Source: Desulforamulus reducens MI-1
Lineage (GTDB): Bacteria; Bacillota; Desulfotomaculia; Desulfotomaculales; Desulfotomaculaceae
Direction of reading: 5' to 3'
NCBI RefSeq assembly: GCF_000016165.1
Contig: NC_009253.1
Location: 3,173,484 to 3,237,483, forward strand
DNA length: 64,000 nt
Shown here: in pieces, positions 1-64,000 of the stretch
How the letters are laid out: each line of letters begins with the position of its first letter
Numbering within the stretch: the stretch's first letter is position 1
Translations under genes and position numbers: made by a program
Notes under the pieces: generated by a model
Databases searched by the model: none
What the model was told of the DNA's origin: nothing
Seen by the model: only the letters and a program-made list of their open reading frames with translations

Positions 1-78
1 TGGGTTTTCCTTGGTTATTTGACGTGATATTTTTTCTGCCTCGGGGCGGTTAATGGACCCATTCTTCTTTTTTGCCAT
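1..78 (-). CDS. Start of an unidentified gene running off the left edge
   Basis: An open frame reads leftwards from ATG at 78-76, starting MAKKKNGSINRPEAEKIS, and leaves the window after 26 codons. A GGAGGG ribosome site sits about 6 bases upstream of the ATG, which makes a real start likely. The visible part is lysine-rich and soluble. I do not recognise the family. It is divergent from the aminopropyltransferase gene, so the roughly 220 bases between them must hold both promoters. Confidence 0.5.
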   Translation of the reverse strand, partial: MAKKKNGSINRPEAEKISRQITKENP

Positions 79-192
79 ATGAAACCCTCCTTTATATTAA
101 CTTACAACTATTATTTCCTTCTTCAGTTTTATCATTCTTCAAAAAAGTTTCTCAAAGATAATTTAGTAATTTGTATATTTTTGCAACTTAAT

Positions 193-221
193 TTCAAAAA
201 TCATGCCCAATATGTTATAAT
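193..221 (+). promoter_or_regulatory. Candidate sigma-A promoter for speE
   Basis: TTCAAA at 193-198 and a perfect TATAAT at 216-221 are separated by 17 bases, about 75 bases upstream of the chosen speE start. The -10 is strong and the -35 is weak. Confidence 0.45.
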
Positions 222-297
222 ATTAACCGTGTTTTTAAGGGAACTTTAAATTGGAGAGGTGACGAATGACCAGGAAAGATATGAAGGAGGTAATAAT

Positions 298-1125
298 ATG
301 TTAGACTTCTGGTTCACCGAACATCACACCGATAACTATAAGGTATCCTGGCGGATGGATAAAATTCTACATTTCGAAAAATCTCCCTTTCAAGAAATTG
401 CAGTTGTGGAATCTCCGGAATTGGGACGTGCCTTATTGTTGGATAACATTGTCCAAACCACCACCAAGTTCGAGTTTATTTACCACGAGACCATTGTACA
501 CATACCGTTAATGATCCACCCTGAACCCAAAAGGGTTATGGTGGTGGGAGGCGGAGACGGTGGCGCAGTTAAAGAAATTTTAAAACACCCCTCTGTTGAA
601 ACCGTTGATTTAATTGAAATTGATGAACGGGTAATTGAAGTAAGTAAAAAATGGCTGCCGGAGATAAGCCACGCCTTACGCTCTGATAAAGTTAACATTA
701 TGACCATTGATGGCCTTAAACACATGAAACAATGTTCTTCCCAGTATGACATTATTATTGTGGACTGTACGGACCCCAGTGGCCCTTCCATGGATTTGTT
801 TTCTAAGGACTTCTACAGGGATGTTTACAATGCCCTTAAGGACGATGGTGTATTTGTTTCCCAAACCGGTTCACCTTCCTTTAGTACTCATTTTAAACAG
901 GCCGTGCAAAACATTATGGAAGTGTTTCCACTGGCAAAACCTTATCTGACCTGCGAACCCACCTATATTGCCGGGTTTTGGAGTTTCACGGTTGGTTCTA
1001 AAAAATATCAATTGGACAATATTAATCCAGAACGGATGTTTAATATAGAGACAAAATATTACACCCCTGACATTCACAAAGCAGCCTTTGTTTTACCTAA
1101 ATACATTGAACAACTCCTCAAATAA
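298..1125 (+). CDS. speE: Spermidine synthase-type aminopropyltransferase
   Basis: A 275-residue Rossmann-fold enzyme that transfers the aminopropyl group of decarboxylated S-adenosylmethionine to a polyamine acceptor. The nucleotide-binding GGGDGG, the catalytic VDCTDP and the C-terminal IETKYYTPDIHKAAFVLP block all match SpeE. The ATG at 298 is chosen because AGGAGG lies 7 bases before it; an in-frame GTG at 259 would add 13 unusual residues. The usual TE(K/R)DEF(V/I)YHE substrate motif reads TTTKFEFIYHE here, so the conserved Glu and Asp are replaced. The acceptor may therefore not be putrescine. No speA, speB or speD lies nearby. The gene stands alone and ends in a strong hairpin. Confidence 0.9.
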   Translation: MLDFWFTEHHTDNYKVSWRMDKILHFEKSPFQEIAVVESPELGRALLLDNIVQTTTKFEFIYHETIVHIPLMIHPEPKRVMVVGGGDGGAVKEILKHPSVETVDLIEIDERVIEVSKKWLPEISHALRSDKVNIMTIDGLKHMKQCSSQYDIIIVDCTDPSGPSMDLFSKDFYRDVYNALKDDGVFVSQTGSPSFSTHFKQAVQNIMEVFPLAKPYLTCEPTYIAGFWSFTVGSKKYQLDNINPERMFNIETKYYTPDIHKAAFVLPKYIEQLLK

Positions 1126-1163
1126 AAATAGACGACTGGTTAGCAACCAGTCGTCTATTTTTA
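1126..1163. terminator. Bidirectional terminator between speE and livF
   Basis: A near-perfect palindrome with AATAGACGACTGGTT arms is flanked by A-run and T-run, so it can stop transcription from both convergent genes. Confidence 0.85.
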
Positions 1164-1166
1164 TTC

Positions 1167-1880
1167 TTAAGCCTTTCCTAAATAGGCTTTTTTAATTTCA
1201 TCATTGGCAGCCAATTCTTTTCCTGGACCCTGAAGGACGATATTGCCGGTTTCCAACACATAACCATAATCGGCTGCTTGCAGTGCCGCCGTAGCATTCT
1301 GCTCAATCAACAATATGGTCATCCCCTTACCATAGATGTCTTTAATAATTCGGAAGACTTCTTTTACCAAAAGGGGTGCCAATCCCAAAGAAGGTTCATC
1401 CATCATTAAGAGAACCGGACGAGACATTAATGCCCTGCCAATGGCTAACATTTGCTGTTCACCACCAGAAAGGGTCCCAGCAGCTTGCCATTCCCTCTCC
1501 TTTAATCGAGGAAACATCTCATATATGTTTTTTATATCCTGCTTAATTCCGTCCTTATCATTTCGGGAGAAGGCCCCCATCTGTATATTTTCCAATACTG
1601 TAAGATTGGCAAAAATACGACGGCCCTCGGGTACCAGAGTAATCCCCTTTTTCACGATATCTGCGGTCTTGGTCTTAGTTATATCTTGACCCCGGAAGCT
1701 AATCTTCCCCTGGGCAATGGGGACTAGGCTACTAATGGCACGCAGGGTGGTACTCTTGCCAGCACCATTAGCACCAACTAGGGTAACAATCTTATTTTCC
1801 GGTACCTCCAGAGTGATGCCCTTTAGGGCATGGATACCACCGTAATATACATGCAAGTCTTCAATTTTAAGCAATTTCAT
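1167..1880 (-). CDS. livF: Branched-chain amino acid ABC transporter ATPase LivF
   Basis: Second ATPase of a high-affinity leucine/isoleucine/valine importer. It shows Walker A GANGAGKST, signature LSGGEQQ and Walker B LLMMDEPSLGLAP, and its length (237 residues) is usual for LivF. The ATG at 1880 (MKLLKIEDLHVYYGG) is chosen over an upstream in-frame TTG at 1892 that has no ribosome site. It overlaps the end of livG by 14 bases, which suggests translational coupling. It is the last gene of the livKHMGF operon and ends at the shared terminator with speE. Confidence 0.93.
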   Translation of the reverse strand: MKLLKIEDLHVYYGGIHALKGITLEVPENKIVTLVGANGAGKSTTLRAISSLVPIAQGKISFRGQDITKTKTADIVKKGITLVPEGRRIFANLTVLENIQMGAFSRNDKDGIKQDIKNIYEMFPRLKEREWQAAGTLSGGEQQMLAIGRALMSRPVLLMMDEPSLGLAPLLVKEVFRIIKDIYGKGMTILLIEQNATAALQAADYGYVLETGNIVLQGPGKELAANDEIKKAYLGKA

Positions 1881-2658
1881 CCACCGCCCCAAGATAAGCT
1901 TCTATAACCTGCTGGTTATTTTGAATTTCTGTTGGCGTACCCTGGGCAATGGTTTCACCATGATCCAGGACTAAAATATGCTCACAGATTCCCATAACCA
2001 CTTCCATATGGTGTTCTATCATTAATATAGTAAAACCAAACTGATCTCGGATTCTAGCAATAAACTCCATCAATTCCAGAGATTCCTGAGGGTTCATGCC
2101 CGCTGCAGGCTCATCCAGCAAAATCATTTTTGGCTGAGTAGCCATGGCCCGGGCAATTTCCAAACGACGCTGTTTGCCATAGGGTAAAGACGTAGCATTT
2201 TCATGGGCCAAATCCGCCAGTTGAACCTGTTCTAAGAGCTCCATACATTCTTCATAATGACGTTTACGGGCCTTTGTATATCTGGGCAGACCAAAAATAG
2301 CCTCCAGAGGATTGGCCTGTAACCGAACATGTTTACTTAATAGAACATTCTCCAATACTGTCATACTGGAAAACAGTCGGATATTTTGAAAGGTTCGGGC
2401 GATACCCATGGCCGTTATTTGGTTAGGTTTTAGTCCGGTAATATCATGACCATCAAACATAATTTTTCCAGAGGTAGGTCTGTAAACCCCGGTAATCATA
2501 TTAAAGGCGGTTGTTTTACCTGCACCATTGGGGCCGATCAGCCCAACTATCTTTTTGGGAGCAATATTAAGGGCTAAATCCGATACGGCCTTCAATCCAC
2601 CAAATTGGATGGAGATATGGTCTGTCTCTAAAAGGTTTGTTTGCTGATTTTTAGCCAT
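1867..2658 (-). CDS. livG: Branched-chain amino acid ABC transporter ATPase LivG
   Basis: A 263-residue ATPase with Walker A GPNGAGKTT, the long LivG-type insertion with ARTFQNIRLF, and Walker B MILLDEPAAGMNP. The signature reads LPYGKQRRLEIARA, the form usual for LivG where LSGGQ is altered. It pairs with LivF to energise LivH/LivM. It overlaps both livM (8 bases) and livF, as is typical of a tightly coupled operon. Confidence 0.93.
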   Translation of the reverse strand: MAKNQQTNLLETDHISIQFGGLKAVSDLALNIAPKKIVGLIGPNGAGKTTAFNMITGVYRPTSGKIMFDGHDITGLKPNQITAMGIARTFQNIRLFSSMTVLENVLLSKHVRLQANPLEAIFGLPRYTKARKRHYEECMELLEQVQLADLAHENATSLPYGKQRRLEIARAMATQPKMILLDEPAAGMNPQESLELMEFIARIRDQFGFTILMIEHHMEVVMGICEHILVLDHGETIAQGTPTEIQNNQQVIEAYLGAVDEIA

Positions 2659-3721
2659 CTGCCCCTACTCTCCTTTCTTTGCTGCTGCGGCTGACACCCA
2701 TTTTATCCAGAACCCAATCCCAGTTAAACTCCCTGGTCCCCATTAGGCCCTGACGATAGTATAGGATAACCAGTAGCAATAGAAGGGAGAAAATAACCAT
2801 CCGCATACCAGGTATGCCAGGGATGGCCAACCCAAGAAAATTCATGGGCTGCTCCACAAACCGCAGAACTTCCATCATAATGGTAACAACAACCCCTGCA
2901 ATAACCGATCCAGTTAGACTCCCTAGGCCACCCAATACAATAATAAGCAGGATCTGGAATGTAAATAAGAACCGAAACATAGTCGGGTCCACAGAGGTAA
3001 TAAGGTGCCCCATCAAAGCCCCTGCTACACCTGCAAAGAAAGCACCGACGGAAAAGGATAATAATTTATGCTTGAAGATATCAATACCCATGGCCTCCGC
3101 AGCAATTTCGTTATCCCGAATTGCCTTAAAGGCATAACCCCAACTGCTGTTAATAAGCCGTTTTAAAATCCAAATGGTAGCTATGGCAAAACCCCAATAC
3201 ACCCAAAGACTTTTAATCGATGGGATATTCTTGAGCCCCAGTGAACCGTTGGTAATGGTGATGGTGTTGGTAACGATAATTCGGATAATCTCACCAAACC
3301 CCAATGTGGCGATGGCCAGATAGTCATCACGCAGCCTTAGAGCCGGAAAACCAATCAAAAAGCCAAAGAATGCAGCTACAATACCCGCCATGATGATTGC
3401 CGGAAACACTGGCCAGTGAATTTTATCCAGAGGAGAGATAATGGGTTCCATAAAATAAATCATTTCTTTACTTTCCGGTGACATGGTTAAAATAGCGGAA
3501 ACATACGCTCCTACACACATAAAGCCCGCATGTCCCAGCGAAAACATCCCGGTAAATCCAAGTACCAGGTTCATGCTGACACCTAGGATAACAAAAATAG
3601 CGGCCAGATTTAAAACTCTTATTTTAAAACTATCTAAATAGTTTTGACCAAAATATAGTGCAATACTGCATAATAAAATGAGTCCTAGGGTTAGTACGGG
3701 TTTCATTCTCTCTCGATCCAT
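2651..3721 (-). CDS. livM: Branched-chain amino acid ABC permease LivM
   Basis: A 356-residue polytopic membrane protein with the LivM hallmarks GMFSLGHAGFMCVGAY near residue 60 and ALRLRDDYLAIATLGFGEI in the cytoplasmic loop that contacts the ATPases. The ATG at 3721 is preferred because AAGGTG lies about 7 bases upstream; Met6 is a weaker alternative. Only three bases separate it from the livH stop. Confidence 0.92.
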   Translation of the reverse strand: MDRERMKPVLTLGLILLCSIALYFGQNYLDSFKIRVLNLAAIFVILGVSMNLVLGFTGMFSLGHAGFMCVGAYVSAILTMSPESKEMIYFMEPIISPLDKIHWPVFPAIIMAGIVAAFFGFLIGFPALRLRDDYLAIATLGFGEIIRIIVTNTITITNGSLGLKNIPSIKSLWVYWGFAIATIWILKRLINSSWGYAFKAIRDNEIAAEAMGIDIFKHKLLSFSVGAFFAGVAGALMGHLITSVDPTMFRFLFTFQILLIIVLGGLGSLTGSVIAGVVVTIMMEVLRFVEQPMNFLGLAIPGIPGMRMVIFSLLLLLVILYYRQGLMGTREFNWDWVLDKMGVSRSSKERRVGADG

Positions 3722-3724
3722 GGT

Positions 3725-4618
3725 TTACACCTTCTCCACTACATTTTCGCCCAGTATACCGGTAGGCTTAAACAAAAGGATAAAAATCAAAATAACAAAA
3801 GCAAAGGCATCCCGGTATCCAGATAGTTCAGGCATAAAGGCCACCAGGAACACTTCTCCCATGCCCAGTATAAATCCACCCAGCATGGCCCCGGGAATAC
3901 TGCCAATACCACCCATTACTGCGGCGATAAAACATTTTAAGCCAGGGAAAACACCCATCAAGGGATCGATTTGAGGGTATTGTAGGCTCCACATAATCCC
4001 CCCTACCGCTGCTAGGCTTGAGCCCACAACAAAGGTAGTACTAACCACTTTATTCACATCAATGGCCATTAGGCTTGCTGTTTCAAAATCCCTGGAAACA
4101 GCCCGCATGGCTGTACCGGTCTTTGTTTTATTAACCATGTATGTAACGGCGACCAAAAGAACCATCGTAACAACAGGAATAATCACAGTAAGAGATAAAA
4201 AAGAAACATCTCCGATCTTAATATTCCAAACCATCTCTTCGGGACGTGGGAATGACTTGGGGCGTGCACCAATGGCTACAATCCCCAGGTTTTCTAGTAG
4301 GAAGGAGACTCCAATGGCAGAGATTAAGACAGAAATTCTGGGAGCACTTCGTAAGGGGCGGTAAGCAATTTTTTCTATACTGACACCCAGTAAAGCTGTG
4401 AAAACGATGGCAATCAAAAAAGATAGCCACCAGGGTAAAGCAAATACCATAATTCCATAAAAAGAAACATAAGCAGCCACCATTAAAAGATCTGCATGGG
4501 CAAAGTTTATTAAGCGTAATATACCATAGACCATGGTATAACCGATGGCAATTAATGCATATAAGCTGCCCAAAGAAATGCCATTGGCTAAATTTTGTAG
4601 AAATACTTCTAAGGTCAT
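3725..4618 (-). CDS. livH: Branched-chain amino acid ABC permease LivH
   Basis: A 297-residue permease with about eight hydrophobic segments. The LivH N-terminus LANGISLGSLYALIAIGYTM and the C-terminal GGIGSIPGAMLGG loop are clear. It has a strong ribosome site (GGAAGGGG). It lies downstream of the binding-protein gene, separated by a G+C-rich hairpin that may lower its expression relative to livK. Confidence 0.93.
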   Translation of the reverse strand: MTLEVFLQNLANGISLGSLYALIAIGYTMVYGILRLINFAHADLLMVAAYVSFYGIMVFALPWWLSFLIAIVFTALLGVSIEKIAYRPLRSAPRISVLISAIGVSFLLENLGIVAIGARPKSFPRPEEMVWNIKIGDVSFLSLTVIIPVVTMVLLVAVTYMVNKTKTGTAMRAVSRDFETASLMAIDVNKVVSTTFVVGSSLAAVGGIMWSLQYPQIDPLMGVFPGLKCFIAAVMGGIGSIPGAMLGGFILGMGEVFLVAFMPELSGYRDAFAFVILIFILLFKPTGILGENVVEKV

Positions 4619-4686
4619 GATTAAACCCCTTCCAAACAGGTATGATGCTCTTTGGGTACATTTACCAATTGTTATAAAACAACAGG

Positions 4687-4716
4687 GACTCCCCCCCTGA
4701 GTACAGGAGGGGAGTC
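4687..4716 (-). terminator. Intra-operon hairpin between livK and livH
   Basis: GACTCCCC and GGGGAGTC arms form a stable stem in the livK-livH gap without a good T-run. It probably acts as a partial attenuator or a 3' stabiliser that keeps binding protein in excess over permease. Confidence 0.55.
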
Positions 4717-4735
4717 GGATTCATTTATTTGTTGA

Positions 4736-5896
4736 TTACTTAGGATCTACTTTTCCTTCATAGGCAAACTTACCGTCAGCCACCTTTTTAATGATGGCTG
4801 TCTTTGTGGCATCACCATTGGTATCCAGTGTAATGATACCGGTGGCGCCTTGGAAATCCTTGACATTTGCTAATGCATCCCGAATTGCTTTAGGATCTGC
4901 CGACCCTGCTTTTTGGATTGCATCCAGAGCAAGAATATAAGCATCAAAGCCTAAAGCACCAAAGGCGTTAACCTGCTTTTCTGGGTAAGCCTTCTTATAC
5001 TCATCCATAAACTTCTTGGACATCTCGGTAACAGGCTGGGTAGAATCAAAGTGGGTGCTGAAGTAAACACCTGTGGTATTTTTAACACGGCTTAGGAATT
5101 CTTCAGCTTCCCATGTATCGCCACCCAGGATGGGGCAGGTAATACCCAGCTCGCGGGCCTTTTCAACCAGAATACCACATTCCAGGAAGTTCCCAGGAGC
5201 AAAGATTACATCGGGATTCTTCGCTTTAATGGTGGTTAACTGAGAGGAGAAGTCTTTATCACCGGTATTGTAGTTTACTTTTGCTACAATGGCGTTCTCA
5301 TTTCCAGTTTGTTGTTTAAAGGCCTTTTCAAAGTAGTTGTTCAGACCTACTGAGTAATCTTGTTGAACATCCTGAACGATAGCAGCGGTTTTAGCGCCAA
5401 GTTTTTCAACTGCATAGTTAGCCATTACAGTCCCTTGGAAGGGATCAATAAAGCAAACACGGAAGTAATAATCGTTACCTAGGGTTACTGCCGGATTGGT
5501 CGGAGAGCAACCAATTACTGGAATACCTGCATCCATAGCGATGGGTCCACCGGCCATAGAAAGGGAACTTCCGTAGCTACCAATAATAACATTAACCTTA
5601 TCTTTGCTTACTAGCCTTTCAACAGCGTTAGCGGCTTCTTGTTTCTCACTCTTGTTATCAACGACTACCAGTTCAACTTTTTTACCGTTAACCTCAGGGA
5701 ATAACTGGTTTGCCAGTTTGATACCTTCAACAGTCATTTCACCACCGGCAGCATTGGTACCGGTTAGGGGTTCATAAACACCAATTTTAATTACATCCGA
5801 TGCGGCATCTTGTTTCTCTGCACCGCCACAGCCTGCTAGAACCAGAGCTGCAACCAGCAGAAGGGAAATAATAGTAAAATATTTTTTCCTTAACAT
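4736..5896 (-). CDS. livK: Branched-chain amino acid ABC transporter substrate-binding lipoprotein
   Basis: A 386-residue periplasmic-binding-fold protein of the Leu/Ile/Val family. Residues 1-22 form a lipoprotein signal ending in the lipobox LVLAGC, so the mature protein is anchored outside the membrane by a lipidated cysteine. The N-lobe IKIGVYEPLTGTNAAGGEM and the GSYGSSLSMAGGPIAMDAGIPVI segment are typical of the family. It is first in the operon with GGGGGAGG upstream. The actual ligand cannot be settled from sequence. Confidence 0.92.
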   Translation of the reverse strand: MLRKKYFTIISLLLVAALVLAGCGGAEKQDAASDVIKIGVYEPLTGTNAAGGEMTVEGIKLANQLFPEVNGKKVELVVVDNKSEKQEAANAVERLVSKDKVNVIIGSYGSSLSMAGGPIAMDAGIPVIGCSPTNPAVTLGNDYYFRVCFIDPFQGTVMANYAVEKLGAKTAAIVQDVQQDYSVGLNNYFEKAFKQQTGNENAIVAKVNYNTGDKDFSSQLTTIKAKNPDVIFAPGNFLECGILVEKARELGITCPILGGDTWEAEEFLSRVKNTTGVYFSTHFDSTQPVTEMSKKFMDEYKKAYPEKQVNAFGALGFDAYILALDAIQKAGSADPKAIRDALANVKDFQGATGIITLDTNGDATKTAIIKKVADGKFAYEGKVDPK

Positions 5897-6203
5897 GGTA
5901 CTTCGTCAACCTCCCCCAAAATATATGAGATTTCATATCCCCCTTTTGTCCCCCGATAATGGATATAAATCTCTATAGGGTATACTATTATGTTTTCAGA
6001 CAATAATCAATTTAACATTTGTCCATATGGTAACTTTTTCATAAAATTTTATTTATTTATTAAATATTTCTCACTTTTAGACATTATTTGATAGACATTT
6101 GTAAATTGACAATGGACATCTTGTTTAATCCTCTGTGCACATTTTTATTTATTGTTAGACAGTTGTACACCATGGAACCTATTTCCTTATTTAATTACAT
6201 AAT
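5897..6203. other. Intergenic region upstream of livK
   Basis: An AT-rich gap of about 300 bases that must hold the livK promoter on the minus strand. I see no convincing promoter with good spacing, no riboswitch fold and no T-box. No coding frame here has a ribosome site. Confidence 0.4.
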
Positions 6204-6233
6204 AAAAAAGCCCGGGGAAACCGGACTTTTAAA
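6204..6233 (-). terminator. Terminator of the HTH/coiled-coil gene
   Basis: AAAAGTCCGG and CCGGGCTTTT arms with a T-run on the minus strand, 14 bases after the stop codon of the upstream gene. Confidence 0.75.
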
Positions 6234-6243
6234 CCATCATTTA

Positions 6244-7083
6244 TTATTTGCTCAGACCAAAAATCTTACCAATACCACTAACAAAACCCTTGCTCATTTT
6301 CTTTTTGTTATTTTCTTTCTTCCCAACCTTGTTATTTTCTCGGGCCATTTTAACCACTGCCCACTTAGTATCTTTAATTTCTTCACTTAATTTTTCTAAC
6401 TTTTTACCCACAGAGTCAAGTTTTTCTCTGGTATCCTTGTTAATTTCAGATACCTTAGCCAAATCAGGTATCATTTCTTTTATTTCGCTTACCGCTTTTA
6501 CGGTATCATCACTGACCTTCTGGGGCATCGTTATTAAAACATCCACTACCTTTTCCATTTTTAAGGACATATTTTTTAAGGTTTCCAAATGTTCAATGGC
6601 CATGGTATTAAACTTATAGGCATTTTTATCGGCTTGTTCTTCCATGTGTTGTAAAAATTTTTGCTCAAAATTACTAGCATAACTAGTTAAAGAATTAATT
6701 ATCCCCGCTGCTGTTTCCTCTTGAATTCTTAAAACAATCTCTTTTCCAATTTCATTGGTTAGGGGTTCTGCTGAACTTTCTTTCTTTTCAGTGGTTTTCA
6801 CCAAGCTTAATCTTTTTTTAGTAAATTCAATTTTATTCTCACATGCATTTCCTTTTGTGGCTGCAATTTCTTTGCGGGCCAGTTCTTCTCCCATGGACTC
6901 CGCCTCTATTGCATCTTTGATAGCTAACAGTTCCTCTACTCTTAATAAATATGTCGGTCCACCGGGGCTTTTCCTATCTAATTCCACATGTTTAAATAAT
7001 CCCTGGCTAAACCACTTACTAATTGTACTGATTGGTACCCCTAACATTTCAGCTCCTTCAGAAAAGGTTACTTTCTTTCCCAC
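6244..7083 (-). CDS. Unrecognised HTH/coiled-coil protein, RacA-like architecture
   Basis: A 279-residue protein starting at GTG behind AAGGGGTG. Residues 1-45 resemble a MerR/excisionase helix-turn-helix (FSEGAEMLGVPISTISKWF). Residues of about 85-240 are charged and heptad-like, predicting a long helical or coiled-coil stalk. The last 35 residues are strongly basic and end in a short amphipathic stretch, KGFVSGIGKIFGLSK, that could touch membrane. This order matches the layout of Bacillus RacA, the polar chromosome anchor of sporulation, but I cannot show homology. It has its own terminator and is probably monocistronic. Confidence 0.7.
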   Translation of the reverse strand: MGKKVTFSEGAEMLGVPISTISKWFSQGLFKHVELDRKSPGGPTYLLRVEELLAIKDAIEAESMGEELARKEIAATKGNACENKIEFTKKRLSLVKTTEKKESSAEPLTNEIGKEIVLRIQEETAAGIINSLTSYASNFEQKFLQHMEEQADKNAYKFNTMAIEHLETLKNMSLKMEKVVDVLITMPQKVSDDTVKAVSEIKEMIPDLAKVSEINKDTREKLDSVGKKLEKLSEEIKDTKWAVVKMARENNKVGKKENNKKKMSKGFVSGIGKIFGLSK

Positions 7084-7315
7084 AACAAGGCACCCCTTCG
7101 TATGATTTGTCTTGTTAAATTATACCAGTAAATATTTAACAGTTGTAGCATTTTATTCCGACATAAACTCTGTGGGGGTGCCAAGATATGCACTAAAAGC
7201 TAAGTTTTCCGTTATGATTTGTGGGATTTAATAAAAGTTAATTATAAATTATTAAAATACCAAAGAAAAAAGCTAGAATAGATCCTATAACAATATAAAT
7301 GGTTATAAAGAAAAC
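7084..7315. other. Intergenic DNA without recognised genes
   Basis: AT-rich DNA upstream of the HTH gene. No frame has both a start and a ribosome site. The right part of the gap is covered by the dispersed repeat and terminator listed next. Confidence 0.4.
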
Positions 7316-7400
7316 TTGGCTTACGCCAAGCCTTTAGGCGACGGCGTAAGCCTTAGTTGCCCTTATTGCAAGTTGGAAAGTTTTATACTTTCTGACTTGC
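7316..7400. repeat. Dispersed two-hairpin repeat, copy A
   Basis: First stem GGCTTACGCC...GGCGTAAGCC, then the linker TTAGTTGCCCTTAT, then a second stem GCAAGTTGGAAAG...CTTTCTGACTTGC. Copies B-D share the linker and the second-stem core but use GCATATC/GATATGC as outer pairs, so the two arms differ between copies in a paired way. Confidence 0.7.
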
Positions 7401-7401
7401 A

Positions 7402-7434
7402 AAATAAAAACCGCCCGAAGGCGGTTTTTATTTA
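7402..7434. terminator. Terminator of the ferredoxin gene
   Basis: AAATAAAAACCGCC and GGCGGTTTTTATTT arms with a four-base loop lie directly after the ferredoxin stop. It is symmetrical and works in both directions. Confidence 0.85.
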
Positions 7435-7436
7435 AC

Positions 7437-7628
7437 TTACATTTCAGTAACTGTGTAGCACTCGTTGGGACAGGTAGCTACGCAGGTTTCACAGCCCATG
7501 CACTCTTCAGCTTCACCGGTAATATCAGCTTTGCCATCATCAAGCATGCCTAGAATGCCAGCAGGGCAAGCATCAGCACAAGCACCACAACCGTCACACT
7601 TATCTCTGTCGATAGATACAACGAACAT
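7437..7628 (-). CDS. 2[4Fe-4S] ferredoxin, likely partner of Hcp
   Basis: A 63-residue bacterial ferredoxin with two cluster motifs, CDGCGACADACP and CMGCETCVATCP. The ATG at 7628 has GGAGG 10 bases upstream; the longer in-frame extension from 7715 has no such support. It is divergent from the hcp gene at 7819. In clostridia and sulfate reducers a small ferredoxin gene (frdX) is often linked to hcp and is thought to supply electrons to it, so this is a reasonable role here. The pairing is inferred from position only. Confidence 0.85.
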   Translation of the reverse strand: MFVVSIDRDKCDGCGACADACPAGILGMLDDGKADITGEAEECMGCETCVATCPNECYTVTEM

Positions 7629-7818
7629 AGTTTTTAGTTCCTCCCTTTTCCTTTTTGATACCCACTTAGTTAGTTGGGTTAATTTAATTATGCAAGAACC
7701 CTTGTCCATATTCAATACATAAATTAAATTTTTTCACTGAATTTATCATTGACTCTCATATGGGTATACGTTTCATAGATCAGAGAATAATAAAAAAAAG
7801 TAAATGAGGTGATATAGA

Positions 7819-9204
7819 TTGACGGGTATTTTAAATAAACTACTAGGAAAACAAACACCTGAAGCAAAACCAGAGATGGAAAAGCCAGAAAAAGTAAACA
7901 AAATGCACTGTCATCAGTGTGAATATGCCCCTCCCGGTGGATGTACACAAATCGGTGTATGTGGTAAGGACCCTGCCATTGCCAGTCTTCAGGATACTAT
8001 TATTTTAGGCTTAAAGGGTGTTGCGGCCTATGCAGTGCACGCTAGGGAACTTGGCTATGATGACCCAGAGGTTAATGCCATTACCCACGAGGCACTCTTT
8101 TTAACCTTAACCAACTCAAACTTCCACCTTCAGGATCATATTGATATGTGCCTAAAGGTCGGTACTGCCTGTGTAAAGGTGATGGATTTATTAGACCAAG
8201 CACACACTTCGGAACTGGGTATCCCGAAACCTGTCAGGGTAACAAATAATAAAGTAGAAGATCATTGCATCCTGGTAACCGGGCACGACCTTTTAGCCTT
8301 AAAAGAATTGTTAAAACAAACCGAGGGTATGGGTATCAACATTTATACCCACTCAGAGATGCTGCCTGCTCACGGTTACCCCGAATTGCACAAATTTCCG
8401 CATCTTAAGGGTAATGTAGGCAAGGCTTGGTATGATCAAAGAGAAGTCTTTGAAAACTTTCCCGGCGCTATCTTGGCCACCACCAACTGTGTAATGCCAA
8501 TAAGAAATAAAACCTATGGGGATCGCATGTTTACTTATCTAGTGGCTGGCGTGGAAGGAGCACAAAAAATAAAAGATAAAGATTTTAATCCTATTATTGA
8601 AAAAGCACTTTCCCTGCCAAAAGCCAATATTGACTCCCAAGAAACCTTGTTAACCGGTTTCCACCACCAAAATGTACTGCCTATGGCTCCTCTTATTGTC
8701 GATGCGGTTAAAGCAGGTAAAATTCGCAGATTCTTTGTGGTTGCAGGTTGTGATGCTCCCACCAAGGGCAGGGATTATTTCCGAGACCTGGCTACATCCA
8801 TTCCCAAGGACTGCGTTATTATTACCACTTCCTGTGGAAAGTTCAGATTTAATGATGTTGAATACGGTACCATTGAAGGTACAGACATCCCCCGTTACTT
8901 GGATCTAGGTCAGTGCAACAACTCTGTTTCCTCTGTTCACATTGCCCAAGCCCTGGCAGAAGCCTTTGATTGCACAGTTAATGATTTACCCTTAAGTATC
9001 GTACTATCCTGGTTCGAACAAAAGGCTGTGGCCATATTGCTAGGTCTGCTGAGCCTGAACGTACAGAATATCACCATTGGTCCTAAATTACCTGAGTTTC
9101 TTAACCCCACTGTGGTTGAAGTACTGCAAAAGAACTTTAGATTAACCCTCATCAGTGGTGATGCCAAAGCAGACTTGGCCAGAATGTTAGGAGAAAAAAA
9201 GTAG
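7819..9204 (+). CDS. hcp: Hybrid cluster protein (hydroxylamine/NO reductase), copy 1
   Basis: A 461-residue Hcp that reduces hydroxylamine or NO under nitrosative stress. The N-terminal cluster ligands are CHQC...C...C. All expected hybrid-cluster ligands are visible: TGHDLLAL, HSEMLPAHGYP, TTNCVMP, AGCD, TTSCGKFRF, LGQCNN and WFEQKA. At this length it lacks the second three-helix bundle of the 550-residue class I enzymes, matching class III. The start is TTG at 7819 behind GAGGTGAT. It carries a charged N-terminal extension of about 28 residues that copy 2 lacks. Confidence 0.92.
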   Translation: MTGILNKLLGKQTPEAKPEMEKPEKVNKMHCHQCEYAPPGGCTQIGVCGKDPAIASLQDTIILGLKGVAAYAVHARELGYDDPEVNAITHEALFLTLTNSNFHLQDHIDMCLKVGTACVKVMDLLDQAHTSELGIPKPVRVTNNKVEDHCILVTGHDLLALKELLKQTEGMGINIYTHSEMLPAHGYPELHKFPHLKGNVGKAWYDQREVFENFPGAILATTNCVMPIRNKTYGDRMFTYLVAGVEGAQKIKDKDFNPIIEKALSLPKANIDSQETLLTGFHHQNVLPMAPLIVDAVKAGKIRRFFVVAGCDAPTKGRDYFRDLATSIPKDCVIITTSCGKFRFNDVEYGTIEGTDIPRYLDLGQCNNSVSSVHIAQALAEAFDCTVNDLPLSIVLSWFEQKAVAILLGLLSLNVQNITIGPKLPEFLNPTVVEVLQKNFRLTLISGDAKADLARMLGEKK

Positions 9205-9205
9205 G

Positions 9206-9234
9206 GAGGTGGCCCTGTGCCACCTCTTGTTTAT
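9206..9234 (+). terminator. Terminator of hcp copy 1
   Basis: GAGGTGGC and GCCACCTC arms with a five-base loop are followed by TTGTTTATTT, two bases after the stop. Confidence 0.8.
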
Positions 9235-9313
9235 TTATCTCTAAAACTTGATAAAAAGCAAGCTGACGTGGTAAATTAACCCTTAGTGAATAATAACTGG
9301 ATGAGGAGTCGTT

Positions 9314-10486
9314 ATGGCTAAAAAAATTGAGTTAATTGCTACAGCCACCTTTGGCCTAGAGTCGGTGGTAGCTCACGAAGTAAAGAAAATGGGATATGAC
9401 GTGATGGTGGAAAATGGCAGAGTAACCTTTTTCGGTGATGAGATGGCCATCTGCCGCACCAACCTTTGGCTGCGTTCCGCGGACCGAGTTCTTATAAAAA
9501 TGGGGGAATTTAAAGCCACTTCCTTTGAAGAGCTATTCCAACAAACCAAGGCCCTACCCTGGCCCGATTGGTTACCCGTGGACGCCACCTTCCCGGTGGA
9601 GGGCAAGTCAATAAAATCTAAGTTGCACAGTGTTCCCGATTGCCAGGCCATCGTAAAAAAGGCCATTGTAGAAAAGATGAAACAAACTTATAAAAAGGAA
9701 TGGTTTGAGGAAACAGGTCCCCGTTATACCATTGAAGTAGCTTTACTGAAAGACATTGCCACCATCACCATTGATACCAGCGGCGTAGGGTTGCACAAAA
9801 GAGGGTATCGGAAACTGGCCGCCCAGGCACCCTTAAAGGAAACCCTGGCCGCTGGCTTACTGTCCATTGCCCGTTGGTACCCCGACCGCCCGTTATTAGA
9901 TCCCTTTTGCGGTTCCGGCACTATTCCCATTGAAGCAGCACTTATTGGACACAATATTGCACCGGGTATCGGTCGGAACTTTGTTGCTGAAGAATGGCCC
10001 GTTATTCCCAAGAAATTATGGCGAAACGCTCGAAAAGAAGCTTTGGAATCCGAGATTCACGATAATAAACTACGTATCTACGGTACAGACATCGATGATA
10101 AAGTTTTAAGTTTAGCCCGCTACCATGCCAAACAGGCCAATGTAGAAGATTCCATTCATTTTCAGAGGGTTCCAGTGGCTAATGTTCGAACGAAGCAAAA
10201 GTACGGCTTTATTATTACTAACCCGCCCTATGGTCAGAGGTTAGGCGAAATACAACAGGTTAAGAAACTTTATGAGGAATTGGGACAAACCTACAAAACA
10301 CTGGATAATTGGTCTTGCTTTGTCATTTCTTCCTTTGAGCATTTTGAACAATACTTTGGTAAAAAAGCTGATAAGAAGCGTAAGCTTTACAATGGCCGGG
10401 TGGAATGCAATTATTACCAGTACCCAGGCCCCCGACCGCTCCGTCCTAAGAAGGTAGAAGATTCGATTGCTGTATCACAAGATTAG
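9314..10486 (+). CDS. THUMP-domain rRNA guanine-N2 methyltransferase (RlmL/YpsC-like)
   Basis: A 390-residue SAM-dependent RNA methyltransferase. Residues 1-155 carry a ferredoxin-like/THUMP RNA-binding part. The SAM motif LDPFCGSGTIPIEAAL is near residue 197 and the catalytic TNPPYG, typical of N2-guanine methylation, near 302. The length matches Bacillus YpsC and the N-terminal half of RlmL, which modifies 23S rRNA G2445. ATG at 9314 follows AGGAG. It sits between two hcp genes but has no obvious functional link to them. The exact target base is inferred from the family only. Confidence 0.87.
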   Translation: MAKKIELIATATFGLESVVAHEVKKMGYDVMVENGRVTFFGDEMAICRTNLWLRSADRVLIKMGEFKATSFEELFQQTKALPWPDWLPVDATFPVEGKSIKSKLHSVPDCQAIVKKAIVEKMKQTYKKEWFEETGPRYTIEVALLKDIATITIDTSGVGLHKRGYRKLAAQAPLKETLAAGLLSIARWYPDRPLLDPFCGSGTIPIEAALIGHNIAPGIGRNFVAEEWPVIPKKLWRNARKEALESEIHDNKLRIYGTDIDDKVLSLARYHAKQANVEDSIHFQRVPVANVRTKQKYGFIITNPPYGQRLGEIQQVKKLYEELGQTYKTLDNWSCFVISSFEHFEQYFGKKADKKRKLYNGRVECNYYQYPGPRPLRPKKVEDSIAVSQD

Positions 10487-10524
10487 TATAAAATAAATTA
10501 TTCGCATGCAGTTTGATAGTACTC

Positions 10525-10582
10525 TAGCCGTCAGCCTTTAGATTCTAATGACTAACCCTCAGAATCTAAAGGCTGACGGCTA
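10525..10582. repeat. 22-bp perfect inverted repeat
   Basis: TAGCCGTCAGCCTTTAGATT (10525-10544, arm continues to 10546) is exactly repeated in reverse complement at 10561-10582 with a 14-base loop. There is no T-run. It could be the end signal of the methyltransferase gene or a small mobile palindrome; a related CTAGCCATCAG stretch lies at about 12146, beyond hcp copy 2. Confidence 0.75.
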
Positions 10583-10592
10583 AAATCACTTA

Positions 10593-10610
10593 CTGTGATT
10601 AACATCACAG
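10593..10610 (+). promoter_or_regulatory. CRP/FNR-family operator upstream of hcp copy 2
   Basis: CTGTGATTAACATCACAG is a perfect palindrome that fits the TGTGA-N6-TCACA consensus of CRP/FNR regulators. A TAAGAT -10-like box lies at 10654-10659, putting the site roughly 60-65 bases before the predicted start, a normal activating position. HcpR, a CRP/FNR-family regulator of hcp in anaerobes, is the natural candidate. Confidence 0.7.
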
Positions 10611-10717
10611 CCCACCCATGACACCAGTCACATCCTCCTTTTCTTATTTTCGGTAAGATAGCATCAGAAAATAAAACACGGCTACGGCCGATACTTTATA
10701 AAAGGAGGAAGCTGATT

Positions 10718-12061
10718 ATGTTTTGCTACCAGTGTGAACAAACCCCCAAAGGCGGTTGCACCAAAAATGGTGTTTGTGGTAAAGACGAGAATATTGCAAG
10801 CTTACAGGATACCATCATTTTTGCTTTAAAGGGTGTGGCTGCTTATGCTACCCATGCTAAAGAACTTGGTTACACCGATCCAGAAGTAAATGCTATTACC
10901 CAGGAAGCCTTATACTCTACCTTAACCAATGTAAATTTCAACCTGGAAGAAACCATTAACATGGCTTTAAAAGTTGGTACTGCCACTGTTAAGGTAATGG
11001 ATCTGTTAGACAAAGCTCACCTAGATAACCTCGGTATACCCACACCTGTAACGGTTACTTCTGATAAGGTTGAAGGCAAATGCATTTTAGTTACTGGTCA
11101 CAACCTGCTGGCTTTAAAAGAACTATTGAAACAAACCGAAGGCAAGGGTATTAACATCTACACTCACTCTGAAATGCTGCCTGCCCACGGTTATCCTGAA
11201 TTAAAGAAATTTAGTCACCTGAAAGGTAATGTGGGTAAAGCATGGTATGACCAAAGACAAGTTTTCGAGGCTTTCCCCGGTGCTATCTTGGCCACCACCA
11301 ACTGTGTAATGCCTGTTCGGAAAGATGCAACCTATGGTGACCGCATGTTTTCCTTTGGTGTTACCGGTCTGGAAGGTGTACAAAAAATTGGCGAAGATAT
11401 GGACTTTACTCCCGTAATTGAGAAAGCTCTTTCTTTACCAGGTGCCCCCACTGATGGTCTATGGAAAAAGATTGTTGGCAAATTGAACGGATCTTCTGAA
11501 GAAGTCAAAACCATGATCACCGGTTTCCACCACTTAAATGTACTTCCCTTGGCTCCCCAAATTATAGAAGCTGTCAAGGCAGGTAAGATCAAACGTTTCT
11601 TCGTCATTGCCGGCTGCGACTCTCCCACCAAGGGCAGAGATTACTACAGAGAACTGGCTTTGGCTATACCTAAAGACTGTGTCATCCTGACCACTTCCTG
11701 CGGTAAATTCAGATTCAATGATATTGACTTTGGCACAATTGAAGGCACTGGTATCCCCCGTTTCCTCGACCTGGGTCAGTGCAACAACTCCGGCTCTGCG
11801 GTGAAGATTGCCCTGGCTTTGGCCGAAGCCTTCAACTGCGGCGTCAATGATCTACCTTTAACCATTGTGCTGTCCTGGTTTGAACAAAAGGCCGTTGCCA
11901 TTCTGTTAGGACTGTTTAGCCTGGGTGTTAAGAATATGTACATTGGACCCAAGGCTCCTGAATTCCTGACCCCGGGCGTGGTAGAAGTTCTACAAAAGAC
12001 CTTCAACCTTCAACTAATTAGTGGAGATGCTCAAGCCGACCTGTCTAAAATGTTAGGCTAA
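10718..12061 (+). CDS. hcp: Hybrid cluster protein (hydroxylamine/NO reductase), copy 2
   Basis: A 447-residue paralogue of the protein at 7819, also of class III size. It starts directly with the cluster motif MFCYQCEQTPKGGC. The hybrid-cluster ligands GHNLLAL, HSEMLPAHGYP, TTNCVMP, AGCDSPTKGRDYY, TTSCGKFRF, LGQCNNSG and WFEQKA are all intact. A short insert near residue 245 (LWKKIVGKLNGSSEEV) distinguishes it from copy 1. AAAGGAGG lies 9 bases before the ATG. It has its own CRP/FNR-type operator and terminator, so the two copies can be regulated separately. Confidence 0.93.
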   Translation: MFCYQCEQTPKGGCTKNGVCGKDENIASLQDTIIFALKGVAAYATHAKELGYTDPEVNAITQEALYSTLTNVNFNLEETINMALKVGTATVKVMDLLDKAHLDNLGIPTPVTVTSDKVEGKCILVTGHNLLALKELLKQTEGKGINIYTHSEMLPAHGYPELKKFSHLKGNVGKAWYDQRQVFEAFPGAILATTNCVMPVRKDATYGDRMFSFGVTGLEGVQKIGEDMDFTPVIEKALSLPGAPTDGLWKKIVGKLNGSSEEVKTMITGFHHLNVLPLAPQIIEAVKAGKIKRFFVIAGCDSPTKGRDYYRELALAIPKDCVILTTSCGKFRFNDIDFGTIEGTGIPRFLDLGQCNNSGSAVKIALALAEAFNCGVNDLPLTIVLSWFEQKAVAILLGLFSLGVKNMYIGPKAPEFLTPGVVEVLQKTFNLQLISGDAQADLSKMLG

Positions 12062-12071
12062 GGGCCACCTT

Positions 12072-12123
12072 AAAAGGGAGTGTCACAAAACTACTTTTTA
12101 GTAGCGAGCGACACTCCCTTTTT
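12072..12123 (+). terminator. Terminator of hcp copy 2
   Basis: AAAAGGGAGTGTC and GACACTCCCTTTTT arms enclose a second small stem, CTAC...GTAG. Confidence 0.8.
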
Positions 12124-12276
12124 ACTTACAAAAAGTCATGGTAAATCTAGCCATCAGACTTCAGCTTTAAGAAAACCTTGGGAAAGGCCGTGAGCCTTGG
12201 GCTTTTTGGAAAGATAACCCGTTCACTTAGGACTTCCCGCTGATACAATAGCCCTACACAGCCTCTTCACAGAACA

Positions 12277-12432
12277 TTATTCTACTTCGGTAAAAGCATC
12301 TTTACCTAAGCCGCATTCCGGGCATACCCAATCCTCCGGTAAATCTTCAAAGGCTGTTCCAGGTGGAATATCTCCCTCTCCCTTGGCAGGGTCATAAATA
12401 TAGCCACAGACACATTCATATTTCTTAGACAT
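12277..12432 (-). CDS. Rubredoxin
   Basis: A 51-residue rubredoxin with the paired iron ligands CVCGY (residues 7-10) and CPECGLGK (37-44), and the conserved [20 protein letters not shown] core. The ATG at 12432 has AGGAGG 8 bases upstream. It lies 76 bases after fprA on the same strand. Rubredoxin passes electrons from NADH:rubredoxin reductase to FprA-type diiron flavoproteins, so this is the expected redox partner. Confidence 0.93.
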
Positions 12433-12508
12433 ATCGGTTCCTCCTAACCCTTCTCTTGTGATCTTTGCCTTTCAGCTATTACCAGTATTACCATTTTTAT
12501 AATAATTC

Positions 12509-13702
12509 TTACATGACGTAGGATTTAATCTGTTCAGCAAAGACCTCTCCAAAGGCAATACATTCATTTAATTCATCCCCGGTGGGATCCCAGTTGACCT
12601 TTTTGCCTTCCTGAATAATCTTAAAGCCACTTTCCCTGAGCCACTCCTCAATTATCTTTACTGACTCCCCACTCCAGCCATATGAACCAAAGGCCGCAGC
12701 CACTTTCTCCTTAAATTTTAAACCCTTGATAATTTCTAGAGTAGCCGCCATGGAAGACAGTATCCCATTATTAATGGTTGAACTGCCTACGATAATTCCC
12801 TTTGACCGAAAGACCTCTGTAACAATATCATTCTTATCAAACTTGGCAGTATTAATTACCTTTGCAGGAACCCCTTTATTTTCTAAGCCCCGGGCCATTG
12901 CCAAAGCCATCTTTTTAGTGGCACCCCACATGGTGTCATATAAGATGGTAACAGTGCCTTCGTGATAGTTACTGCACCATTGTTCATATTTCTCTACGAT
13001 TTGCATGGGATTATCCCGCCAGATAACGCCATGGCTGGGGGCAATCATGTCAATAGGCAGGTTTAAGGACTTTAATTCCTTAATTTTGTTCTTTACCAGC
13101 TTGTTAAAGGGTGTAATGATATTGGCATAGTATTTTAGTGCTTCATAGTATAATTCACCCTGATCCACTTGATCATTAAAATAATGGGGGGATACATAAT
13201 GCTGACCAAAGGGATCATTAGATATTAAAAGATTCGCCCCCTGAACATAAGTCATCATTGTATCGGGCCAATGAAGCATTGGAGCTTCTATAAAAATAAG
13301 CTTGTACTGCCCTATTTCAATACTATCTCCAGTTTTAACCACGTTAAAATGCCAATCCTTGTGGAAATGCTTCTTTATCATTTCCGAACCCTTTTTTGTA
13401 CAGTAAACCGGAATATCCGGTTTTTTCTCCAATAAATAAGACAGACTCCCGGCATGGTCCACTTCACAATGATTGATTACAATGAGATTGATTTTATCAA
13501 TTCCAAATTTTTGATCCAGTTCTTCCACAAAGCCTTCATGGTAAGGGGTCCATACAGTATCGATAAGCACTAACTTCTCGTCATTAATCAAATAGGAGTT
13601 ATACGATGAGCCTCTATGGGTGGAATACTCCTCCCCATGAAATTTCTTTAAATCCCAGTCCTTATAGCCAACCCAGAATATTTTATCTTTGATTTGAAAC
13701 AT
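12509..13702 (-). CDS. fprA: FprA family A-type flavoprotein (rubredoxin:oxygen/NO reductase)
   Basis: A 397-residue flavodiiron protein. Residues 1-245 are the metallo-beta-lactamase-like domain with the diiron ligands NHCEVDHAG, LHWPDTM, SNDPFG and PSHGVIW. Residues of about 250-397 form the flavodoxin domain with the FMN loop LYDTMWGAT. It reduces oxygen to water or NO to N2O in the cytoplasm, using electrons from the rubredoxin encoded just downstream. ATG at 13702 follows AGGTGG. Its position near two hcp genes supports a defence role. Confidence 0.93.
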   Translation of the reverse strand: MFQIKDKIFWVGYKDWDLKKFHGEEYSTHRGSSYNSYLINDEKLVLIDTVWTPYHEGFVEELDQKFGIDKINLIVINHCEVDHAGSLSYLLEKKPDIPVYCTKKGSEMIKKHFHKDWHFNVVKTGDSIEIGQYKLIFIEAPMLHWPDTMMTYVQGANLLISNDPFGQHYVSPHYFNDQVDQGELYYEALKYYANIITPFNKLVKNKIKELKSLNLPIDMIAPSHGVIWRDNPMQIVEKYEQWCSNYHEGTVTILYDTMWGATKKMALAMARGLENKGVPAKVINTAKFDKNDIVTEVFRSKGIIVGSSTINNGILSSMAATLEIIKGLKFKEKVAAAFGSYGWSGESVKIIEEWLRESGFKIIQEGKKVNWDPTGDELNECIAFGEVFAEQIKSYVM

Positions 13703-13964
13703 TCAATCCACCTCATTTCGTTTAACCATAAAATCATCTATTATCATACCCAAACAAGACAAACCTATCTCTTGATGCTTAAATTAATATCCTTAAATTT
13801 ATAATAAAACCTATTGATTGAATTGCCCTGACACCTTTTTTATAAAAGTCTTACAATTGCAATCCAAAAAACGTTTTTGTCATCTACCCAACTTTGTTGT
13901 TGTGATATAGCTAACTGCACTGACTGGTACCCTGCACTACAATGACTGCAGGAGGTGTGTTTGA

Positions 13965-14534
13965 ATGGCAAAAAATCTACATCCAGCTGAATTGACTAAT
14001 TACCCGTCAAACTTGGAGATAGTTATGTCTTATTTAAAGAAAATGCGAGGAGGTAACTGTCCTACCTTTCAAGCTGTTGACATAAGAAGCCACTTAATTA
14101 CTGCTGTAGGGAGCTTTTTAGGTATTGGGTTAATCGCACTTTTAAATACCTTTTATGATATTCCACTACTTGTACCTTCCCTTGGCGCATCCGCTGTGCT
14201 CTTATACTCTGCCTGCCACGTTCCCATGGCCCAACCAAGAAACGTCATTGGTGGTCATTTGGTCTCTGCCATGGCAGGGGTTGTGGTTTATCAGTGGCTG
14301 GGTAATCAGTGGTGGACCATTGCCTTGGCGGTAACATTGGCCATCTTTCTTATGAATTTGACCCACACCTTGCACCCACCGGGTGGCGCAACAGCCTTTG
14401 TGGCTGTATATACCTCCCAAAGTTTCACTTATATTTTTTCTCCCGTGTTGCTTGGTGCAACACTATTGGTTATCATTGCAGTTCTCGTAAATAATTTTTC
14501 CCATAAGCGGCATTACCCTAATTTTTGGTTCTAG
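13965..14534 (+). CDS. HPP family membrane protein
   Basis: A 189-residue protein with four hydrophobic segments after a 45-residue soluble start. It carries the family motif HTLHPPGGATAF near residue 137 and the VPSLGASAVLLYSA segment. HPP proteins of cyanobacteria and plastids have been linked to nitrite transport, which would suit this nitrosative-stress neighbourhood, but the substrate here is not known. The ATG at 13965 has AGGAGGTG upstream and a strong terminator follows. Confidence 0.85.
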   Translation: MAKNLHPAELTNYPSNLEIVMSYLKKMRGGNCPTFQAVDIRSHLITAVGSFLGIGLIALLNTFYDIPLLVPSLGASAVLLYSACHVPMAQPRNVIGGHLVSAMAGVVVYQWLGNQWWTIALAVTLAIFLMNLTHTLHPPGGATAFVAVYTSQSFTYIFSPVLLGATLLVIIAVLVNNFSHKRHYPNFWF

Positions 14535-14606
14535 GCATTTATGAAAGAACTTCTAGCAGGTAAATTGCAATAAATGTTGAATATTACATAGATATATTTA
14601 ACTATT

Positions 14607-14634
14607 AAAAAGCCTATCCTAGGGTAGGCTTTTT
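14607..14634 (+). terminator. Terminator of the HPP gene
   Basis: AAAAAGCCTA and TAGGCTTTTT arms. Just after it, at 14636-14650, a lone CTTGGCTTTCGCCGAG hairpin matches the first stem of the dispersed repeat family. Confidence 0.8.
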
Positions 14635-14687
14635 AACTTGGCTTTCGCCGAGTTTTTCTAACAGATAGCAAAAGTTGGGGGCTTCTT

Positions 14688-16268
14688 ATGGTGAAAAAAA
14701 AAGAGCATGGTCTTTTATCTCCCCTGTTTCAATGGCGTGATTTTCGGTTAAAGTTATTTGTTGAGGCTATTTTGATAGGATTTTTATCTGGGGCCTTGGT
14801 GGTCTTTTTCCGATTTATGCTGGAAAAGTCAGAAGAAGTGCGTGACCATATCTATTTATTGTTAGGACAACAGGGACTACCTTATTATGTTCTTTGGTTT
14901 TTAATACTGGTGGCCATTGGGTTATTATTAGGTTATATTGTTAAATTGGTCCCCATGTCTACCGGGAGTGGTATTCCACAGGTCAAAGGTATTCTAACTG
15001 GTCAGTTAAAGATGAATTGGCTTAGGGTCATTCTGGCTAAATTTATAGGCGGGGTTCTGGCCATTGGCGCTGGGCTTTCCTTAGGTAGAGAAGGGCCCTC
15101 CGTTCAACTGGGTGCGGCGATTGGACAGGGCATTAGTCGCATGTTGGGGCGTCTTAGAATAGAGGAAAAATACCTCATTACCAGTGGAGCCAGCGCCGGC
15201 CTGGCAGCAGCCTTTAATGCACCTCTGGCAGGGGTTATTTTTGCCCTCGAGGAATTACACAAAAACTTTTCCCCGGCTGTACTAATGTCAGCCATGGCAG
15301 CCTCCCTAACAGCTGATTTTGTCTCCCAACAATTTTTCGGACCCAGACCAATCTTCAGTTTTCAAGCGCTGCCAGTTTTGCCAACTTACTATTTTGTCCA
15401 CCTAATTGGTCTTGGTATTGTTTGCGGGGTACTGGGATTCTTCTTTAACTGGTCTTTGATTAAAGCTTTAAATTTTTATAGTAAACTAACAATTATGCCA
15501 AAAATATTTGTTCCTGTCCTGCCTTTGATCCTTGGGGGATTCCTTGGCTTTTATCTGCCGGAAGCCTTAGGCGGTGGACACAAGTTAATTGATTCTCTGG
15601 CCCAAGGTAATCTTGGACTTAAAATGCTGGTTATTTTCTTTATTGCAAAGTTTTTCTTTACCATGGCCAGTTTTGGTTCCGGTGTACCCGGAGGAATCTT
15701 TTTGCCATTACTGGTTATCGGAGCTCTCGTTGGTAATATTTATGGCGACATCGTTATTACTCTTTTGCATATTGACCCCTACTTTAGAGATAATTTTATT
15801 GTATTTGCCATGGCAGCTTATTTTTCAGCCATTGTTAAAGCCCCTGTCACAGGAAGTATTTTAATTACTGAAATGACTGGGTCCTTTCACCATTTACTGG
15901 CACTGATTACAGTGTCCATGGTATCGTACGTTGTATGTGATATTCTAAATTCAAAACCTGTTTATGAATTACTATTAGACAGAATTCTGGCCAATAAGGA
16001 CCCGAGACTCTCTAAAAATGAGGGTAAAAACAAGGTTATCATCGAGCTTGCAACCTGTATTGGTTCAACACTGGACGGTAAAAGGATTAAAGATATTCTT
16101 TGGCCCCCTCATTGCTTGTTAGTTAGCATTAAGCGAGGCGAACAAGAAATTATCCCCAAGGGAGACACTAAGATTCTTGGTGGAGATTACCTATTTATTG
16201 TAGTAAGTGAAGATCAGGCGCCTGATGTAAATCAGTTACTAACGAAACTGGCTGGCGAAGGTTCTTAG
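14688..16268 (+). CDS. ClC chloride/proton antiporter with C-terminal TrkA-C domain
   Basis: A 526-residue ClC protein. The three anion-pathway motifs are present: GSGIPQ near residue 91, GREGPSVQ near 135 with the gating glutamate, and GGIFLP near 341. EELHKNF keeps the internal proton glutamate, so an H+-coupled exchanger is more likely than a channel. The GSGIP form argues against a fluoride-type ClC. Residues of about 450-526 (CIGSTLDGKRIKDILWPP onward) form a TrkA-C/RCK ligand-binding domain, so transport may be gated by a small cytoplasmic ligand. Confidence 0.9.
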   Translation: MVKKKEHGLLSPLFQWRDFRLKLFVEAILIGFLSGALVVFFRFMLEKSEEVRDHIYLLLGQQGLPYYVLWFLILVAIGLLLGYIVKLVPMSTGSGIPQVKGILTGQLKMNWLRVILAKFIGGVLAIGAGLSLGREGPSVQLGAAIGQGISRMLGRLRIEEKYLITSGASAGLAAAFNAPLAGVIFALEELHKNFSPAVLMSAMAASLTADFVSQQFFGPRPIFSFQALPVLPTYYFVHLIGLGIVCGVLGFFFNWSLIKALNFYSKLTIMPKIFVPVLPLILGGFLGFYLPEALGGGHKLIDSLAQGNLGLKMLVIFFIAKFFFTMASFGSGVPGGIFLPLLVIGALVGNIYGDIVITLLHIDPYFRDNFIVFAMAAYFSAIVKAPVTGSILITEMTGSFHHLLALITVSMVSYVVCDILNSKPVYELLLDRILANKDPRLSKNEGKNKVIIELATCIGSTLDGKRIKDILWPPHCLLVSIKRGEQEIIPKGDTKILGGDYLFIVVSEDQAPDVNQLLTKLAGEGS

Positions 16269-16270
16269 AA

Positions 16271-16389
16271 ATACTTGGCTTCCGCCATACCCTGAAGGGA
16301 TAACCTAAAGGTCACAACATAAAGGCCGCAGGCAGAGCTTTAGTTTGCCCCTATGCATATCGAAAAGTTTTATGCTTTCTGATATGCCA
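16271..16389. repeat. Dispersed two-hairpin repeat, copy B
   Basis: It starts ACTTGGCTTCCGCCATACCCT and ends with a clear second stem GCATATCGAAAAG...CTTTCTGATATGC after the linker TTTGCCCCTAT. It has about 30 extra bases between the two stems compared with copy A. Confidence 0.65.
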
Positions 16390-16392
16390 CTA

Positions 16393-16439
16393 AAGAACAT
16401 ACCCCATGACATTTATAGTGTCATGGGGTATGTTCTTTA
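16393..16439 (-). terminator. Terminator overlapping the end of a coding region
   Basis: A 19-bp perfect palindrome with AACATACCCCATGACA arms and a seven-base loop. The right arm encodes the last residues KEHTP and the stop codon of the minus-strand gene at 16421, so coding and termination signals share the same bases. Confidence 0.75.
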
Positions 16440-16792
16440 GTTACAGCAGTATAGATGCTAAAGCTAACTGCAGATGCAACAAACCATGCGATTAGCCCAA
16501 TGGATATGGCCAGAGTTACATTCTGCCAAAGGGCCAACCCCAACAAAACGGTCATTACGCAAACCAGTCCGCCGATATTGCCCGCGACGGCTCCATAGGC
16601 AATATTGGTTGCCTCTTTACTGCCTTTTTCCATTCCAGTAATAATTAAGGCTGATACCATAACTGCCGGAAATGCTGCAAATATACCTGCAACACTTTTC
16701 CAGGGAATTAGTATCAGTAGAATATAGCATAGGGCTACGGCCAACCCTCCTAGAACGAATCGAAGCATAAGATCCAATATATTTTTTCCCAT
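16421..16792 (-). CDS. Small four-helix membrane protein, paralogue 1
   Basis: A 123-residue protein made of four hydrophobic segments with almost no loops. It shares RFVLGGLAV and the signature AGIFAAFPAV with the next gene, so the two are paralogues of one family. They resemble GlpM/DUF3147-type inner-membrane proteins of unknown function; this assignment is tentative. The start ATG at 16792 follows the stop of paralogue 2 by four bases with GGGGG upstream, implying translational coupling and perhaps a heteromeric complex. Confidence 0.75.
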   Translation of the reverse strand: MGKNILDLMLRFVLGGLAVALCYILLILIPWKSVAGIFAAFPAVMVSALIITGMEKGSKEATNIAYGAVAGNIGGLVCVMTVLLGLALWQNVTLAISIGLIAWFVASAVSFSIYTAVTKEHTP

Positions 16793-16796
16793 TCGT

Positions 16797-17171
16797 TTAT
16801 ACCCCCAAACCTAAGGTGAAACTGATTGTGTATAGAACGACAACCGCCACCGCCCATACAATTAACGCCATAAATAACCCTTTAGCCCAACCTTTCTTCG
16901 GAATAAAATAAATAGCTGCAATGGCACAAATTATGTCTGAGGTCATCCCCACCAGAGCACCGGCAGATACTGACCTGACTGCGGATACTGCCTGCTGTGC
17001 GGGAACCAGCAAAATTACCCCAAGCAAGGCAGCAAGGTAAACTGCTGGAAATGCAGCAAAAATACCACCAGCTTTACCGCCTATCCACCTGGCTGTAAGT
17101 GTTGATAGTACCACAGCCAATCCACCTAAGACAAATCTTAATAGTAATGCCGATACTGAAAAGTTACTCAT
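16797..17171 (-). CDS. Small four-helix membrane protein, paralogue 2
   Basis: A 124-residue paralogue of the downstream gene, with RFVLGGLAVVLS near the start and GGIFAAFPAVYLAALL near residue 35. The ATG at 17171 has GAGGTG 6 bases upstream; a GTG three codons earlier lies inside the ribosome site and is rejected. It is first in a two-gene operon. Function unknown; paired half-size membrane proteins of this kind often work as heterodimers, which is only inference here. Confidence 0.75.
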   Translation of the reverse strand: MSNFSVSALLLRFVLGGLAVVLSTLTARWIGGKAGGIFAAFPAVYLAALLGVILLVPAQQAVSAVRSVSAGALVGMTSDIICAIAAIYFIPKKGWAKGLFMALIVWAVAVVVLYTISFTLGLGV

Positions 17172-17202
17172 AATTAACACCTCGCCGTTTTTACAAAGAA
17201 AA

Positions 17203-17289
17203 CTAGGCTGGCACCATGCCCTATAGGCACGAGAGCTTTAAAGCCGTACCCTTGCTCATATTAGAAAATTTTATACCTTCTGATATGCT
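17203..17289. repeat. Dispersed two-hairpin repeat, copy C (degenerate)
   Basis: A diverged copy: TAGGCTGGCACCATGCCCTA begins it and the second stem reads CATATTAGAA...TTCTGATATG. The linker is poorly kept. It lies upstream of the paired membrane-protein genes and downstream of the rRNA operon terminator. Confidence 0.5.
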
Positions 17290-17320
17290 TAAAAAAAATT
17301 TAAATTTTATCCTTAAATGC

Positions 17321-17349
17321 AAAAACCCGAGATGATTATCTCGAGTATT
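17321..17349 (-). terminator. rRNA operon terminator
   Basis: ACTCGAGAT and ATCTCGGG arms run into TTTTTGC on the minus strand, about 65 bases after 5S. A separate CCCTGCAGT/ACTGCAGGG hairpin lies between it and 5S at about 17381-17402. Confidence 0.75.
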
Positions 17350-17411
17350 TAAGGCTAGGAAATCTAGTAAATTTAATGACCCTGCAGTAAAAACTGCAGG
17401 GCTAAAAATTA

Positions 17412-17527
17412 CTCTGGCGACGACCTACTCTCCCAGGAGCGTGAGCTCCAAGTACCATCGGCCCTGGAGGGCTTAACTGCTGTGTTCGGGATGGGAACAG
17501 GTGTACCCCCTCCGGTATCGCCACCAG
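17412..17527 (-). rRNA. rrf: 5S ribosomal RNA
   Basis: About 116 bases. The minus strand begins TCTGGTGGCGATACCGGAGG and ends with the universal GGTCGTCGCCAGA end stem. It follows 23S by about 190 bases with no tRNA between. Ends are accurate to a few bases. Confidence 0.95.
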
Positions 17528-17810
17528 AAACTTTATGCTATTGGGTATTACTTTTAGGTCAGCCATGGGCTGTGGGCCTTGGGCCATGAGCTTTTTGGCT
17601 TTTCCTTTGAGCAAACAATTTATGTTCTCTCAAAACTGAACAGCTATTTAGTATTGCGTCATATATTCTTAACCTTAGCTCACGGCTCATGGCACATGGC
17701 CTAAGGCTTGTTTTTGGTCAAGAACTCGATCTATTAGTACCGGTCAGCTGAAAACATTGCTGCTCTTACACTCCCGGCCTATCTACCATGTAGTCTTCAT
17801 GGGATCTTAC

Positions 17811-17939
17811 CCTTCTCGAAGTTCGAAATTCGTGGTTCGAAGTTCGATCTAAGTATTTCTTTTGGGTCTTTATTTTTAACAACCCAAAATTCTTACCCAA
17901 ATTCGAACATCGAATGTCGAAACTCGAACTTCGAGAAGG
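17811..17939 (-). repeat. rRNA intervening sequence A (23S helix 98 region)
   Basis: 129 bases bounded by the perfect 16-bp inverted repeat CCTTCTCGAAGTTCGA. Each arm is about 38 bases of degenerate TTCGA-type units. It replaces a short terminal loop near the 3' end of 23S. The interior AAGTATTTCTTTTGGGTCTT also occurs, with few changes, in elements C and D. Confidence 0.85.
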
Positions 17940-18052
17940 TGGGAAACCTCATCTTGAAGGAGGCTTCGTGCTTAGATGCTTTCAGCACTTATCCCTTCCG
18001 GACTTAGTTACCCAGCACTACCGTTGGCACGATAGCTGGTACACCAGCGGTC

Positions 18053-18084
<32 letters not shown>

Positions 18085-18111
18085 CTCTTCTCAAGTTTCC
18101 TGCGCCTGCGA

Positions 18112-18154
<43 letters not shown>

Positions 18155-18159
18155 ACGTA

Positions 18160-18255
<96 letters not shown>

Positions 18256-18256
18256 G

Positions 18257-18309
<53 letters not shown>

Positions 18310-18466
18310 GACGGCCCTTCCACTCAGAACCGCCGGATCACTAAGCCCTACTTTCGTACCAGCTCGACTTGTTGGTCTCGCTGTCAAGCTCCCTTTTGCC
18401 TTTACACTCTAACGTGCGATTTCCTTCCGCACTGAGGGAACCTTTGGGCGCCTCCGTTACCTTTTG

Positions 18467-18499
<33 letters not shown>

Positions 18500-18750
18500 A
18501 CACTGTCCTCATTCCAGCTTCATGGAATTTAGTTAGAATTTCAATATCTAAAGGGTGGTATCCCAACGCTGACTCCACCTACACTGGCGTGCAAGCTTCT
18601 AAGTCTCCCACCTATCCTGTACATCAAATACCAAAACCCAATGTCAAGCTACAGTAAAGCTCCACGGGGTCTTTCTGTCCTGTCGCAGGTAGACGGCATC
18701 TTCACCGTCATTACAATTTCACCGAGCCCCTCGTTGAGACAGTGTCCAAA

Positions 18751-18835
<85 letters not shown>

Positions 18836-19058
18836 TGGGGCTTCGGTTCTATGCTTCAGTTTCCTTAACATTTCCCCTTAACCTTCCAGCACCGGGCAGG
18901 CGTCAGCCCCTATACGTCAGCTTTCGCTTTAGCAGGGACCTGTGTTTTTGGTAAACAGTCGCTTGGACCTTTTCTCTGCGGCCTCTTCTCGCTCCAATCG
19001 TACAATTTTCACGATACCGAGGCACCCCTTCTCCCGAAGTTACGGGGTCATTTTGCCG

Positions 19059-19090
<32 letters not shown>

Positions 19091-19550
19091 AGGATTCTCA
19101 CCCCACCTACCTGTGTCGGTTTGCGGTACGGGCACCAACTTACCTCGTTAGAAGCTTTTCTTGGCAGTTTGGGATCAGTTACTTCGCTACTTGTTTTCGC
19201 TCCCCGTCACCTCTCAGGTTTTATGTAAGACGGATTTGCCTATCTTACACCCTACGGGCTTGGACCAGCTTTTCCAACCGCTGGCTTAACTTACCCTCCT
19301 GCGTCACTCCATCCTCATACGGTTTTTGGTGGTATCGGATTTTCAACCGATTGTCCATCGCCTACGCCTTGCGGCCTCGGCTTAGGTCCCGACTTACTCT
19401 GGGCGGACGAACCTTCCCCAGAAATCCTTAGGTTTTCGGCGGGCAGGATTCTCACCTGCCTTTTCGCTTACTCATACCGGCATTCTCACTTCTTACCTCT
19501 CCACAGCTCCTTTCGGTACTGCTTCAATGTGGTAAGAACGCTCCCCTACC

Positions 19551-19989
19551 ATTCTCGAAGTTCGATATTCGAATTTCGAAATTCGATTATTTCCAAGTTT
19601 GTATCAGTTTGTTTAGTTGCCTTCCTAGATGATCGTATTCCTCTTTAAAACCTTCATACTGATCTGATATATATCCAAGGTCTTTGATCATATCTAGTAA
19701 AACTGCAACCTCATTACAGGATCCAAGTGCATTTATTAAGAACCTCTTAAAATCATCTACATAGTTCTTTCTACCGTATCCTTCGGCTATATTAAGCGGT
19801 ATTGATACGGCCGCACGTCTTATTTGGCTCCCTATCTCATACAACTCATGCTGCGGAAAACCCTTTGTTGTTTTGTGTATTTGAAGAGCCAGTTTATATC
19901 CCCTCTTGTACACTTCAAGATCATGATAATCTTTTATCATGTGAGTTTTCCTTTCGAACATCGAATCTCGAATATCGAACCTCGAGAAT
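19551..19989 (-). repeat. rRNA intervening sequence B with protein gene (23S helix 45)
   Basis: 439 bases with the same TTCGA-unit arms (ATTCTCGAAGTTCGATATTC on the left, its near complement on the right). Helix 45 is a classical insertion site for bacterial 23S intervening sequences. Unlike the three short elements, this one carries an open reading frame for an intervening-sequence protein. Confidence 0.88.
19587..19940 (-). CDS. 23S rRNA intervening-sequence (S23/four-helix bundle) protein
   Basis: A 117-residue protein of the S23/IVP family, seen from DLEVYKRGYKLALQIHKTTK, the central RAAVSIPLNIAEGYGR motif and the EVAVLLDMIKDLGYI helix. Members form four-helix-bundle pentamers and are homologous to the bAvd accessory protein of diversity-generating retroelements. 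The role within rRNA insertions is unknown. ATG at 19940 (MIKDYHDLEVY) has AAAGGA upstream and is preferred to Met seven codons earlier. The gene is read in the same direction as the rRNA, so its mRNA must be the excised pre-rRNA piece. Confidence 0.93.
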   Translation of the reverse strand: MIKDYHDLEVYKRGYKLALQIHKTTKGFPQHELYEIGSQIRRAAVSIPLNIAEGYGRKNYVDDFKRFLINALGSCNEVAVLLDMIKDLGYISDQYEGFKEEYDHLGRQLNKLIQTWK

Positions 19990-20144
19990 CCAAAGCTTCG
20001 GTGATATACTTAGCCCCGTTACATTTTCGGCGCAGGGTCACTTGACCAGTGAGCTATTACGCACTCTTTAAATGGTGGCTGCTTCTAAGCCAACATCCTG
20101 GTTGTCTTAGCAACCCCACATCCTTTTCCACTTAGTATATCTTT

Positions 20145-20183
<39 letters not shown>

Positions 20184-20601
20184 TACGAATCTTAGCACCC
20201 GCAGTCTGACTCCCGGTTTCTAAAATAACGGCATTCGGAGTTTGATTGGGTTCGGTAACCCGTGAAGGCCCCTAGCCCATTCAGTGCTCTACCTCCGTTA
20301 TTCATCCACCGAGGCTAGCCCTAAAGCTATTTCGGGGAGAACCAGCTATCTCCTGGTTCGATTGGCATTTCACCCCTACCCACACCTCATCCGCCTCCTT
20401 TTCAACGAAGGTCGGTTCGAGCCTCCACTTTATTTTACTAAAGCTTCACTCTGGACATGGGTAGATCACCAGGTTTCGGGTCTACTCCAACGTACACTCT
20501 CGCCCTTTTAAGACTCGCTTTCGCTTTGGCTCCGGCTTTCCTGCCTTAACCTGCACGTTAGATGTAACTCGCCGGTCCGTTCTACAAAAAGTACGCCGTC
20601 A

Positions 20602-20729
20602 CACTTCGAAGTTCGATGTTCGAAGTTCGTGGTTCGATACACGCATTCCTTTAGGGTCTTTTTTACTTGACCCGTAAGATATGACATGCATTCGAATTTC
20701 GAATCTCGAATATCGAACCTCGAATAGTG
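20602..20729 (-). repeat. rRNA intervening sequence C (23S helix 25)
   Basis: 128 bases with CACTTCGAAGTTCGATGTTC on one side and its imperfect complement on the other. Helix 25 is the second classical insertion site in bacterial 23S rRNA. The interior CATTCCTTTAGGGTCTTTTT matches the interiors of A and D. Confidence 0.85.
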
Positions 20730-21525
20730 CTCCGACAGTTTGTAGGCATACGGTTTCAGGTTCTTTTTCACTCCCCTCCCGGGGTGCTTTTCACCTTTCC
20801 CTCACGGTACTGGTTCACTATCGGTCGCTATGGGTATTTAGCCTTGGGGGGTGGTCCCCCCTGATTCCCACGGGGTTTCTCGTGTCCCGCGGTACTTGGG
20901 ATTTCCTCTGTAATGTTCAACCTTTCGTCTACAGGTGTTTTACCTTCTGTGCAGCACCTTTCCAGGTGTCTTCGACTAGGTCTAGTTATCACGTGATGAG
21001 GGTCCCGCAACCCCAGATTTCCGAAGAATTCTGGTTTAGGCTCGCCCCTTTTCGCTCGCCGCTACTTGGGGGTTCGATGTTTCTTTCTCTTCCTCCGGGT
21101 ACTTAGATGTTTCAGTTCCCCGGGTGCCCTCCTCTATGCCTATGGATTCAGCATAGGGTGACGGAGGTTTGCTCCGCCGGGTTGCCCCATTCGGGTACCC
21201 ACGAATCAATGCCTGCTTGCGGCTCCTCGTGGCTTTTCGCAGCTTACCGCGCCCTTCTTCGGCCCTTAGCGCCTAGGCATCCACCGTATGCCCTTTCTTT
21301 CTTGACCAATCTTGCTTTTCGGCTCGGTTACTTTTGGTAACCTACTGAAATTGTTTTTGTCGACGCTTTACTTGTTTCGCTGTTCAGTTTTCAAAGAACG
21401 TTGGTTTTATGATTCTAAAGCATGAGAGTTTGAAAAACAACCAGTAATTTATGGTTGTTTTAGTCTCTCAAAACTAAACAGGTTGATGATGAATGACCGA
21501 CCTTAGATAATTAGCTTTCGCTAAT

Positions 21526-23153
<1,628 letters not shown>

Positions 23154-23359
23154 AATATTTCGCAATATTTTAAAGAGTTTTGGCTCTTTACTTATCCTTG
23201 ATTTACTCGCTAGCGTCTTTTAACGCTTGACGAGGATGTTTTTTGTGGTCATTCATAGTTTCATCTTGCGATGACTTTTGACTTGACCTTTTGCATCCAT
23301 CATCTCTGTTTAGTTTTCAAAGACCGTTTGTTTGGTTCCGGCCTCGCAACCGGAGTTTT

Positions 23360-23388
23360 ATTTTACCACTTCACTTAGTTTCTTGCAA
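23360..23388 (-). promoter_or_regulatory. rRNA operon promoter
   Basis: On the minus strand TTGCAA (23388-23383) and TAAAAT (23365-23360) are 17 bases apart, about 205 bases upstream of 16S. The rest of the 23154-23567 gap is leader and upstream AT-rich sequence with no gene. Confidence 0.7.
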
Positions 23389-23567
23389 GTGATATTTTCT
23401 ACTGTCACCGCTTGGCGACATTTATTATGTTAACATTTATCAAATTATAAAGCAAGTACTATTTTAAAAAATTATGTAGAATCTCAACAAAGTTTTGCAC
23501 CTGCTGATATGGAAATGTTTTTCCTTATACAATTAGATTTTATCTTAATTAATTATCAAATTTTTAG

Positions 23568-23619
23568 TTGACAGTAGTTAGCGAGCTAAAATAAAATTTA
23601 AACAGACTGACCAGTCTGT
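23568..23619 (+). promoter_or_regulatory. TetR-family promoter and palindromic operator
   Basis: TTGACA at 23568 and TAAAAT at 23592 (18-base spacer) are followed by the perfect 18-bp palindrome ACAGACTGACCAGTCTGT at 23602-23619, over the expected start of transcription. This is the form of a TetR/AcrR self-repression site. Confidence 0.8.
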
Positions 23620-23639
23620 CTGTGAGGGGGGAATAGTTT

Positions 23640-24215
23640 ATGATTAAGGAATCGAAAAAGGATTTAATTGCTGATTCGGCTTTGATCTGTTTTACTAAAT
23701 CGGGATTTAGCGGTACCTCGGTGGATGAGATTGTTAAAGCCTCAGGAGTTAGCAAAGGAGGGATCTACTGGCATTTTAAAAGTAAAGAAGATATTTTCCT
23801 CTACATAGCTGAACGACACATTGGTGAACACATCAGTAGTTTTATTTCCATTTTAAAGGAAGATGACTCGCCTAAAGATATGTTAACTAAATACATGGAA
23901 AACTGCCTAGCCACCATTGATCCCAACATATCTACCCTATTCGCAGAATTTTTCTTGCAAGCCAAAGACCAAGAAATAATTGATAACTTAAAGGGTATTT
24001 TCCATAAAAATATGGGTTTTCTCTATGATATTATCCGTGATGCTATAGATAATGGTGAATTTAGGCCCCTAGATCCCATTGCTGTAACTCATACTTATAT
24101 AGGTCTAATTAATGGGCTATGCCATCAATGGATGCATCATAAAGACAAGCAATTTCTCGAATTAAATGCACGAACTGCCCTAGATATTTTTATAAAAGGT
24201 ATTGAAAACAGATAA
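23640..24215 (+). CDS. TetR/AcrR family repressor of the RND pump
   Basis: A 191-residue regulator. The N-terminal DNA-binding helix-turn-helix is FSGTSVDEIVKASGVSKGGI followed by YWHFKSKEDIF (residues 23-53); the C-terminal part is the ligand-binding dimer domain. ATG follows GAGGGGGGA. It sits directly in front of an RND adaptor and pump and behind a palindromic operator, so it most likely represses itself and the pump until a pump substrate binds. The ligand cannot be inferred. Confidence 0.9.
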   Translation: MIKESKKDLIADSALICFTKSGFSGTSVDEIVKASGVSKGGIYWHFKSKEDIFLYIAERHIGEHISSFISILKEDDSPKDMLTKYMENCLATIDPNISTLFAEFFLQAKDQEIIDNLKGIFHKNMGFLYDIIRDAIDNGEFRPLDPIAVTHTYIGLINGLCHQWMHHKDKQFLELNARTALDIFIKGIENR

Positions 24216-24249
24216 TTATTTGATTAAATCAGAGAGGAGTATCAATAAC

Positions 24250-25380
24250 TTGAAACGCATAGTAAGCTTGATAAGTTTGTTATTATTAATTGCTATCTCG
24301 ATGGGGGGCTGTGGTGAAAAACCTAAAGCCCAGGAAGAAAAGCTGGTTCCAGTGGAAACCATTAAAGTTTCGACAAATGATCTGGCACATACCCTGAGTA
24401 CCACCGGTGAAGTCATTGCCGGAGCTGATGTTAATGTAATGCCCAAGGCAACAGGACGTGTACAAAAAGTATTGGTTAAGGTAGGAGATAATGTACATAA
24501 GGGGCAAGTTCTTTTTCAACTGGAAGGTAACGATGCCCGTAATGCCATGGATCAGGCCGAGGCTGGTCTTGCCCTGGCCCAGGCAAATTTAGAACGTTCC
24601 CAGCAGGGGCTAAAGGACTCAGAGATTAACTTTGAAAGAAACAAGGTCCTGTACGATGCCCAGGCCATTTCCAAGGTACAATTTGAGCAAGCTGAAAGCG
24701 GCCTGGTAACCGCCCAAACGAACGTCAAGGTTTCAGAGGCACAGGTAAAACAAGCCCAAGCTTTGGTAAATACAACTCAAGAAAATTATAACAACTCCAC
24801 CGTTACATCCCCCATTGACGGAACCGTGGCGGCTGTTAACGTAGATCCCGGTGAAATGGTAAATCCGCAGACGTCACCAGTAACGGTTGTTCAGATAGAT
24901 ACTACCAAAGTAAAGGTAAATGTTTCGGAAAACGTAGTTGATTCAATTAAGCCCGGCTCTAAGGTACCTGTAACCATTAATGCTCTTAATAAAACTGTTA
25001 ATGGAACCATTTTTTCTGTGGCACCAAAAGCCGATCCGTCTACCCGGGCCTTTGCAGTGGAAATCAAGCTTCCCAATAAAAATGGGGAAATTAAGCCCGG
25101 CATGGTGGCTAAGTTAGATTTATCCACTGGAAAGTCCCAGGGAGTCCTTGCTTTGCCGGTGGATGCTGTCCTTGAACGGGACGGTCAGTATTCTGTTTTT
25201 ATTCTCGAAGAAGGTAAAGCCAAAGAGATTTCTGTTAAGGTGGGTATTACCTCCGGAGAATTGACTGAAATTAAATCAGGTTTAAAAACAGGCCAAACCG
25301 TTATTGTAAAAGGGAACCGTCTGGTGGGCGATGGCCAAAAGGTAAAAGTGGTTAAGGAATTGGGAGGTGCAGCTAAGTGA
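24250..25380 (+). CDS. RND efflux adaptor (membrane fusion) lipoprotein
   Basis: A 376-residue periplasmic adaptor. A lipoprotein signal ends in ISMGGC. The biotinyl-lipoyl motif (GRVQKVLVKVGDNVHKGQVL) is followed by a helical hairpin and the second lipoyl half TSPIDGTVAAVNVDPGEMV, then beta-barrel domains. The start is TTG at 24250 behind AGAGAGGAG; the longer frame from 24202 overlaps tetR and would bury the signal peptide. It overlaps the pump gene by four bases. No TolC-like outer-membrane factor is present in the window. Confidence 0.88.
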   Translation: MKRIVSLISLLLLIAISMGGCGEKPKAQEEKLVPVETIKVSTNDLAHTLSTTGEVIAGADVNVMPKATGRVQKVLVKVGDNVHKGQVLFQLEGNDARNAMDQAEAGLALAQANLERSQQGLKDSEINFERNKVLYDAQAISKVQFEQAESGLVTAQTNVKVSEAQVKQAQALVNTTQENYNNSTVTSPIDGTVAAVNVDPGEMVNPQTSPVTVVQIDTTKVKVNVSENVVDSIKPGSKVPVTINALNKTVNGTIFSVAPKADPSTRAFAVEIKLPNKNGEIKPGMVAKLDLSTGKSQGVLALPVDAVLERDGQYSVFILEEGKAKEISVKVGITSGELTEIKSGLKTGQTVIVKGNRLVGDGQKVKVVKELGGAAK

Positions 25381-28300
25381 AATTAGCAGACATTTCCGTT
25401 GACCGCCCGGTTGCCATCTCCATGTTAATAATAGCACTGGTTTTCCTGGGGCTATTCTCCCTCCCCCGTCTGGCGGTGGATCTTTACCCAGATATGGAAT
25501 TGCCTATTGCAGTGGTTGTTACTAACTACGAAGGGGCCGCCCCGGCTGAAGTTGAAAAGTTGGTTACAAAACCCATTGAATCTTCGGTAGCCACCACCGC
25601 TAATATTAAGGAAATACGATCTCGCTCCCAAAATGGTATTTCCCTTGTAATTGTTCAATTTAATTGGGGTACCAACATGGACAATGCCGCCATTGAACTC
25701 CGTGAAAAAATTGACTATGTGAAGGGTGCACTACCCAGTGATGTGAAGTCACCCCGAGTAATGAAATTGGATCCCAACCAGGCACCCATTATCTCTTTTT
25801 CAGTTACCGGTACTGATGTTGTAAAACTTAAGAAAATTGCTGAGGACACCATTCAATCCCGTTTAGAACGTATTGATGGCGTAGCTTCAGTCAGTATCAG
25901 CGGTGGTAAAACCCGGGAAATCAAAGTTATCCTAGACCCAGCGAAAATGGAAGCCTATGGACTGGGCACCAATCAGGTAATGCAGGCCATAGCCAGCGAT
26001 AACATTACCGGCACTGCGGGTCTGGTAGACAAAGGTTCCAACGAAACCGCCATTCGGGTGGTGGGTGAGTACAACACCCTGGAGGAATTGAAGCAGGTGC
26101 GGGTCAACCTGCCAGGCATGGGCAACAACTCCATTGCCCTGGGAGACTTGGCTACCATTGAAGATTCCTTTAAGAAAGAGAACAAATTTGCTTTTGTAGA
26201 CAGCAAACCTTCCCTTGGCCTGGATGTTATGAAATCCACCGGTGCCAACACAGTTCAGGTTGCTAAGCACGTACTGCAAGAAGTGGAAATGCTAAACAAA
26301 ACACTGCCCGCCGGTGTAAAGATCACTACTGTGGTAGATATGTCTAAATTCATTCAGCAATCTATTGATAACGTGGTTTATCATGGTTTGGTGGGCGGTT
26401 TACTGGCAGTGGCCATTCTCTACCTGTTTTTACGAAATTTCCGAAGTACCATTGTGGTAGCCCTGGTAATCCCCATCTCCATTATCGCCACGTTCACCTT
26501 AATGTATTTCGGCGGACAGACTATAAACATGTTGTCCCTGGGTGGTCTTGCCCTAGGCCTGGGCTCGCTGGTGGACTTCTCTGTGGTGGTGCTGGAAAGT
26601 ATTTACCGCTACCGCCAAAATGGTTTTAATGTTATTGAAGCTGCCAAATTGGGTACTGCTGAGGTGGGCAATGCGGTAACCGCCTCCGCTGCTGCCCAGG
26701 TGGTAGTATTCATGCCCATTGTTTTCGTTCAAGGTTTAGCCGGTATCCTGTTTAAACCTATGGCCTTAACGGTAAGTTTTTCACATATAGCAGCACTCTT
26801 TGCTGCTTTAACCCTGGTGCCCATGCTCTCCTCGCGCTTACTGAAAAACGTATCACCATCAGATGAAACACTACCGACTGGCCAAACCAAAAACCCGGTT
26901 ATTATTTTTGGTCGTGCCATGAGCAAATTAAATACTCAATATGGCTTCCTATTAAACTGGTCCCTTAGGAACCGTAAAAAGGTAGTGGGCGTTACAGTTG
27001 CTTTACTCATTTTAAGTATCGTAGCCACTCCCTTAATCGGTACTGAATTTATTCCCACCATGGACCAGGGTGAAATCACTGTAAAGTTGGATATGCCTGC
27101 AGGAACTAAGGTGGAGGAAACCTCTAAGGTTGCGGCTGACCTAGAGAAATTAGCCCGCTATCAGGTAAAAGAAATAGATCGGATATTTACCACCGTTGGC
27201 ACCGGTGGTCAGCTTTCCTTCCTGGGGGTTGGTTCCGGTGACCAGGCATCTCTACAAATCAAACTTAAACCACTGGCTGAGCGAAATATTTCCACTGAAC
27301 AGGCAGTTGAAAAGTTACGCAACGCCATGAAGGACATTCCTGATGCTGATATTACTGTCACCTTAGCAGATAACTCCGGCGGTCCCAGCGGTAAACCAGT
27401 GGATATTGCCATCCGTGGTGATGATCTAGCGGTTTTAAGCCAGTTGGGGGATCTGCTAGTAGAAGTGGTAAAAAAGGTTCCGGGTACTCGTAACGTTGCC
27501 AACTCTCTGGCCGAAGCCACACCCGAGGTGCAAATCGTGGTTGACCGTGAGCAAGCAGCCCGTTACGGTCTGTCAGCCAGTCAGGTGCTGAATGCCGTAA
27601 GTACCTCCTTTGATGGTAAAGTGGTTAGCCGTATGCGGACTGGTGACGACGAAGTAGATATCCGTATGATCACACCAGAGGATGCCGGTAAGAGTGTTGA
27701 TCAGTTGGCCAACTTGACTATTGTTTCACCCACCGGTGCACGGGTTCCGGTATCTGCAGTGGCCACGATTGAGTCCCATCATGCCCCAACAGAAATTACT
27801 CGTACGGCCCAAAGCCGGGAAGTACGTATATCTGCTGATATTTCTGGTCGAGACATGGGTAGTGTAAACAAAGATATAATGGATGAATTGAATAAACTAG
27901 CCCTGCCCGAAGGCTACACCATCACTTCAGGTGGTCAGGCCAAGGATATGGCCGATTCCTTCAAAAGCCTGGCAATGGCCTTAGTACTCTCGGTTATATT
28001 AGTGTTTATGGTAATGGCAGCACAGTTTGAATCGCTTTTCCAACCTTTTATCATTATGTTCTCACTTCCTCCCACCTTCATAGGCGTCATCTTTGGCTTG
28101 GGTATTACAGGCCACCACTTGAGCGTGCCGGCCATGATCGGGGGAATTATGCTGGTTGGTATTGTGGTAAACAATGCCATCGTGCTGGTGGACTATATCA
28201 ATACGTTACGAAAGCGCGGATACAACCGAAACCAAGCCATACTTGAGGCAGGCCCTGTACGACTGCGCCCAATCTTAATGACCGCCTTAACTACCATTCT

Positions 28301-28511
28301 GGCCCTGCTGCCCCTAGCCTTTGGTGGCGGCGAAGGTTCCGAGGGGCAGGCACCTATGGCGGTGGTAGTGGCCTTTGGTTTAACCCTTTCAACGCTGATC
28401 ACACTGGTACTGGTACCAGTTGTATACACCATCTTTGATGATCTAGGAAAGAAACTACCTGGGAAATTGGGTAAGCTCCCATTCTTTAAATCCAAAAGCA
28501 TCTCCAGTTAG
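25377..28511 (+). CDS. RND efflux pump, AcrB/HAE1-like
   Basis: A 1,044-residue inner-membrane pump with twelve predicted membrane segments and two large external loops. It starts at GTG overlapping the adaptor's stop. The TM4 motif, which in AcrB has two adjacent aspartates, reads [12 protein letters not shown] here, with the second Asp replaced by Phe. The TM10 segment is [11 protein letters not shown], with Asn in place of the AcrB lysine. The proton pathway must therefore differ from AcrB and from the second pump in this window. Regulated with the tetR gene upstream. Confidence 0.92.
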
Positions 28512-28525
28512 AGCTTAGAAAAATT

Positions 28526-28602
28526 AAGGCTTACGCCATACCCTATAATTAGGCGACAGCATAAGCCTTAATTTGCCCTTATACATATCGGAAAGCAATA
28601 AA
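28526..28602. repeat. Dispersed two-hairpin repeat, copy D (3' truncated)
   Basis: The first stem AGGCTTACGCC...GGCGACAGCATAAGCCT and linker TTTGCCCTTATACATATC match copies A and B closely, but the second stem breaks off after CGGAAAG. Confidence 0.65.
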
Positions 28603-28682
28603 CGAGACAATTTTCCTAGAGGAATACGACGCCTTATGTAAAAATAATATAGTACAATGCTTTTTTACAAGGTGGTTTTATT

Positions 28683-29114
28683 TTGAGCCAGATTAAAAAA
28701 TTAAAATTTACAGCAGAAAAATTTGAAGATTTCAGTGTTCCCGGAGACTTTGACCAACTCTGTAATCTGTGTGGCAGTACTGGAGCTGAAATTCTGCCGG
28801 AAGTTGAATTCCTTAATAATAAAGAAGTGAAGAGTTTTTGCCTTTCTTTGTTTTGCTCCTCCAAGGAATGTAGAAATCTCTCTTATTATTATATGGAATT
28901 AGATGCTATGTGCGGAACCGCCGAAGCGGAAATGTTTGCACCACTGCCAAAGGGAATCAAGTTAAGTTGTAACAAATGCGGCAGTCAGAATATCAAAATT
29001 GACGTTAAACTGGAGCAATCGGGTTTTAAGTACGTTTATGATCTGGTGGATCTTACCCTTTCTTGTTCCTGTGGCAATTGTGCCCGACACCAATTTCAGG
29101 GTAAGTATTTTTAA
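28683..29114 (+). CDS. Zinc-ribbon protein of unknown function
   Basis: A 143-residue soluble protein starting at TTG behind AAGGTGG. Four cysteine pairs are visible: CNLCGS, CSSKEC, CNKCGS and CSCGNC, enough for two zinc ribbons. The sequence between them is not one I recognise. It follows the RND pump by 170 bases, across repeat copy D, and probably has its own promoter. Confidence 0.7.
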   Translation: MSQIKKLKFTAEKFEDFSVPGDFDQLCNLCGSTGAEILPEVEFLNNKEVKSFCLSLFCSSKECRNLSYYYMELDAMCGTAEAEMFAPLPKGIKLSCNKCGSQNIKIDVKLEQSGFKYVYDLVDLTLSCSCGNCARHQFQGKYF

Positions 29115-29120
29115 CTTTTC

Positions 29121-29150
29121 CTTAAGACTTGGCAGAAGCCAAGTCTTAAG
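29121..29150. terminator. Hairpin between convergent genes
   Basis: CTTAAGACTTGGC and GCCAAGTCTTAAG form a perfect 13-bp stem between the zinc-ribbon and carboxypeptidase genes; no long T-run. Confidence 0.6.
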
Positions 29151-29173
29151 ACACAATTACCTATTAGTAGTTA

Positions 29174-30367
29174 TCAAAACCTCCGCCAAACCGATTGATA
29201 GTAGGGTATTTTTTTTGTTCCTTGTAGCGTCAGCAAACTGGCACCGCCCACTGGCTGTCCTTCTACCAATACCTGCAGTTTACCCACAACCTGTCCCGGA
29301 AACACTGGTGCACTGATTTTCCTTTCCAACATTACCTCCTGCTCGAGCTTCCCAGTTCTATCAATTGGTACCGTCACCACAACATCCCGGTTCACTGTGA
29401 TTGGTACTCTGCCTAACACGCCATCCCTGACCTCCACAGAAGCAAAGGTCTTCCCTGCGTCAACCACCCTTCGTTGCTCAAACCTGTTGAAACCATAATT
29501 CAGTAGTTTAATGGATTCGTTCCAGCGATCATCACTGTGCAATACCACAGCAATCAATCGGCGTCCATCCCGGCTGGCGGAGGAAACAAGGCATTTACCC
29601 GCTGCGTTGGTGGTTCCTGTCTTTACTCCGTCGGCACCCTGGTAACTCCACAACATTTTATTGGTGTTACTTAATAACCGTTTCCCCTCGGTTCCTGGAA
29701 TGACATGGGTTTTCGTAGAGACAATTCTACTAAAAACAGGATTTTTTAATGCAGCCCTTGTTATGAGGGCCAAATCATAGGCGGAAGAATAGTGATGGTC
29801 ATTGGGTAAACCATTGGAGTTACAAAAGTGTGTATTCTTGGCTCCCAATTGGCGGGCCTTCATATTCATAAAGCCAACAAAGATATCCTCACGAACTGCA
29901 ATTTGCTCTGCAATGGCAACACAGGCATCATTTCCAGAGCGCATTAAGGCACCATAGAGCAGTTGCTCTAGGGTTAATTTTTCGTTTGGTTTCAGGTAGA
30001 CACTGCTTCCTTCCACACCGGCGGCCCGCTGGCTTACGGAAGTAGCACTGTTGAGATTGCCACATTCAATGGCCACCAGTGCTGTCATGATTTTTGTCGT
30101 ACTGGCAATGGCCCTGGCTTGGTGAGGGTTCTTTGCAAAAAGAACCTGTCCGGTTGCCGCATCCATCACCAGTGCTGAGTAAGCAGAAAGTACTAATTGG
30201 TCATGGTCAAAAATTCCAGTTCCTGTCACCGCCGGAAGGTTCTCATATAAAAAAAGCACATCACTATTGGGAGGTTTTGTTTCCTCTCCAAATACCACAA
30301 CTGGATTGATCAACAAAAACAATAAAATAAGGAATAGACTCGGCAGCAAATTTCTTCTACATCTCAA
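29174..30367 (-). CDS. D-alanyl-D-alanine carboxypeptidase (PBP5/DacF-like)
   Basis: An exported serine peptidase that trims the terminal D-Ala of peptidoglycan stem peptides. The catalytic SxxK (ASTTKIM), SGN (MRSGNDACVA) and KTG (VKTGTTNAAGKCL) motifs are all present, and a C-terminal beta-domain follows. TTG at 30367 is chosen because GGGGTGG lies 6 bases upstream and gives a normal signal peptide (RCRRNLLPSLFLILLFLL); a GTG five codons earlier overlaps that site. In endospore formers DacF/DacB relatives act in vegetative or cortex wall; which one applies cannot be told. Confidence 0.9.
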   Translation of the reverse strand: MRCRRNLLPSLFLILLFLLINPVVVFGEETKPPNSDVLFLYENLPAVTGTGIFDHDQLVLSAYSALVMDAATGQVLFAKNPHQARAIASTTKIMTALVAIECGNLNSATSVSQRAAGVEGSSVYLKPNEKLTLEQLLYGALMRSGNDACVAIAEQIAVREDIFVGFMNMKARQLGAKNTHFCNSNGLPNDHHYSSAYDLALITRAALKNPVFSRIVSTKTHVIPGTEGKRLLSNTNKMLWSYQGADGVKTGTTNAAGKCLVSSASRDGRRLIAVVLHSDDRWNESIKLLNYGFNRFEQRRVVDAGKTFASVEVRDGVLGRVPITVNRDVVVTVPIDRTGKLEQEVMLERKISAPVFPGQVVGKLQVLVEGQPVGGASLLTLQGTKKIPYYQSVWRRF

Positions 30368-30457
30368 ACTTAACCACCCCACTGTATTTTTCTTTACCTA
30401 GGGTGCCCTGGCTGGTTTTTCATTATGATGAAATCTCTGATAATGAGGTTTATCAAC

Positions 30458-30487
30458 AAAATCAGCACGCCCAAGGCGTGCTGATCA
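30458..30487 (-). terminator. Terminator of the second RND operon
   Basis: ATCAGCACGCC and GGCGTGCTGAT arms followed by TTTGTT on the minus strand, just after the pump's stop codon. Confidence 0.8.
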
Positions 30488-30495
30488 GCTTATTA

Positions 30496-33400
30496 CTATT
30501 GCACTGTTTCTTTACTCACACTGGGTGTCTCAGTATGTCTGGACCGGGCAAAAATCCGTTCCTTAACTTGATGACCCTTCTTCTTAAAATCATCCAAAAT
30601 ACTATAAATTACAGGCACCACCACCAGCGTCAAGAGAGTGGAAGTAATTAAACCACCTATTATTGCATGTGCCATGGGTGCCCGTCCTTCAGCCCCGGGT
30701 CCCAGGGCCAGTGCCAGTGGCATCATGCCAAGAATCATAGCAGTGGAAGTCATTATAATGGGACGCAAACGGGTTAAGGCAGCAATACGCAAAGCTTCAT
30801 TGCGCTCCACACCCCTGGCCCGCTGCTGCTTGGTAAAGTCAATCAACAAAATAGCATTTTTAGTTACCAGACCCATTAGCATGATGATACCGATCATGGA
30901 CATAAGACTTAGATCGCTGCCTACAATTAACAGCCCTAAAATAGCACCTACAATGGCCATGGGCAAAGATAGCATAATGGAAAAGGGGTCAATATAACTT
31001 TCAAACTGGGCTGCCAGAATAAAGAAGATAAACAACACCGCAGTAATCAAAGCTAAAATCATGGCAACAAAGGTATCTCCCATCATTTCTGCGTCGCCAC
31101 CCTCATAGAAGCGATAACCCGGTGGTAACTTAATTTCTTGATTCACTCGCTCCTTAAAGGCCTGGTTAAATTCACCCAGGGAAACTCCATCCAAGTTGCA
31201 AGTCAGGGTTATCTCCTTAATCCGATCAAAGCGATTAATTTGACTGGGAGCAGTAGAAAAGACTGTTTCTGTCAACTGACTCAAGGGCACCATCAACTGC
31301 TCGCCCTCCGGTGAATGAACACTGGGCAGGTAAAGGTTATTCAGATCCGCCAGATTCCTTCGTTGATGTTCTGACAAGCGCACCCTTACATCGAGACGGT
31401 CTTCGCCATCTTCAAACTGGCTAACAACCACTCCGTTGAAGAGAGTTCGCAGGGTATCCCCCACCTTCGCTGTGCTTACCCCCAAATCAGCAGCCACATC
31501 CTGCTTGATAAAAATTTGCCCTTCGGGTTTGCCTGGTTTATAACTGCTGGCAACATCCACCGAGCCCGGAATATTCTCCATGATTCTCATTGCCTGTTCC
31601 GCATAGATTTGCAGTTGATCCAAATTCTCTCCCTGTAATCTGAATTGAACCATGGCCCCCTGGCCCGTACCTCCCTGCTGATTAATGGTTACCTTAACTC
31701 CAGGGATGGTATTCAATTGCCTTCTCATAGTTGCCGCCAATTCATTAATGGTTTGATCCCGGTCATGTTTATCCACCAATTTGACAAAAATGTTGGCACT
31801 GTCCGCCTCTATGGTGGAATATACCTTGGTCACTTCAGAATATTGCCGAAGCTTTTCTTCGATTTTTTGGGTGATGGCACCGGCAGCTTCTGTACTTAAA
31901 CCAGCATCCATATCCGCCACCAGATACAGTTCTCCCACATCGCTGGCAGGTATAAAGGTAGAGCCTAACAAAGGAATAATCATTAAGCTGCCCACAAAGA
32001 GTAAAACTGCAATACCAATGGTTTTCTTACGATTTCGTAGCACCACCTTAAGAAAATCAGCATAGCGAAGGGTAACTCTGTCAAAGCCCCTGTTAAACCA
32101 ATTGATAAACCTGCCAAAGAACCCTTTAAGAACATATTCCTCGGTCCTTAGATACCTTGATGAAAGCATGGGTACCAACGTGAAGGCCACAAAAAGGGAT
32201 ACCAATACACTAAAAACAACCGTGAGACCAAATTGCTTGAAGAATTGACCCACAATGCCCGTCATCATCCCTACGGGAAGAAAGACTGCCACAACTGTTA
32301 AGGTGGTGGATGTCACCGCCAATCCCAATTCCGTGGTGCCGTCCCGGGCTGCTTCCAGGGCGGGTTTTCCCATTCTCAAGTGACGTACAATATTCTCAAT
32401 GACCACAATGGCATCATCAATCAGCAGACCAACGGACAGGGACAGGGCCATTAAAGACATAAAATTCAGTGTAAAGCCCAAAAGCTTCATGGCAAAAAAG
32501 GTGGCGATAATAGAAGAAGGAATGGCCAGGGCGGCTATCAATGTACTGCGCCAGTCCCGCAAGAAAATAAACACAGTCAGCACCGCCAGTAAACTGCCCT
32601 CCATGAGAGTGTTTCTAACATCATTTACTGCATCCCGGATATAAGCCGAGTTATCCCGTACGATTTCAAGTTTAACGCCGGGCGGCAGTTCCTTTTTCAC
32701 TTCTTCCACAACTACCTTCAGTTTGTCCGCCACTTCTACGGTATTGGCCCCGGACTGTTTTAAAATATCCAGACCGATGGCCTGTTTACCCTGATAATGG
32801 GCAATACTGTCTTGCTCTTCAACACCGTCCACCACTGTGGCAACATCCTTGACATAGAGTTGTACCCCGTCTCGCCTTGCCACAGGCAAATTGGCAAATT
32901 CCTCAACCTTGTTTACATTGCCCATGGTACGAAGGGTAATCTCCCGGTCTTGACTGCTCACCTTACCTCCGGGCATCTCCATGTTCTCACTGCGCAGGTT
33001 ATTCACCACTTCAGCGGTTGACAGCCCATAGGCCGCCAGTTTATCTTTATCTAAATTGATGTGGATTTCTCTTTTTACATCTCCATAGAGTTCAATGGAA
33101 CCAACGCCTTTAACCACTTCGATTCTTCTTTTGATTAGGTCTTCAACCAGCGCAGTCATCTCTCGCATGGAGATATCCCCGGTAACCGCCAGAGATATAA
33201 TGGGATAGGCCATAGGATCAAACCTGGCAATAATCGGTTCCTCAATATCCTGAGGCAAATCCCCCCGGATAGTCCCTATTTTATCCCGAACATCCTGGGC
33301 TGCCACCTCTGGCGGTGTTTCAAGGGTAAACTCTGCAAAAACAAGCGCATACCCTTCCCGGGCATTGGCATAAATATGTTTAACACCGGCTATCTGACCA

Positions 33401-33612
33401 ATGGCTTCCTCTAACTTATAAATAATCTTGCTTTCAATTTGCTCCGGTGAAACCCCGGGTTGTACAACCGTTACAGCCACATAGGGAAACTCAACTTCAG
33501 GGTTATCATTGATATTTAAACCTATGTAACTAATCATGCCTACGGCCAGCAGAGCCAGAATGGTAACAGTTGCAAAAACCGGCCTTTTTAAACTGAGGTT
33601 GGTTAAAAACAT
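30496..33612 (-). CDS. RND efflux pump, AcrB/HAE1-like (second system)
   Basis: A 1,038-residue pump with twelve predicted membrane segments. It keeps the standard proton relay: the TM4 pair in SVGLLIDDAIVVIEN and the TM10 lysine in GLVTKNAILLIDF. It is only distantly related to the pump at 25377. The ATG at 33612 has GGAGGG upstream, 15 bases after its adaptor gene. No regulator is adjacent. Confidence 0.93.
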   Translation of the reverse strand: MFLTNLSLKRPVFATVTILALLAVGMISYIGLNINDNPEVEFPYVAVTVVQPGVSPEQIESKIIYKLEEAIGQIAGVKHIYANAREGYALVFAEFTLETPPEVAAQDVRDKIGTIRGDLPQDIEEPIIARFDPMAYPIISLAVTGDISMREMTALVEDLIKRRIEVVKGVGSIELYGDVKREIHINLDKDKLAAYGLSTAEVVNNLRSENMEMPGGKVSSQDREITLRTMGNVNKVEEFANLPVARRDGVQLYVKDVATVVDGVEEQDSIAHYQGKQAIGLDILKQSGANTVEVADKLKVVVEEVKKELPPGVKLEIVRDNSAYIRDAVNDVRNTLMEGSLLAVLTVFIFLRDWRSTLIAALAIPSSIIATFFAMKLLGFTLNFMSLMALSLSVGLLIDDAIVVIENIVRHLRMGKPALEAARDGTTELGLAVTSTTLTVVAVFLPVGMMTGIVGQFFKQFGLTVVFSVLVSLFVAFTLVPMLSSRYLRTEEYVLKGFFGRFINWFNRGFDRVTLRYADFLKVVLRNRKKTIGIAVLLFVGSLMIIPLLGSTFIPASDVGELYLVADMDAGLSTEAAGAITQKIEEKLRQYSEVTKVYSTIEADSANIFVKLVDKHDRDQTINELAATMRRQLNTIPGVKVTINQQGGTGQGAMVQFRLQGENLDQLQIYAEQAMRIMENIPGSVDVASSYKPGKPEGQIFIKQDVAADLGVSTAKVGDTLRTLFNGVVVSQFEDGEDRLDVRVRLSEHQRRNLADLNNLYLPSVHSPEGEQLMVPLSQLTETVFSTAPSQINRFDRIKEITLTCNLDGVSLGEFNQAFKERVNQEIKLPPGYRFYEGGDAEMMGDTFVAMILALITAVLFIFFILAAQFESYIDPFSIMLSLPMAIVGAILGLLIVGSDLSLMSMIGIIMLMGLVTKNAILLIDFTKQQRARGVERNEALRIAALTRLRPIIMTSTAMILGMMPLALALGPGAEGRAPMAHAIIGGLITSTLLTLVVVPVIYSILDDFKKKGHQVKERIFARSRHTETPSVSKETVQ

Positions 33613-33627
33613 ACATTTATCCCTCCG

Positions 33628-34722
33628 TTACTTGGCGATCTTTACCTTATCCTGGTCCTTTAGTTTATTGACGTTGGTTACTACCACTTGCTGGCCCTCG
33701 CTAAGACCTGATTTTACTTCAACTAACTGGTTAATGATCTGTCCAATTTCCACCTGCTGGCGTTTTACCTTATCACCATTGGGGAGAAAAACAAAATACA
33801 TACCCTGTTTTGATGCCAGTGCTGCCTGGGGTACCGTCAGTACCTCTTTCGTTTCTCCGATTTTAATCTGTACCTTGGCAAACATACCAGGTTTTAAAAG
33901 TATATCTTTATTGTCTACCTTAATCTTAGTTTCAAAAACCCTGGCTTCCTTTTTTGCCACCGGATTAACTACTTCCACCACACCGGTAAATTTTTTATTA
34001 CCGTAGGCATCAACTGTTACATCTGCCTTCAGTCCAGGCTTAATCATAGACAAATCCTTCTGTTCAATGTTTACCACCACGTAGACAGAGGATAGATCCT
34101 CCACTGACATCAGAGAGGACCCCTGGGGAGAGACCATCTGGCCAGTGGTCACACTGCGATTGGCCACCAACCCCGCAATGGGAGAAGTGATGGTGCTATT
34201 TTGCAAATCTTCCTCCGCAGTGGCCACCGCCGCCGCAGCCGAACTAGCCTCTGCTTCGGCCAACTTCACCGCTGCTTCTTTGTCCTCAAATTCCTTCTGA
34301 GATACAGCACCCTGCTGATAAAGCTCTTGAAAACGCTGATAATCAGACCTGGCAGTGGCAAGTCCTGTTTCCGCTTTCTTTAAGGTTGCCTGGTTTATTT
34401 TCAGTGTATTGGCAAAGCTCTGGCTTTCTAAATAGATCAGGGATTGACCGGCAGCTACCCGATCCCCGTTTTGAACCGCAACTTTACTAACACGCCCCGA
34501 GGGTACCTTTGCAAAGATAACTGCTTGATGAAAGGCCTCAATACTGCCAGTAACAGATAAAGAATTCTCAATATTCACTTTACTTACCTGCCGAGTGGCC
34601 ACTGTTGGCACAGCTACATCCTGCTTGATTTCCTTCTTGTCCCAGGAGGCACCACCTTTGAAAACACTAAAGGCTACTATCAATACCACCGGAATCAACC
34701 AGAGCTTCCATTTACTTTTCAT
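33628..34722 (-). CDS. RND efflux adaptor (membrane fusion) protein, second system
   Basis: A 364-residue adaptor anchored by an N-terminal membrane helix (residues 7-22, LWLIPVVLIVAFSVF) with no lipobox, unlike the first adaptor. The lipoyl half-motifs GRVSKVAVQNGDRVAAGQSL and SPIAGLVANRSVTTGQMV flank an Ala/Glu-rich helical hairpin. AAAGGAG lies before the ATG. First gene of a two-gene operon with the pump. The 286-base gap upstream (34723-35008) holds divergent promoters with malic enzyme; no other gene is visible there. Confidence 0.88.
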   Translation of the reverse strand: MKSKWKLWLIPVVLIVAFSVFKGGASWDKKEIKQDVAVPTVATRQVSKVNIENSLSVTGSIEAFHQAVIFAKVPSGRVSKVAVQNGDRVAAGQSLIYLESQSFANTLKINQATLKKAETGLATARSDYQRFQELYQQGAVSQKEFEDKEAAVKLAEAEASSAAAAVATAEEDLQNSTITSPIAGLVANRSVTTGQMVSPQGSSLMSVEDLSSVYVVVNIEQKDLSMIKPGLKADVTVDAYGNKKFTGVVEVVNPVAKKEARVFETKIKVDNKDILLKPGMFAKVQIKIGETKEVLTVPQAALASKQGMYFVFLPNGDKVKRQQVEIGQIINQLVEVKSGLSEGQQVVVTNVNKLKDQDKVKIAK

Positions 34723-35008
34723 CCGCTCTACTCCTTTTTCAATTCTCTAATTTGTCCTTTTTAGGAGATCTTTTTCCCATGCTAGCCAACTCTGAATGTG
34801 AAAACTTCTATGGTTTCTTCAGTTTCCAATGCAAAATTACCAATACAAGCACTGGTTGTCAAGTCATTTTTTACCACTTAATGTTTATTTTTTGTTATTA
34901 TAACAATAATAGCAATATGTTAACTTGTAAAATGAGGTAACCACCTATATTTCAGTAGTACTACCGTTCCTAAAATACACTATCTAATATAGAAGAGGAT
35001 GATCTTAC

Positions 35009-36433
35009 ATGATTACATCATTGAACATTACCCTTCAACTCCGGCTGGCCAATAAACCCGGTACCTTGGCAAAGGTACTAGATGCCATTGCCCTGGAAGG
35101 GGGCAGCTTGGGAGCCATCGACCTAGTCTCTGCCACTCCGTCCTTTATTACCAGGGACCTAATGGTTCGTCTTAAAGAAAAAGGACATCTTAACGACTTG
35201 ATTCAGACTCTGAAAAGAATTCCAGATGTACAGGTAACCCATGTGGCAGACAGAGTTATTACCAGACACATGGGTGGTAAAATTGAAGTGGTCCCTAAAA
35301 GACCTGTGCAAAATTGGGAAGATTTAGCCATTGTTTACACACCGGGGGTTGCTGTGGTTTCCGAAACCCTGGCCCAGAAACCGGATATGGCCTATAAACT
35401 AACCATGAAGGGTAATACCGTAGCCATTGTCACAGACGGGTCAGCGGTATTAGGCTTAGGAAACTTGGGACCAACCGGTGCTCTGCCGGTTATGGAAGGA
35501 AAAGCGGTGCTTTTCAAACAATTTGGCGGGGTGGATGCCGTTCCCATCTGCCTGGATGTACATGAACCCCAACAAATCATAGACACTGTGGCGGCCCTGG
35601 CCCCTGCCTTTGGAGGCATCAACCTGGAGGACATTGCTGCCCCCAAGTGTTTTGAAATTGAGGAAAAACTAAAGCAGCTACTGGATATTCCCGTGTTTCA
35701 TGATGATCAGCACGGCACGGCCATTGTCACCGTGGCGGGGTTAATCAACGCTCTAAAAGTCGTCGATAAGGACATCCATAGTATCAAGCTGGTCATGAGC
35801 GGTGCAGGGGCAGCGGGAGTGGCCATTGCCAATATCTTAATAAGCGCTGGAGTCCGTAACCTTATTGTGTGCGACCGAAAGGGTGCCATCTCCCGTCACA
35901 ATATGCCCTCGGAACCCTCCAAGCAATGGCTTGCGGAAAACACCAACCCAGAGAACATTCAGGGAAGCCTTAAAGAGGTTATAGCCGGTGCCGATGCCTT
36001 TGTGGGGGTTTCCGCTCCCGGAGTATTAAACCGTGCAGACATCCAGAAAATGTCCCCAAAACCGGTGGTCTTTGCCTTGGCCAACCCGGAACCAGAGATT
36101 CCACCGGAGGAAATTTATGATATTGCCGGGGTTATTGCCACGGGACGTTCTGACTACCCCAACCAGATCAACAATGCCCTGGCTTTCCCCGGCATTTTCC
36201 GAGGAGCCCTAAACTGCCATGCTACGACCATTAATGATGAAATGTGCTTGGCCGCTGCCTATGCACTGGCTGGTATTATTGAGGAGGACCAGCTTACCGC
36301 AGAACACATCATACCCTCTGTATTTAATGAAAAAGTGGCTCCGGCTGTGTCCAAAGCAGTGGAAGATGTTGCAAGAAAAACCGGGGTGTCCCGCAAGGGA
36401 CTGCATAATGGAATAAATGGTCATAACTTTTAA
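35009..36433 (+). CDS. NAD(P)-dependent malic enzyme with N-terminal ACT domain
   Basis: A 474-residue enzyme that decarboxylates malate to pyruvate and CO2. Residues 1-75 form an ACT-type regulatory domain (LRLANKPGTLAKVLDAIALE). The malic enzyme core shows the catalytic tyrosine VYTPGVAVVSE, DGSAVLGLGNLGP, the metal site GGINLEDIAAPKCFEIE, FHDDQHGTA and the dinucleotide loop SGAGAAGVAIA. An ACT domain suggests control by an amino acid. Its neighbour is a CstA transporter with a pyruvate-type sensor pair. Confidence 0.93.
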   Translation: MITSLNITLQLRLANKPGTLAKVLDAIALEGGSLGAIDLVSATPSFITRDLMVRLKEKGHLNDLIQTLKRIPDVQVTHVADRVITRHMGGKIEVVPKRPVQNWEDLAIVYTPGVAVVSETLAQKPDMAYKLTMKGNTVAIVTDGSAVLGLGNLGPTGALPVMEGKAVLFKQFGGVDAVPICLDVHEPQQIIDTVAALAPAFGGINLEDIAAPKCFEIEEKLKQLLDIPVFHDDQHGTAIVTVAGLINALKVVDKDIHSIKLVMSGAGAAGVAIANILISAGVRNLIVCDRKGAISRHNMPSEPSKQWLAENTNPENIQGSLKEVIAGADAFVGVSAPGVLNRADIQKMSPKPVVFALANPEPEIPPEEIYDIAGVIATGRSDYPNQINNALAFPGIFRGALNCHATTINDEMCLAAAYALAGIIEEDQLTAEHIIPSVFNEKVAPAVSKAVEDVARKTGVSRKGLHNGINGHNF

Positions 36434-36482
36434 TTTTCTTTTGATAAATGATATGAGTTAGAAACGGTTTCCAGATAAGCAA

Positions 36483-36526
36483 AGGGAGAACCCAAATGTA
36501 TATTGAGTTCTCCCTAAATATTTTTA
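36483..36526. terminator. Bidirectional terminator between malic enzyme and cstA
   Basis: AGGGAGAAC and GTTCTCCCT arms followed by an AT-rich run with TTTTTATT. Confidence 0.65.
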
Positions 36527-36558
36527 TTAGTTCTGCCTTTTTTGGGACTTTCTAATAC

Positions 36559-37998
36559 TTACATGGGTTTTCTAGCAGGTAATGTTGCCATTTTATCCTG
36601 TCCAAAGGCCCTTTTTATAAAAAGTCCAATGGGAATCAAGGCCAGGGCAAAGCCCAAGGGATAAGCAATATTGGTTGCCAGTTTAAACCCTTCTGGTGCC
36701 ATCAGAATATAGGTGAAGGTCACTACAGTCATAAATGCTGCGGGAATCGATGCAACCCAGTGGGTTTTATGATTCTGTAACAGATACATGGCAGCTGCCC
36801 ACAACATAATCATGGCTGTTGTCTGGTTCGCCCAGGCAAAGTAACGCCACAGGAAGTTAAAGTCAATCAGTGTCAAAGAGTACCCTACTGCAAAAAGCGG
36901 GAAAGCAATCAACAGACGCTTACCAAAGGGCTTTTGATCCAGCTTAAAGAAGTCGGCAATCAGCATCCGAGCACCCCGGAAAGCAGTATCTCCGGAGGTA
37001 ATGGGCAGTACAATAACACCCAGTACCGCCATGGTTCCACCGATGGCACCCATCATGGTGGTAGCCACTTCTTTTACCACTCCAGCGGGGCCAGGTCCAC
37101 CGGCAGCCAGCATTTTACCTAGTTCTGCCGTATCACCATAGAAAGCCATGCCAGCCGCAGCCCAGATCAGGGCAATAATACCTTCGGCAATCATCATACC
37201 GTAGAAAATCTTACGCCCTTCTCTTTCATTTTCAGTACAACGGGCAATAATGGGAGACTGGGTCGCATGGAAGCCGGAAATGGCACCACAGGCAATGGTA
37301 ATAAACAGCAACGGCCAAATTGGTGCGCCCTTGGGATGCAGGTTAGCAAAGGTTAACTCCGGAATGTGATAGCCCTGTACTAACAGGGAACCAGCTACCC
37401 CAAAGGCCATAATCAGTAACAGAGCACCAAAGAAGGGGTACACTTTACCAATGATCTTGTCCACCGGCAAAAGGGTGGCAAAGACATAGTAAACCAGGAT
37501 AATACCAACCCAGACAGATAGCGTCATCCAGCCGGGAGTAAGATCCGCCAGCAGTTTAGCAGGGCCGGTCATGAAGACGGTACCCACTAATACCAGCAGT
37601 ATTAATGCAAAAACGTTGGTAAAGGATTTCATCCCTTTTCCCAGGTACCTGCCCACAATATCCGGCAGGCCTGAACCACCATTTCTCACAGATAGCATAC
37701 CAGAGAAATAGTCATGGACAGCACCGGCAAAAATAGAACCTAAGACAATCCAAACAAAGGCCACAGGTCCCCACAGGGCACCCATGATGGGTCCAAAAAT
37801 TGGGCCTAACCCTGCAATGTTCAGCAACTGAACCAGACTGGCACGCTTCCATTCCATCGGAACAAAGTCTACGCCGTCCTGTTTGGCATAAGCCGGACAA
37901 ACATTCTTTTCATTCACACCAAAAACCTTTTCAACAAACTTGCCGTAAGTAAAATACCCGGCGATTAATAGTATAATTGCAGCAATAAAGGTAAACAT
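36559..37998 (-). CDS. cstA: CstA family carbon starvation transporter (probable pyruvate/peptide uptake)
   Basis: A 479-residue polytopic membrane protein of the short CstA class (E. coli CstA is about 700). The family core ASLVQLLNIAGLGPIFGPIM and the FAGAVHDYFSGMLS motif lie within residues 50-100. E. coli BtsT/CstA take up pyruvate or peptides and BtsT is switched on by the LytTR pair BtsSR when pyruvate is present. Here a LytS/LytT pair lies directly upstream with paired binding sites, so a pyruvate transporter is the best guess. AAGGAGGG precedes the ATG. Confidence 0.88.
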   Translation of the reverse strand: MFTFIAAIILLIAGYFTYGKFVEKVFGVNEKNVCPAYAKQDGVDFVPMEWKRASLVQLLNIAGLGPIFGPIMGALWGPVAFVWIVLGSIFAGAVHDYFSGMLSVRNGGSGLPDIVGRYLGKGMKSFTNVFALILLVLVGTVFMTGPAKLLADLTPGWMTLSVWVGIILVYYVFATLLPVDKIIGKVYPFFGALLLIMAFGVAGSLLVQGYHIPELTFANLHPKGAPIWPLLFITIACGAISGFHATQSPIIARCTENEREGRKIFYGMMIAEGIIALIWAAAGMAFYGDTAELGKMLAAGGPGPAGVVKEVATTMMGAIGGTMAVLGVIVLPITSGDTAFRGARMLIADFFKLDQKPFGKRLLIAFPLFAVGYSLTLIDFNFLWRYFAWANQTTAMIMLWAAAMYLLQNHKTHWVASIPAAFMTVVTFTYILMAPEGFKLATNIAYPLGFALALIPIGLFIKRAFGQDKMATLPARKPM

Positions 37999-38074
37999 TT
38001 CCCTTCCCTCCTTAACAAAGTAATTAGTAGCTTGACTACATAGTACTCCAAGGAGGCTGCGGTTTGTTTAAAAC

Positions 38075-38113
38075 CTGCACAATTGGTCAAAAGGACTGCA
38101 TAAGTTGTCAAAA
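38075..38113 (-). promoter_or_regulatory. Paired LytTR-type binding sites upstream of cstA
   Basis: Two direct repeats, CTGCACAATTGGTCAAAA at 38075-38092 and CTGCATAAGTTGTCAAAA at 38096-38113, match at 15 of 18 positions with a period of exactly 21 bases, two turns of the helix. A TACTAT -10 box (38045-38040, minus) with a poor -35 lies just downstream, as expected for an activated promoter. The spacing is like that of the E. coli BtsR sites. Confidence 0.75.
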
Positions 38114-38131
38114 TGGATTTATGAAATGTTT

Positions 38132-38848
38132 TTATATACCCAACAGCCGCCGGATCTCTTTCATTCCGTTGCGGCTTACCGGTACCCTTGAGGAATCCTC
38201 ATCCTGCATGACCAGTTGGTGTCCCTGAAAACCCGGCTCTATCCTTTCAATTTTATCAATGTTGACCAGAAAACTATAATGGGGGCGGAAAAATGGTAAG
38301 TCCCCCAACCTATTCTCCAGGGCCTGCAAAGTATAGTTAACAGAATAGGTTTTATCAAAGGTTTTAATCATAACCTCCCGGCCCTGACGACTGGCAAAAA
38401 CAATTTCTTCTGGATTCAGTAACTTGATTAAATCCTCATCACTGACCGCAATCTTCTTTTGCAATTGGTTTTGCTTTTTATGACTTAGCAACCGCCGGAG
38501 TTTATCGATGGTTTCTGCCACTCGTTCCTCAGAAAATGGTTTCAAGAGATAATCCACTGCATTTACAGTAAAGGCTTCCACGGCATGCTGGTCGTAGGCA
38601 GTTGCAAAAACCACCAGTGGCGGCTCCACCCAGCGGTCCAACTGTCGGGCAACTTCCATACCCTCTCCATCGGGCATGGAGATATCCAGAAACACGGCAT
38701 CCGGCCGTTCTTTCCGTATTACCTGTAAAGCCGATTGAACATCCTCCGCCTCAGCCGCCACCTCAATGTCGGCATGTTGTTTAAGCAAATAAATTAACTC
38801 ATCCCTGGCCGGGGCCTCATCATCCACTACCACTACCCTCATGGTCAA
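38132..38848 (-). CDS. lytT: LytTR-family response regulator
   Basis: A 238-residue regulator. The receiver (residues 1-120) has the phosphorylated aspartate in AVFLDISMPDGEGM and the LLKPF lysine. The C-terminal LytTR domain contains EIVFASRQGREVMIKTF and the FFRPHYSFLVNIDKI segment. It is coded 6 bases after the sensor and must act with it. It probably activates cstA, whose promoter lies directly downstream. Confidence 0.92.
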   Translation of the reverse strand: MTMRVVVVDDEAPARDELIYLLKQHADIEVAAEAEDVQSALQVIRKERPDAVFLDISMPDGEGMEVARQLDRWVEPPLVVFATAYDQHAVEAFTVNAVDYLLKPFSEERVAETIDKLRRLLSHKKQNQLQKKIAVSDEDLIKLLNPEEIVFASRQGREVMIKTFDKTYSVNYTLQALENRLGDLPFFRPHYSFLVNIDKIERIEPGFQGHQLVMQDEDSSRVPVSRNGMKEIRRLLGI

Positions 38849-38854
38849 CCTCCA

Positions 38855-40594
38855 TCACTGAGCAATCGGAATTGAAAATTCAACTCTGGTACCTGCACCG
38901 GGTTCACTATGAATGGAAAGACCGGCCTGGGGCCCAAATATACTAATGAGCCTGCTATGGACATTAATTAAACCAATCCCCCCATCACTTCTCTTTTCTG
39001 CCTTTAGCAGTTCTTCCACCCGGTCCCTCTCTATGCCTACACCGTTATCCGTTACCGAGATTCGCACTTGTTTCTCCTGCTGTACCGCCTCTATGATTAT
39101 GCTGGAGTTTTCGGTGATTCTGGGGAAGCCATGTTGAACCGCATTCTCCACCAGAGGCTGCAGGGTTAAGGGTGGTATAACCACTCCGTGTAAAGTAAGT
39201 GGAATATTCATTTCAACCCTTAGTCGATGGGAAAAACGAGCTTGTACAACGGCTAAATAAGCCTCCACATGTTTTAGCTCCGTTTCCAAGTTAGTCCACT
39301 TATTCAAGGAGCTCTTTAAATTTTGCCGGATATAGGTACCCAGGTGAATGAGGACACTTCTTGCTTCATCTGGTTTGGTTCTAATTAAAGACACCACAGT
39401 ATTTAAAGCATTAAAAAGAAAGTGGGGATTTATTTGAGCCTGCAAAGCCTTAATCTCCGCATCCTGGACCAACCTGGCCTGCTTCTCTGCTTCCCCCAGC
39501 TCCAGTTGGGTGGAAAATAGCTGTGCTAATCCCCGGGCCAACTCCACCATCAGTCGGTCCAGTTGCTGCCGCCGCACAGAGTAAAGCTTAAGGGTCCCCA
39601 CAATCCCTTTTCCATTGTAAAGGGGCACCACCACCGCCGATTGCAGTGCACAATGAACATTGGTGCATAAAATCTCCTGGGGGCTGGCAGCAATGGCAAG
39701 TTGGCCATGTTGTAAAACTTCCCTTGTTACTTTGGTTAAAATCGGTGCGCCAGGATGATGATGGTCAGACCCTTCCCCCACATGGGCAAGGATCATTTCC
39801 TGGTTTGTAATTGCCACTGCACCGGCACAGGACTCTTCATATATAATTTGTGCCGTCGCCAGGGCTGATTCATGGTTTAACCCCTTTCTCAGGTGAGCAA
39901 GGGTTTTATCCGCAATGGCCAGCGCCCGTTGGGCCTGAATGGCGCCAATGGTTCTTTCGTTTTCTACAACAGTCTGAACAATGGCTATAAATAAGGCAAT
40001 TCCTAAACTGTTCGCTAAAATCATGGGCATGGCAATAATTTTGACCAGGGCCAGCGCTTTGTAAAAGGGCTGGGCCACCATGAGGATAATGGCCATTTGA
40101 CCGATTTCCCCGGCCAGACCCGTCATTAACGCCACGCCGGGAGTTAGGGTTTTTTGTTTCATTTTATAGTAAATAACCCCTGCCAGGAGCCCTTCATAGA
40201 CCGTGGAAATTCCACAGGCCATATCCGTAAATCCTCCCATGGACATTCTGTGAACGCCGGCAATTAACCCCGCCAGTAAACCCGTCAACGGACCACCCAA
40301 TAAGCCACCCACCATAACTCCGATGGCCCGGGAATTGGCAATGGCATCTTCATAGGCTAGGGTGCCAGGAAAAAGGTTTTGCACCTCCCTGGGTGTTACG
40401 GTGATGCCAGTATAAGTTCCAATGATACCAAAGATGCCAAAAATAACCCCTAGATATAGTTTTCCCTTCAGCGTGGGCCTATTCTCTAACAGGGATCGAA
40501 ACCCTTGCCAGCGGGTAAATAAAAAAGCAATGGCCACAATAAAGCCCATGCGCTGGGCCATTGAAATCAGTAAAGACCAAGCCAGTTGCCGCAC
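38855..40594 (-). CDS. lytS: LytS/BtsS-type sensor histidine kinase
   Basis: A 579-residue kinase with the 5TM-LYT sensor domain (residues of about 15-205), a GAF-like segment (225-360), the phospho-acceptor NPHFLFNALNTV (near 385) and a HATPase (ENAVQHG, DNGVGI). The start is uncertain: a GTG at 40594 touches the AGGAGG site, while an in-frame CTG three codons later is better spaced. The hairpin GGGGGTCAGACCCCC lies just upstream of the ribosome site at 40601-40615. Relatives sense pyruvate (BtsS, LytS). Confidence 0.9.
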   Translation of the reverse strand: MRQLAWSLLISMAQRMGFIVAIAFLFTRWQGFRSLLENRPTLKGKLYLGVIFGIFGIIGTYTGITVTPREVQNLFPGTLAYEDAIANSRAIGVMVGGLLGGPLTGLLAGLIAGVHRMSMGGFTDMACGISTVYEGLLAGVIYYKMKQKTLTPGVALMTGLAGEIGQMAIILMVAQPFYKALALVKIIAMPMILANSLGIALFIAIVQTVVENERTIGAIQAQRALAIADKTLAHLRKGLNHESALATAQIIYEESCAGAVAITNQEMILAHVGEGSDHHHPGAPILTKVTREVLQHGQLAIAASPQEILCTNVHCALQSAVVVPLYNGKGIVGTLKLYSVRRQQLDRLMVELARGLAQLFSTQLELGEAEKQARLVQDAEIKALQAQINPHFLFNALNTVVSLIRTKPDEARSVLIHLGTYIRQNLKSSLNKWTNLETELKHVEAYLAVVQARFSHRLRVEMNIPLTLHGVVIPPLTLQPLVENAVQHGFPRITENSSIIIEAVQQEKQVRISVTDNGVGIERDRVEELLKAEKRSDGGIGLINVHSRLISIFGPQAGLSIHSEPGAGTRVEFSIPIAQ

Positions 40595-40797
40595 CTCCTA
40601 AGGGGGTCAGACCCCCGTAAAAAATGTCGAATCTTCTGTTCCCGGGTTATCCTTATCATTCCCCCGTTTTACTTAATCTCTGGTTTTTCTGCCATCCCCG
40701 TTAATAGAAATAACGGAGCCAAGAAATTTGGGTTCTGGTTTAAGAAAATAAACATTTAATTTTTTTATATTCATAATACCACCTATGTCTTACACTA

Positions 40798-41286
40798 TTA
40801 TTGTTTGGCTTCCCCCTTTATTTGAGTAGCCTTTAAATAAACTGTTATTTTTTCATCTATAACCACCAAATAGGATTTCAAAAGGTAGTGATTACCGTTG
40901 GCTTCTATCTCACGATTGTCAACAACACCAGGAATCCAAAGGGTATCAAGACCCTCCACTTCCTGACCCATTAGAGGAGCCAGCCAGGTTTTAACCTTTT
41001 CATTGGCTTCCAATCTTACACTGAGCTCATCAAAATCTGTTAATCCTTCACGGGAGGCCATAATAATAAAGGTTTCTATATTGGTTATGGTCTTCTTCTT
41101 CTTTTTCTGTGTACTCTCTTTTATTCTAAGCAACTCCGTTTGAGTATCTGTCAACTGATCCCGCAGGGTCATGTTGGCCAAGGTCAGGTGATCCACCTGT
41201 TTACCAATAATCACATTGGTTCCTGCGGCTCCCAAGAGAACCCCCAGCACTAGTAGAGCTAGTCCCTTAAAAAAAGCTACTTTCAT
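40798..41286 (-). CDS. ytrI: Sporulation membrane protein YtrI-like
   Basis: A 162-residue protein with one N-terminal membrane helix (FFKGLALLVLGVLLGAAGTN), a coiled-coil stretch with a KKKKKT turn near residue 65 and a small C-terminal domain. Identity rests mainly on its pairing with ytrH, as in Bacillus, where both are sigma-E genes needed for efficient sporulation. The ATG at 41286 overlaps the ytrH stop (ATGA). Confidence 0.7.
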   Translation of the reverse strand: MKVAFFKGLALLVLGVLLGAAGTNVIIGKQVDHLTLANMTLRDQLTDTQTELLRIKESTQKKKKKTITNIETFIIMASREGLTDFDELSVRLEANEKVKTWLAPLMGQEVEGLDTLWIPGVVDNREIEANGNHYLLKSYLVVIDEKITVYLKATQIKGEAKQ

Positions 41287-41612
41287 TTGGATTGACCCCC
41301 ACATAGGGCTAGAATCAGATAATACCCAGCTTGTGTCCCCGCCAGGGCACTAACAATATAAAAAACTTGTTTTATGACCGCCCGTACCTCACCATTAAAG
41401 AGACCGCTTTCAAAGACTTCAAAGGTAGAAAAGGTCCCACCAATGGCCGCCGCAATGGCCCATATTTTCATATCCCGGGACAACTTTAGCATAACTCCCA
41501 GGGATGGCTCCCTCACCAAAACAGCTGCCAGAGAACCAATTAGTACCGACCCCAGCATAATACCAAGCGCCGTGAAAAAAATTAATATCACTTTATGTTC
41601 AAAGGTCTCCAT
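41283..41612 (-). CDS. ytrH: Sporulation membrane protein YtrH
   Basis: A 109-residue membrane protein with three hydrophobic segments and the YtrH hallmark DMKIWAIAAAIGGTFSTFEV in the middle. AGGGGTGATGAG precedes the ATG. It is first in a two-gene operon with ytrI. Its presence marks the organism as an endospore former. Confidence 0.85.
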   Translation of the reverse strand: METFEHKVILIFFTALGIMLGSVLIGSLAAVLVREPSLGVMLKLSRDMKIWAIAAAIGGTFSTFEVFESGLFNGEVRAVIKQVFYIVSALAGTQAGYYLILALCGGQSK

Positions 41613-41742
41613 CTCATCACCCCTAAATAGGACAATCTCTTAATCCTTATTTACGGAGTGAAAAAAATATGCGGCATACAATACAAATTCTATAGCCGCC
41701 TTAGGCTATGGTATCGCCAAGGTTTCACCCACCTTTCAAAGA

Positions 41743-42204
41743 CTACTTGCCCCTTTGTCCTGCAGGGTCCCCTGGCAGTTCCTTGGTTATGGCCTTTAAG
41801 CCTTTTCCAATCAAGGAATTCTCCTGATTATAATAAGTTTTCTTGAGAACATACCAAAGGGTGGCAATGCCGGTAAAATCCTTAACCAAATCAAATACTG
41901 ACGCCGAACGGGAGGGAATAAAGGATTGATGTAATTCATCCAGCAAGGCATAAAACACCGCCACAAATATAGCCCGGCGATTTCCCTGCGGGCTTAACTC
42001 ACCCCTTGAAAGCATGGCCAGCACCAATAACCCGTATAATATGGCAAACTCCACCAGGTGCAAGCTTTCCTTAATGATGGAGTCATAAAGGCCCAAATCT
42101 ACTACGGAATTACTGGACTGACTGGATAGGTACCAAATAAAGGCCATATAAGCAAAGGGCAATAACTGTAGGACAACCCGTAAAATACGTTTCCAAATTC
42201 GCAT
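41743..42204 (-). CDS. VanZ-like membrane protein
   Basis: A 153-residue protein with four membrane segments and the VanZ motif DELHQSFIPSRSASVFDLVKDFTG. VanZ relatives affect sensitivity to glycopeptides or fatty acids by unknown means. The ATG at 42204 has GAGGAG 8 bases upstream; a TTG two codons earlier is inferior. A possible attenuator lies in its leader. Confidence 0.85.
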   Translation of the reverse strand: MRIWKRILRVVLQLLPFAYMAFIWYLSSQSSNSVVDLGLYDSIIKESLHLVEFAILYGLLVLAMLSRGELSPQGNRRAIFVAVFYALLDELHQSFIPSRSASVFDLVKDFTGIATLWYVLKKTYYNQENSLIGKGLKAITKELPGDPAGQRGK

Positions 42205-42251
42205 ATGCAAGTCTCCTCAAAGGCATTTTAATACATTATTTCTCTAAGATC

Positions 42252-42288
42252 AAAAAAAGACCTTCCCAAATCTTTCTGGGAAAGGTCC
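42252..42288 (-). terminator. Terminator-like hairpin in the vanZ leader
   Basis: On the minus strand GGACCTTTCCCA pairs with TGGGAAGGTC and is followed by TTTTTTTG, about 48 bases before the vanZ start. An upstream GGTCAATATGGACC can pair alternatively with its left arm. Confidence 0.6.
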
Positions 42289-42367
42289 ATATTGACCTGC
42301 CCTTGCTTTCTTCGATACAATTACCATTATATATATACATATCTATATCTATGGGGAGTGTTAACTT

Positions 42368-43042
42368 TTGGCTAAAGCAAAAACACAAGAGACCATTCTA
42401 ACTGTTTCCGGCTATGAGGTGGATAAAGACCTGATACGGGTGCCCATAAAAGTATCCCCCTCACTGCAGGCCCTCATTGCCAATCAATTAGAATTAATGG
42501 AAATTGTTGAAAAAAACCACTCGGACTACCATATTTTTATTGAACAACACCGCATGGAACTGCTACAAATTGAACAAGAAATATCCTATGCCTATACAAA
42601 CTATATGAAAAAAAAGGAAAAAGCCCGGGAGAAAAGAGAACAGAAGAAAGCTACTCTGGCTGTGGAACCACCAAAATCTGAAGAAGAGTTCCCCTTTATA
42701 GAAGGATCTGTCAGTGCGGATACTCATCCGGCTTCCCCAGAGGAGCTTCCCTGGGATGATTCCCCCGGTCACAGTTTTCAAGAAAAAAACGATTATGATA
42801 TTGGCTATCGGGACGAGAAACCCGTACCCTCTCTGGATGAAATGGCAGACAGAATGAGTCCTGGCCTCCCCTCTGCTAAATATGAACCAAGGACCGCACC
42901 AGTGGAAACAAAACCCGACATTGATGTAAGACGAGTGGCCATTGGTGCTGCGATCAAAAGCCTTCGCAGCTTCCTGGGCAGGGAACTCACCGAAGAAGAA
43001 ATTGTTCAAATAGAAAACCAGGTTGATTCATACTTAAAGTAA
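42368..43042 (+). CDS. Unrecognised coiled-coil protein
   Basis: A 224-residue soluble protein starting at TTG behind GGGGAGTG. Residues 30-100 are helical and heptad-like, ending in a Lys/Arg/Glu-rich stretch (KKKEKAREKREQKK). The middle (100-180) is acidic, Pro/Ser-rich and probably unfolded. The last 40 residues (RRVAIGAAIKSLRSFLG, then ELTEEEIVQIENQVDSYL) look like a small helical domain. I do not recognise the family. It is monocistronic with its own terminator. Confidence 0.65.
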   Translation: MAKAKTQETILTVSGYEVDKDLIRVPIKVSPSLQALIANQLELMEIVEKNHSDYHIFIEQHRMELLQIEQEISYAYTNYMKKKEKAREKREQKKATLAVEPPKSEEEFPFIEGSVSADTHPASPEELPWDDSPGHSFQEKNDYDIGYRDEKPVPSLDEMADRMSPGLPSAKYEPRTAPVETKPDIDVRRVAIGAAIKSLRSFLGRELTEEEIVQIENQVDSYLK

Positions 43043-43080
43043 GAGCAAATAATCCACTGTAAAGACTTTGAGCGAAAATT

Positions 43081-43121
43081 AATCCCGTACCACTTGTTGT
43101 GATACGGGATTCTGTTATTTT
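43081..43121. terminator. Terminator between convergent genes
   Basis: AATCCCGTA and TACGGGATT arms enclose a CAC/GTG inner pair, followed by a T-rich run. Confidence 0.65.
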
Positions 43122-43148
43122 ATAAGTTCGTTATAAATAATTGCATTC

Positions 43149-44804
43149 CTATTTTTCCCTATTCGTTTCCTCTTCAATTAAAACCCGGCGAAGGATTTTG
43201 CCAACCATTGATTTAGGTAATTCAGTTCGAAATTCAACCTTCTTCGGCACTTTATACTGGGTCAGTTGCTGCCGACAAAACTTAATAATTTCATCTTTTT
43301 TGGCTTGTTCGCCCTCTTTAATAACAACAAAAGCCTTTAAAACTTCACCCCTGCTGCGGTCCCTTATACCTATGACCGCGGCCTCTTTTACTTTGGGATG
43401 CTCATAAAGCACTTCTTCCACTTCTCGGGGATAGATATTATAGCCCATACTGATAACCATATCTTTCTTACGATCCACAATATAGGTGAAGCCTTTCTCA
43501 TCCATCCAAGCAATATCCCCAGTATATAGCCAACCCTCCCGGAGAACTTTTTCAGTTTCCTCCGGCATATTCCAGTAGCCCTTCATTACCTGGGGTCCAC
43601 GGATGCATAACTCCCCGATTTCACCCGGCAGCAATTCCCTTGTTCCAGTTTCTAGGTCCACAATCTTAAATTCGGTGTTGGGGATGGGTAAACCAATGGA
43701 ACCATCAATTTTTTCGTTAACGGGATTGCAATGAGTAACCGGCGACGCTTCTGTTAAACCATAACCTTCTACCAGTTTCGCTCCTGTAACAGCTTCAAAC
43801 TTTTGTTGCACCTCCGCCGGCAGCGGAGCCCCACCGGACAGACATACACGTACAGATGAAAGATCATATTTTCTCACATCGGGGTTGGCGATAACAGCCA
43901 CATAAAGGGAAGGTACTCCCTGAAAAACCGTGGGACGATAAAATTCAATTTGTTTAAGTAAATTCATAGCCTCTAGCCGAGGAATTAAAATCATGGTCGA
44001 TGCCAAGTAAACAGACAGGTTCATACAGGTGGTCATGGCAAACACATGAAAGAAAGGAAGCACACAAAAGAACCTTTCCATTCCTTCCCGACAGCTGTCT
44101 AACCAGTATCTGGTTTGTACGACATTGCTGGAGAGATTTCCATGGGTAAGCATGGCCCCTTTTACAATTCCTGTGGTACCCCCGGTATACTGGAGCAGGG
44201 CGATATCCTTCTCTACATTTAAATTAATTTCCGGCAAAGCTGGCAAATACTTAACCAAAAGTTGTTCGAAAGAGTATGCCTCCTTTTCCGTACTGAGACA
44301 TGTTTTAGACAACTGATTTAGATCATTGCCAAGGTCTAAATATTCCTGTATCTCGGTGGAAATAACAGTTGTTATGGCTGTTTGCGGTAGTACCTTCATA
44401 ACCTTTGGCTTTAATTGCTCCAGCAGGATAATGGTCTCTGCTCCAGAGTCCTTAAGCAGATAAAGCAATTCCCGCTCCGTATACATGGGATTTACCATCA
44501 CCCCAACCGCCCCTATCCTTAAAAGAGCATAATAGGAGATAACTAGTTGGGGACAGTTGGGCAGTAGGATAGCAATTCGGTTCCCTTTCTTTATTCCCAA
44601 GTCATAGAGTGCTGTGGCAATTCGATCAACTCTTTCTTTCAGTTCAACATAGGTTATTTCCTGGTTTAAGAATACGATCGCCGGGTTTACTGGGTACTTT
44701 TCTGCGGAACGTTGCAAAAAATGATATAAGGAAACCCCGGGAAGGTCTAAGCTGGTAGGTATTCCTTCCGGGTAATGGCTATGCCAAAATTGTTTGTTTG
44801 TCAA
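43149..44804 (-). CDS. Long-chain acyl-CoA synthetase (AMP-forming)
   Basis: A 551-residue ANL-family ligase that activates a carboxylic acid, most likely a fatty acid, as acyl-AMP and then acyl-CoA. It shows the P-loop-like YTGGTTGIVKGAML, GYGLTEASPVTH, YTGDIAWMDEKGF, the hinge DRKKDMVI and the C-terminal catalytic lysine in GKILRR. TTG at 44804 is chosen because AAGGGGGT lies 6 bases upstream; longer frames to 44942 would overlap the Rrf2 gene and add unconserved residues. Chain-length preference is not readable. Confidence 0.88.
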   Translation of the reverse strand: MTNKQFWHSHYPEGIPTSLDLPGVSLYHFLQRSAEKYPVNPAIVFLNQEITYVELKERVDRIATALYDLGIKKGNRIAILLPNCPQLVISYYALLRIGAVGVMVNPMYTERELLYLLKDSGAETIILLEQLKPKVMKVLPQTAITTVISTEIQEYLDLGNDLNQLSKTCLSTEKEAYSFEQLLVKYLPALPEINLNVEKDIALLQYTGGTTGIVKGAMLTHGNLSSNVVQTRYWLDSCREGMERFFCVLPFFHVFAMTTCMNLSVYLASTMILIPRLEAMNLLKQIEFYRPTVFQGVPSLYVAVIANPDVRKYDLSSVRVCLSGGAPLPAEVQQKFEAVTGAKLVEGYGLTEASPVTHCNPVNEKIDGSIGLPIPNTEFKIVDLETGTRELLPGEIGELCIRGPQVMKGYWNMPEETEKVLREGWLYTGDIAWMDEKGFTYIVDRKKDMVISMGYNIYPREVEEVLYEHPKVKEAAVIGIRDRSRGEVLKAFVVIKEGEQAKKDEIIKFCRQQLTQYKVPKKVEFRTELPKSMVGKILRRVLIEEETNREK

Positions 44805-44913
44805 TAATTTACCCCCTTGGTTGGAAACCGTTTTACCCATCTCCCTTTGAAGTTTTTCTGTATCAGAGGGTAATTTTCCTTTAGAAAATGTGTCGAAGTT
44901 TATTTTTCCACCA

Positions 44914-45327
44914 CTAATTATTGTAATGACTAAGGTCAGCAAAGTTATAACTATTTAATTGTTGGTTGAGGTTTTGTTGAATAGCATATAATGCCCTGTG
45001 CATGGGACACCTGGCAGTATGATTCTTGTTACAGCTTTCCGGCGCAATTAAACAGCGGTTCACCTCTACTGGTCCCTCCACTGCTTCCACCACATCCAGC
45101 ATGGTAATGTCCTTTGGCTCCCTGGCCAGGGCATAACCACCACTGACTCCACGGTAGGATTCAATGATCCCAGCAGCGGTCAGGGAACGTAAAATTTTTA
45201 GTAAAAACCGAATGGGAATATTCTCTTGCTCGGCAATTGCTTTGGCCTCTGACACTTGTCCTTTCGGTAACCGAGATAAATATAAAACTGCACGGAATGC
45301 ATAGTCCGTTGCCTGATTTAATTTCAT
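44914..45327 (-). CDS. Rrf2-family regulator with Fe-S type cysteines
   Basis: A 137-residue regulator of the IscR/NsrR/RsrR family. Residues 1-65 form the winged helix (MKLNQATDYAFRAVLYLSRL). Three cysteines, CLIAPESC then NKNHTARC (CX6CX7C), match the Fe-S ligand pattern, so it could sense iron-sulphur status, NO or redox. It lies 109 bases upstream of the acyl-CoA synthetase on the same strand. Direct repeats in its own leader suggest self-regulation. Confidence 0.9.
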   Translation of the reverse strand: MKLNQATDYAFRAVLYLSRLPKGQVSEAKAIAEQENIPIRFLLKILRSLTAAGIIESYRGVSGGYALAREPKDITMLDVVEAVEGPVEVNRCLIAPESCNKNHTARCPMHRALYAIQQNLNQQLNSYNFADLSHYNN

Positions 45328-45330
45328 GAA

Positions 45331-45358
45331 GTATACCTCTTTCTAAAAATGTATACCT
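45331..45358 (-). promoter_or_regulatory. Direct-repeat candidate operator for Rrf2
   Basis: AGGTATAC occurs twice on the minus strand with a period of 20 bases; the proximal copy overlaps the Rrf2 ribosome site. Binding of the repressor there would block its own translation or transcription. Confidence 0.5.
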
Positions 45359-45477
45359 GTTTAGTGTGTTTTAAAGTTTACTATACAAATCCCAAAAGTC
45401 AAGTTATCCTCTACATATCCATTAGAAAAGTCCTGTCGGTTTCCCAGTAGGACCCTTCCTTTAATATTCTATTACCT

Positions 45478-47835
45478 TTAAATAGAATTATGCTCGGTTC
45501 TGGCAATAATTTCATCCTGTAAGGCTTTACTTAGATTACAAAAATAATCACTGTAACCCGCTACCCGGACAATCAAGTCTCGGTATTGTTCAGGGTTCCG
45601 TTGGGCCTCCCGTAGGATTTTAGCATCCACCACATTAAATTGTATATGGTGACCGTCCAACTTAAAATAGGCCCGCACCAAATGAGTTAGTTTGTTAAGA
45701 CCCTCGTCACCTGCCAGCACCGAAGGAGCAAACTTCTGGTTCAACAGGGTGCCCCCGGTGCGTATGTGATCCATCTTAGCAGCCGATTTAATCACCGCCG
45801 TAGGACCTTGACGATCGGCACCCTGAACTGGGGAAATCCCTTCGGATAGTGGTTGCCAGGCCCTTCGGCCATCCGGTGTGGCACCAATCACTGAACCAAA
45901 ATAAACATGACAGGTGGTTGGCAAAAGGTTAATCCGGTAAACGCCACCCTTGGTATTGCTCCTCCCGTTAACTTCCTGGTAGAAGATATCAAAGATGGTT
46001 GTCATTATTTCATCAGCAAAATCATCATCATTGCCGTATTTCGGTGTTTTATTTAGGAGCACCTGACGCACCTTTTCCTGACCGGCAAAGTTTAAGTTTA
46101 ATGCTTCTAGTAGTTGAGGCATGGTAAAGGTCCCTTGCTCAAAGATATGATATTTTAAGGCAGACAGGCAATCCGTTAGGCTGCCCAAACCAACCCCCTG
46201 GATATAGGTGGTATTATAGCGGGCACCACCGTCGTTATAATCTTGCCCCTTGGCAATGCAATCATCAATCAAGATTGAAAGAAAGGGAGCAGGCATATAG
46301 GTGGCATATAAACGCTCAATAATGTTGTTGCCTTTTACTTTTATATTCACAAAATAGTTTAGCTGCTGCTGAAAGGCCTCTAATAGCTGGCCAAAGGAAT
46401 TAAACCCAGTGGGGTCACCGGTTGCAGGACCCAGTTGTCTGCCCGTTCGTGGATCTTGACCGTTATTTAATACCAGTTCCAGAATTTTTACCAGATTGAG
46501 ATAGCCGGTTAAAATATAGCTTTCCTTGCCAAAGGCCCCTGTTTCCACACAGCCGCTGGCACCGCCAGCACGGGCATCTTCAATGGTTTTCCCCTGGCGC
46601 AGTAGTTCTTCAATGATGGCATCGGCATTGAAGATCGAGGGTTGCCCCCAACCTTTGCGAATGATCTGGCAGGCCCGTTTAAGGAAGCGGTCCGGGTTCT
46701 TTTTACTGAGTTGAATGTTCGAACTGGGCTGCAGCAGCCTCATCTCATCAATGACATCCAGTACCAGGTAGCTAACCTCATTGACACCATCAGAGCCATC
46801 CCGCTTTAAACCGCCGCTGTTGATATTGGCAAAGTCTGTATAGGTACCGCTTTCTTCCGCTGTTACCCCAACTTTGGGTGGGGCCGGTTGGTTATTAAAC
46901 TTGACCCAAAAACACTGCAGCAACTCCTTAGCCTGATCCTTTGTTAATGTTCCTTCCCGTATCCCCCTTTGATAAAAGGGATTCAGATGCTGATCCAATC
47001 TGCCGGGGTTAAAGGCATCCCAGGTGTTTAATTCGGTAATGACACCCAGGTGGACAAACCAGTAGGACTGCAGGGCTTCCCAAAAGTCCCTGGGTGCCTG
47101 GGCAGGAACATGGGTACAAACTTCTGCAATGCGTTCCAATTCGGCCCTTCTACCTGCATTTCTTTCCTGGCTCGCCAGTTCCCGGGCCTTTTCCGCATGG
47201 CGCTGGGCAAAACGTATGATGGCATCAGCACAAATCCTCATGGCCTTAAGCTGTTCCTGCTTATAGTAGGCCTTAGGGTCATTATAATAGTCCAGCTTTT
47301 GAAGGCTTTCAGCAATTTCCCTTTGAAAATCCAAGAAACCCTTGCGATAGATTTTATCGTCCAACACCGTATGACCCGGTGCCCTTTGTTCCATAAATTC
47401 GGTAAAAATCCCATGCTCGTAGGCCTGTTTCCACTCCTCGGACATCTCTTGAAAAATTTTATCCCGCATGGATTTTCCCTGCCAAAAGGGTATTATTTCT
47501 TCCCGGTAAACTTCCTTTGCTTGGTCACTAACCAAAAAGGGGATTTTCTCCCGATCATTGAGTATTTGTAAGTCCTGCATACTATGACAGCACAGTTCCG
47601 GGTAGGTGGGGGAAGCCTGGGGAGCAGGTCCCCTTTCCCCCACAATTAACTCACCGTCATTTATACAGATGGTTTTGTGCTCCATTAAGTATTGAAAGGC
47701 TAAGGCCCGTTTAACTGGGGTAGACGTATCTCCGGCATTTTTATAAAAACCCGTTAATAATTGGGCCCTTTCTGTGGATAGCCAGGGCGGGGTTTCTAAA
47801 CTTTGTTGTTTTAGTGCAGCTACCCTTTCCTTCAT
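45478..47835 (-). CDS. hypD: Glycyl radical enzyme, likely trans-4-hydroxyproline dehydratase
   Basis: A 785-residue member of the pyruvate formate-lyase superfamily. The catalytic thiyl cysteine is Cys429 in ASGCVETG with Glu431, and the glycyl radical site is Gly760 in RVAGYSDYF. The CVE motif excludes pyruvate formate-lyase itself. The length and the distances between Cys, Glu and Gly agree with HypD, which dehydrates trans-4-hydroxy-L-proline, better than with HpdB (about 900 residues) or CutC. Related uncharacterised lyases remain possible. No proC lies nearby. The activase gene is 5 bases upstream. Confidence 0.8.
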   Translation of the reverse strand: MKERVAALKQQSLETPPWLSTERAQLLTGFYKNAGDTSTPVKRALAFQYLMEHKTICINDGELIVGERGPAPQASPTYPELCCHSMQDLQILNDREKIPFLVSDQAKEVYREEIIPFWQGKSMRDKIFQEMSEEWKQAYEHGIFTEFMEQRAPGHTVLDDKIYRKGFLDFQREIAESLQKLDYYNDPKAYYKQEQLKAMRICADAIIRFAQRHAEKARELASQERNAGRRAELERIAEVCTHVPAQAPRDFWEALQSYWFVHLGVITELNTWDAFNPGRLDQHLNPFYQRGIREGTLTKDQAKELLQCFWVKFNNQPAPPKVGVTAEESGTYTDFANINSGGLKRDGSDGVNEVSYLVLDVIDEMRLLQPSSNIQLSKKNPDRFLKRACQIIRKGWGQPSIFNADAIIEELLRQGKTIEDARAGGASGCVETGAFGKESYILTGYLNLVKILELVLNNGQDPRTGRQLGPATGDPTGFNSFGQLLEAFQQQLNYFVNIKVKGNNIIERLYATYMPAPFLSILIDDCIAKGQDYNDGGARYNTTYIQGVGLGSLTDCLSALKYHIFEQGTFTMPQLLEALNLNFAGQEKVRQVLLNKTPKYGNDDDFADEIMTTIFDIFYQEVNGRSNTKGGVYRINLLPTTCHVYFGSVIGATPDGRRAWQPLSEGISPVQGADRQGPTAVIKSAAKMDHIRTGGTLLNQKFAPSVLAGDEGLNKLTHLVRAYFKLDGHHIQFNVVDAKILREAQRNPEQYRDLIVRVAGYSDYFCNLSKALQDEIIARTEHNSI

Positions 47836-47840
47836 GTTTG

Positions 47841-48734
47841 TTAGCCTCCGATCTTCACATTTAGTCCGTAACTTCTGAATTCCCCTGCTAAGAGCTGCAT
47901 GGCTTCGTCTGCTGGAGGTTGCGTTTGAGCCAACTGGTAGGGCAAATTCAATCTTTCATATTTGCCCATACCTGTGTTATGGTAAGGAAGTAATTGGACC
48001 TCCCAAATATTTTGTAAAGTACTAATAAAACTAGCCATTTGTTCAAGGTTTTCCCTATCATCGTTAATGCCCGGAATTATCGGGATACGGATGATAATAT
48101 GGGGATGTCGTTGGGAAAGCTTCTGTAAATTGTTTAATATCAGTCGGTTGGATACGCCGGTGAACAATTTGTGTTTCTCATCATCCATCAGTTTTATATC
48201 ATAAAGGAACAGATCCACCTTTTCAGAGATACTAAGCAGTGTCTCCTCTGCAGTGTAACCGGTGGTATCCACCGCCGTAGCAATTTCTCTATCCTGGCAG
48301 GCATCCAGCAAACTATGGAGAAAACTTGGTTGGACCAAGGGCTCGCCACCGGAGAAGGTTACACCACCGCCGGACTCCTCATAAAAAATGCGATCCCTTT
48401 CAATCTCCCTTACCACTTCCTCCACCGCAACCCTGCGCCCCACCATTTCCCGGGCCAGGGTTGGACAAACCGCCGCACATTGCCCACACCGCCGACACCT
48501 TTCCTTATGGATTCCCCCGGGTAGGATTGCCTGGTTGACACAAGTCTCCACACAGTCGCCACAGCCAATACAACGGTCCGGCCAGAACATTAATTGCGGC
48601 TCTGGGTCTTGACTCTCAGGATTGTGGCACCACAGGCATTTTAAGGGGCAGCCCTTAAAAAAGATAGTGGTCCGAATACCCGGGCCATCCCGAATGGAGT
48701 ATTTCATGATATCAAAGATGCTACCCGTGAGCAT
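47841..48734 (-). CDS. hypE: Glycyl radical enzyme activase (radical SAM)
   Basis: A 297-residue radical SAM protein that abstracts hydrogen from the glycine of its partner enzyme. The [4Fe-4S]-SAM motif CPLKCLWC (Cys29, 33, 36) is followed by two further cluster motifs, CIGCGDCVETC and CRRCGQCAAVCP, typical of activases for non-PFL glycyl radical enzymes. GAGGTGAT precedes the ATG. It forms an operon with the lyase downstream. The specific name follows the partner. Confidence 0.85.
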   Translation of the reverse strand: MLTGSIFDIMKYSIRDGPGIRTTIFFKGCPLKCLWCHNPESQDPEPQLMFWPDRCIGCGDCVETCVNQAILPGGIHKERCRRCGQCAAVCPTLAREMVGRRVAVEEVVREIERDRIFYEESGGGVTFSGGEPLVQPSFLHSLLDACQDREIATAVDTTGYTAEETLLSISEKVDLFLYDIKLMDDEKHKLFTGVSNRLILNNLQKLSQRHPHIIIRIPIIPGINDDRENLEQMASFISTLQNIWEVQLLPYHNTGMGKYERLNLPYQLAQTQPPADEAMQLLAGEFRSYGLNVKIGG

Positions 48735-48831
48735 GTCATCACCTCAATTGCTGCTGCTTTTTATTCATATTTATAAATGTTCTAAGGATTTCTTTACCCC
48801 TGGGGCAGATTCCTTTTGTCCCTTTGCCCTA

Positions 48832-48860
48832 AAATAAAAAATCCTGGCCGAGGCCAGGAT
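48832..48860 (-). terminator. Terminator of the CoA-disulfide reductase gene
   Basis: ATCCTGGCC and GGCCAGGAT arms run into TTTTTTATTTT on the minus strand, about 100 bases after the stop codon. Confidence 0.8.
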
Positions 48861-48960
48861 AGTGTATGACAAACTTGTAAGTGTGAAGGGTATTCATGTT
48901 AACACCGGCGAAACAACAACGATATCAAAAAGAGAGCATCTTTAGAAAGGGGAGGATCAA

Positions 48961-51414
48961 TTAAACAAACAGGTTCACGTCGGATTCTTCTGCCTCAGCT
49001 AAGTAAGAAGCAACCCCGCCGTATTCAATCCCGTCTATGAGTTCCTCCGCCTTAATTCCCATGACATCCATGGACATGGTACAGGCCACCAGCCTAACTC
49101 CACTTTTTTGGGCCTGCTGGATTAACTCCTCCAGGGAGGCAATATTTTTCTTCTTCATTATATTGCGAATCATGGTGGGTCCCATGCCGGCCATATTCAT
49201 TTTGGAAAGTCCCAGTCTCTTGCTGCCCCTGGGCATCATCCAGCCAAACATTCTTTCCATAAAGTTTTTGTTAACCCCAGTGACCACATCTTTTCTAAGG
49301 ATGTTAAGTCCCCAGAAGGTAAAGAACATGGTAACTTTTCTTCCCATGGAGGCACCACCATTGGCAATGATAAAGGAGGCGATGGCTTTATCCAAATCAC
49401 TGCTGAAGACAATTAGTGATTTGCCATGGGGTATATCCAGCGGTTTCTGATCATTGCCGCAAGCTTGTGGCTGCGTACTCCCTTTCTTCAGCATCACGCG
49501 ATACCCTTTGTCGGTTGTTTCTGTCTGCAGCAAGGTGTTGCCGGTTCTGGCACTCCAGGCTTTAACATCCCTGGGAAAGGAGGGGTCCGTGGCCTGAACC
49601 TCAAGAATTTCTCCCTCTTGAATTTTTTCCATTTCTTGGTAGACTCTCATAATGGGTCCCGGGCATTGCAGACCACAGGCGTCCACTCGAATGGTCTTTC
49701 CCTGCATCTCTGCCGGGGCGGGTATTTGTTCAAACTTGGTCATTTGCTCATCCAAATCAATACCCTCCGCATATTTGTATTCTTCAGCCAGATATATCTC
49801 ATAACCACCACTAAGGTTATAAACGTCGTAGCCTCGCTGGGCTAAAATTCGGTAGGCTATATATCCCCTGAGACCTACTTTGCAGTAAATAATAATTTTC
49901 TTATCCTTAGGTATCTCATCCAGTCTTTGTCGAATATTATCAACGGGCAGGTGAATAGAACCCTCAAAGGAACCGTTCTCATACTCTTCCTTCGTTCGAA
50001 CATCAAGAATAACATACTCAGCCCGGTTCAGGCTCTGCAAATCCTCCCAATGAAGTATTTTAACATCGCCCTTCAGAATATTTGCTGCTGTGAAGCCTGC
50101 CATATTAACCGGGTCCTTGGCCGATGAATAGGGGGGAGCATAGGCCAGTTCCAGTTCCTCCAGGTCATAAACCGTTAGCCCATGCTTGATAGCTGTGGCC
50201 AGTACATCAATCCTCTTATCCACACCTTCCCGGCCCACAATCTGAGCACCAAGAATTTTCCCATCCTCCGGTGAAAAGAGAAGTTTAATGGTAAGTATAA
50301 AGGCTCCGGGGTAATAGCCCGCATGGGAACCTGAGTGGGTAAAGGATTTCAGATAAGGAATACCTGCTCGCCTTAGTATCTTTTCATTATTACCGGCTGC
50401 CGCCGCAGTGACATGAAATACCTTGATGATGGAAGTCCCTAAGGAACCTAAATATTGATCAGTGCCACCACAAATATTGTTGGCAACAATCCGCCCTTGT
50501 TTATTGGCCGGCCCTGCCAAAGGTATAATGGCATATTCACCGCTGATACGATCCTTCACTTCGATGGCATCTCCCACCGCATAGATGGCCGGGTCCGAAG
50601 TTCTCAGGTGCTCATCCACCCGGATGCCGCCTCTTTCACCAATTTCCAGGCCGGCTTCCTTAGCCAGTTTTGTCTCCGGTCGAACGCCTGCGGCCATGAT
50701 AACCATGTCCACCTGTTCTTGCTTGCCGCTGCCTAGAATAATCTCAATTTCCCGCTCTCCTTGAAACCTTTGAACAGCATCCTGAAGGACTAGGCGGATA
50801 CCATTGTCCATTAGTTCCTTTTCAACAATCCTTGCCATCTCTACATCCAGCGGACCCATAACTTGCTCCGCTGCTTCAATAAGCACCACATCAAGACCGG
50901 CATGTTTAAGATTCTCTGCCATTTCAATGCCAACATACCCCCCACCGACCACGGCGGCACGTTTAGGCTTTTTTTCCTCAAGCAGACTTTTAATTCTATC
51001 AACATCAGCCATATTCCTGAGGGTATAAATGCCCTCCCGTTGAATCCCTGGGATAGGTGGTAAAATGGGATCTGCCCCGGGAGAAAGCACCAAATAATCA
51101 TAGCTCTCCCGGTAGGTTTTACCCTGGGATAATACTTCAACTTCTTTGGTTTCACGAAGGATCTTAGTCACTTCACTCTTTATACGAATATCAACATTAA
51201 ATCGTTCCTGCATCCCCTGGACAGTCTGAACCAACAGATTTTCCCGTTCCTTAATGACGCCACCTAGATAATAGGGGAGTCCACAGTTAGCAAAGGAGAT
51301 GTATTCTCCCCGTTCAAATAAAATAATCTCAGCATCTTCATCCAATCTTCTTAGTCTGGCTGCCGCACTGGCCCCACCGGCAACCCCGCCTACGATTAAC
51401 ACTTTTTTTGTCAT
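48961..51414 (-). CDS. CoA-disulfide/persulfide reductase fused to rhodanese, TusA and DsrE domains
   Basis: An 817-residue four-part protein. Residues 1-445 are an FAD-dependent reductase of the CoA-disulfide type (GGVAGGASAA; active Cys44 in SFANCGLPYY). Residues of about 460-555 are a rhodanese with the active cysteine in IIYCKVGLRGY. Residues of about 575-650 are a TusA domain with CGLQCPGP. The rest is a DsrE-like domain. It should cleave per- or polysulfide sulphur with NAD(P)H and pass it on. The ATG at 51414 follows GGAGTTGAGAAG; the frame upstream to 51507 is not used. Confidence 0.9.
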   Translation of the reverse strand: MTKKVLIVGGVAGGASAAARLRRLDEDAEIILFERGEYISFANCGLPYYLGGVIKERENLLVQTVQGMQERFNVDIRIKSEVTKILRETKEVEVLSQGKTYRESYDYLVLSPGADPILPPIPGIQREGIYTLRNMADVDRIKSLLEEKKPKRAAVVGGGYVGIEMAENLKHAGLDVVLIEAAEQVMGPLDVEMARIVEKELMDNGIRLVLQDAVQRFQGEREIEIILGSGKQEQVDMVIMAAGVRPETKLAKEAGLEIGERGGIRVDEHLRTSDPAIYAVGDAIEVKDRISGEYAIIPLAGPANKQGRIVANNICGGTDQYLGSLGTSIIKVFHVTAAAAGNNEKILRRAGIPYLKSFTHSGSHAGYYPGAFILTIKLLFSPEDGKILGAQIVGREGVDKRIDVLATAIKHGLTVYDLEELELAYAPPYSSAKDPVNMAGFTAANILKGDVKILHWEDLQSLNRAEYVILDVRTKEEYENGSFEGSIHLPVDNIRQRLDEIPKDKKIIIYCKVGLRGYIAYRILAQRGYDVYNLSGGYEIYLAEEYKYAEGIDLDEQMTKFEQIPAPAEMQGKTIRVDACGLQCPGPIMRVYQEMEKIQEGEILEVQATDPSFPRDVKAWSARTGNTLLQTETTDKGYRVMLKKGSTQPQACGNDQKPLDIPHGKSLIVFSSDLDKAIASFIIANGGASMGRKVTMFFTFWGLNILRKDVVTGVNKNFMERMFGWMMPRGSKRLGLSKMNMAGMGPTMIRNIMKKKNIASLEELIQQAQKSGVRLVACTMSMDVMGIKAEELIDGIEYGGVASYLAEAEESDVNLFV

Positions 51415-51600
51415 CTTCTCAACTCCAAATATTAATATGCTTAGTATTAGATAACTTTTATTAATCGGTACAATTTTATTCAGTTCCAAAATGCTTTGGC
51501 AGTACAAAGATACCCCTACTGCTATTCTAAAAACAGTAGATCGCTTTATGATCTGCGTCTTAATATACCGGCCATCTAATTTCCTTCCTTAGCCCCCCAC

Positions 51601-51616
51601 ATACCCCTAGGGGTAT
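51601..51616 (-). promoter_or_regulatory. CsoR/CstR-type operator O1 at the persulfide reductase promoter
   Basis: ATACCCCTAGGGGTAT is a perfect palindrome of the G-C-rich type bound by CsoR/CstR proteins. It lies just downstream of a minus-strand promoter candidate (TTGACT at 51658, TATCTT at 51635, 17-base spacer). Confidence 0.8.
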
Positions 51617-51677
51617 AGGTATTATAATAAAGATAGCACTCCCATACCAGTTAGTCAATGGGTACTTGGGGAAATAA

Positions 51678-51723
51678 TTGACATGAGTTCATGGAGACTA
51701 TACACTGATACCATAGGGGGTAT
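51678..51723 (+). promoter_or_regulatory. Promoter and operator O2 of the CsoR/CstR-family gene
   Basis: TTGACA at 51678 and TACACT at 51701 are 17 bases apart. ATACCATAGGGGGTAT at 51708-51723 is an imperfect version of O1 lying at the expected start of transcription. Confidence 0.8.
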
Positions 51724-51747
51724 AGTAGTTTAAATGGAGGTCTCATA

Positions 51748-52026
51748 ATGCCAACCAATGTTAATGTTGAGCTACAGCAAGAGTTAATGACTCGATTAAA
51801 GAAAATTGAGGGACAAGTTCGAGGGATTCACAAAATGATTGCAGATAACCGCAGTTGCAGTGACTTGGTGACACAACTTTCGGCCGTTAAGGCAGCTGTC
51901 AATCGAGTGGCCTTCTCTGTATTGGCCTGTCATCTTGCCCACTCAATCCAAGAGAATATGGAGCAAGGCAAAGAAATCAACGACTCTTTGGAGGATTTTA
52001 TGAAGGTGTTTAAAAAATTCTCTTAG
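51748..52026 (+). CDS. CsoR/CstR-family (DUF156) repressor, probably persulfide-responsive
   Basis: A 92-residue all-helical repressor with the family core RLKKIEGQVRGIHKMI. The copper CsoR ligands are Cys-His-Cys; here Cys37 and His62 are kept, the third is Ser66, and an extra Cys61 precedes His62. Canonical CstR has a different Cys spacing. It therefore fits neither class exactly. Because it is divergent from a rhodanese/TusA/persulfide reductase and two matching operators lie between them, reactive sulphur is a more likely signal than copper. Confidence 0.88.
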   Translation: MPTNVNVELQQELMTRLKKIEGQVRGIHKMIADNRSCSDLVTQLSAVKAAVNRVAFSVLACHLAHSIQENMEQGKEINDSLEDFMKVFKKFS

Positions 52027-52052
52027 ATGCTGTTGATTAATTGACTACTCAA

Positions 52053-52095
52053 AAGCAAAAACCGTACTTACATATTGCAAGTACGGTTTTTGCTT
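52053..52095. terminator. Bidirectional terminator
   Basis: AAGCAAAAACCGTACTT and its perfect complement with a nine-base loop serve both convergent genes; the right end overlaps the stop codon of the minus-strand gene. Confidence 0.85.
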
Positions 52096-53329
52096 ATTTA
52101 TTTGATAAGTATTCATCAATTGCCTGCGCCACATTTTTAGAAACCCTAGCAGCCTCAACCACGGTCCTGGCTCCGGTAACCACATCACCGGAGGCAAAAA
52201 CCCCTTCCCGGGTTGTTCTACCATATTCATCGGTGATAATCAAACCTTTGCCGTTTACATCAATGGCCTTGGTATTACCCACGATAATATCTCGGGGTAG
52301 CTGGCTGACCGCAACAATCACCGAGTCTGCCTTTAAGAATCCTTCTTGCTCGGCAGTCACCTGTTCTGGCCCTTGCTCGGTCTCCACCTCCACCCTTTTG
52401 GTTTCCAGGTAACGAACACCTTGGTGGGTAAACTCCAGGGGAGTCTTATAAAACTCGAAATGGACACCATCGATTTCAGCAAATTGAATTTCATTTTGTC
52501 GGGCAGTCATGTCCTCTCTACCTTGGCGGTAAAGAATATAGACCTCCCTTGCTCCATTCCGTATGGCTGTTCTAGCCGCATCCATGGCCACGTTACCGGC
52601 CCCTATTACACAAACCCGCTCACCCAATTGGTAAACTGCCGGGTTTTTCAAATAATCAATGGCAAAATGAACGTGCCCCAGGCTTTCTCCCTTAATTCTT
52701 AACCGATTGGGTCTCCATACCCCTGTTCCAATGAATAAAGCCTCATAGCCATCCTGGAACAGATCATCAATAGAAATAATTTTTCCGATCATGGTGTTTG
52801 GTCTTATTTTCACACCCATTTCAAAAAGACGTTGCTGCATCTTGTCCATGATGGTTTTAGGAAGTCTGAACTCGGGAATACCGTATCGCAATACCCCACC
52901 AATTTTATCGTGGGCTTCAAATATGGTGATACGGTAACCCTTCAGGGCCAGTAAGAAGGCAATGGTAATCCCCGCTGGCCCGGAGCCAATAATACCCACT
53001 TGACGGCCCTTTGGTTCGGCGGGCCTAAGATTCATTGAATTTAGATAGTAATTAGAAATATAATGTTCGATGGAGCTAATTTGCACCGGTTCCCCTTTGT
53101 TACCAAGTATGCAGTTTCCTTCACATTGGCTTTCGTGGGGACAAACCAGGGAGCATACCACAGAAAGAGGATTGTTTTTAAACAACATATCCCCTGCATC
53201 CTTAATGCTGCCATTCAAAAACATCTGAATCATTTGCGGAATGGGGGTCTTAATAGGACAGTGCTCCCTACAACGGGGTTTCTTGCATTGGAGGCATCTT
53301 TTTGCAGATTCAATAATATGTGTGTCCAT
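52094..53329 (-). CDS. GltD/SudA-like NAD(P)-linked Fe-S oxidoreductase
   Basis: A 411-residue flavoprotein. The N-terminus binds [4Fe-4S] clusters through CLQCKKPRCREHCP and CSLVCPHESQCEGNC. An FAD site (GIIGSGPAGITIAFLLALKG) and an NAD(P) site (VIGAGNVAMDAAR) follow, then the GDVVTGARTVVEAA end motif. It is related to the glutamate synthase small subunit, sulfide dehydrogenase SudA and NfnB. No large subunit is adjacent, so it is not clearly part of glutamate synthase. AGGAGG precedes the ATG. Confidence 0.85.
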   Translation of the reverse strand: MDTHIIESAKRCLQCKKPRCREHCPIKTPIPQMIQMFLNGSIKDAGDMLFKNNPLSVVCSLVCPHESQCEGNCILGNKGEPVQISSIEHYISNYYLNSMNLRPAEPKGRQVGIIGSGPAGITIAFLLALKGYRITIFEAHDKIGGVLRYGIPEFRLPKTIMDKMQQRLFEMGVKIRPNTMIGKIISIDDLFQDGYEALFIGTGVWRPNRLRIKGESLGHVHFAIDYLKNPAVYQLGERVCVIGAGNVAMDAARTAIRNGAREVYILYRQGREDMTARQNEIQFAEIDGVHFEFYKTPLEFTHQGVRYLETKRVEVETEQGPEQVTAEQEGFLKADSVIVAVSQLPRDIIVGNTKAIDVNGKGLIITDEYGRTTREGVFASGDVVTGARTVVEAARVSKNVAQAIDEYLSNK

Positions 53330-53521
53330 GGTATCCTCCTATAAGAAAGTATTTTTTCTAACTAAAGAATGAATTCTTGCTTTTCTAAACTACACCTAAA
53401 TATAGTACGACACAACCTGTTTTTTCGTCAACAACGTCATTTACTTGACACTGGGTAGACAATATTTTTTTAGAAAAAAAATGTTGCTACTTAGTAAATC
53501 AAGCAATAGCATTAATATATC

Positions 53522-54691
53522 CTATTCTCGAATGGTTAAGGGGTAACGTATGGTAAAGGTCGTACCCCTTCCTTCTTTAACTGTAAAGGAGATACTGCCC
53601 TTCAAATAACGTTCTGTGAGAAGTTTCATACTGTAAGTCCCCAATCCCCTGCTGCCACCCTTGGTAGAAAAAGATCTTTTAAAGACCTGCAGTTGAACAT
53701 CTCTGGGCATTTCTCTTGGGTTGTTAACCCAAAAATAAATTTCAGCACCAATTTGTTTAACACCCAGGGATACAACATCCCCTGGCTGGGAGGCTTCCAA
53801 AGCGTTCTTTACCATATTGCCCAGCACCCTCTTTAAAAGAATCGGGTCACTAACAATGGTAGCCTCTTCTAGGGTTTCTACTACCTCCAGGGTGATTCCC
53901 TGGGCCACTGGGTGGTTAACATAATGATCCATCATACTGTTCAAAAGTTCCACTGGATCAAAGGGTTCGGGACTTACCTTTAATTCATTATTTTCTGCAC
54001 TGAGCAAGTCCCGCTGGTCAAGAATCTCTTCAATTAAAGAACCAGCCACTTCCTCCAAATCCTTCATCAGTTCCTGTTTTTGGGCCGATTCTTTGACGGT
54101 TCCCAGCAACTCAACAATGCCACGGAGACTGCCTGCGGTATTCAGAATATCGTGGAAAAAAATTCGTTCTAAGAATTTCCTTCTTTTTTCATGACTAATA
54201 TCTGTTACAAATACGAGGGTAAAACACTGTCCTTCCAGAGTAAGGGGCTTGGCCGTAAAAAGCAGATCCAGCGAAATAAACTGCCCCTGTTGTTTGACAG
54301 TGGCCCTACATTCTCGGGAGGCCCTTTCGCCAGACAGCCCTGCCAAAATGGCCAAAGCAGCACCACAGGACATGCAATGCTCGCTGGTACCACAGCCGGC
54401 TTCATTTTCCCAGGCATGTACACAATTTAATACTTCTCCCGGTCTGGCTCCCAAAACACTGCTGGAATCTTCCAAGTTTAACAAATCCACTAAGGCTTTA
54501 TTACAATAGACAACCTGCCTGTGCTGGTTAAGAATTAAGATAACATTGGGAAATGCATCAAATACAGAATGAACCTCCTGAATCTTTTTTACTACACAGG
54601 ACTGCTCCAATATCTTATTGAGGGGTAACCGGGCAGCCGGGGCAAAATGGCTAAAGTGGTTTTCAAACAGTAGCTCACTCAACTCTTCCAT
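53522..54691 (-). CDS. Cytoplasmic PAS sensor histidine kinase with a cysteine cluster
   Basis: A 389-residue kinase with no membrane segment. A PAS domain (residues of about 40-165) contains five cysteines, with the close group GCGTSEHCMSCGAA. A weak dimerisation helix with FFHDILNTAG carries the phospho-acceptor histidine, and the HATPase has NMVKNALEAS and GSRGLGTYSMKLL motifs (GLGT). No response regulator is adjacent. The cysteines could hold an Fe-S cluster, haem or metal, so a redox or gas signal is possible. Confidence 0.85.
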   Translation of the reverse strand: MEELSELLFENHFSHFAPAARLPLNKILEQSCVVKKIQEVHSVFDAFPNVILILNQHRQVVYCNKALVDLLNLEDSSSVLGARPGEVLNCVHAWENEAGCGTSEHCMSCGAALAILAGLSGERASRECRATVKQQGQFISLDLLFTAKPLTLEGQCFTLVFVTDISHEKRRKFLERIFFHDILNTAGSLRGIVELLGTVKESAQKQELMKDLEEVAGSLIEEILDQRDLLSAENNELKVSPEPFDPVELLNSMMDHYVNHPVAQGITLEVVETLEEATIVSDPILLKRVLGNMVKNALEASQPGDVVSLGVKQIGAEIYFWVNNPREMPRDVQLQVFKRSFSTKGGSRGLGTYSMKLLTERYLKGSISFTVKEGRGTTFTIRYPLTIRE

Positions 54692-54841
54692 CCCCCTTAA
54701 ATACTTTAAGAAGTTAATTTATCATACATAAAGGATTGTTTTTTTCGTCAGGTAACTTAAGAATCTCGTTCTTTTTCCCCATAATCTTCTAAGTTTTTTT
54801 ATCACCGAAAAGGTTCACAATACCTACAGGAGGTGGTTGTT

Positions 54842-54970
54842 GTGGTTAAAGAAAATAATCGGCTATCCGGTACAAAGATGCTATTGTTGGGTTCACTCTA
54901 TGTTGCCGCTCCCTTAGTCGGCTTTCTTATGGGAAGAAAAGATTCCGAAGAAAGAAAAGAACGATACTAA
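54842..54970 (+). CDS. 42-residue single-span membrane protein
   Basis: GTG at 54842 lies 5 bases after GGAGGTGG. The product begins MVKENNRLSGTKMLLL, has one membrane helix (MLLLGSLYVAAPLVGFLMG) and ends in the charged tail RKDSEERKERY. It is divergent from the PAS kinase and convergent with a GntR gene. The family is unknown to me. Confidence 0.65.
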   Translation: MVKENNRLSGTKMLLLGSLYVAAPLVGFLMGRKDSEERKERY

Positions 54971-55012
54971 CGGTCCATCGCACATGCCGCTCCTTGTTTG
55001 AGGAGTGGTATG

Positions 55013-55717
55013 TTATTTATTGTTATTCGGAAGCCCTTGAGCCATCTCATTGAAATATGCTCGCCTAGAATTATCAATGTGTTCCCTGGCCAACCGTTCC
55101 GCCAGTGAACCATCGCCCAGTTTAATGGCTTCAACCAACTGCCTGTGCTCCCGATTGGCTTCCTCAATTCTCCCCGGCAGCCCATAACCTACCTTAGCAT
55201 AGCGGTTAATATGCTCCACCAGAGTTGTGATCATGGCATAGAGCCTTTGACTGTCCGCCGCCCGGTAAAGCAAATCATTAAATTCTTCATGGGCTTTTTC
55301 TAAACTTTCTAAATCGTCTCCGGTAACAAAGCCATCAAGCTGCTCCAAGGCATTGATTAACTGCTCTAGTTGACCAGGCTTTATCTTTTCCGCTGCCATT
55401 CGGGCAGCTAACCCTTCCAGTACAGCCCTTATCCTGTAAATCTCCAAAACTTCCATATCTGAAACCTGGGCTACCACCACACCGACCCGAGGCAAATGGG
55501 CCACTAACCCTTCCAGTTCGAGCATGCGAAGGGCTTCCCGGACCGGCGTCCGACTAACCCCCAGCAGGTTGGCCAGTTTCCTTTCGACAAGACGTTCCCC
55601 GGGCTTTATGTGACCATCCAAGATTGCTTGACGCAATTGTTGGTATACCTTATCTCTAATCTGTGGGTGGGGTACAGCCTCTATCGGTGCCAGCCCAAAC
55701 TCTGAATTCACCCTCAT
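55013..55717 (-). CDS. GntR/FadR-family transcriptional regulator
   Basis: A 234-residue regulator. Residues 20-85 form the winged helix (QLRQAILDGHIKPGERLVE, then LLGVSRTPVREALRMLELEG). Residues 95-220 are an FCD all-helical effector domain, which commonly binds a metal and a small carboxylate. ATG follows AAGGGGGA. It stands alone, so the target is not evident; a carboxylate pathway gene is usual. Confidence 0.9.
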   Translation of the reverse strand: MRVNSEFGLAPIEAVPHPQIRDKVYQQLRQAILDGHIKPGERLVERKLANLLGVSRTPVREALRMLELEGLVAHLPRVGVVVAQVSDMEVLEIYRIRAVLEGLAARMAAEKIKPGQLEQLINALEQLDGFVTGDDLESLEKAHEEFNDLLYRAADSQRLYAMITTLVEHINRYAKVGYGLPGRIEEANREHRQLVEAIKLGDGSLAERLAREHIDNSRRAYFNEMAQGLPNNNK

Positions 55718-56009
55718 TCCCCCTTGATATTAACTATTCATCTAACCAACACAAAGCTGGTTCCTTTTTAAAGGTCTTAAGAATCTGTAGCACCATAGGG
55801 TTCATAACTACACCTGCCATATATTTTTCTATAAGAATAAAAATTCGTGTTGATTTTTTTATTTCCTTCAGGATTTTTCTTTATGAAGTCTGCCTAAACA
55901 TAATAAAAAATTCTATAACCCTTTTCTAGATTATTGATATAATAGGCTAAGAAACCTAAAAAGGAGAGAACTGGCTTTCTCCACCCCAAGGGAGTTAACC
56001 AGGCCATTT

Positions 56010-56435
56010 ATGAAATTATGTCCCTATGCAGCTCGCCTATATGGCTGTAATGCATTGAAAAGTGCAGGGTACGCTTCCGATACCATAACAGTATCAGAGT
56101 CCTGGCGAGACCAATATTGTACTTCAGGAAAGTATCAACAATGTCCAAACCTCAAATCGGCCCATCAAATGAAGGGACAGCGTGGTCACGGTAAAGGTGG
56201 TTACCTACCTAACCAACCAAAGGAAATTCCATCCACTGGCTATAATCGGCCTGCCAGCAAGGGGTATGCTACCAATCAGAAGGCCTCTGTGAAAAGCCCC
56301 AAAAAGAAGCAGGAGTTTAACCCCGTTCATGCCCACGGCGGAGTCACCCCTCATTTTTGTGAAAAGCCCTGGCGTTCCCCCGATTTGCGCTTTCGGGTTA
56401 TCCGTTCTTTATTTTACATAAAACCCTGGAAATAA
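56010..56435 (+). CDS. Unrecognised basic Cys-containing protein
   Basis: A 141-residue basic protein. The first 50 residues hold four cysteines (KLCPYAARLYGCNAL, DQYCTSGKYQQC) that could bind zinc or a cluster. The middle is Gly/Pro/Lys/Gln-rich and probably unfolded, and the end has another cysteine in PHFCEKPWRSPDLRF. ATG at 56010 has AAGGGAG at moderate distance. I do not recognise it. The 292-base gap before it (55718-56009) shows no other gene. Confidence 0.55.
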   Translation: MKLCPYAARLYGCNALKSAGYASDTITVSESWRDQYCTSGKYQQCPNLKSAHQMKGQRGHGKGGYLPNQPKEIPSTGYNRPASKGYATNQKASVKSPKKKQEFNPVHAHGGVTPHFCEKPWRSPDLRFRVIRSLFYIKPWK

Positions 56436-56438
56436 TTA

Positions 56439-56471
56439 AACCCCCTAAACTCCTTTGAGAATCAGGGGGTT
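56439..56471 (+). terminator. Hairpin before the MacB-type operon
   Basis: AACCCCCT and AGGGGGTT arms with a long loop and no T-run; weak terminator or processing site. Confidence 0.4.
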
Positions 56472-56503
56472 GCAGTGCTAATTTAAAAGGTGGTTTAGGT
56501 GCA

Positions 56504-57172
56504 ATGATTTATACAAAGGACTTATGTAAAATCTATTCTCAGGGTTCGGAACAACATGCCATATTAAAGGGAATCAGTTTTACTGTTCAACAAGGGGAGT
56601 ATGTGGCCATCATGGGCGTTTCCGGTTCAGGTAAAACAACTCTGTTAAATATCCTGGGTTGCCTGGATACTCCCACTTCGGGAACCTATTTATTTCATGG
56701 ACAGGACTTATCCCAATTTACATCTAGGCAATTAGCTAAATTTCGCAATCAACATATTGGCTTTATTTTTCAAAATTATTGTTTACTGCCAAGGGATACT
56801 GTCTATAGTAATGTAGAATTGCCCCTATTGTATAGAAACCTTTCCTCTAAAGAACGTAAACACCGCGTGTTAACAGCCCTGGAACAGGTGGGAATGATAT
56901 CAAAGGCAAAGGCCTTGCCCACACAGCTCTCCGGTGGACAGCGGCAAAAAGTAGCCATTGCCCGGGCCTATGTAGGAAAACCCTCCATCCTTCTGGCCGA
57001 TGAACCCACAGGAAATTTGGATGCCAAATCCACAGCAGAGGTATTAGCTATTTTTCATTCTTTGCATCAATCGGGAACCTCCATTATCATGGTAACCCAT
57101 GACCCCCATGCAGCAAAAGCTGCCGGGCGTATTGTTACAATGGACAAAGATCAGGGGAGGTTCCTAGCATGA
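56504..57172 (+). CDS. MacB/LolD-type ABC transporter ATPase
   Basis: A 222-residue ATPase with Walker A GVSGSGKTT, signature LSGGQRQKVAIARA and Walker B ILLADEPTGNLD, the last being typical of the MacB/LolD/FtsE group. ATG has AAAAGGTGG upstream. It overlaps its permease gene by four bases. No adaptor protein is coded here, so it may work alone on lipoproteins, peptides or macrolide-like compounds. Confidence 0.9.
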   Translation: MIYTKDLCKIYSQGSEQHAILKGISFTVQQGEYVAIMGVSGSGKTTLLNILGCLDTPTSGTYLFHGQDLSQFTSRQLAKFRNQHIGFIFQNYCLLPRDTVYSNVELPLLYRNLSSKERKHRVLTALEQVGMISKAKALPTQLSGGQRQKVAIARAYVGKPSILLADEPTGNLDAKSTAEVLAIFHSLHQSGTSIIMVTHDPHAAKAAGRIVTMDKDQGRFLA

Positions 57173-58404
57173 TGTTGAAGATGTTAAAAGTAAGCGTTAA
57201 AGGTGTACTTGCTTATAAGCAGCGATCTTTTTTATGTATTCTAGGCATAATGATAAGTGTTGCTTCCATGGTATCCTTACTTTCTTTGATTAACGGTTTT
57301 AATAATAGTCTCATTAACCAGATTCAACAGGAGCTTGGCACCCAGCAAATTATCGTTACCCCTGGAAAAATGTTGAATGCCAAGGAAACTATTTTAAACA
57401 GCGGTTTAAGCGGAGTCAGTACCTTTCGGGGTTCCAGTAGTACCCTAACAGCAGAAGACGTAGAAGCAGTTTTAGGCAAGTTTGCATCGGTAGAAACCGG
57501 GGCACCCCAATATGAGACCTTTAGCCGTGTTGTGCTGCCAACTGTTAAAAATAAGTACCTGGATGTCATCTTGACTGGAACAACTTCGGAATATGCTAAC
57601 ACCTTTCAGTACACTCCGACCGAAGGGCGTTTTTTGGTCAGCGAAGACAACAGGCAGGCTAAAAACGTCGTAGTGCTTGGCCAAACAATTAAAGAAGATC
57701 TTCTTGGTGACTCCCAGGCAATCGGTAAGAAACTAAGAATAGCCGGAGAGGACTTTGAAATCGTTGGGGTAATGGACAGAAAGGCCTCCATTGGTTTTAA
57801 TTTTGATGATCGTATCTATATTCCCGTAGAAACCATGCAACGGTTAACCCATACCCAACATGCAGCCATGCTTATTTTTAAAGCGGCTTCCATACACCAT
57901 CTGGTTGATGCTGAAAAAAATATTTCTAGAACTATCTCCAGTCGACATCGAGGAGCCGATTTTATCACCATCAAGCCAACCGAAATCATTGCTTTAGTAA
58001 ATCAAATTATGCTGATGTTAGCTGGTTTAGTAACCTGCGTCACAGGCATATCACTTATTACCGGGGGCATTGGTATCATTAATGTTATGCTGCTCAGCGT
58101 CCAGGAACGCACCCGGGAAATTGGCCTAAGAAAAGCTGTGGGAGCTACCAACTGGGAAATCCTAGCTCAATTTCTCACAGAGTCCATTCTTATAAGTTTT
58201 ATAGGCAGTGCCCTGGGATTATTCATGGCCTATGGCTGTATTAGTCTGATAAACCATAAAATCCCCTTTCTTTCCATTGGCATTCCCCTCTGGATTCTAG
58301 AATTCAGTGTCTCCTTTGCCCTGCTGATCGGTATTCTTTTTGGTATATATCCTGCCATCAAGGCCACACGTATCAACCCAATCCAAGCCCTCCGCTATGA
58401 ATAA
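57169..58404 (+). CDS. MacB/FtsX-type ABC permease
   Basis: A 411-residue permease with the MacB layout: one N-terminal membrane helix (residues 17-40), a large external domain (45-280) and three C-terminal helices. ITGGIGIINVMLLSVQERTREIGLRKAVGA is split across the TM2-coupling helix, the hallmark of the FtsX/MacB fold. Works with the ATPase upstream as a mechanotransmission pump. Substrate unknown. Confidence 0.9.
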   Translation: MMLKMLKVSVKGVLAYKQRSFLCILGIMISVASMVSLLSLINGFNNSLINQIQQELGTQQIIVTPGKMLNAKETILNSGLSGVSTFRGSSSTLTAEDVEAVLGKFASVETGAPQYETFSRVVLPTVKNKYLDVILTGTTSEYANTFQYTPTEGRFLVSEDNRQAKNVVVLGQTIKEDLLGDSQAIGKKLRIAGEDFEIVGVMDRKASIGFNFDDRIYIPVETMQRLTHTQHAAMLIFKAASIHHLVDAEKNISRTISSRHRGADFITIKPTEIIALVNQIMLMLAGLVTCVTGISLITGGIGIINVMLLSVQERTREIGLRKAVGATNWEILAQFLTESILISFIGSALGLFMAYGCISLINHKIPFLSIGIPLWILEFSVSFALLIGILFGIYPAIKATRINPIQALRYE

Positions 58405-58454
58405 GCAAGATAATAATATTTATTGTCATAATAATTGTCATTTTGTTACATAGT

Positions 58455-58976
58455 TTAAATTTGATATGGAAATATTACTGTGGAAAAATATATTTCATAT
58501 TTCTCAATGCTCTCACCCTCTTTTGATTTTGCACGTAAAACCACTTTATAACGATTATTGGGTAAAAAGCTGTAAATAGGTGAAATAAAACTTTATTTTC
58601 TTTAATCTCCACCGTACCTGTAACATTGTTTTTTTCATTAAGATCGGTAACTTCAACCGTGGCGTCGGAAATTTTCTGATTAATGAGAAATTCAATGGGA
58701 CGATGAATTGGCACTTGGCTATCACCATTACCTGGATTGGTATTGGTCACTTTTATGCTGGTTGCTGTTGTAAAGTTTACCTCAATCGGAAAATTTTGAT
58801 TTACTTCTTACATTTTCTTCTATACTACAAATCCTTTCATTTAGAACAACAACGGGGGACGCACTCTGTAGATCCACTGCTTTACCATCACTAATTGTTT
58901 TTATTAATAATCGTTCGCCATCAGGTGGTTCATAAGTTGTAACCAAATCCGATAACCTTTTCACAGCAATCACCAC
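58455..58976 (-). pseudogene. Broken gene for a secreted Ig-like (Big_5) protein
   Basis: Three frames must be joined to give one protein. The first (from 58976) reads KRLSDLVTTYEPPDGERLLI to VRSKSKF; a shift in an AAAATTTT run joins it to FPIEVNFTTATSIKVTNTNP and VPIHRPIEFLINQKISDATV; a second shift near 58548 leads to SFLPNNRYKVVLRAKSKEGE, then EKYEIYFSTV and a stop at 58455. The joined product resembles bacterial Ig-like repeats of surface proteins. Two independent shifts indicate decay, or sequencing error in AT runs. Confidence 0.55.
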
Positions 58977-59017
58977 ATTCCAATTGAAAAGAAATATTAC
59001 AAAACCGCACTTTTCCC

Positions 59018-59245
59018 TTATTTTGCATAAATAAATGCAGTGGTCCCGGAGTAGTTAGTTAAAAGCCTTTCCCCTTTTCGTCCGCTTCCCCCTACTTTAC
59101 TAGCAGCAGAAACAGCCAGGTGTGAGCCATGTGACCGGCAAAGTCTAGCGGAATCACTGGAGTTAGAGTGTTGTTCAGTTGCATCCCCTTGAGCCGGATT
59201 CACCAAAACCAACCATAATAGATTACAAAGCAGGTTTCGTTTCAT
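59018..59245 (-). CDS. Possible small exported protein or 5' end of the broken gene
   Basis: ATG at 59245 follows AAAGGTG. The first 20 residues (MKRNLLCNLLWLVLVNPAQG) look like a signal peptide; the remaining 55 are Ser/Gly-rich and unlike any family I know. It may be a separate gene or the detached start of the Ig-like pseudogene downstream. Confidence 0.3.
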   Translation of the reverse strand: MKRNLLCNLLWLVLVNPAQGDATEQHSNSSDSARLCRSHGSHLAVSAASKVGGSGRKGERLLTNYSGTTAFIYAK

Positions 59246-59327
59246 CTTTATCACCTTTCTTATAAGTTACACTTACAAATTTGTTTAACGTAATTCGAGC
59301 CCCCCTTAACCGGGGAGCCCGTTCTTT

Positions 59328-59567
59328 TTATTCCATATTCATTGTGCATTCTTCAGCAGTCATACCGCACTCAGGGCAGTTACCATCCTTCATCATTTCA
59401 ATATGGGTCTTCCAGTCCGTTCCAACAGATTGTTTCAGGGCAGCCTTGCAATTATTCAACATTTCAACATAATTGCTCCTGTCACTGCTATTGTCGTTAG
59501 CGGCAAAAGCGGTAGAAGCAACAAACAAACTAGAAATTAAAGACATTGTAATGATGATTTTTTTCAT
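59328..59567 (-). CDS. Small exported protein with C-terminal cysteines and methionines
   Basis: A 79-residue protein with a clean signal peptide (KKIIITMSLISSLFVASTAFA). The mature part is helical and ends CPECGMTAEECTMNME, a Cys/Met-rich tail able to bind soft metals such as Cu(I). AGGAGG precedes the ATG. Its promoter carries the motif shared with the Met-rich operon, so it probably belongs to the same regulon. Confidence 0.75.
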   Translation of the reverse strand: MKKIIITMSLISSLFVASTAFAANDNSSDRSNYVEMLNNCKAALKQSVGTDWKTHIEMMKDGNCPECGMTAEECTMNME

Positions 59568-59626
59568 TTGGGTAACCTCCTGTTTTAATATTGCTTATAG
59601 GAGAATGATACAGTAAAAAGTTCACA

Positions 59627-59650
59627 TCCCCGTTACAAAAGTAACACAAC
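59627..59650 (-). promoter_or_regulatory. Shared regulon motif, copy 1
   Basis: GTTACAAAAGTAACACAAC at 59632-59650, preceded by ATCCC, about 60 bases upstream of the small exported protein. It matches the copy at 61042-61060 at 17 of 19 positions. Confidence 0.6.
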
Positions 59651-59732
59651 TTTGTGATACTTCTGGTCTAATTTATCAAATTTAAGTACAGCCCCTCTAA
59701 AATATAGTAGCTATATGGGTATGAAGTAATTA

Positions 59733-59783
59733 CAAATAAAAGGGAACAGGTTCCCACAGTGGGAGCCTGTTCCCTTTTATTTG
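59733..59783. terminator. Long perfect terminator of the Met-rich operon
   Basis: CAAATAAAAGGGAACAGG and its perfect complement (18 bp) with an inner TTCCCA/TGGGA stem. The right arm contains the TAA codon that ends the UGA-containing frame. Confidence 0.85.
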
Positions 59784-59962
59784 TCCTTAATATCCTCACG
59801 GGTATGGTCTTTTTCGTCACAACAGCTTTTTTTACCGGGCAACTGTCCGGTCGTCCCGTGGTTAGGGTGACTGCGGCCGCCACATCAGCCACCACCTCTG
59901 AACATCATCGCTATCATTAAAACAATGAACAGAAGCGGCAGGTAGTTGATAATATTCTCCAT
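59777..59962 (-). CDS. Small Cys/His-rich membrane protein with an in-frame UGA (candidate selenoprotein)
   Basis: ATG at 59962 has AAGGAAGG 7 bases upstream. The first 25 codons give a membrane helix (MENIINYLPLLFIVLMIAMM, then FRGGG). UGA at 59887-59885 follows. The same frame then continues for 35 codons, CGGRSHPNHG..., GKKSCCDEKDHT..., to a TAA lying inside the operon terminator. The tail is rich in Cys and His as expected of a metal or redox protein. UGA could code selenocysteine (U-C motif), or be a nonsense mutation of a Cys codon. A short GTGGC/GTCAC stem lies just after the UGA, closer than a typical SECIS. Confidence 0.5.
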
Positions 59963-60043
59963 ACCAAGCCTTCCTTTCAATTCCTAGAAACTCTCTGTGG
60001 TAAGTTTAGCCCCTGCATTTTAAGACAGGGGCTATGTAGTTAT

Positions 60044-60249
60044 CTACTTATTATCACTTTTATTGTCGTCCATATTCATTTTTCTGTGATCCATGTTTTT
60101 CATGTCACCGTTCATGTTGTTCATATCCTGGGACTGCTGGGTTTTTTGGTTGTCTCCAGAGCCAGTGTTTTTGTCAGTTCCGCCGCAACCTGCTAATAAG
60201 AGGCTAAGGGTCAGTAAAGTAACGATACCGAGGACATGTATTTTTTCAT
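60044..60249 (-). pseudogene. Met-rich lipoprotein gene with a frame break at A6
   Basis: ATG at 60249 follows CGGAGG. As written the frame closes after 12 codons. Adding one A to the run of six directly after the ATG gives MKKIHVLGIVTLLTLSLLLA, a lipobox LLAGC and a mature part rich in Met, Asn and Asp (QDMNNMNGDMKNMDHRKMNM), stopping at 60044. Ribosomal or polymerase slippage on the A-run could give the same product. It lies 33 bases after the Met-rich exported protein gene, probably one operon. Confidence 0.6.
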
Positions 60250-60282
60250 CGTGAACAACCTCCGTCTTTGATAAATATCCTT

Positions 60283-60999
60283 TTATGCTTCCTGATGGGC
60301 ATGGCCATCAGCGCTTTCCATATTGATAAACTGCCCGTGCCAGGTGTGGTACCAAACTTGACCGGTGGCACTGTTGACACTGAGCATGCCAGCAATTTTT
60401 CCGTCTTTAAGGGTATGCAGAGTGTAGTACCCATAAAACTCATGGGGTTCCGCCGCTGTCTCTCTGGTACTCTCGCGGACTAAAAACTCATTGGCCAACT
60501 TTACCGCATTCTCCGCTGAAACCATAGGTTTGCCACTCGTTGCACCGGCCCCCATCATGCCTCCCATGTGGCCATATTTCACATTCCACATCATATTAGG
60601 TCCCATTTCCGGGCTGAGGGAACCGGTACGCTTATCCAAAATAAACTCGTGGGCATACTTGCCACTTTGGTCCTCCCTGGTCTCCACATAAAAGTGGGTG
60701 TCAAACTCCATCAGTTCCGCCAGGGAAATGCCTTCCATTCCCGAAGTTTTTAGATAATCATTAACCAATTCCTTTGCCGTTTCTAAATCTACCGGCTCTT
60801 TCAGGTCAACACCGCCGCTACCCATCATGTTGCCGTGCATGCCCATCATGGAAGAACTCATCATTCCCATTCCGGGAATTCCCTGTCCCATTCCCCCGAC
60901 TCCAAAATTTCCTCTCCAGTTGCCCCAAGAAAGAACAGGTATGGATAACAAAAGGACCCCGATTAACAATCCTGATACCAACAGCTTATTGTTCAACAC
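60283..60999 (-). CDS. Exported Met-rich protein with PepSY-like repeats
   Basis: A 238-residue protein with a signal peptide (residues 1-25). Residues 30-62 hold about ten methionines (GMGQGIPGMGMM, SSMMGMHGNMM), a pattern seen in Cu(I)/Ag(I)-binding proteins. Two PepSY-like units follow, each ending in a YAHEFILDKRTGSL-type hairpin. The C-terminus is His-rich. GTG start behind AAAGGAGGGG. It heads an operon with the lipoprotein and the UGA-containing protein; the shared motif lies upstream. Confidence 0.75.
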   Translation of the reverse strand: MLNNKLLVSGLLIGVLLLSIPVLSWGNWRGNFGVGGMGQGIPGMGMMSSSMMGMHGNMMGSGGVDLKEPVDLETAKELVNDYLKTSGMEGISLAELMEFDTHFYVETREDQSGKYAHEFILDKRTGSLSPEMGPNMMWNVKYGHMGGMMGAGATSGKPMVSAENAVKLANEFLVRESTRETAAEPHEFYGYYTLHTLKDGKIAGMLSVNSATGQVWYHTWHGQFINMESADGHAHQEA

Positions 61000-61041
61000 G
61001 CTCCCCTCCTTTACTTCGTGGCTTTATAATAACAGCCAAGT

Positions 61042-61060
61042 TTTACAAAAGTAGCACAAC
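61042..61060 (-). promoter_or_regulatory. Shared regulon motif, copy 2
   Basis: TTTACAAAAGTAGCACAAC, 17 of 19 identical to copy 1, lies 43 bases upstream of the GTG start of the Met-rich operon. Confidence 0.6.
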
Positions 61061-61178
61061 AGTTTGACGTTTTTGTAATAATTTTGCCGCAAAATGGAAA
61101 TAAGAGGTGTTCCATATCTCCTTAAAATTAAGATTAGTCTTGCAAAACAAGGGCCATGAAATATTACAAAAATGTGAT

Positions 61179-61202
61179 ATCCCCGTAACAGCAATGTAAC
61201 AA
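61179..61202 (+). promoter_or_regulatory. Shared regulon motif, copy 3
   Basis: ATCCCCGTAACAGCAATGTAAC resembles ATCCCCGTTAC...GTAAC of copy 1, with GTAAC direct repeats 11 bases apart, the spacing favoured by OmpR-type regulators. It lies about 125 bases upstream of the SHOCT gene. The rest of the 61000-61324 gap shows no gene. Confidence 0.5.
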
Positions 61203-61324
61203 CTGTAGTGTATGCTAAACCTAGGGACTTCCATATTACCTTTCATGATTGCCCTTAATAAGGGCACATTTTTTAAATCAACCCTTATGAGAACGATAGA
61301 AAAACTTGAAGGAGGAATGTAAAC

Positions 61325-61558
61325 ATGCCAATGATGTACGGCGGCTATGGTATGGGATGGTTTGGGGGGATATTTATGATGTTGATCCCGTTGGCTCTGT
61401 TAGGTCTGGTTGTCTATTGGGCAGTAAATTCCGGGGTAAAAAATGCCCTTAAAGAAGGTTCCTCGTCCGGCGCCCTGGATATTTTGAAGTCCAGATATGC
61501 CCGGAACGAGATAACTGAAGATGAGTACAAAAAACTTAAAGAAGAATTATCTCGATAG
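61325..61558 (+). CDS. Small membrane protein with SHOCT domain
   Basis: A 77-residue protein: a Met/Gly/Tyr-rich start (MPMMYGGYGMGWFGG), one membrane helix (FMMLIPLALLGLVVYWAV) and a C-terminal SHOCT domain (LDILKSRYARNEITEDEYKK). Proteins of this form often accompany copper or metal-stress operons. GAAGGAGG precedes the ATG. Divergent from the Met-rich operon. Confidence 0.85.
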   Translation: MPMMYGGYGMGWFGGIFMMLIPLALLGLVVYWAVNSGVKNALKEGSSSGALDILKSRYARNEITEDEYKKLKEELSR

Positions 61559-61690
61559 TATCCGGTATTGAAACTGTTGTCTCCATCGTGGAGAAAACGT
61601 CGCTTCCTTTCAGATGCTCCACGCCACGCGGACCAATTGAACCAAATGGTTAGAGAGTTACATCAATTGATTGGCAAATTTAAGATATAG
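61557..61690 (+). pseudogene. Remnant of a methyl-accepting chemotaxis protein C-terminus
   Basis: Two frames read SGIETVVSIVEKTS and then, after a shift near 61600, HADQLNQMVRELHQLIGKFK before a stop. Both match the end of MCP signalling domains (VEETS..., then AxQLNxMxxELxxLVxxFK). Most of the gene is missing. Confidence 0.6.
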
Positions 61691-61697
61691 TAAAGTA

Positions 61698-61742
61698 AAT
61701 AATAAGAAGCTAGTCCGCTCTGTGGTTAGCTTCTTATTATTT
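61698..61742. terminator. Bidirectional terminator
   Basis: AATAATAAGAAGCTA and TAGCTTCTTATTATT arms with a 15-base loop, after the MCP remnant. Confidence 0.75.
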
Positions 61743-61807
61743 GAATGAATTGCATAATTGCTAATCCAGAAAAACGTGAATCCAAGAGTACAAAATAGCT
61801 TAATTTT

Positions 61808-62352
61808 TTAGTAGGAAGATGGTGAGCACCAGGCAGACCCGTAGGGGCAATCACATTTGCCCATTACATGCGGGCACCTATATTTATTGGTTCCAGCCTT
61901 TGCATCACTTCCCCAGAACACCATTCTTTGCCCCATTGAGCATATAGGGGTTCCATCAAAGTCACAGCCTTCAGGATGGTCCTTAGAGCCTCGGGAGTTA
62001 ATGGGGATAATTGCTTGAGCATTGAAGTCGTTCATTACTACAGAGTAGATGTCTTTACTGTCATAGCCCATATCCATGGTATAGTATTTAGGTTTTTTTG
62101 AGTCTTCCAAGGCCTTGTTTACTAATTCGATTAAAGGTATTGCCATCTTAGCATCATGGGTATTAGCAGGTGTAACCATAATAGCAATTGGTAGTTCACT
62201 ATGGCAATCAACTGCAACGTGAGCTTTATATCCAAACCAGGATATTTGGTTACCATGAGTATCCCTTTTAGCACCCCAGTTTGCAGTTTTGTCACCCTGC
62301 AAATCCTTTTTAGGCTTGGATTTTTCATACGCATCTATTTTGCTAAAATAAT
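61808..62352 (-). pseudogene. Transposase fragment, IS4/IS1182-like
   Basis: About 180 codons from the middle of a DDE transposase: GDKTANWGAKRD, the first-Asp region KAHVAVDCHSELPIA, a second Asp in TMDMGYDSKDIY and a Cys motif ending CPYGSAWCSPSSY. The 5' part and the C-terminal part with the catalytic Glu are absent, and no terminal inverted repeats are seen. It is a dead remnant. Confidence 0.85.
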
Positions 62353-62360
62353 AAAATAAC

Positions 62361-62412
62361 CTTATTCAAGGTCTTGAAATGGGTGCAGACGATTGTGTTG
62401 GTAAACCTGTTC
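62361..62412 (+). pseudogene. Receiver-domain fragment of a response regulator
   Basis: The plus strand reads LIQGLEMGADDCVGKPV, the signature around the conserved lysine of OmpR-family receivers (usually GADDYxxKPF). It is only 17 codons long, has no start, and lies opposite to the intact two-component genes. Confidence 0.45.
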
Positions 62413-62430
62413 CCCACCTATCCTTTACTC

Positions 62431-63894
62431 TTATGCTACACTGCACTGATTCACCGGCAGCACGATGTTAAAAGAAGTCCCTTCGTTTAACTTACTTTCA
62501 ACATAAATCTGCCCCCCGTGGGCCTCCACTATTTTTTTGACAATGGCCAACCCCAGACCGGTCCCCCCCTGTGTTCTGCTACGGGACTTATCCGCTTTAT
62601 AAAATCTTTCCCAAATCATGGGTAAATCCTCCGGGGATATGCCTACTCCGGTATCACGGATACGGATGTGTACCTGATTAGCTTTGCTGGTGACATAAAT
62701 GAATATTTTACCCCCCTCAGGTGTATGGCGTACTGCATTGTCAATTAGGTTAATCAACACCCGTTCCATCCGGTCACTGTTGCAGGTAACCGGGAGTAAT
62801 CTTTTCTCCAGGTTTAGCTTGAGGTTAACACCCTTTTGTTCAACCAACTGGTTTAATTTGCCTAACACCCGGTAGATGAGAACTTTTAAATCACAGGGTT
62901 CTTTATCAAAATCAAAGTGCCCCTCTTCCATACGTTTCAAGTCCAGAATTTCATTAACCAGCCGTTTCAAACGATTTATTTCATCCAGGATATTGCCCAG
63001 GTATGTCTCCCTTTCCTTTTCATCCTTTACCAGACCATCCAACATGGTTTCTGTAAAACCCTGCATGATGGCCAGGGGAGTTTTGATTTCATGGGCCACA
63101 TTGCTAACGAACTCCCGGCGGATCTGTTCCTGGGCCTCCAGTTGAGTGATTTTTTCTTGCAGCCGGGAGGACAGGGTATTGAGAGAGTCAGACAACAGTC
63201 CAATCTCATCTTTAGACCGGATATCCACCCGGTGCTGGTAGTTACCGCTGGCCATCTCCAGGGCCACCTTGTTCATCTTTACCAAAGGCCGGGAGATGAT
63301 CCGAGAGAAGACCAGACTTAACAGGGCGGCTAGAATAATCCCCCCAACGGCAGTGTAAATAATCAGCATTTGCAGGTGTTTAAGTTCACTTGCCAGGGGT
63401 TCTAAAGGTGCGTGGATAATGACCGCCCTGTTCACATTGTCATGATCCTTGAAGGGGATACCCACCGATAACACATCGGTTTTAAAGAAAGGGTTATTGC
63501 CCTTGTGTACCACCGCTTGGCCCTGGTACAGTCTTTCTATATCTTCCATGCTCATAGGGCCGTGGTGGGGATTATTCATATCCATCGGCATATTCTTTGT
63601 GCTCATTCCCATTCCCTGGCACTGCATAACAATGCCCTTTTTGTTTAAAATCATTACATTAGCATTATAGAGTTCGGCAATCAGGGCTGCCTTGTTGTCC
63701 AGGGCAACGGGATCCTGCTCCAAACGAGCTATTTCTGCTACCTTATTACCTAGGGCTTTAAACTGCCTGGCCTGCTGCTCATAGTACAGACCCTCCATAA
63801 AGCTGGTCTGGACTGCACCAGCAATCCCAATAACTACCAGCACCAAAATGGTCATGATGACCCAGAGTTTGGTGACAATGTTGTTTAGCTTCAT
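62431..63894 (-). CDS. Sensor histidine kinase with a Met/His-rich external loop
   Basis: A 487-residue membrane kinase: TM1 (10-28), external domain (32-174), TM2 (176-198), HAMP (199-250), HisKA with His268 in [13 protein letters not shown], and HATPase ([27 protein letters not shown]). The external loop contains CQGMGMS at 92-98 and [15 protein letters not shown] at 102-116, a Met/His/Cys cluster suited to Cu(I) or Ag(I). It overlaps the response regulator gene by four bases and probably controls the Met-rich genes next door. Confidence 0.92.
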
Positions 63895-64000
63895 GCTTCC
63901 ACCTCAAATTTATATCCAACGCCCCAGACGGTTTTAATGAAGTTCCCGGCACCGGCGGCCCTAAGTTTGTCCCTCAGCCGGTTGACGTGGGTGTCAACGG
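63891..64000 (-). CDS. OmpR-family response regulator, C-terminal part
   Basis: The window ends inside this gene. The visible codons read [18 protein letters not shown] and [16 protein letters not shown], the recognition helix and wing of an OmpR-type winged helix. Its TGA overlaps the kinase ATG, so it is the cognate partner. OmpR-type regulators bind direct repeats about 11 bases apart, compatible with the motif found upstream of the nearby genes. Confidence 0.93.

Follow-up and report, generated by a model that had tools for sequence, protein, structure and literature searches.

Desulforamulus reducens MI-1 carries a small open reading frame that is interrupted by an in-frame UGA, and the locus raises the question of whether this codon is read as selenocysteine (Sec) or marks the point at which a gene was broken. 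The window (the whole stretch of 64,000 nucleotides that was analyzed) corresponds to positions 3173484 to 3237483 of a complete genome of 3,608,104 bases. The original prediction of a possible new small selenoprotein described 25 codons, a UGA, 35 codons, and a TAA within a terminator. This layout was confirmed, and the strand, which had not been given, is the minus strand. The codons before the UGA encode a membrane helix followed by GGG, and the 35 sense codons after it include those for CGG, SHPNHG, and SCCDEKDH.

59777-59962, minus strand: putative selenoprotein gene, 61 residues with Sec as residue 26, MENIINYLPLLFIVLMIAMMFRGGG-U-CGGRSHPNHGTTGQLPGKKSCCDEKDHTREDIKDK (from the open reading frame and orthologues with UGA)
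59960-59962, minus strand: start codon ATG
59885-59887, minus strand: in-frame UGA, aligned with the first Cys of the CC pair of homologues
59777-59779, minus strand: stop codon TAA, inside the terminator stem
59970-59977, minus strand: ribosome-binding site AAAGGAAG, directly 5' of the ATG (identified by eye)
59736-59780, both strands: 20-bp inverted repeat found in the sequence, terminator-like on either strand, which holds the TAA

Rfam matches on the terminator were hairpin-like and were rejected as chance matches. PADLOC gave no hits.

Conservation of the UGA and its replacement by cysteine

An in-frame UGA followed by a similar tail was found in two further Desulforamulus species, with 77% and 62% identity. 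The homologue in Desulforamulus putei DSM 12395 is VENITNYLPLLLIVLMIAMMFRGGG-UGA-CGGHSHRNHGTTGQLPGKKNCCEDKENTHEDKTGKK, and that in a third Desulforamulus species (G005) is MEALSKYLPLLLIVFMMVMMFRGGGG-UGA-CGGGHRSHGTTGQLPGQKGCCEDKEKTEDQKQKKE. All three copies retained the GTTGQLPG and CC motifs and differed in length by whole codons only. These three sequences, all within one genus, are the known UGA copies; no homologue was found in 7 of the 10 family genomes searched, and a plasmid search gave no matches. A scan of contigs returned, besides D. putei, one match to a Rhodococcus fragment, covering residues 21 to 42.

Protein-coding conservation was apparent on either side of the conserved UGA. 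Variable columns among the three species were distributed over codon positions 1/2/3 as 6/3/15 upstream of the UGA (P = 0.008) and as 7/5/17 downstream of it (P = 0.014). When amino acid identity was compared, pair by pair, with random placement of an equal number of changes, it was higher than in the random placements for D. putei versus G005 (P = 0.002) and D. reducens versus G005 (P = 0.03), and the comparison of D. reducens with D. putei was not significant (P = 0.31). At the level of sequence, this conservation demonstrates selection for readthrough of the UGA. The earlier remark that the composition of the tail is not that expected of untranslated DNA was borne out by the codon-position pattern downstream of the UGA and by the recurrence of UGA and tail in two other species.

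A search for homologues with Cys or UGA at this position had been proposed, and both were found. The family was present in 19 of 398 genomes of the phylum when searched with the single sequence and in 38 when searched with a profile (both counts include the source genome); a profile search of the 113 genomes of the order also detected it in six genomes outside the genus. In translated homologues the residue at the UGA is Cys (RGGGCCGGH...), the GGCCGG motif reads through the site, and none of the homologues ends at the GGG. No match outside the genus contained a TGA, which was confined to the three congeners. The UGA gene and the small Cys-containing membrane proteins of Firmicutes (MMRGGGCCGGHxHH..., some of which end in a YHS or CopZ-like domain) share their length, the N-terminal helix, R-G-G-G, the position of the CC pair and GG, and a His-rich tail, and thus form one family. 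They differ in that the Firmicutes proteins have Cys for Sec and that the aligned Cys homologues lack the GQLPG stretch, which in the UGA copies is encoded by a hairpin; its absence is expected if the stretch serves the RNA. The membrane-CC part of the Firmicutes proteins matched no Pfam or NCBIfam model, and this unnamed family is worth a profile of its own. Because the UGA is conserved in three species and is replaced by Cys in distant relatives, the gene very probably encodes a 61-residue selenoprotein with Sec at residue 26, and the Sec machinery of the genome lends the original prediction further support.

Selenocysteine machinery and a candidate SECIS element

Sec is inserted at UGA by SelB together with a downstream hairpin, and SECIS elements of clostridia may depend on their cognate SelB. 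The genes that the original prediction had listed for checking, selA, selB, selC, and selD, are all present in the genome, which thus encodes SelA, SelB, tRNA-Sec, and SelD. selA and selB adjoin each other (locus L083), tRNA-Sec was detected by both Rfam and ARAGORN (anticodon UCA), and selD has an in-frame TGA of its own. As selB was found in 10 of 10 genomes of the family, the machinery cannot account for which species hold the gene. Three RNA elements lie downstream of the UGA:

59835-59850, minus strand: likely SECIS hairpin, CCGGAC-AGUU-GCCCGG, with one A.C mismatch, encoding part of TGQLPG (from folding and comparison)
59853-59871, minus strand: smaller hairpin GUCaCCCUaaccACGGGAC, between the UGA and the likely SECIS hairpin, with a C.C mismatch here that is paired in the relatives
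59819-59883, minus strand: outer stem, 59877-59883 with 59819-59825, which could close both hairpins; its seven pairs form in all three species

In D. putei and G005 the main hairpin is perfect (CCGGGC-AGUU-GCCCGG, -11.6 kcal/mol). Its distance from the UGA is 40 nt in the window species, 40 nt in D. putei, and 37 nt in G005. Published rules for bacterial SECIS elements specify a loop of 3 to 9 nt, a stem of at least 4 pairs, G in the first two loop bases, a distance of 16 to 37 nt after the UGA, and a minimum free energy of at most -7.5, and the published model misses some bacterial SECIS elements (PMC13188914). The hairpin of G005 satisfied these rules at 37 nt, and the strong hairpin of D. 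putei lies at 40 nt, beyond the usual 16 to 37. In the window species the best hairpin within the rules was weak (loop CGGACA at 35 nt, -0.5 kcal/mol locally). Among 400 random TGAs of the window, 1.25 to 1.5% were followed by a hairpin within the rules at -9 or lower. The selD gene of the source genome is arranged similarly, with an in-frame UGA, then a small hairpin, and after it a strong one whose loop is of the GUU type (UGUCGCAG-GUU-CUGCGACA, -10.8 kcal/mol); it differs in encoding an unrelated protein and in the spacing of its hairpin (33 nt past the UGA versus 37 to 40 nt).

The third bases of codons 37 and 43, which flank the hairpin, are different in all three species, and within the hairpin a single base is variable, a change from G to A in the window copy. 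The hairpin thus looks constrained at the RNA level. There were no compensatory double changes among the three sequences, which leaves no basis for claiming covariation. When the 69 nt after the UGA were folded and compared with codon-resampled controls, z-scores of -3.2 and -3.3 were obtained for D. putei and G005, respectively; the window copy (-0.5) folded no better than its controls. The stem had originally been considered unconvincing as a SECIS, which holds for the window species, with its one mismatch, and to a lesser degree for the relatives. The CCGGGC-AGUU-GCCCGG hairpin is likely the SECIS element.

Because of the one mismatch in the hairpin, the efficiency of Sec insertion in the window species is the main doubt. 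It is conceivable, though unlikely, that a genuine selenoprotein of the genus is decaying in the window copy, the SECIS having weakened and the locus being under erosion, so that mostly a 25-residue peptide is made. Both hairpins are mismatched in the window species only, the fold of this copy does not exceed that of its controls, the adjacent lipoprotein gene has no start codon, and a transposase remnant is near. However, the frame and key residues are intact, as is the partner gene, the hairpin has kept its loop and its five remaining stem pairs, and the changes after the UGA that are peculiar to the window species are distributed as 1/2/5 over the codon positions.

Other readings of the UGA and known selenoproteins

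If the UGA were a real stop, the DNA downstream might encode another protein, for example from a GTG that overlaps the UGA:

59668-59895, minus strand: open reading frame in the +1 frame, with its GTG start overlapping the UGA; open in all three species

The overlap of this GTG with the stop resembles that in coupled translation, but 17 of the 29 variable columns are second codon positions in the +1 frame, where changes alter the amino acid. This excess indicates that the +1 frame is not the one under selection, and similarity to the Cys homologues is confined to the UGA frame, which makes a real stop very improbable. Readthrough with insertion of Cys, Trp, or some other residue would also fit the conservation, which directly shows readthrough, and the relatives have Cys. 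It too is highly improbable, given the full Sec machinery, selD as a second selenoprotein gene with UGA, and the SECIS-like hairpin. A dead gene in which a Cys codon mutated to a stop, regarded in the original prediction as the main alternative, is scarcely credible: the UGA is one base from UGC or UGU and neighboring genes are damaged, but the UGA and the same downstream frame are common to three species, so that two congeners contradict it, with conservation at the protein level 3' of the UGA and a conserved hairpin that the Cys homologues do not have.

The selenoprotein reading was compared with known families. No Pfam-A or NCBIfam 20.0 family was found above its curated cutoff, and the 119 selenoprotein families of a 2026 inventory (PMC13188914) include no fitting entry. 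A 2006 list gives eight selenoproteins for D. reducens, and the present gene is not among them (PMC1794560). No published description of the gene was found in a search that had preprints, subscription papers, and the current RefSeq annotation outside its scope. The selenoprotein family is new, within a kind of protein, the selenoprotein, that is already known. SaoC, MbdU, the Csac_0668 family, and KCU-star (PMC13188914) likewise have adjacent Cys and Sec, and several are metal linked; their motif is CU rather than the UC found here, and none matched in sequence in an NCBIfam scan with E values up to 1. The motif GUxG of the hypothetical selenoprotein DG (NF049953) fits the GUCG of the present protein. 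DG was not among the matches of the NCBIfam scan and was rejected, as its 172-position model had no match in the three genomes; control genomes also gave no match, so this search had no positive control. The addition of this family to the selenoproteome suggests that very small selenoproteins get missed.

Neighboring genes and a possible role in metal handling

Two further features lie on the same strand, upstream of the putative selenoprotein gene:

60283-60999, minus strand: partner gene, intact, encoding a 238-residue exported protein rich in Met and His
60063-60250, minus strand: Met-rich lipoprotein frame, VLGIVTLLTLSLLLAGCGG..., whose start codon was lost by a frameshift

The partner gene and the selenoprotein gene occur in exactly the same three congeners. 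A low-confidence model of its product has two alpha-beta units, with the PepSY-containing C-terminal domain of YpeB as the best solved match, and the protein probably consists of two PepSY-like units. The ATG directly upstream of the lipoprotein frame is out of frame; an intact lipoprotein copy lies between the partner and selenoprotein genes in G005, and D. putei has none. The suggestion that broken genes lie on both sides thus fits the lipoprotein gene, with its lost start, and a transposase remnant at 61808-62302, but not the intact partner gene.

No copper gene was identified beside the UGA copies, including that of the window, and support for the suggested copper operon came from the Cys family elsewhere. 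Motifs of P-type ATPases were located within 1.5 kb at 10 of 38 distinct Cys-homologue loci (a raw count), and five of those 10 loci have CPCALGLATPT, the motif of copper exporters. Some Cys homologues carry a fused YHS domain, others a CopZ-like heavy-metal domain. Among 131 neighboring open reading frames, E1-E2 ATPases (n = 7), LGT (n = 7), SHOCT (n = 5), and HMA (n = 4) were represented, again as raw counts, so that enrichment of metal genes near the family is a matter of judgement. A C-terminal YHS domain or motif was seen at loci L017, L020, L022, L031, L032, L070, and L073 (family match near 1501), and a CopZ-like heavy-metal motif at L025, L074, and L075.

If the UGA is read as Sec, translation would begin at 59962, and the single N-terminal helix would anchor the peptide in the membrane. 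At codon 26, SelB and Sec-tRNA(Sec), guided by the hairpin 37 to 40 nt downstream, would insert Sec where the family's GGCCGG motif has its first Cys; we infer such insertion in cells from sequence comparison. The product would have a Sec-Cys pair right next to the helix; the tail beyond it would contain His and a second Cys-Cys pair and, judged from its charge, is probably cytoplasmic. At the membrane, the Sec-Cys, His, and Cys-Cys ligands would bind Cu(I) or other soft metal ions, and the bound metal might be handed to an exporter or partner. The Cys relatives, which include fusions with YHS or copper-chaperone domains and neighbors of copper-type P-ATPases, probably act in this way. The most likely role, at about even odds, is therefore the binding or transfer of metal, for example copper, by a membrane-anchored peptide whose Cys-Cys pair became Sec-Cys; the chief functional rival is a role in redox chemistry alone.

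A broader proposal is held a little more tentatively than the metal role itself. The Cys proteins may represent undescribed metal-handling membrane peptides with a Cys-Cys pair, widespread in Firmicutes, from which a Sec-Cys form evolved in Desulforamulus with its SECIS at the limit of the usual distance or slightly past it and with Sec itself coordinating Cu(I) or a different soft metal. If this is true, exchanging one Sec for Cys in a 61-residue protein would make it possible to measure how Sec affects metal affinity, and a Sec-Cys pair that binds metal would be a very small natural model for studying why cells spend selenium at a metal site. The weakened SECIS of one species would test how much change in structure Sec insertion tolerates, and the analysis also draws attention to an unnamed family of Cys proteins that is widespread and linked to copper exporters.

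In G005, the same-strand genes that follow include those for a methyltransferase, a ferredoxin-type membrane protein, CcdA- and ResA-like thiol redox proteins, and an ArsP-type permease. The histidine kinase open reading frame that adjoins the module in G005 has only 81 codons (L084, 10828-11073, minus strand) and may be broken; the histidine kinase gene of the window (62431-63894) is intact. The transposase remnant of the window, of the DDE type and on the minus strand, lies between this kinase gene and the gene for a SHOCT protein. Short overlapping open reading frames at 58475-59254 (minus strand) resemble fragments of one decayed exported protein.
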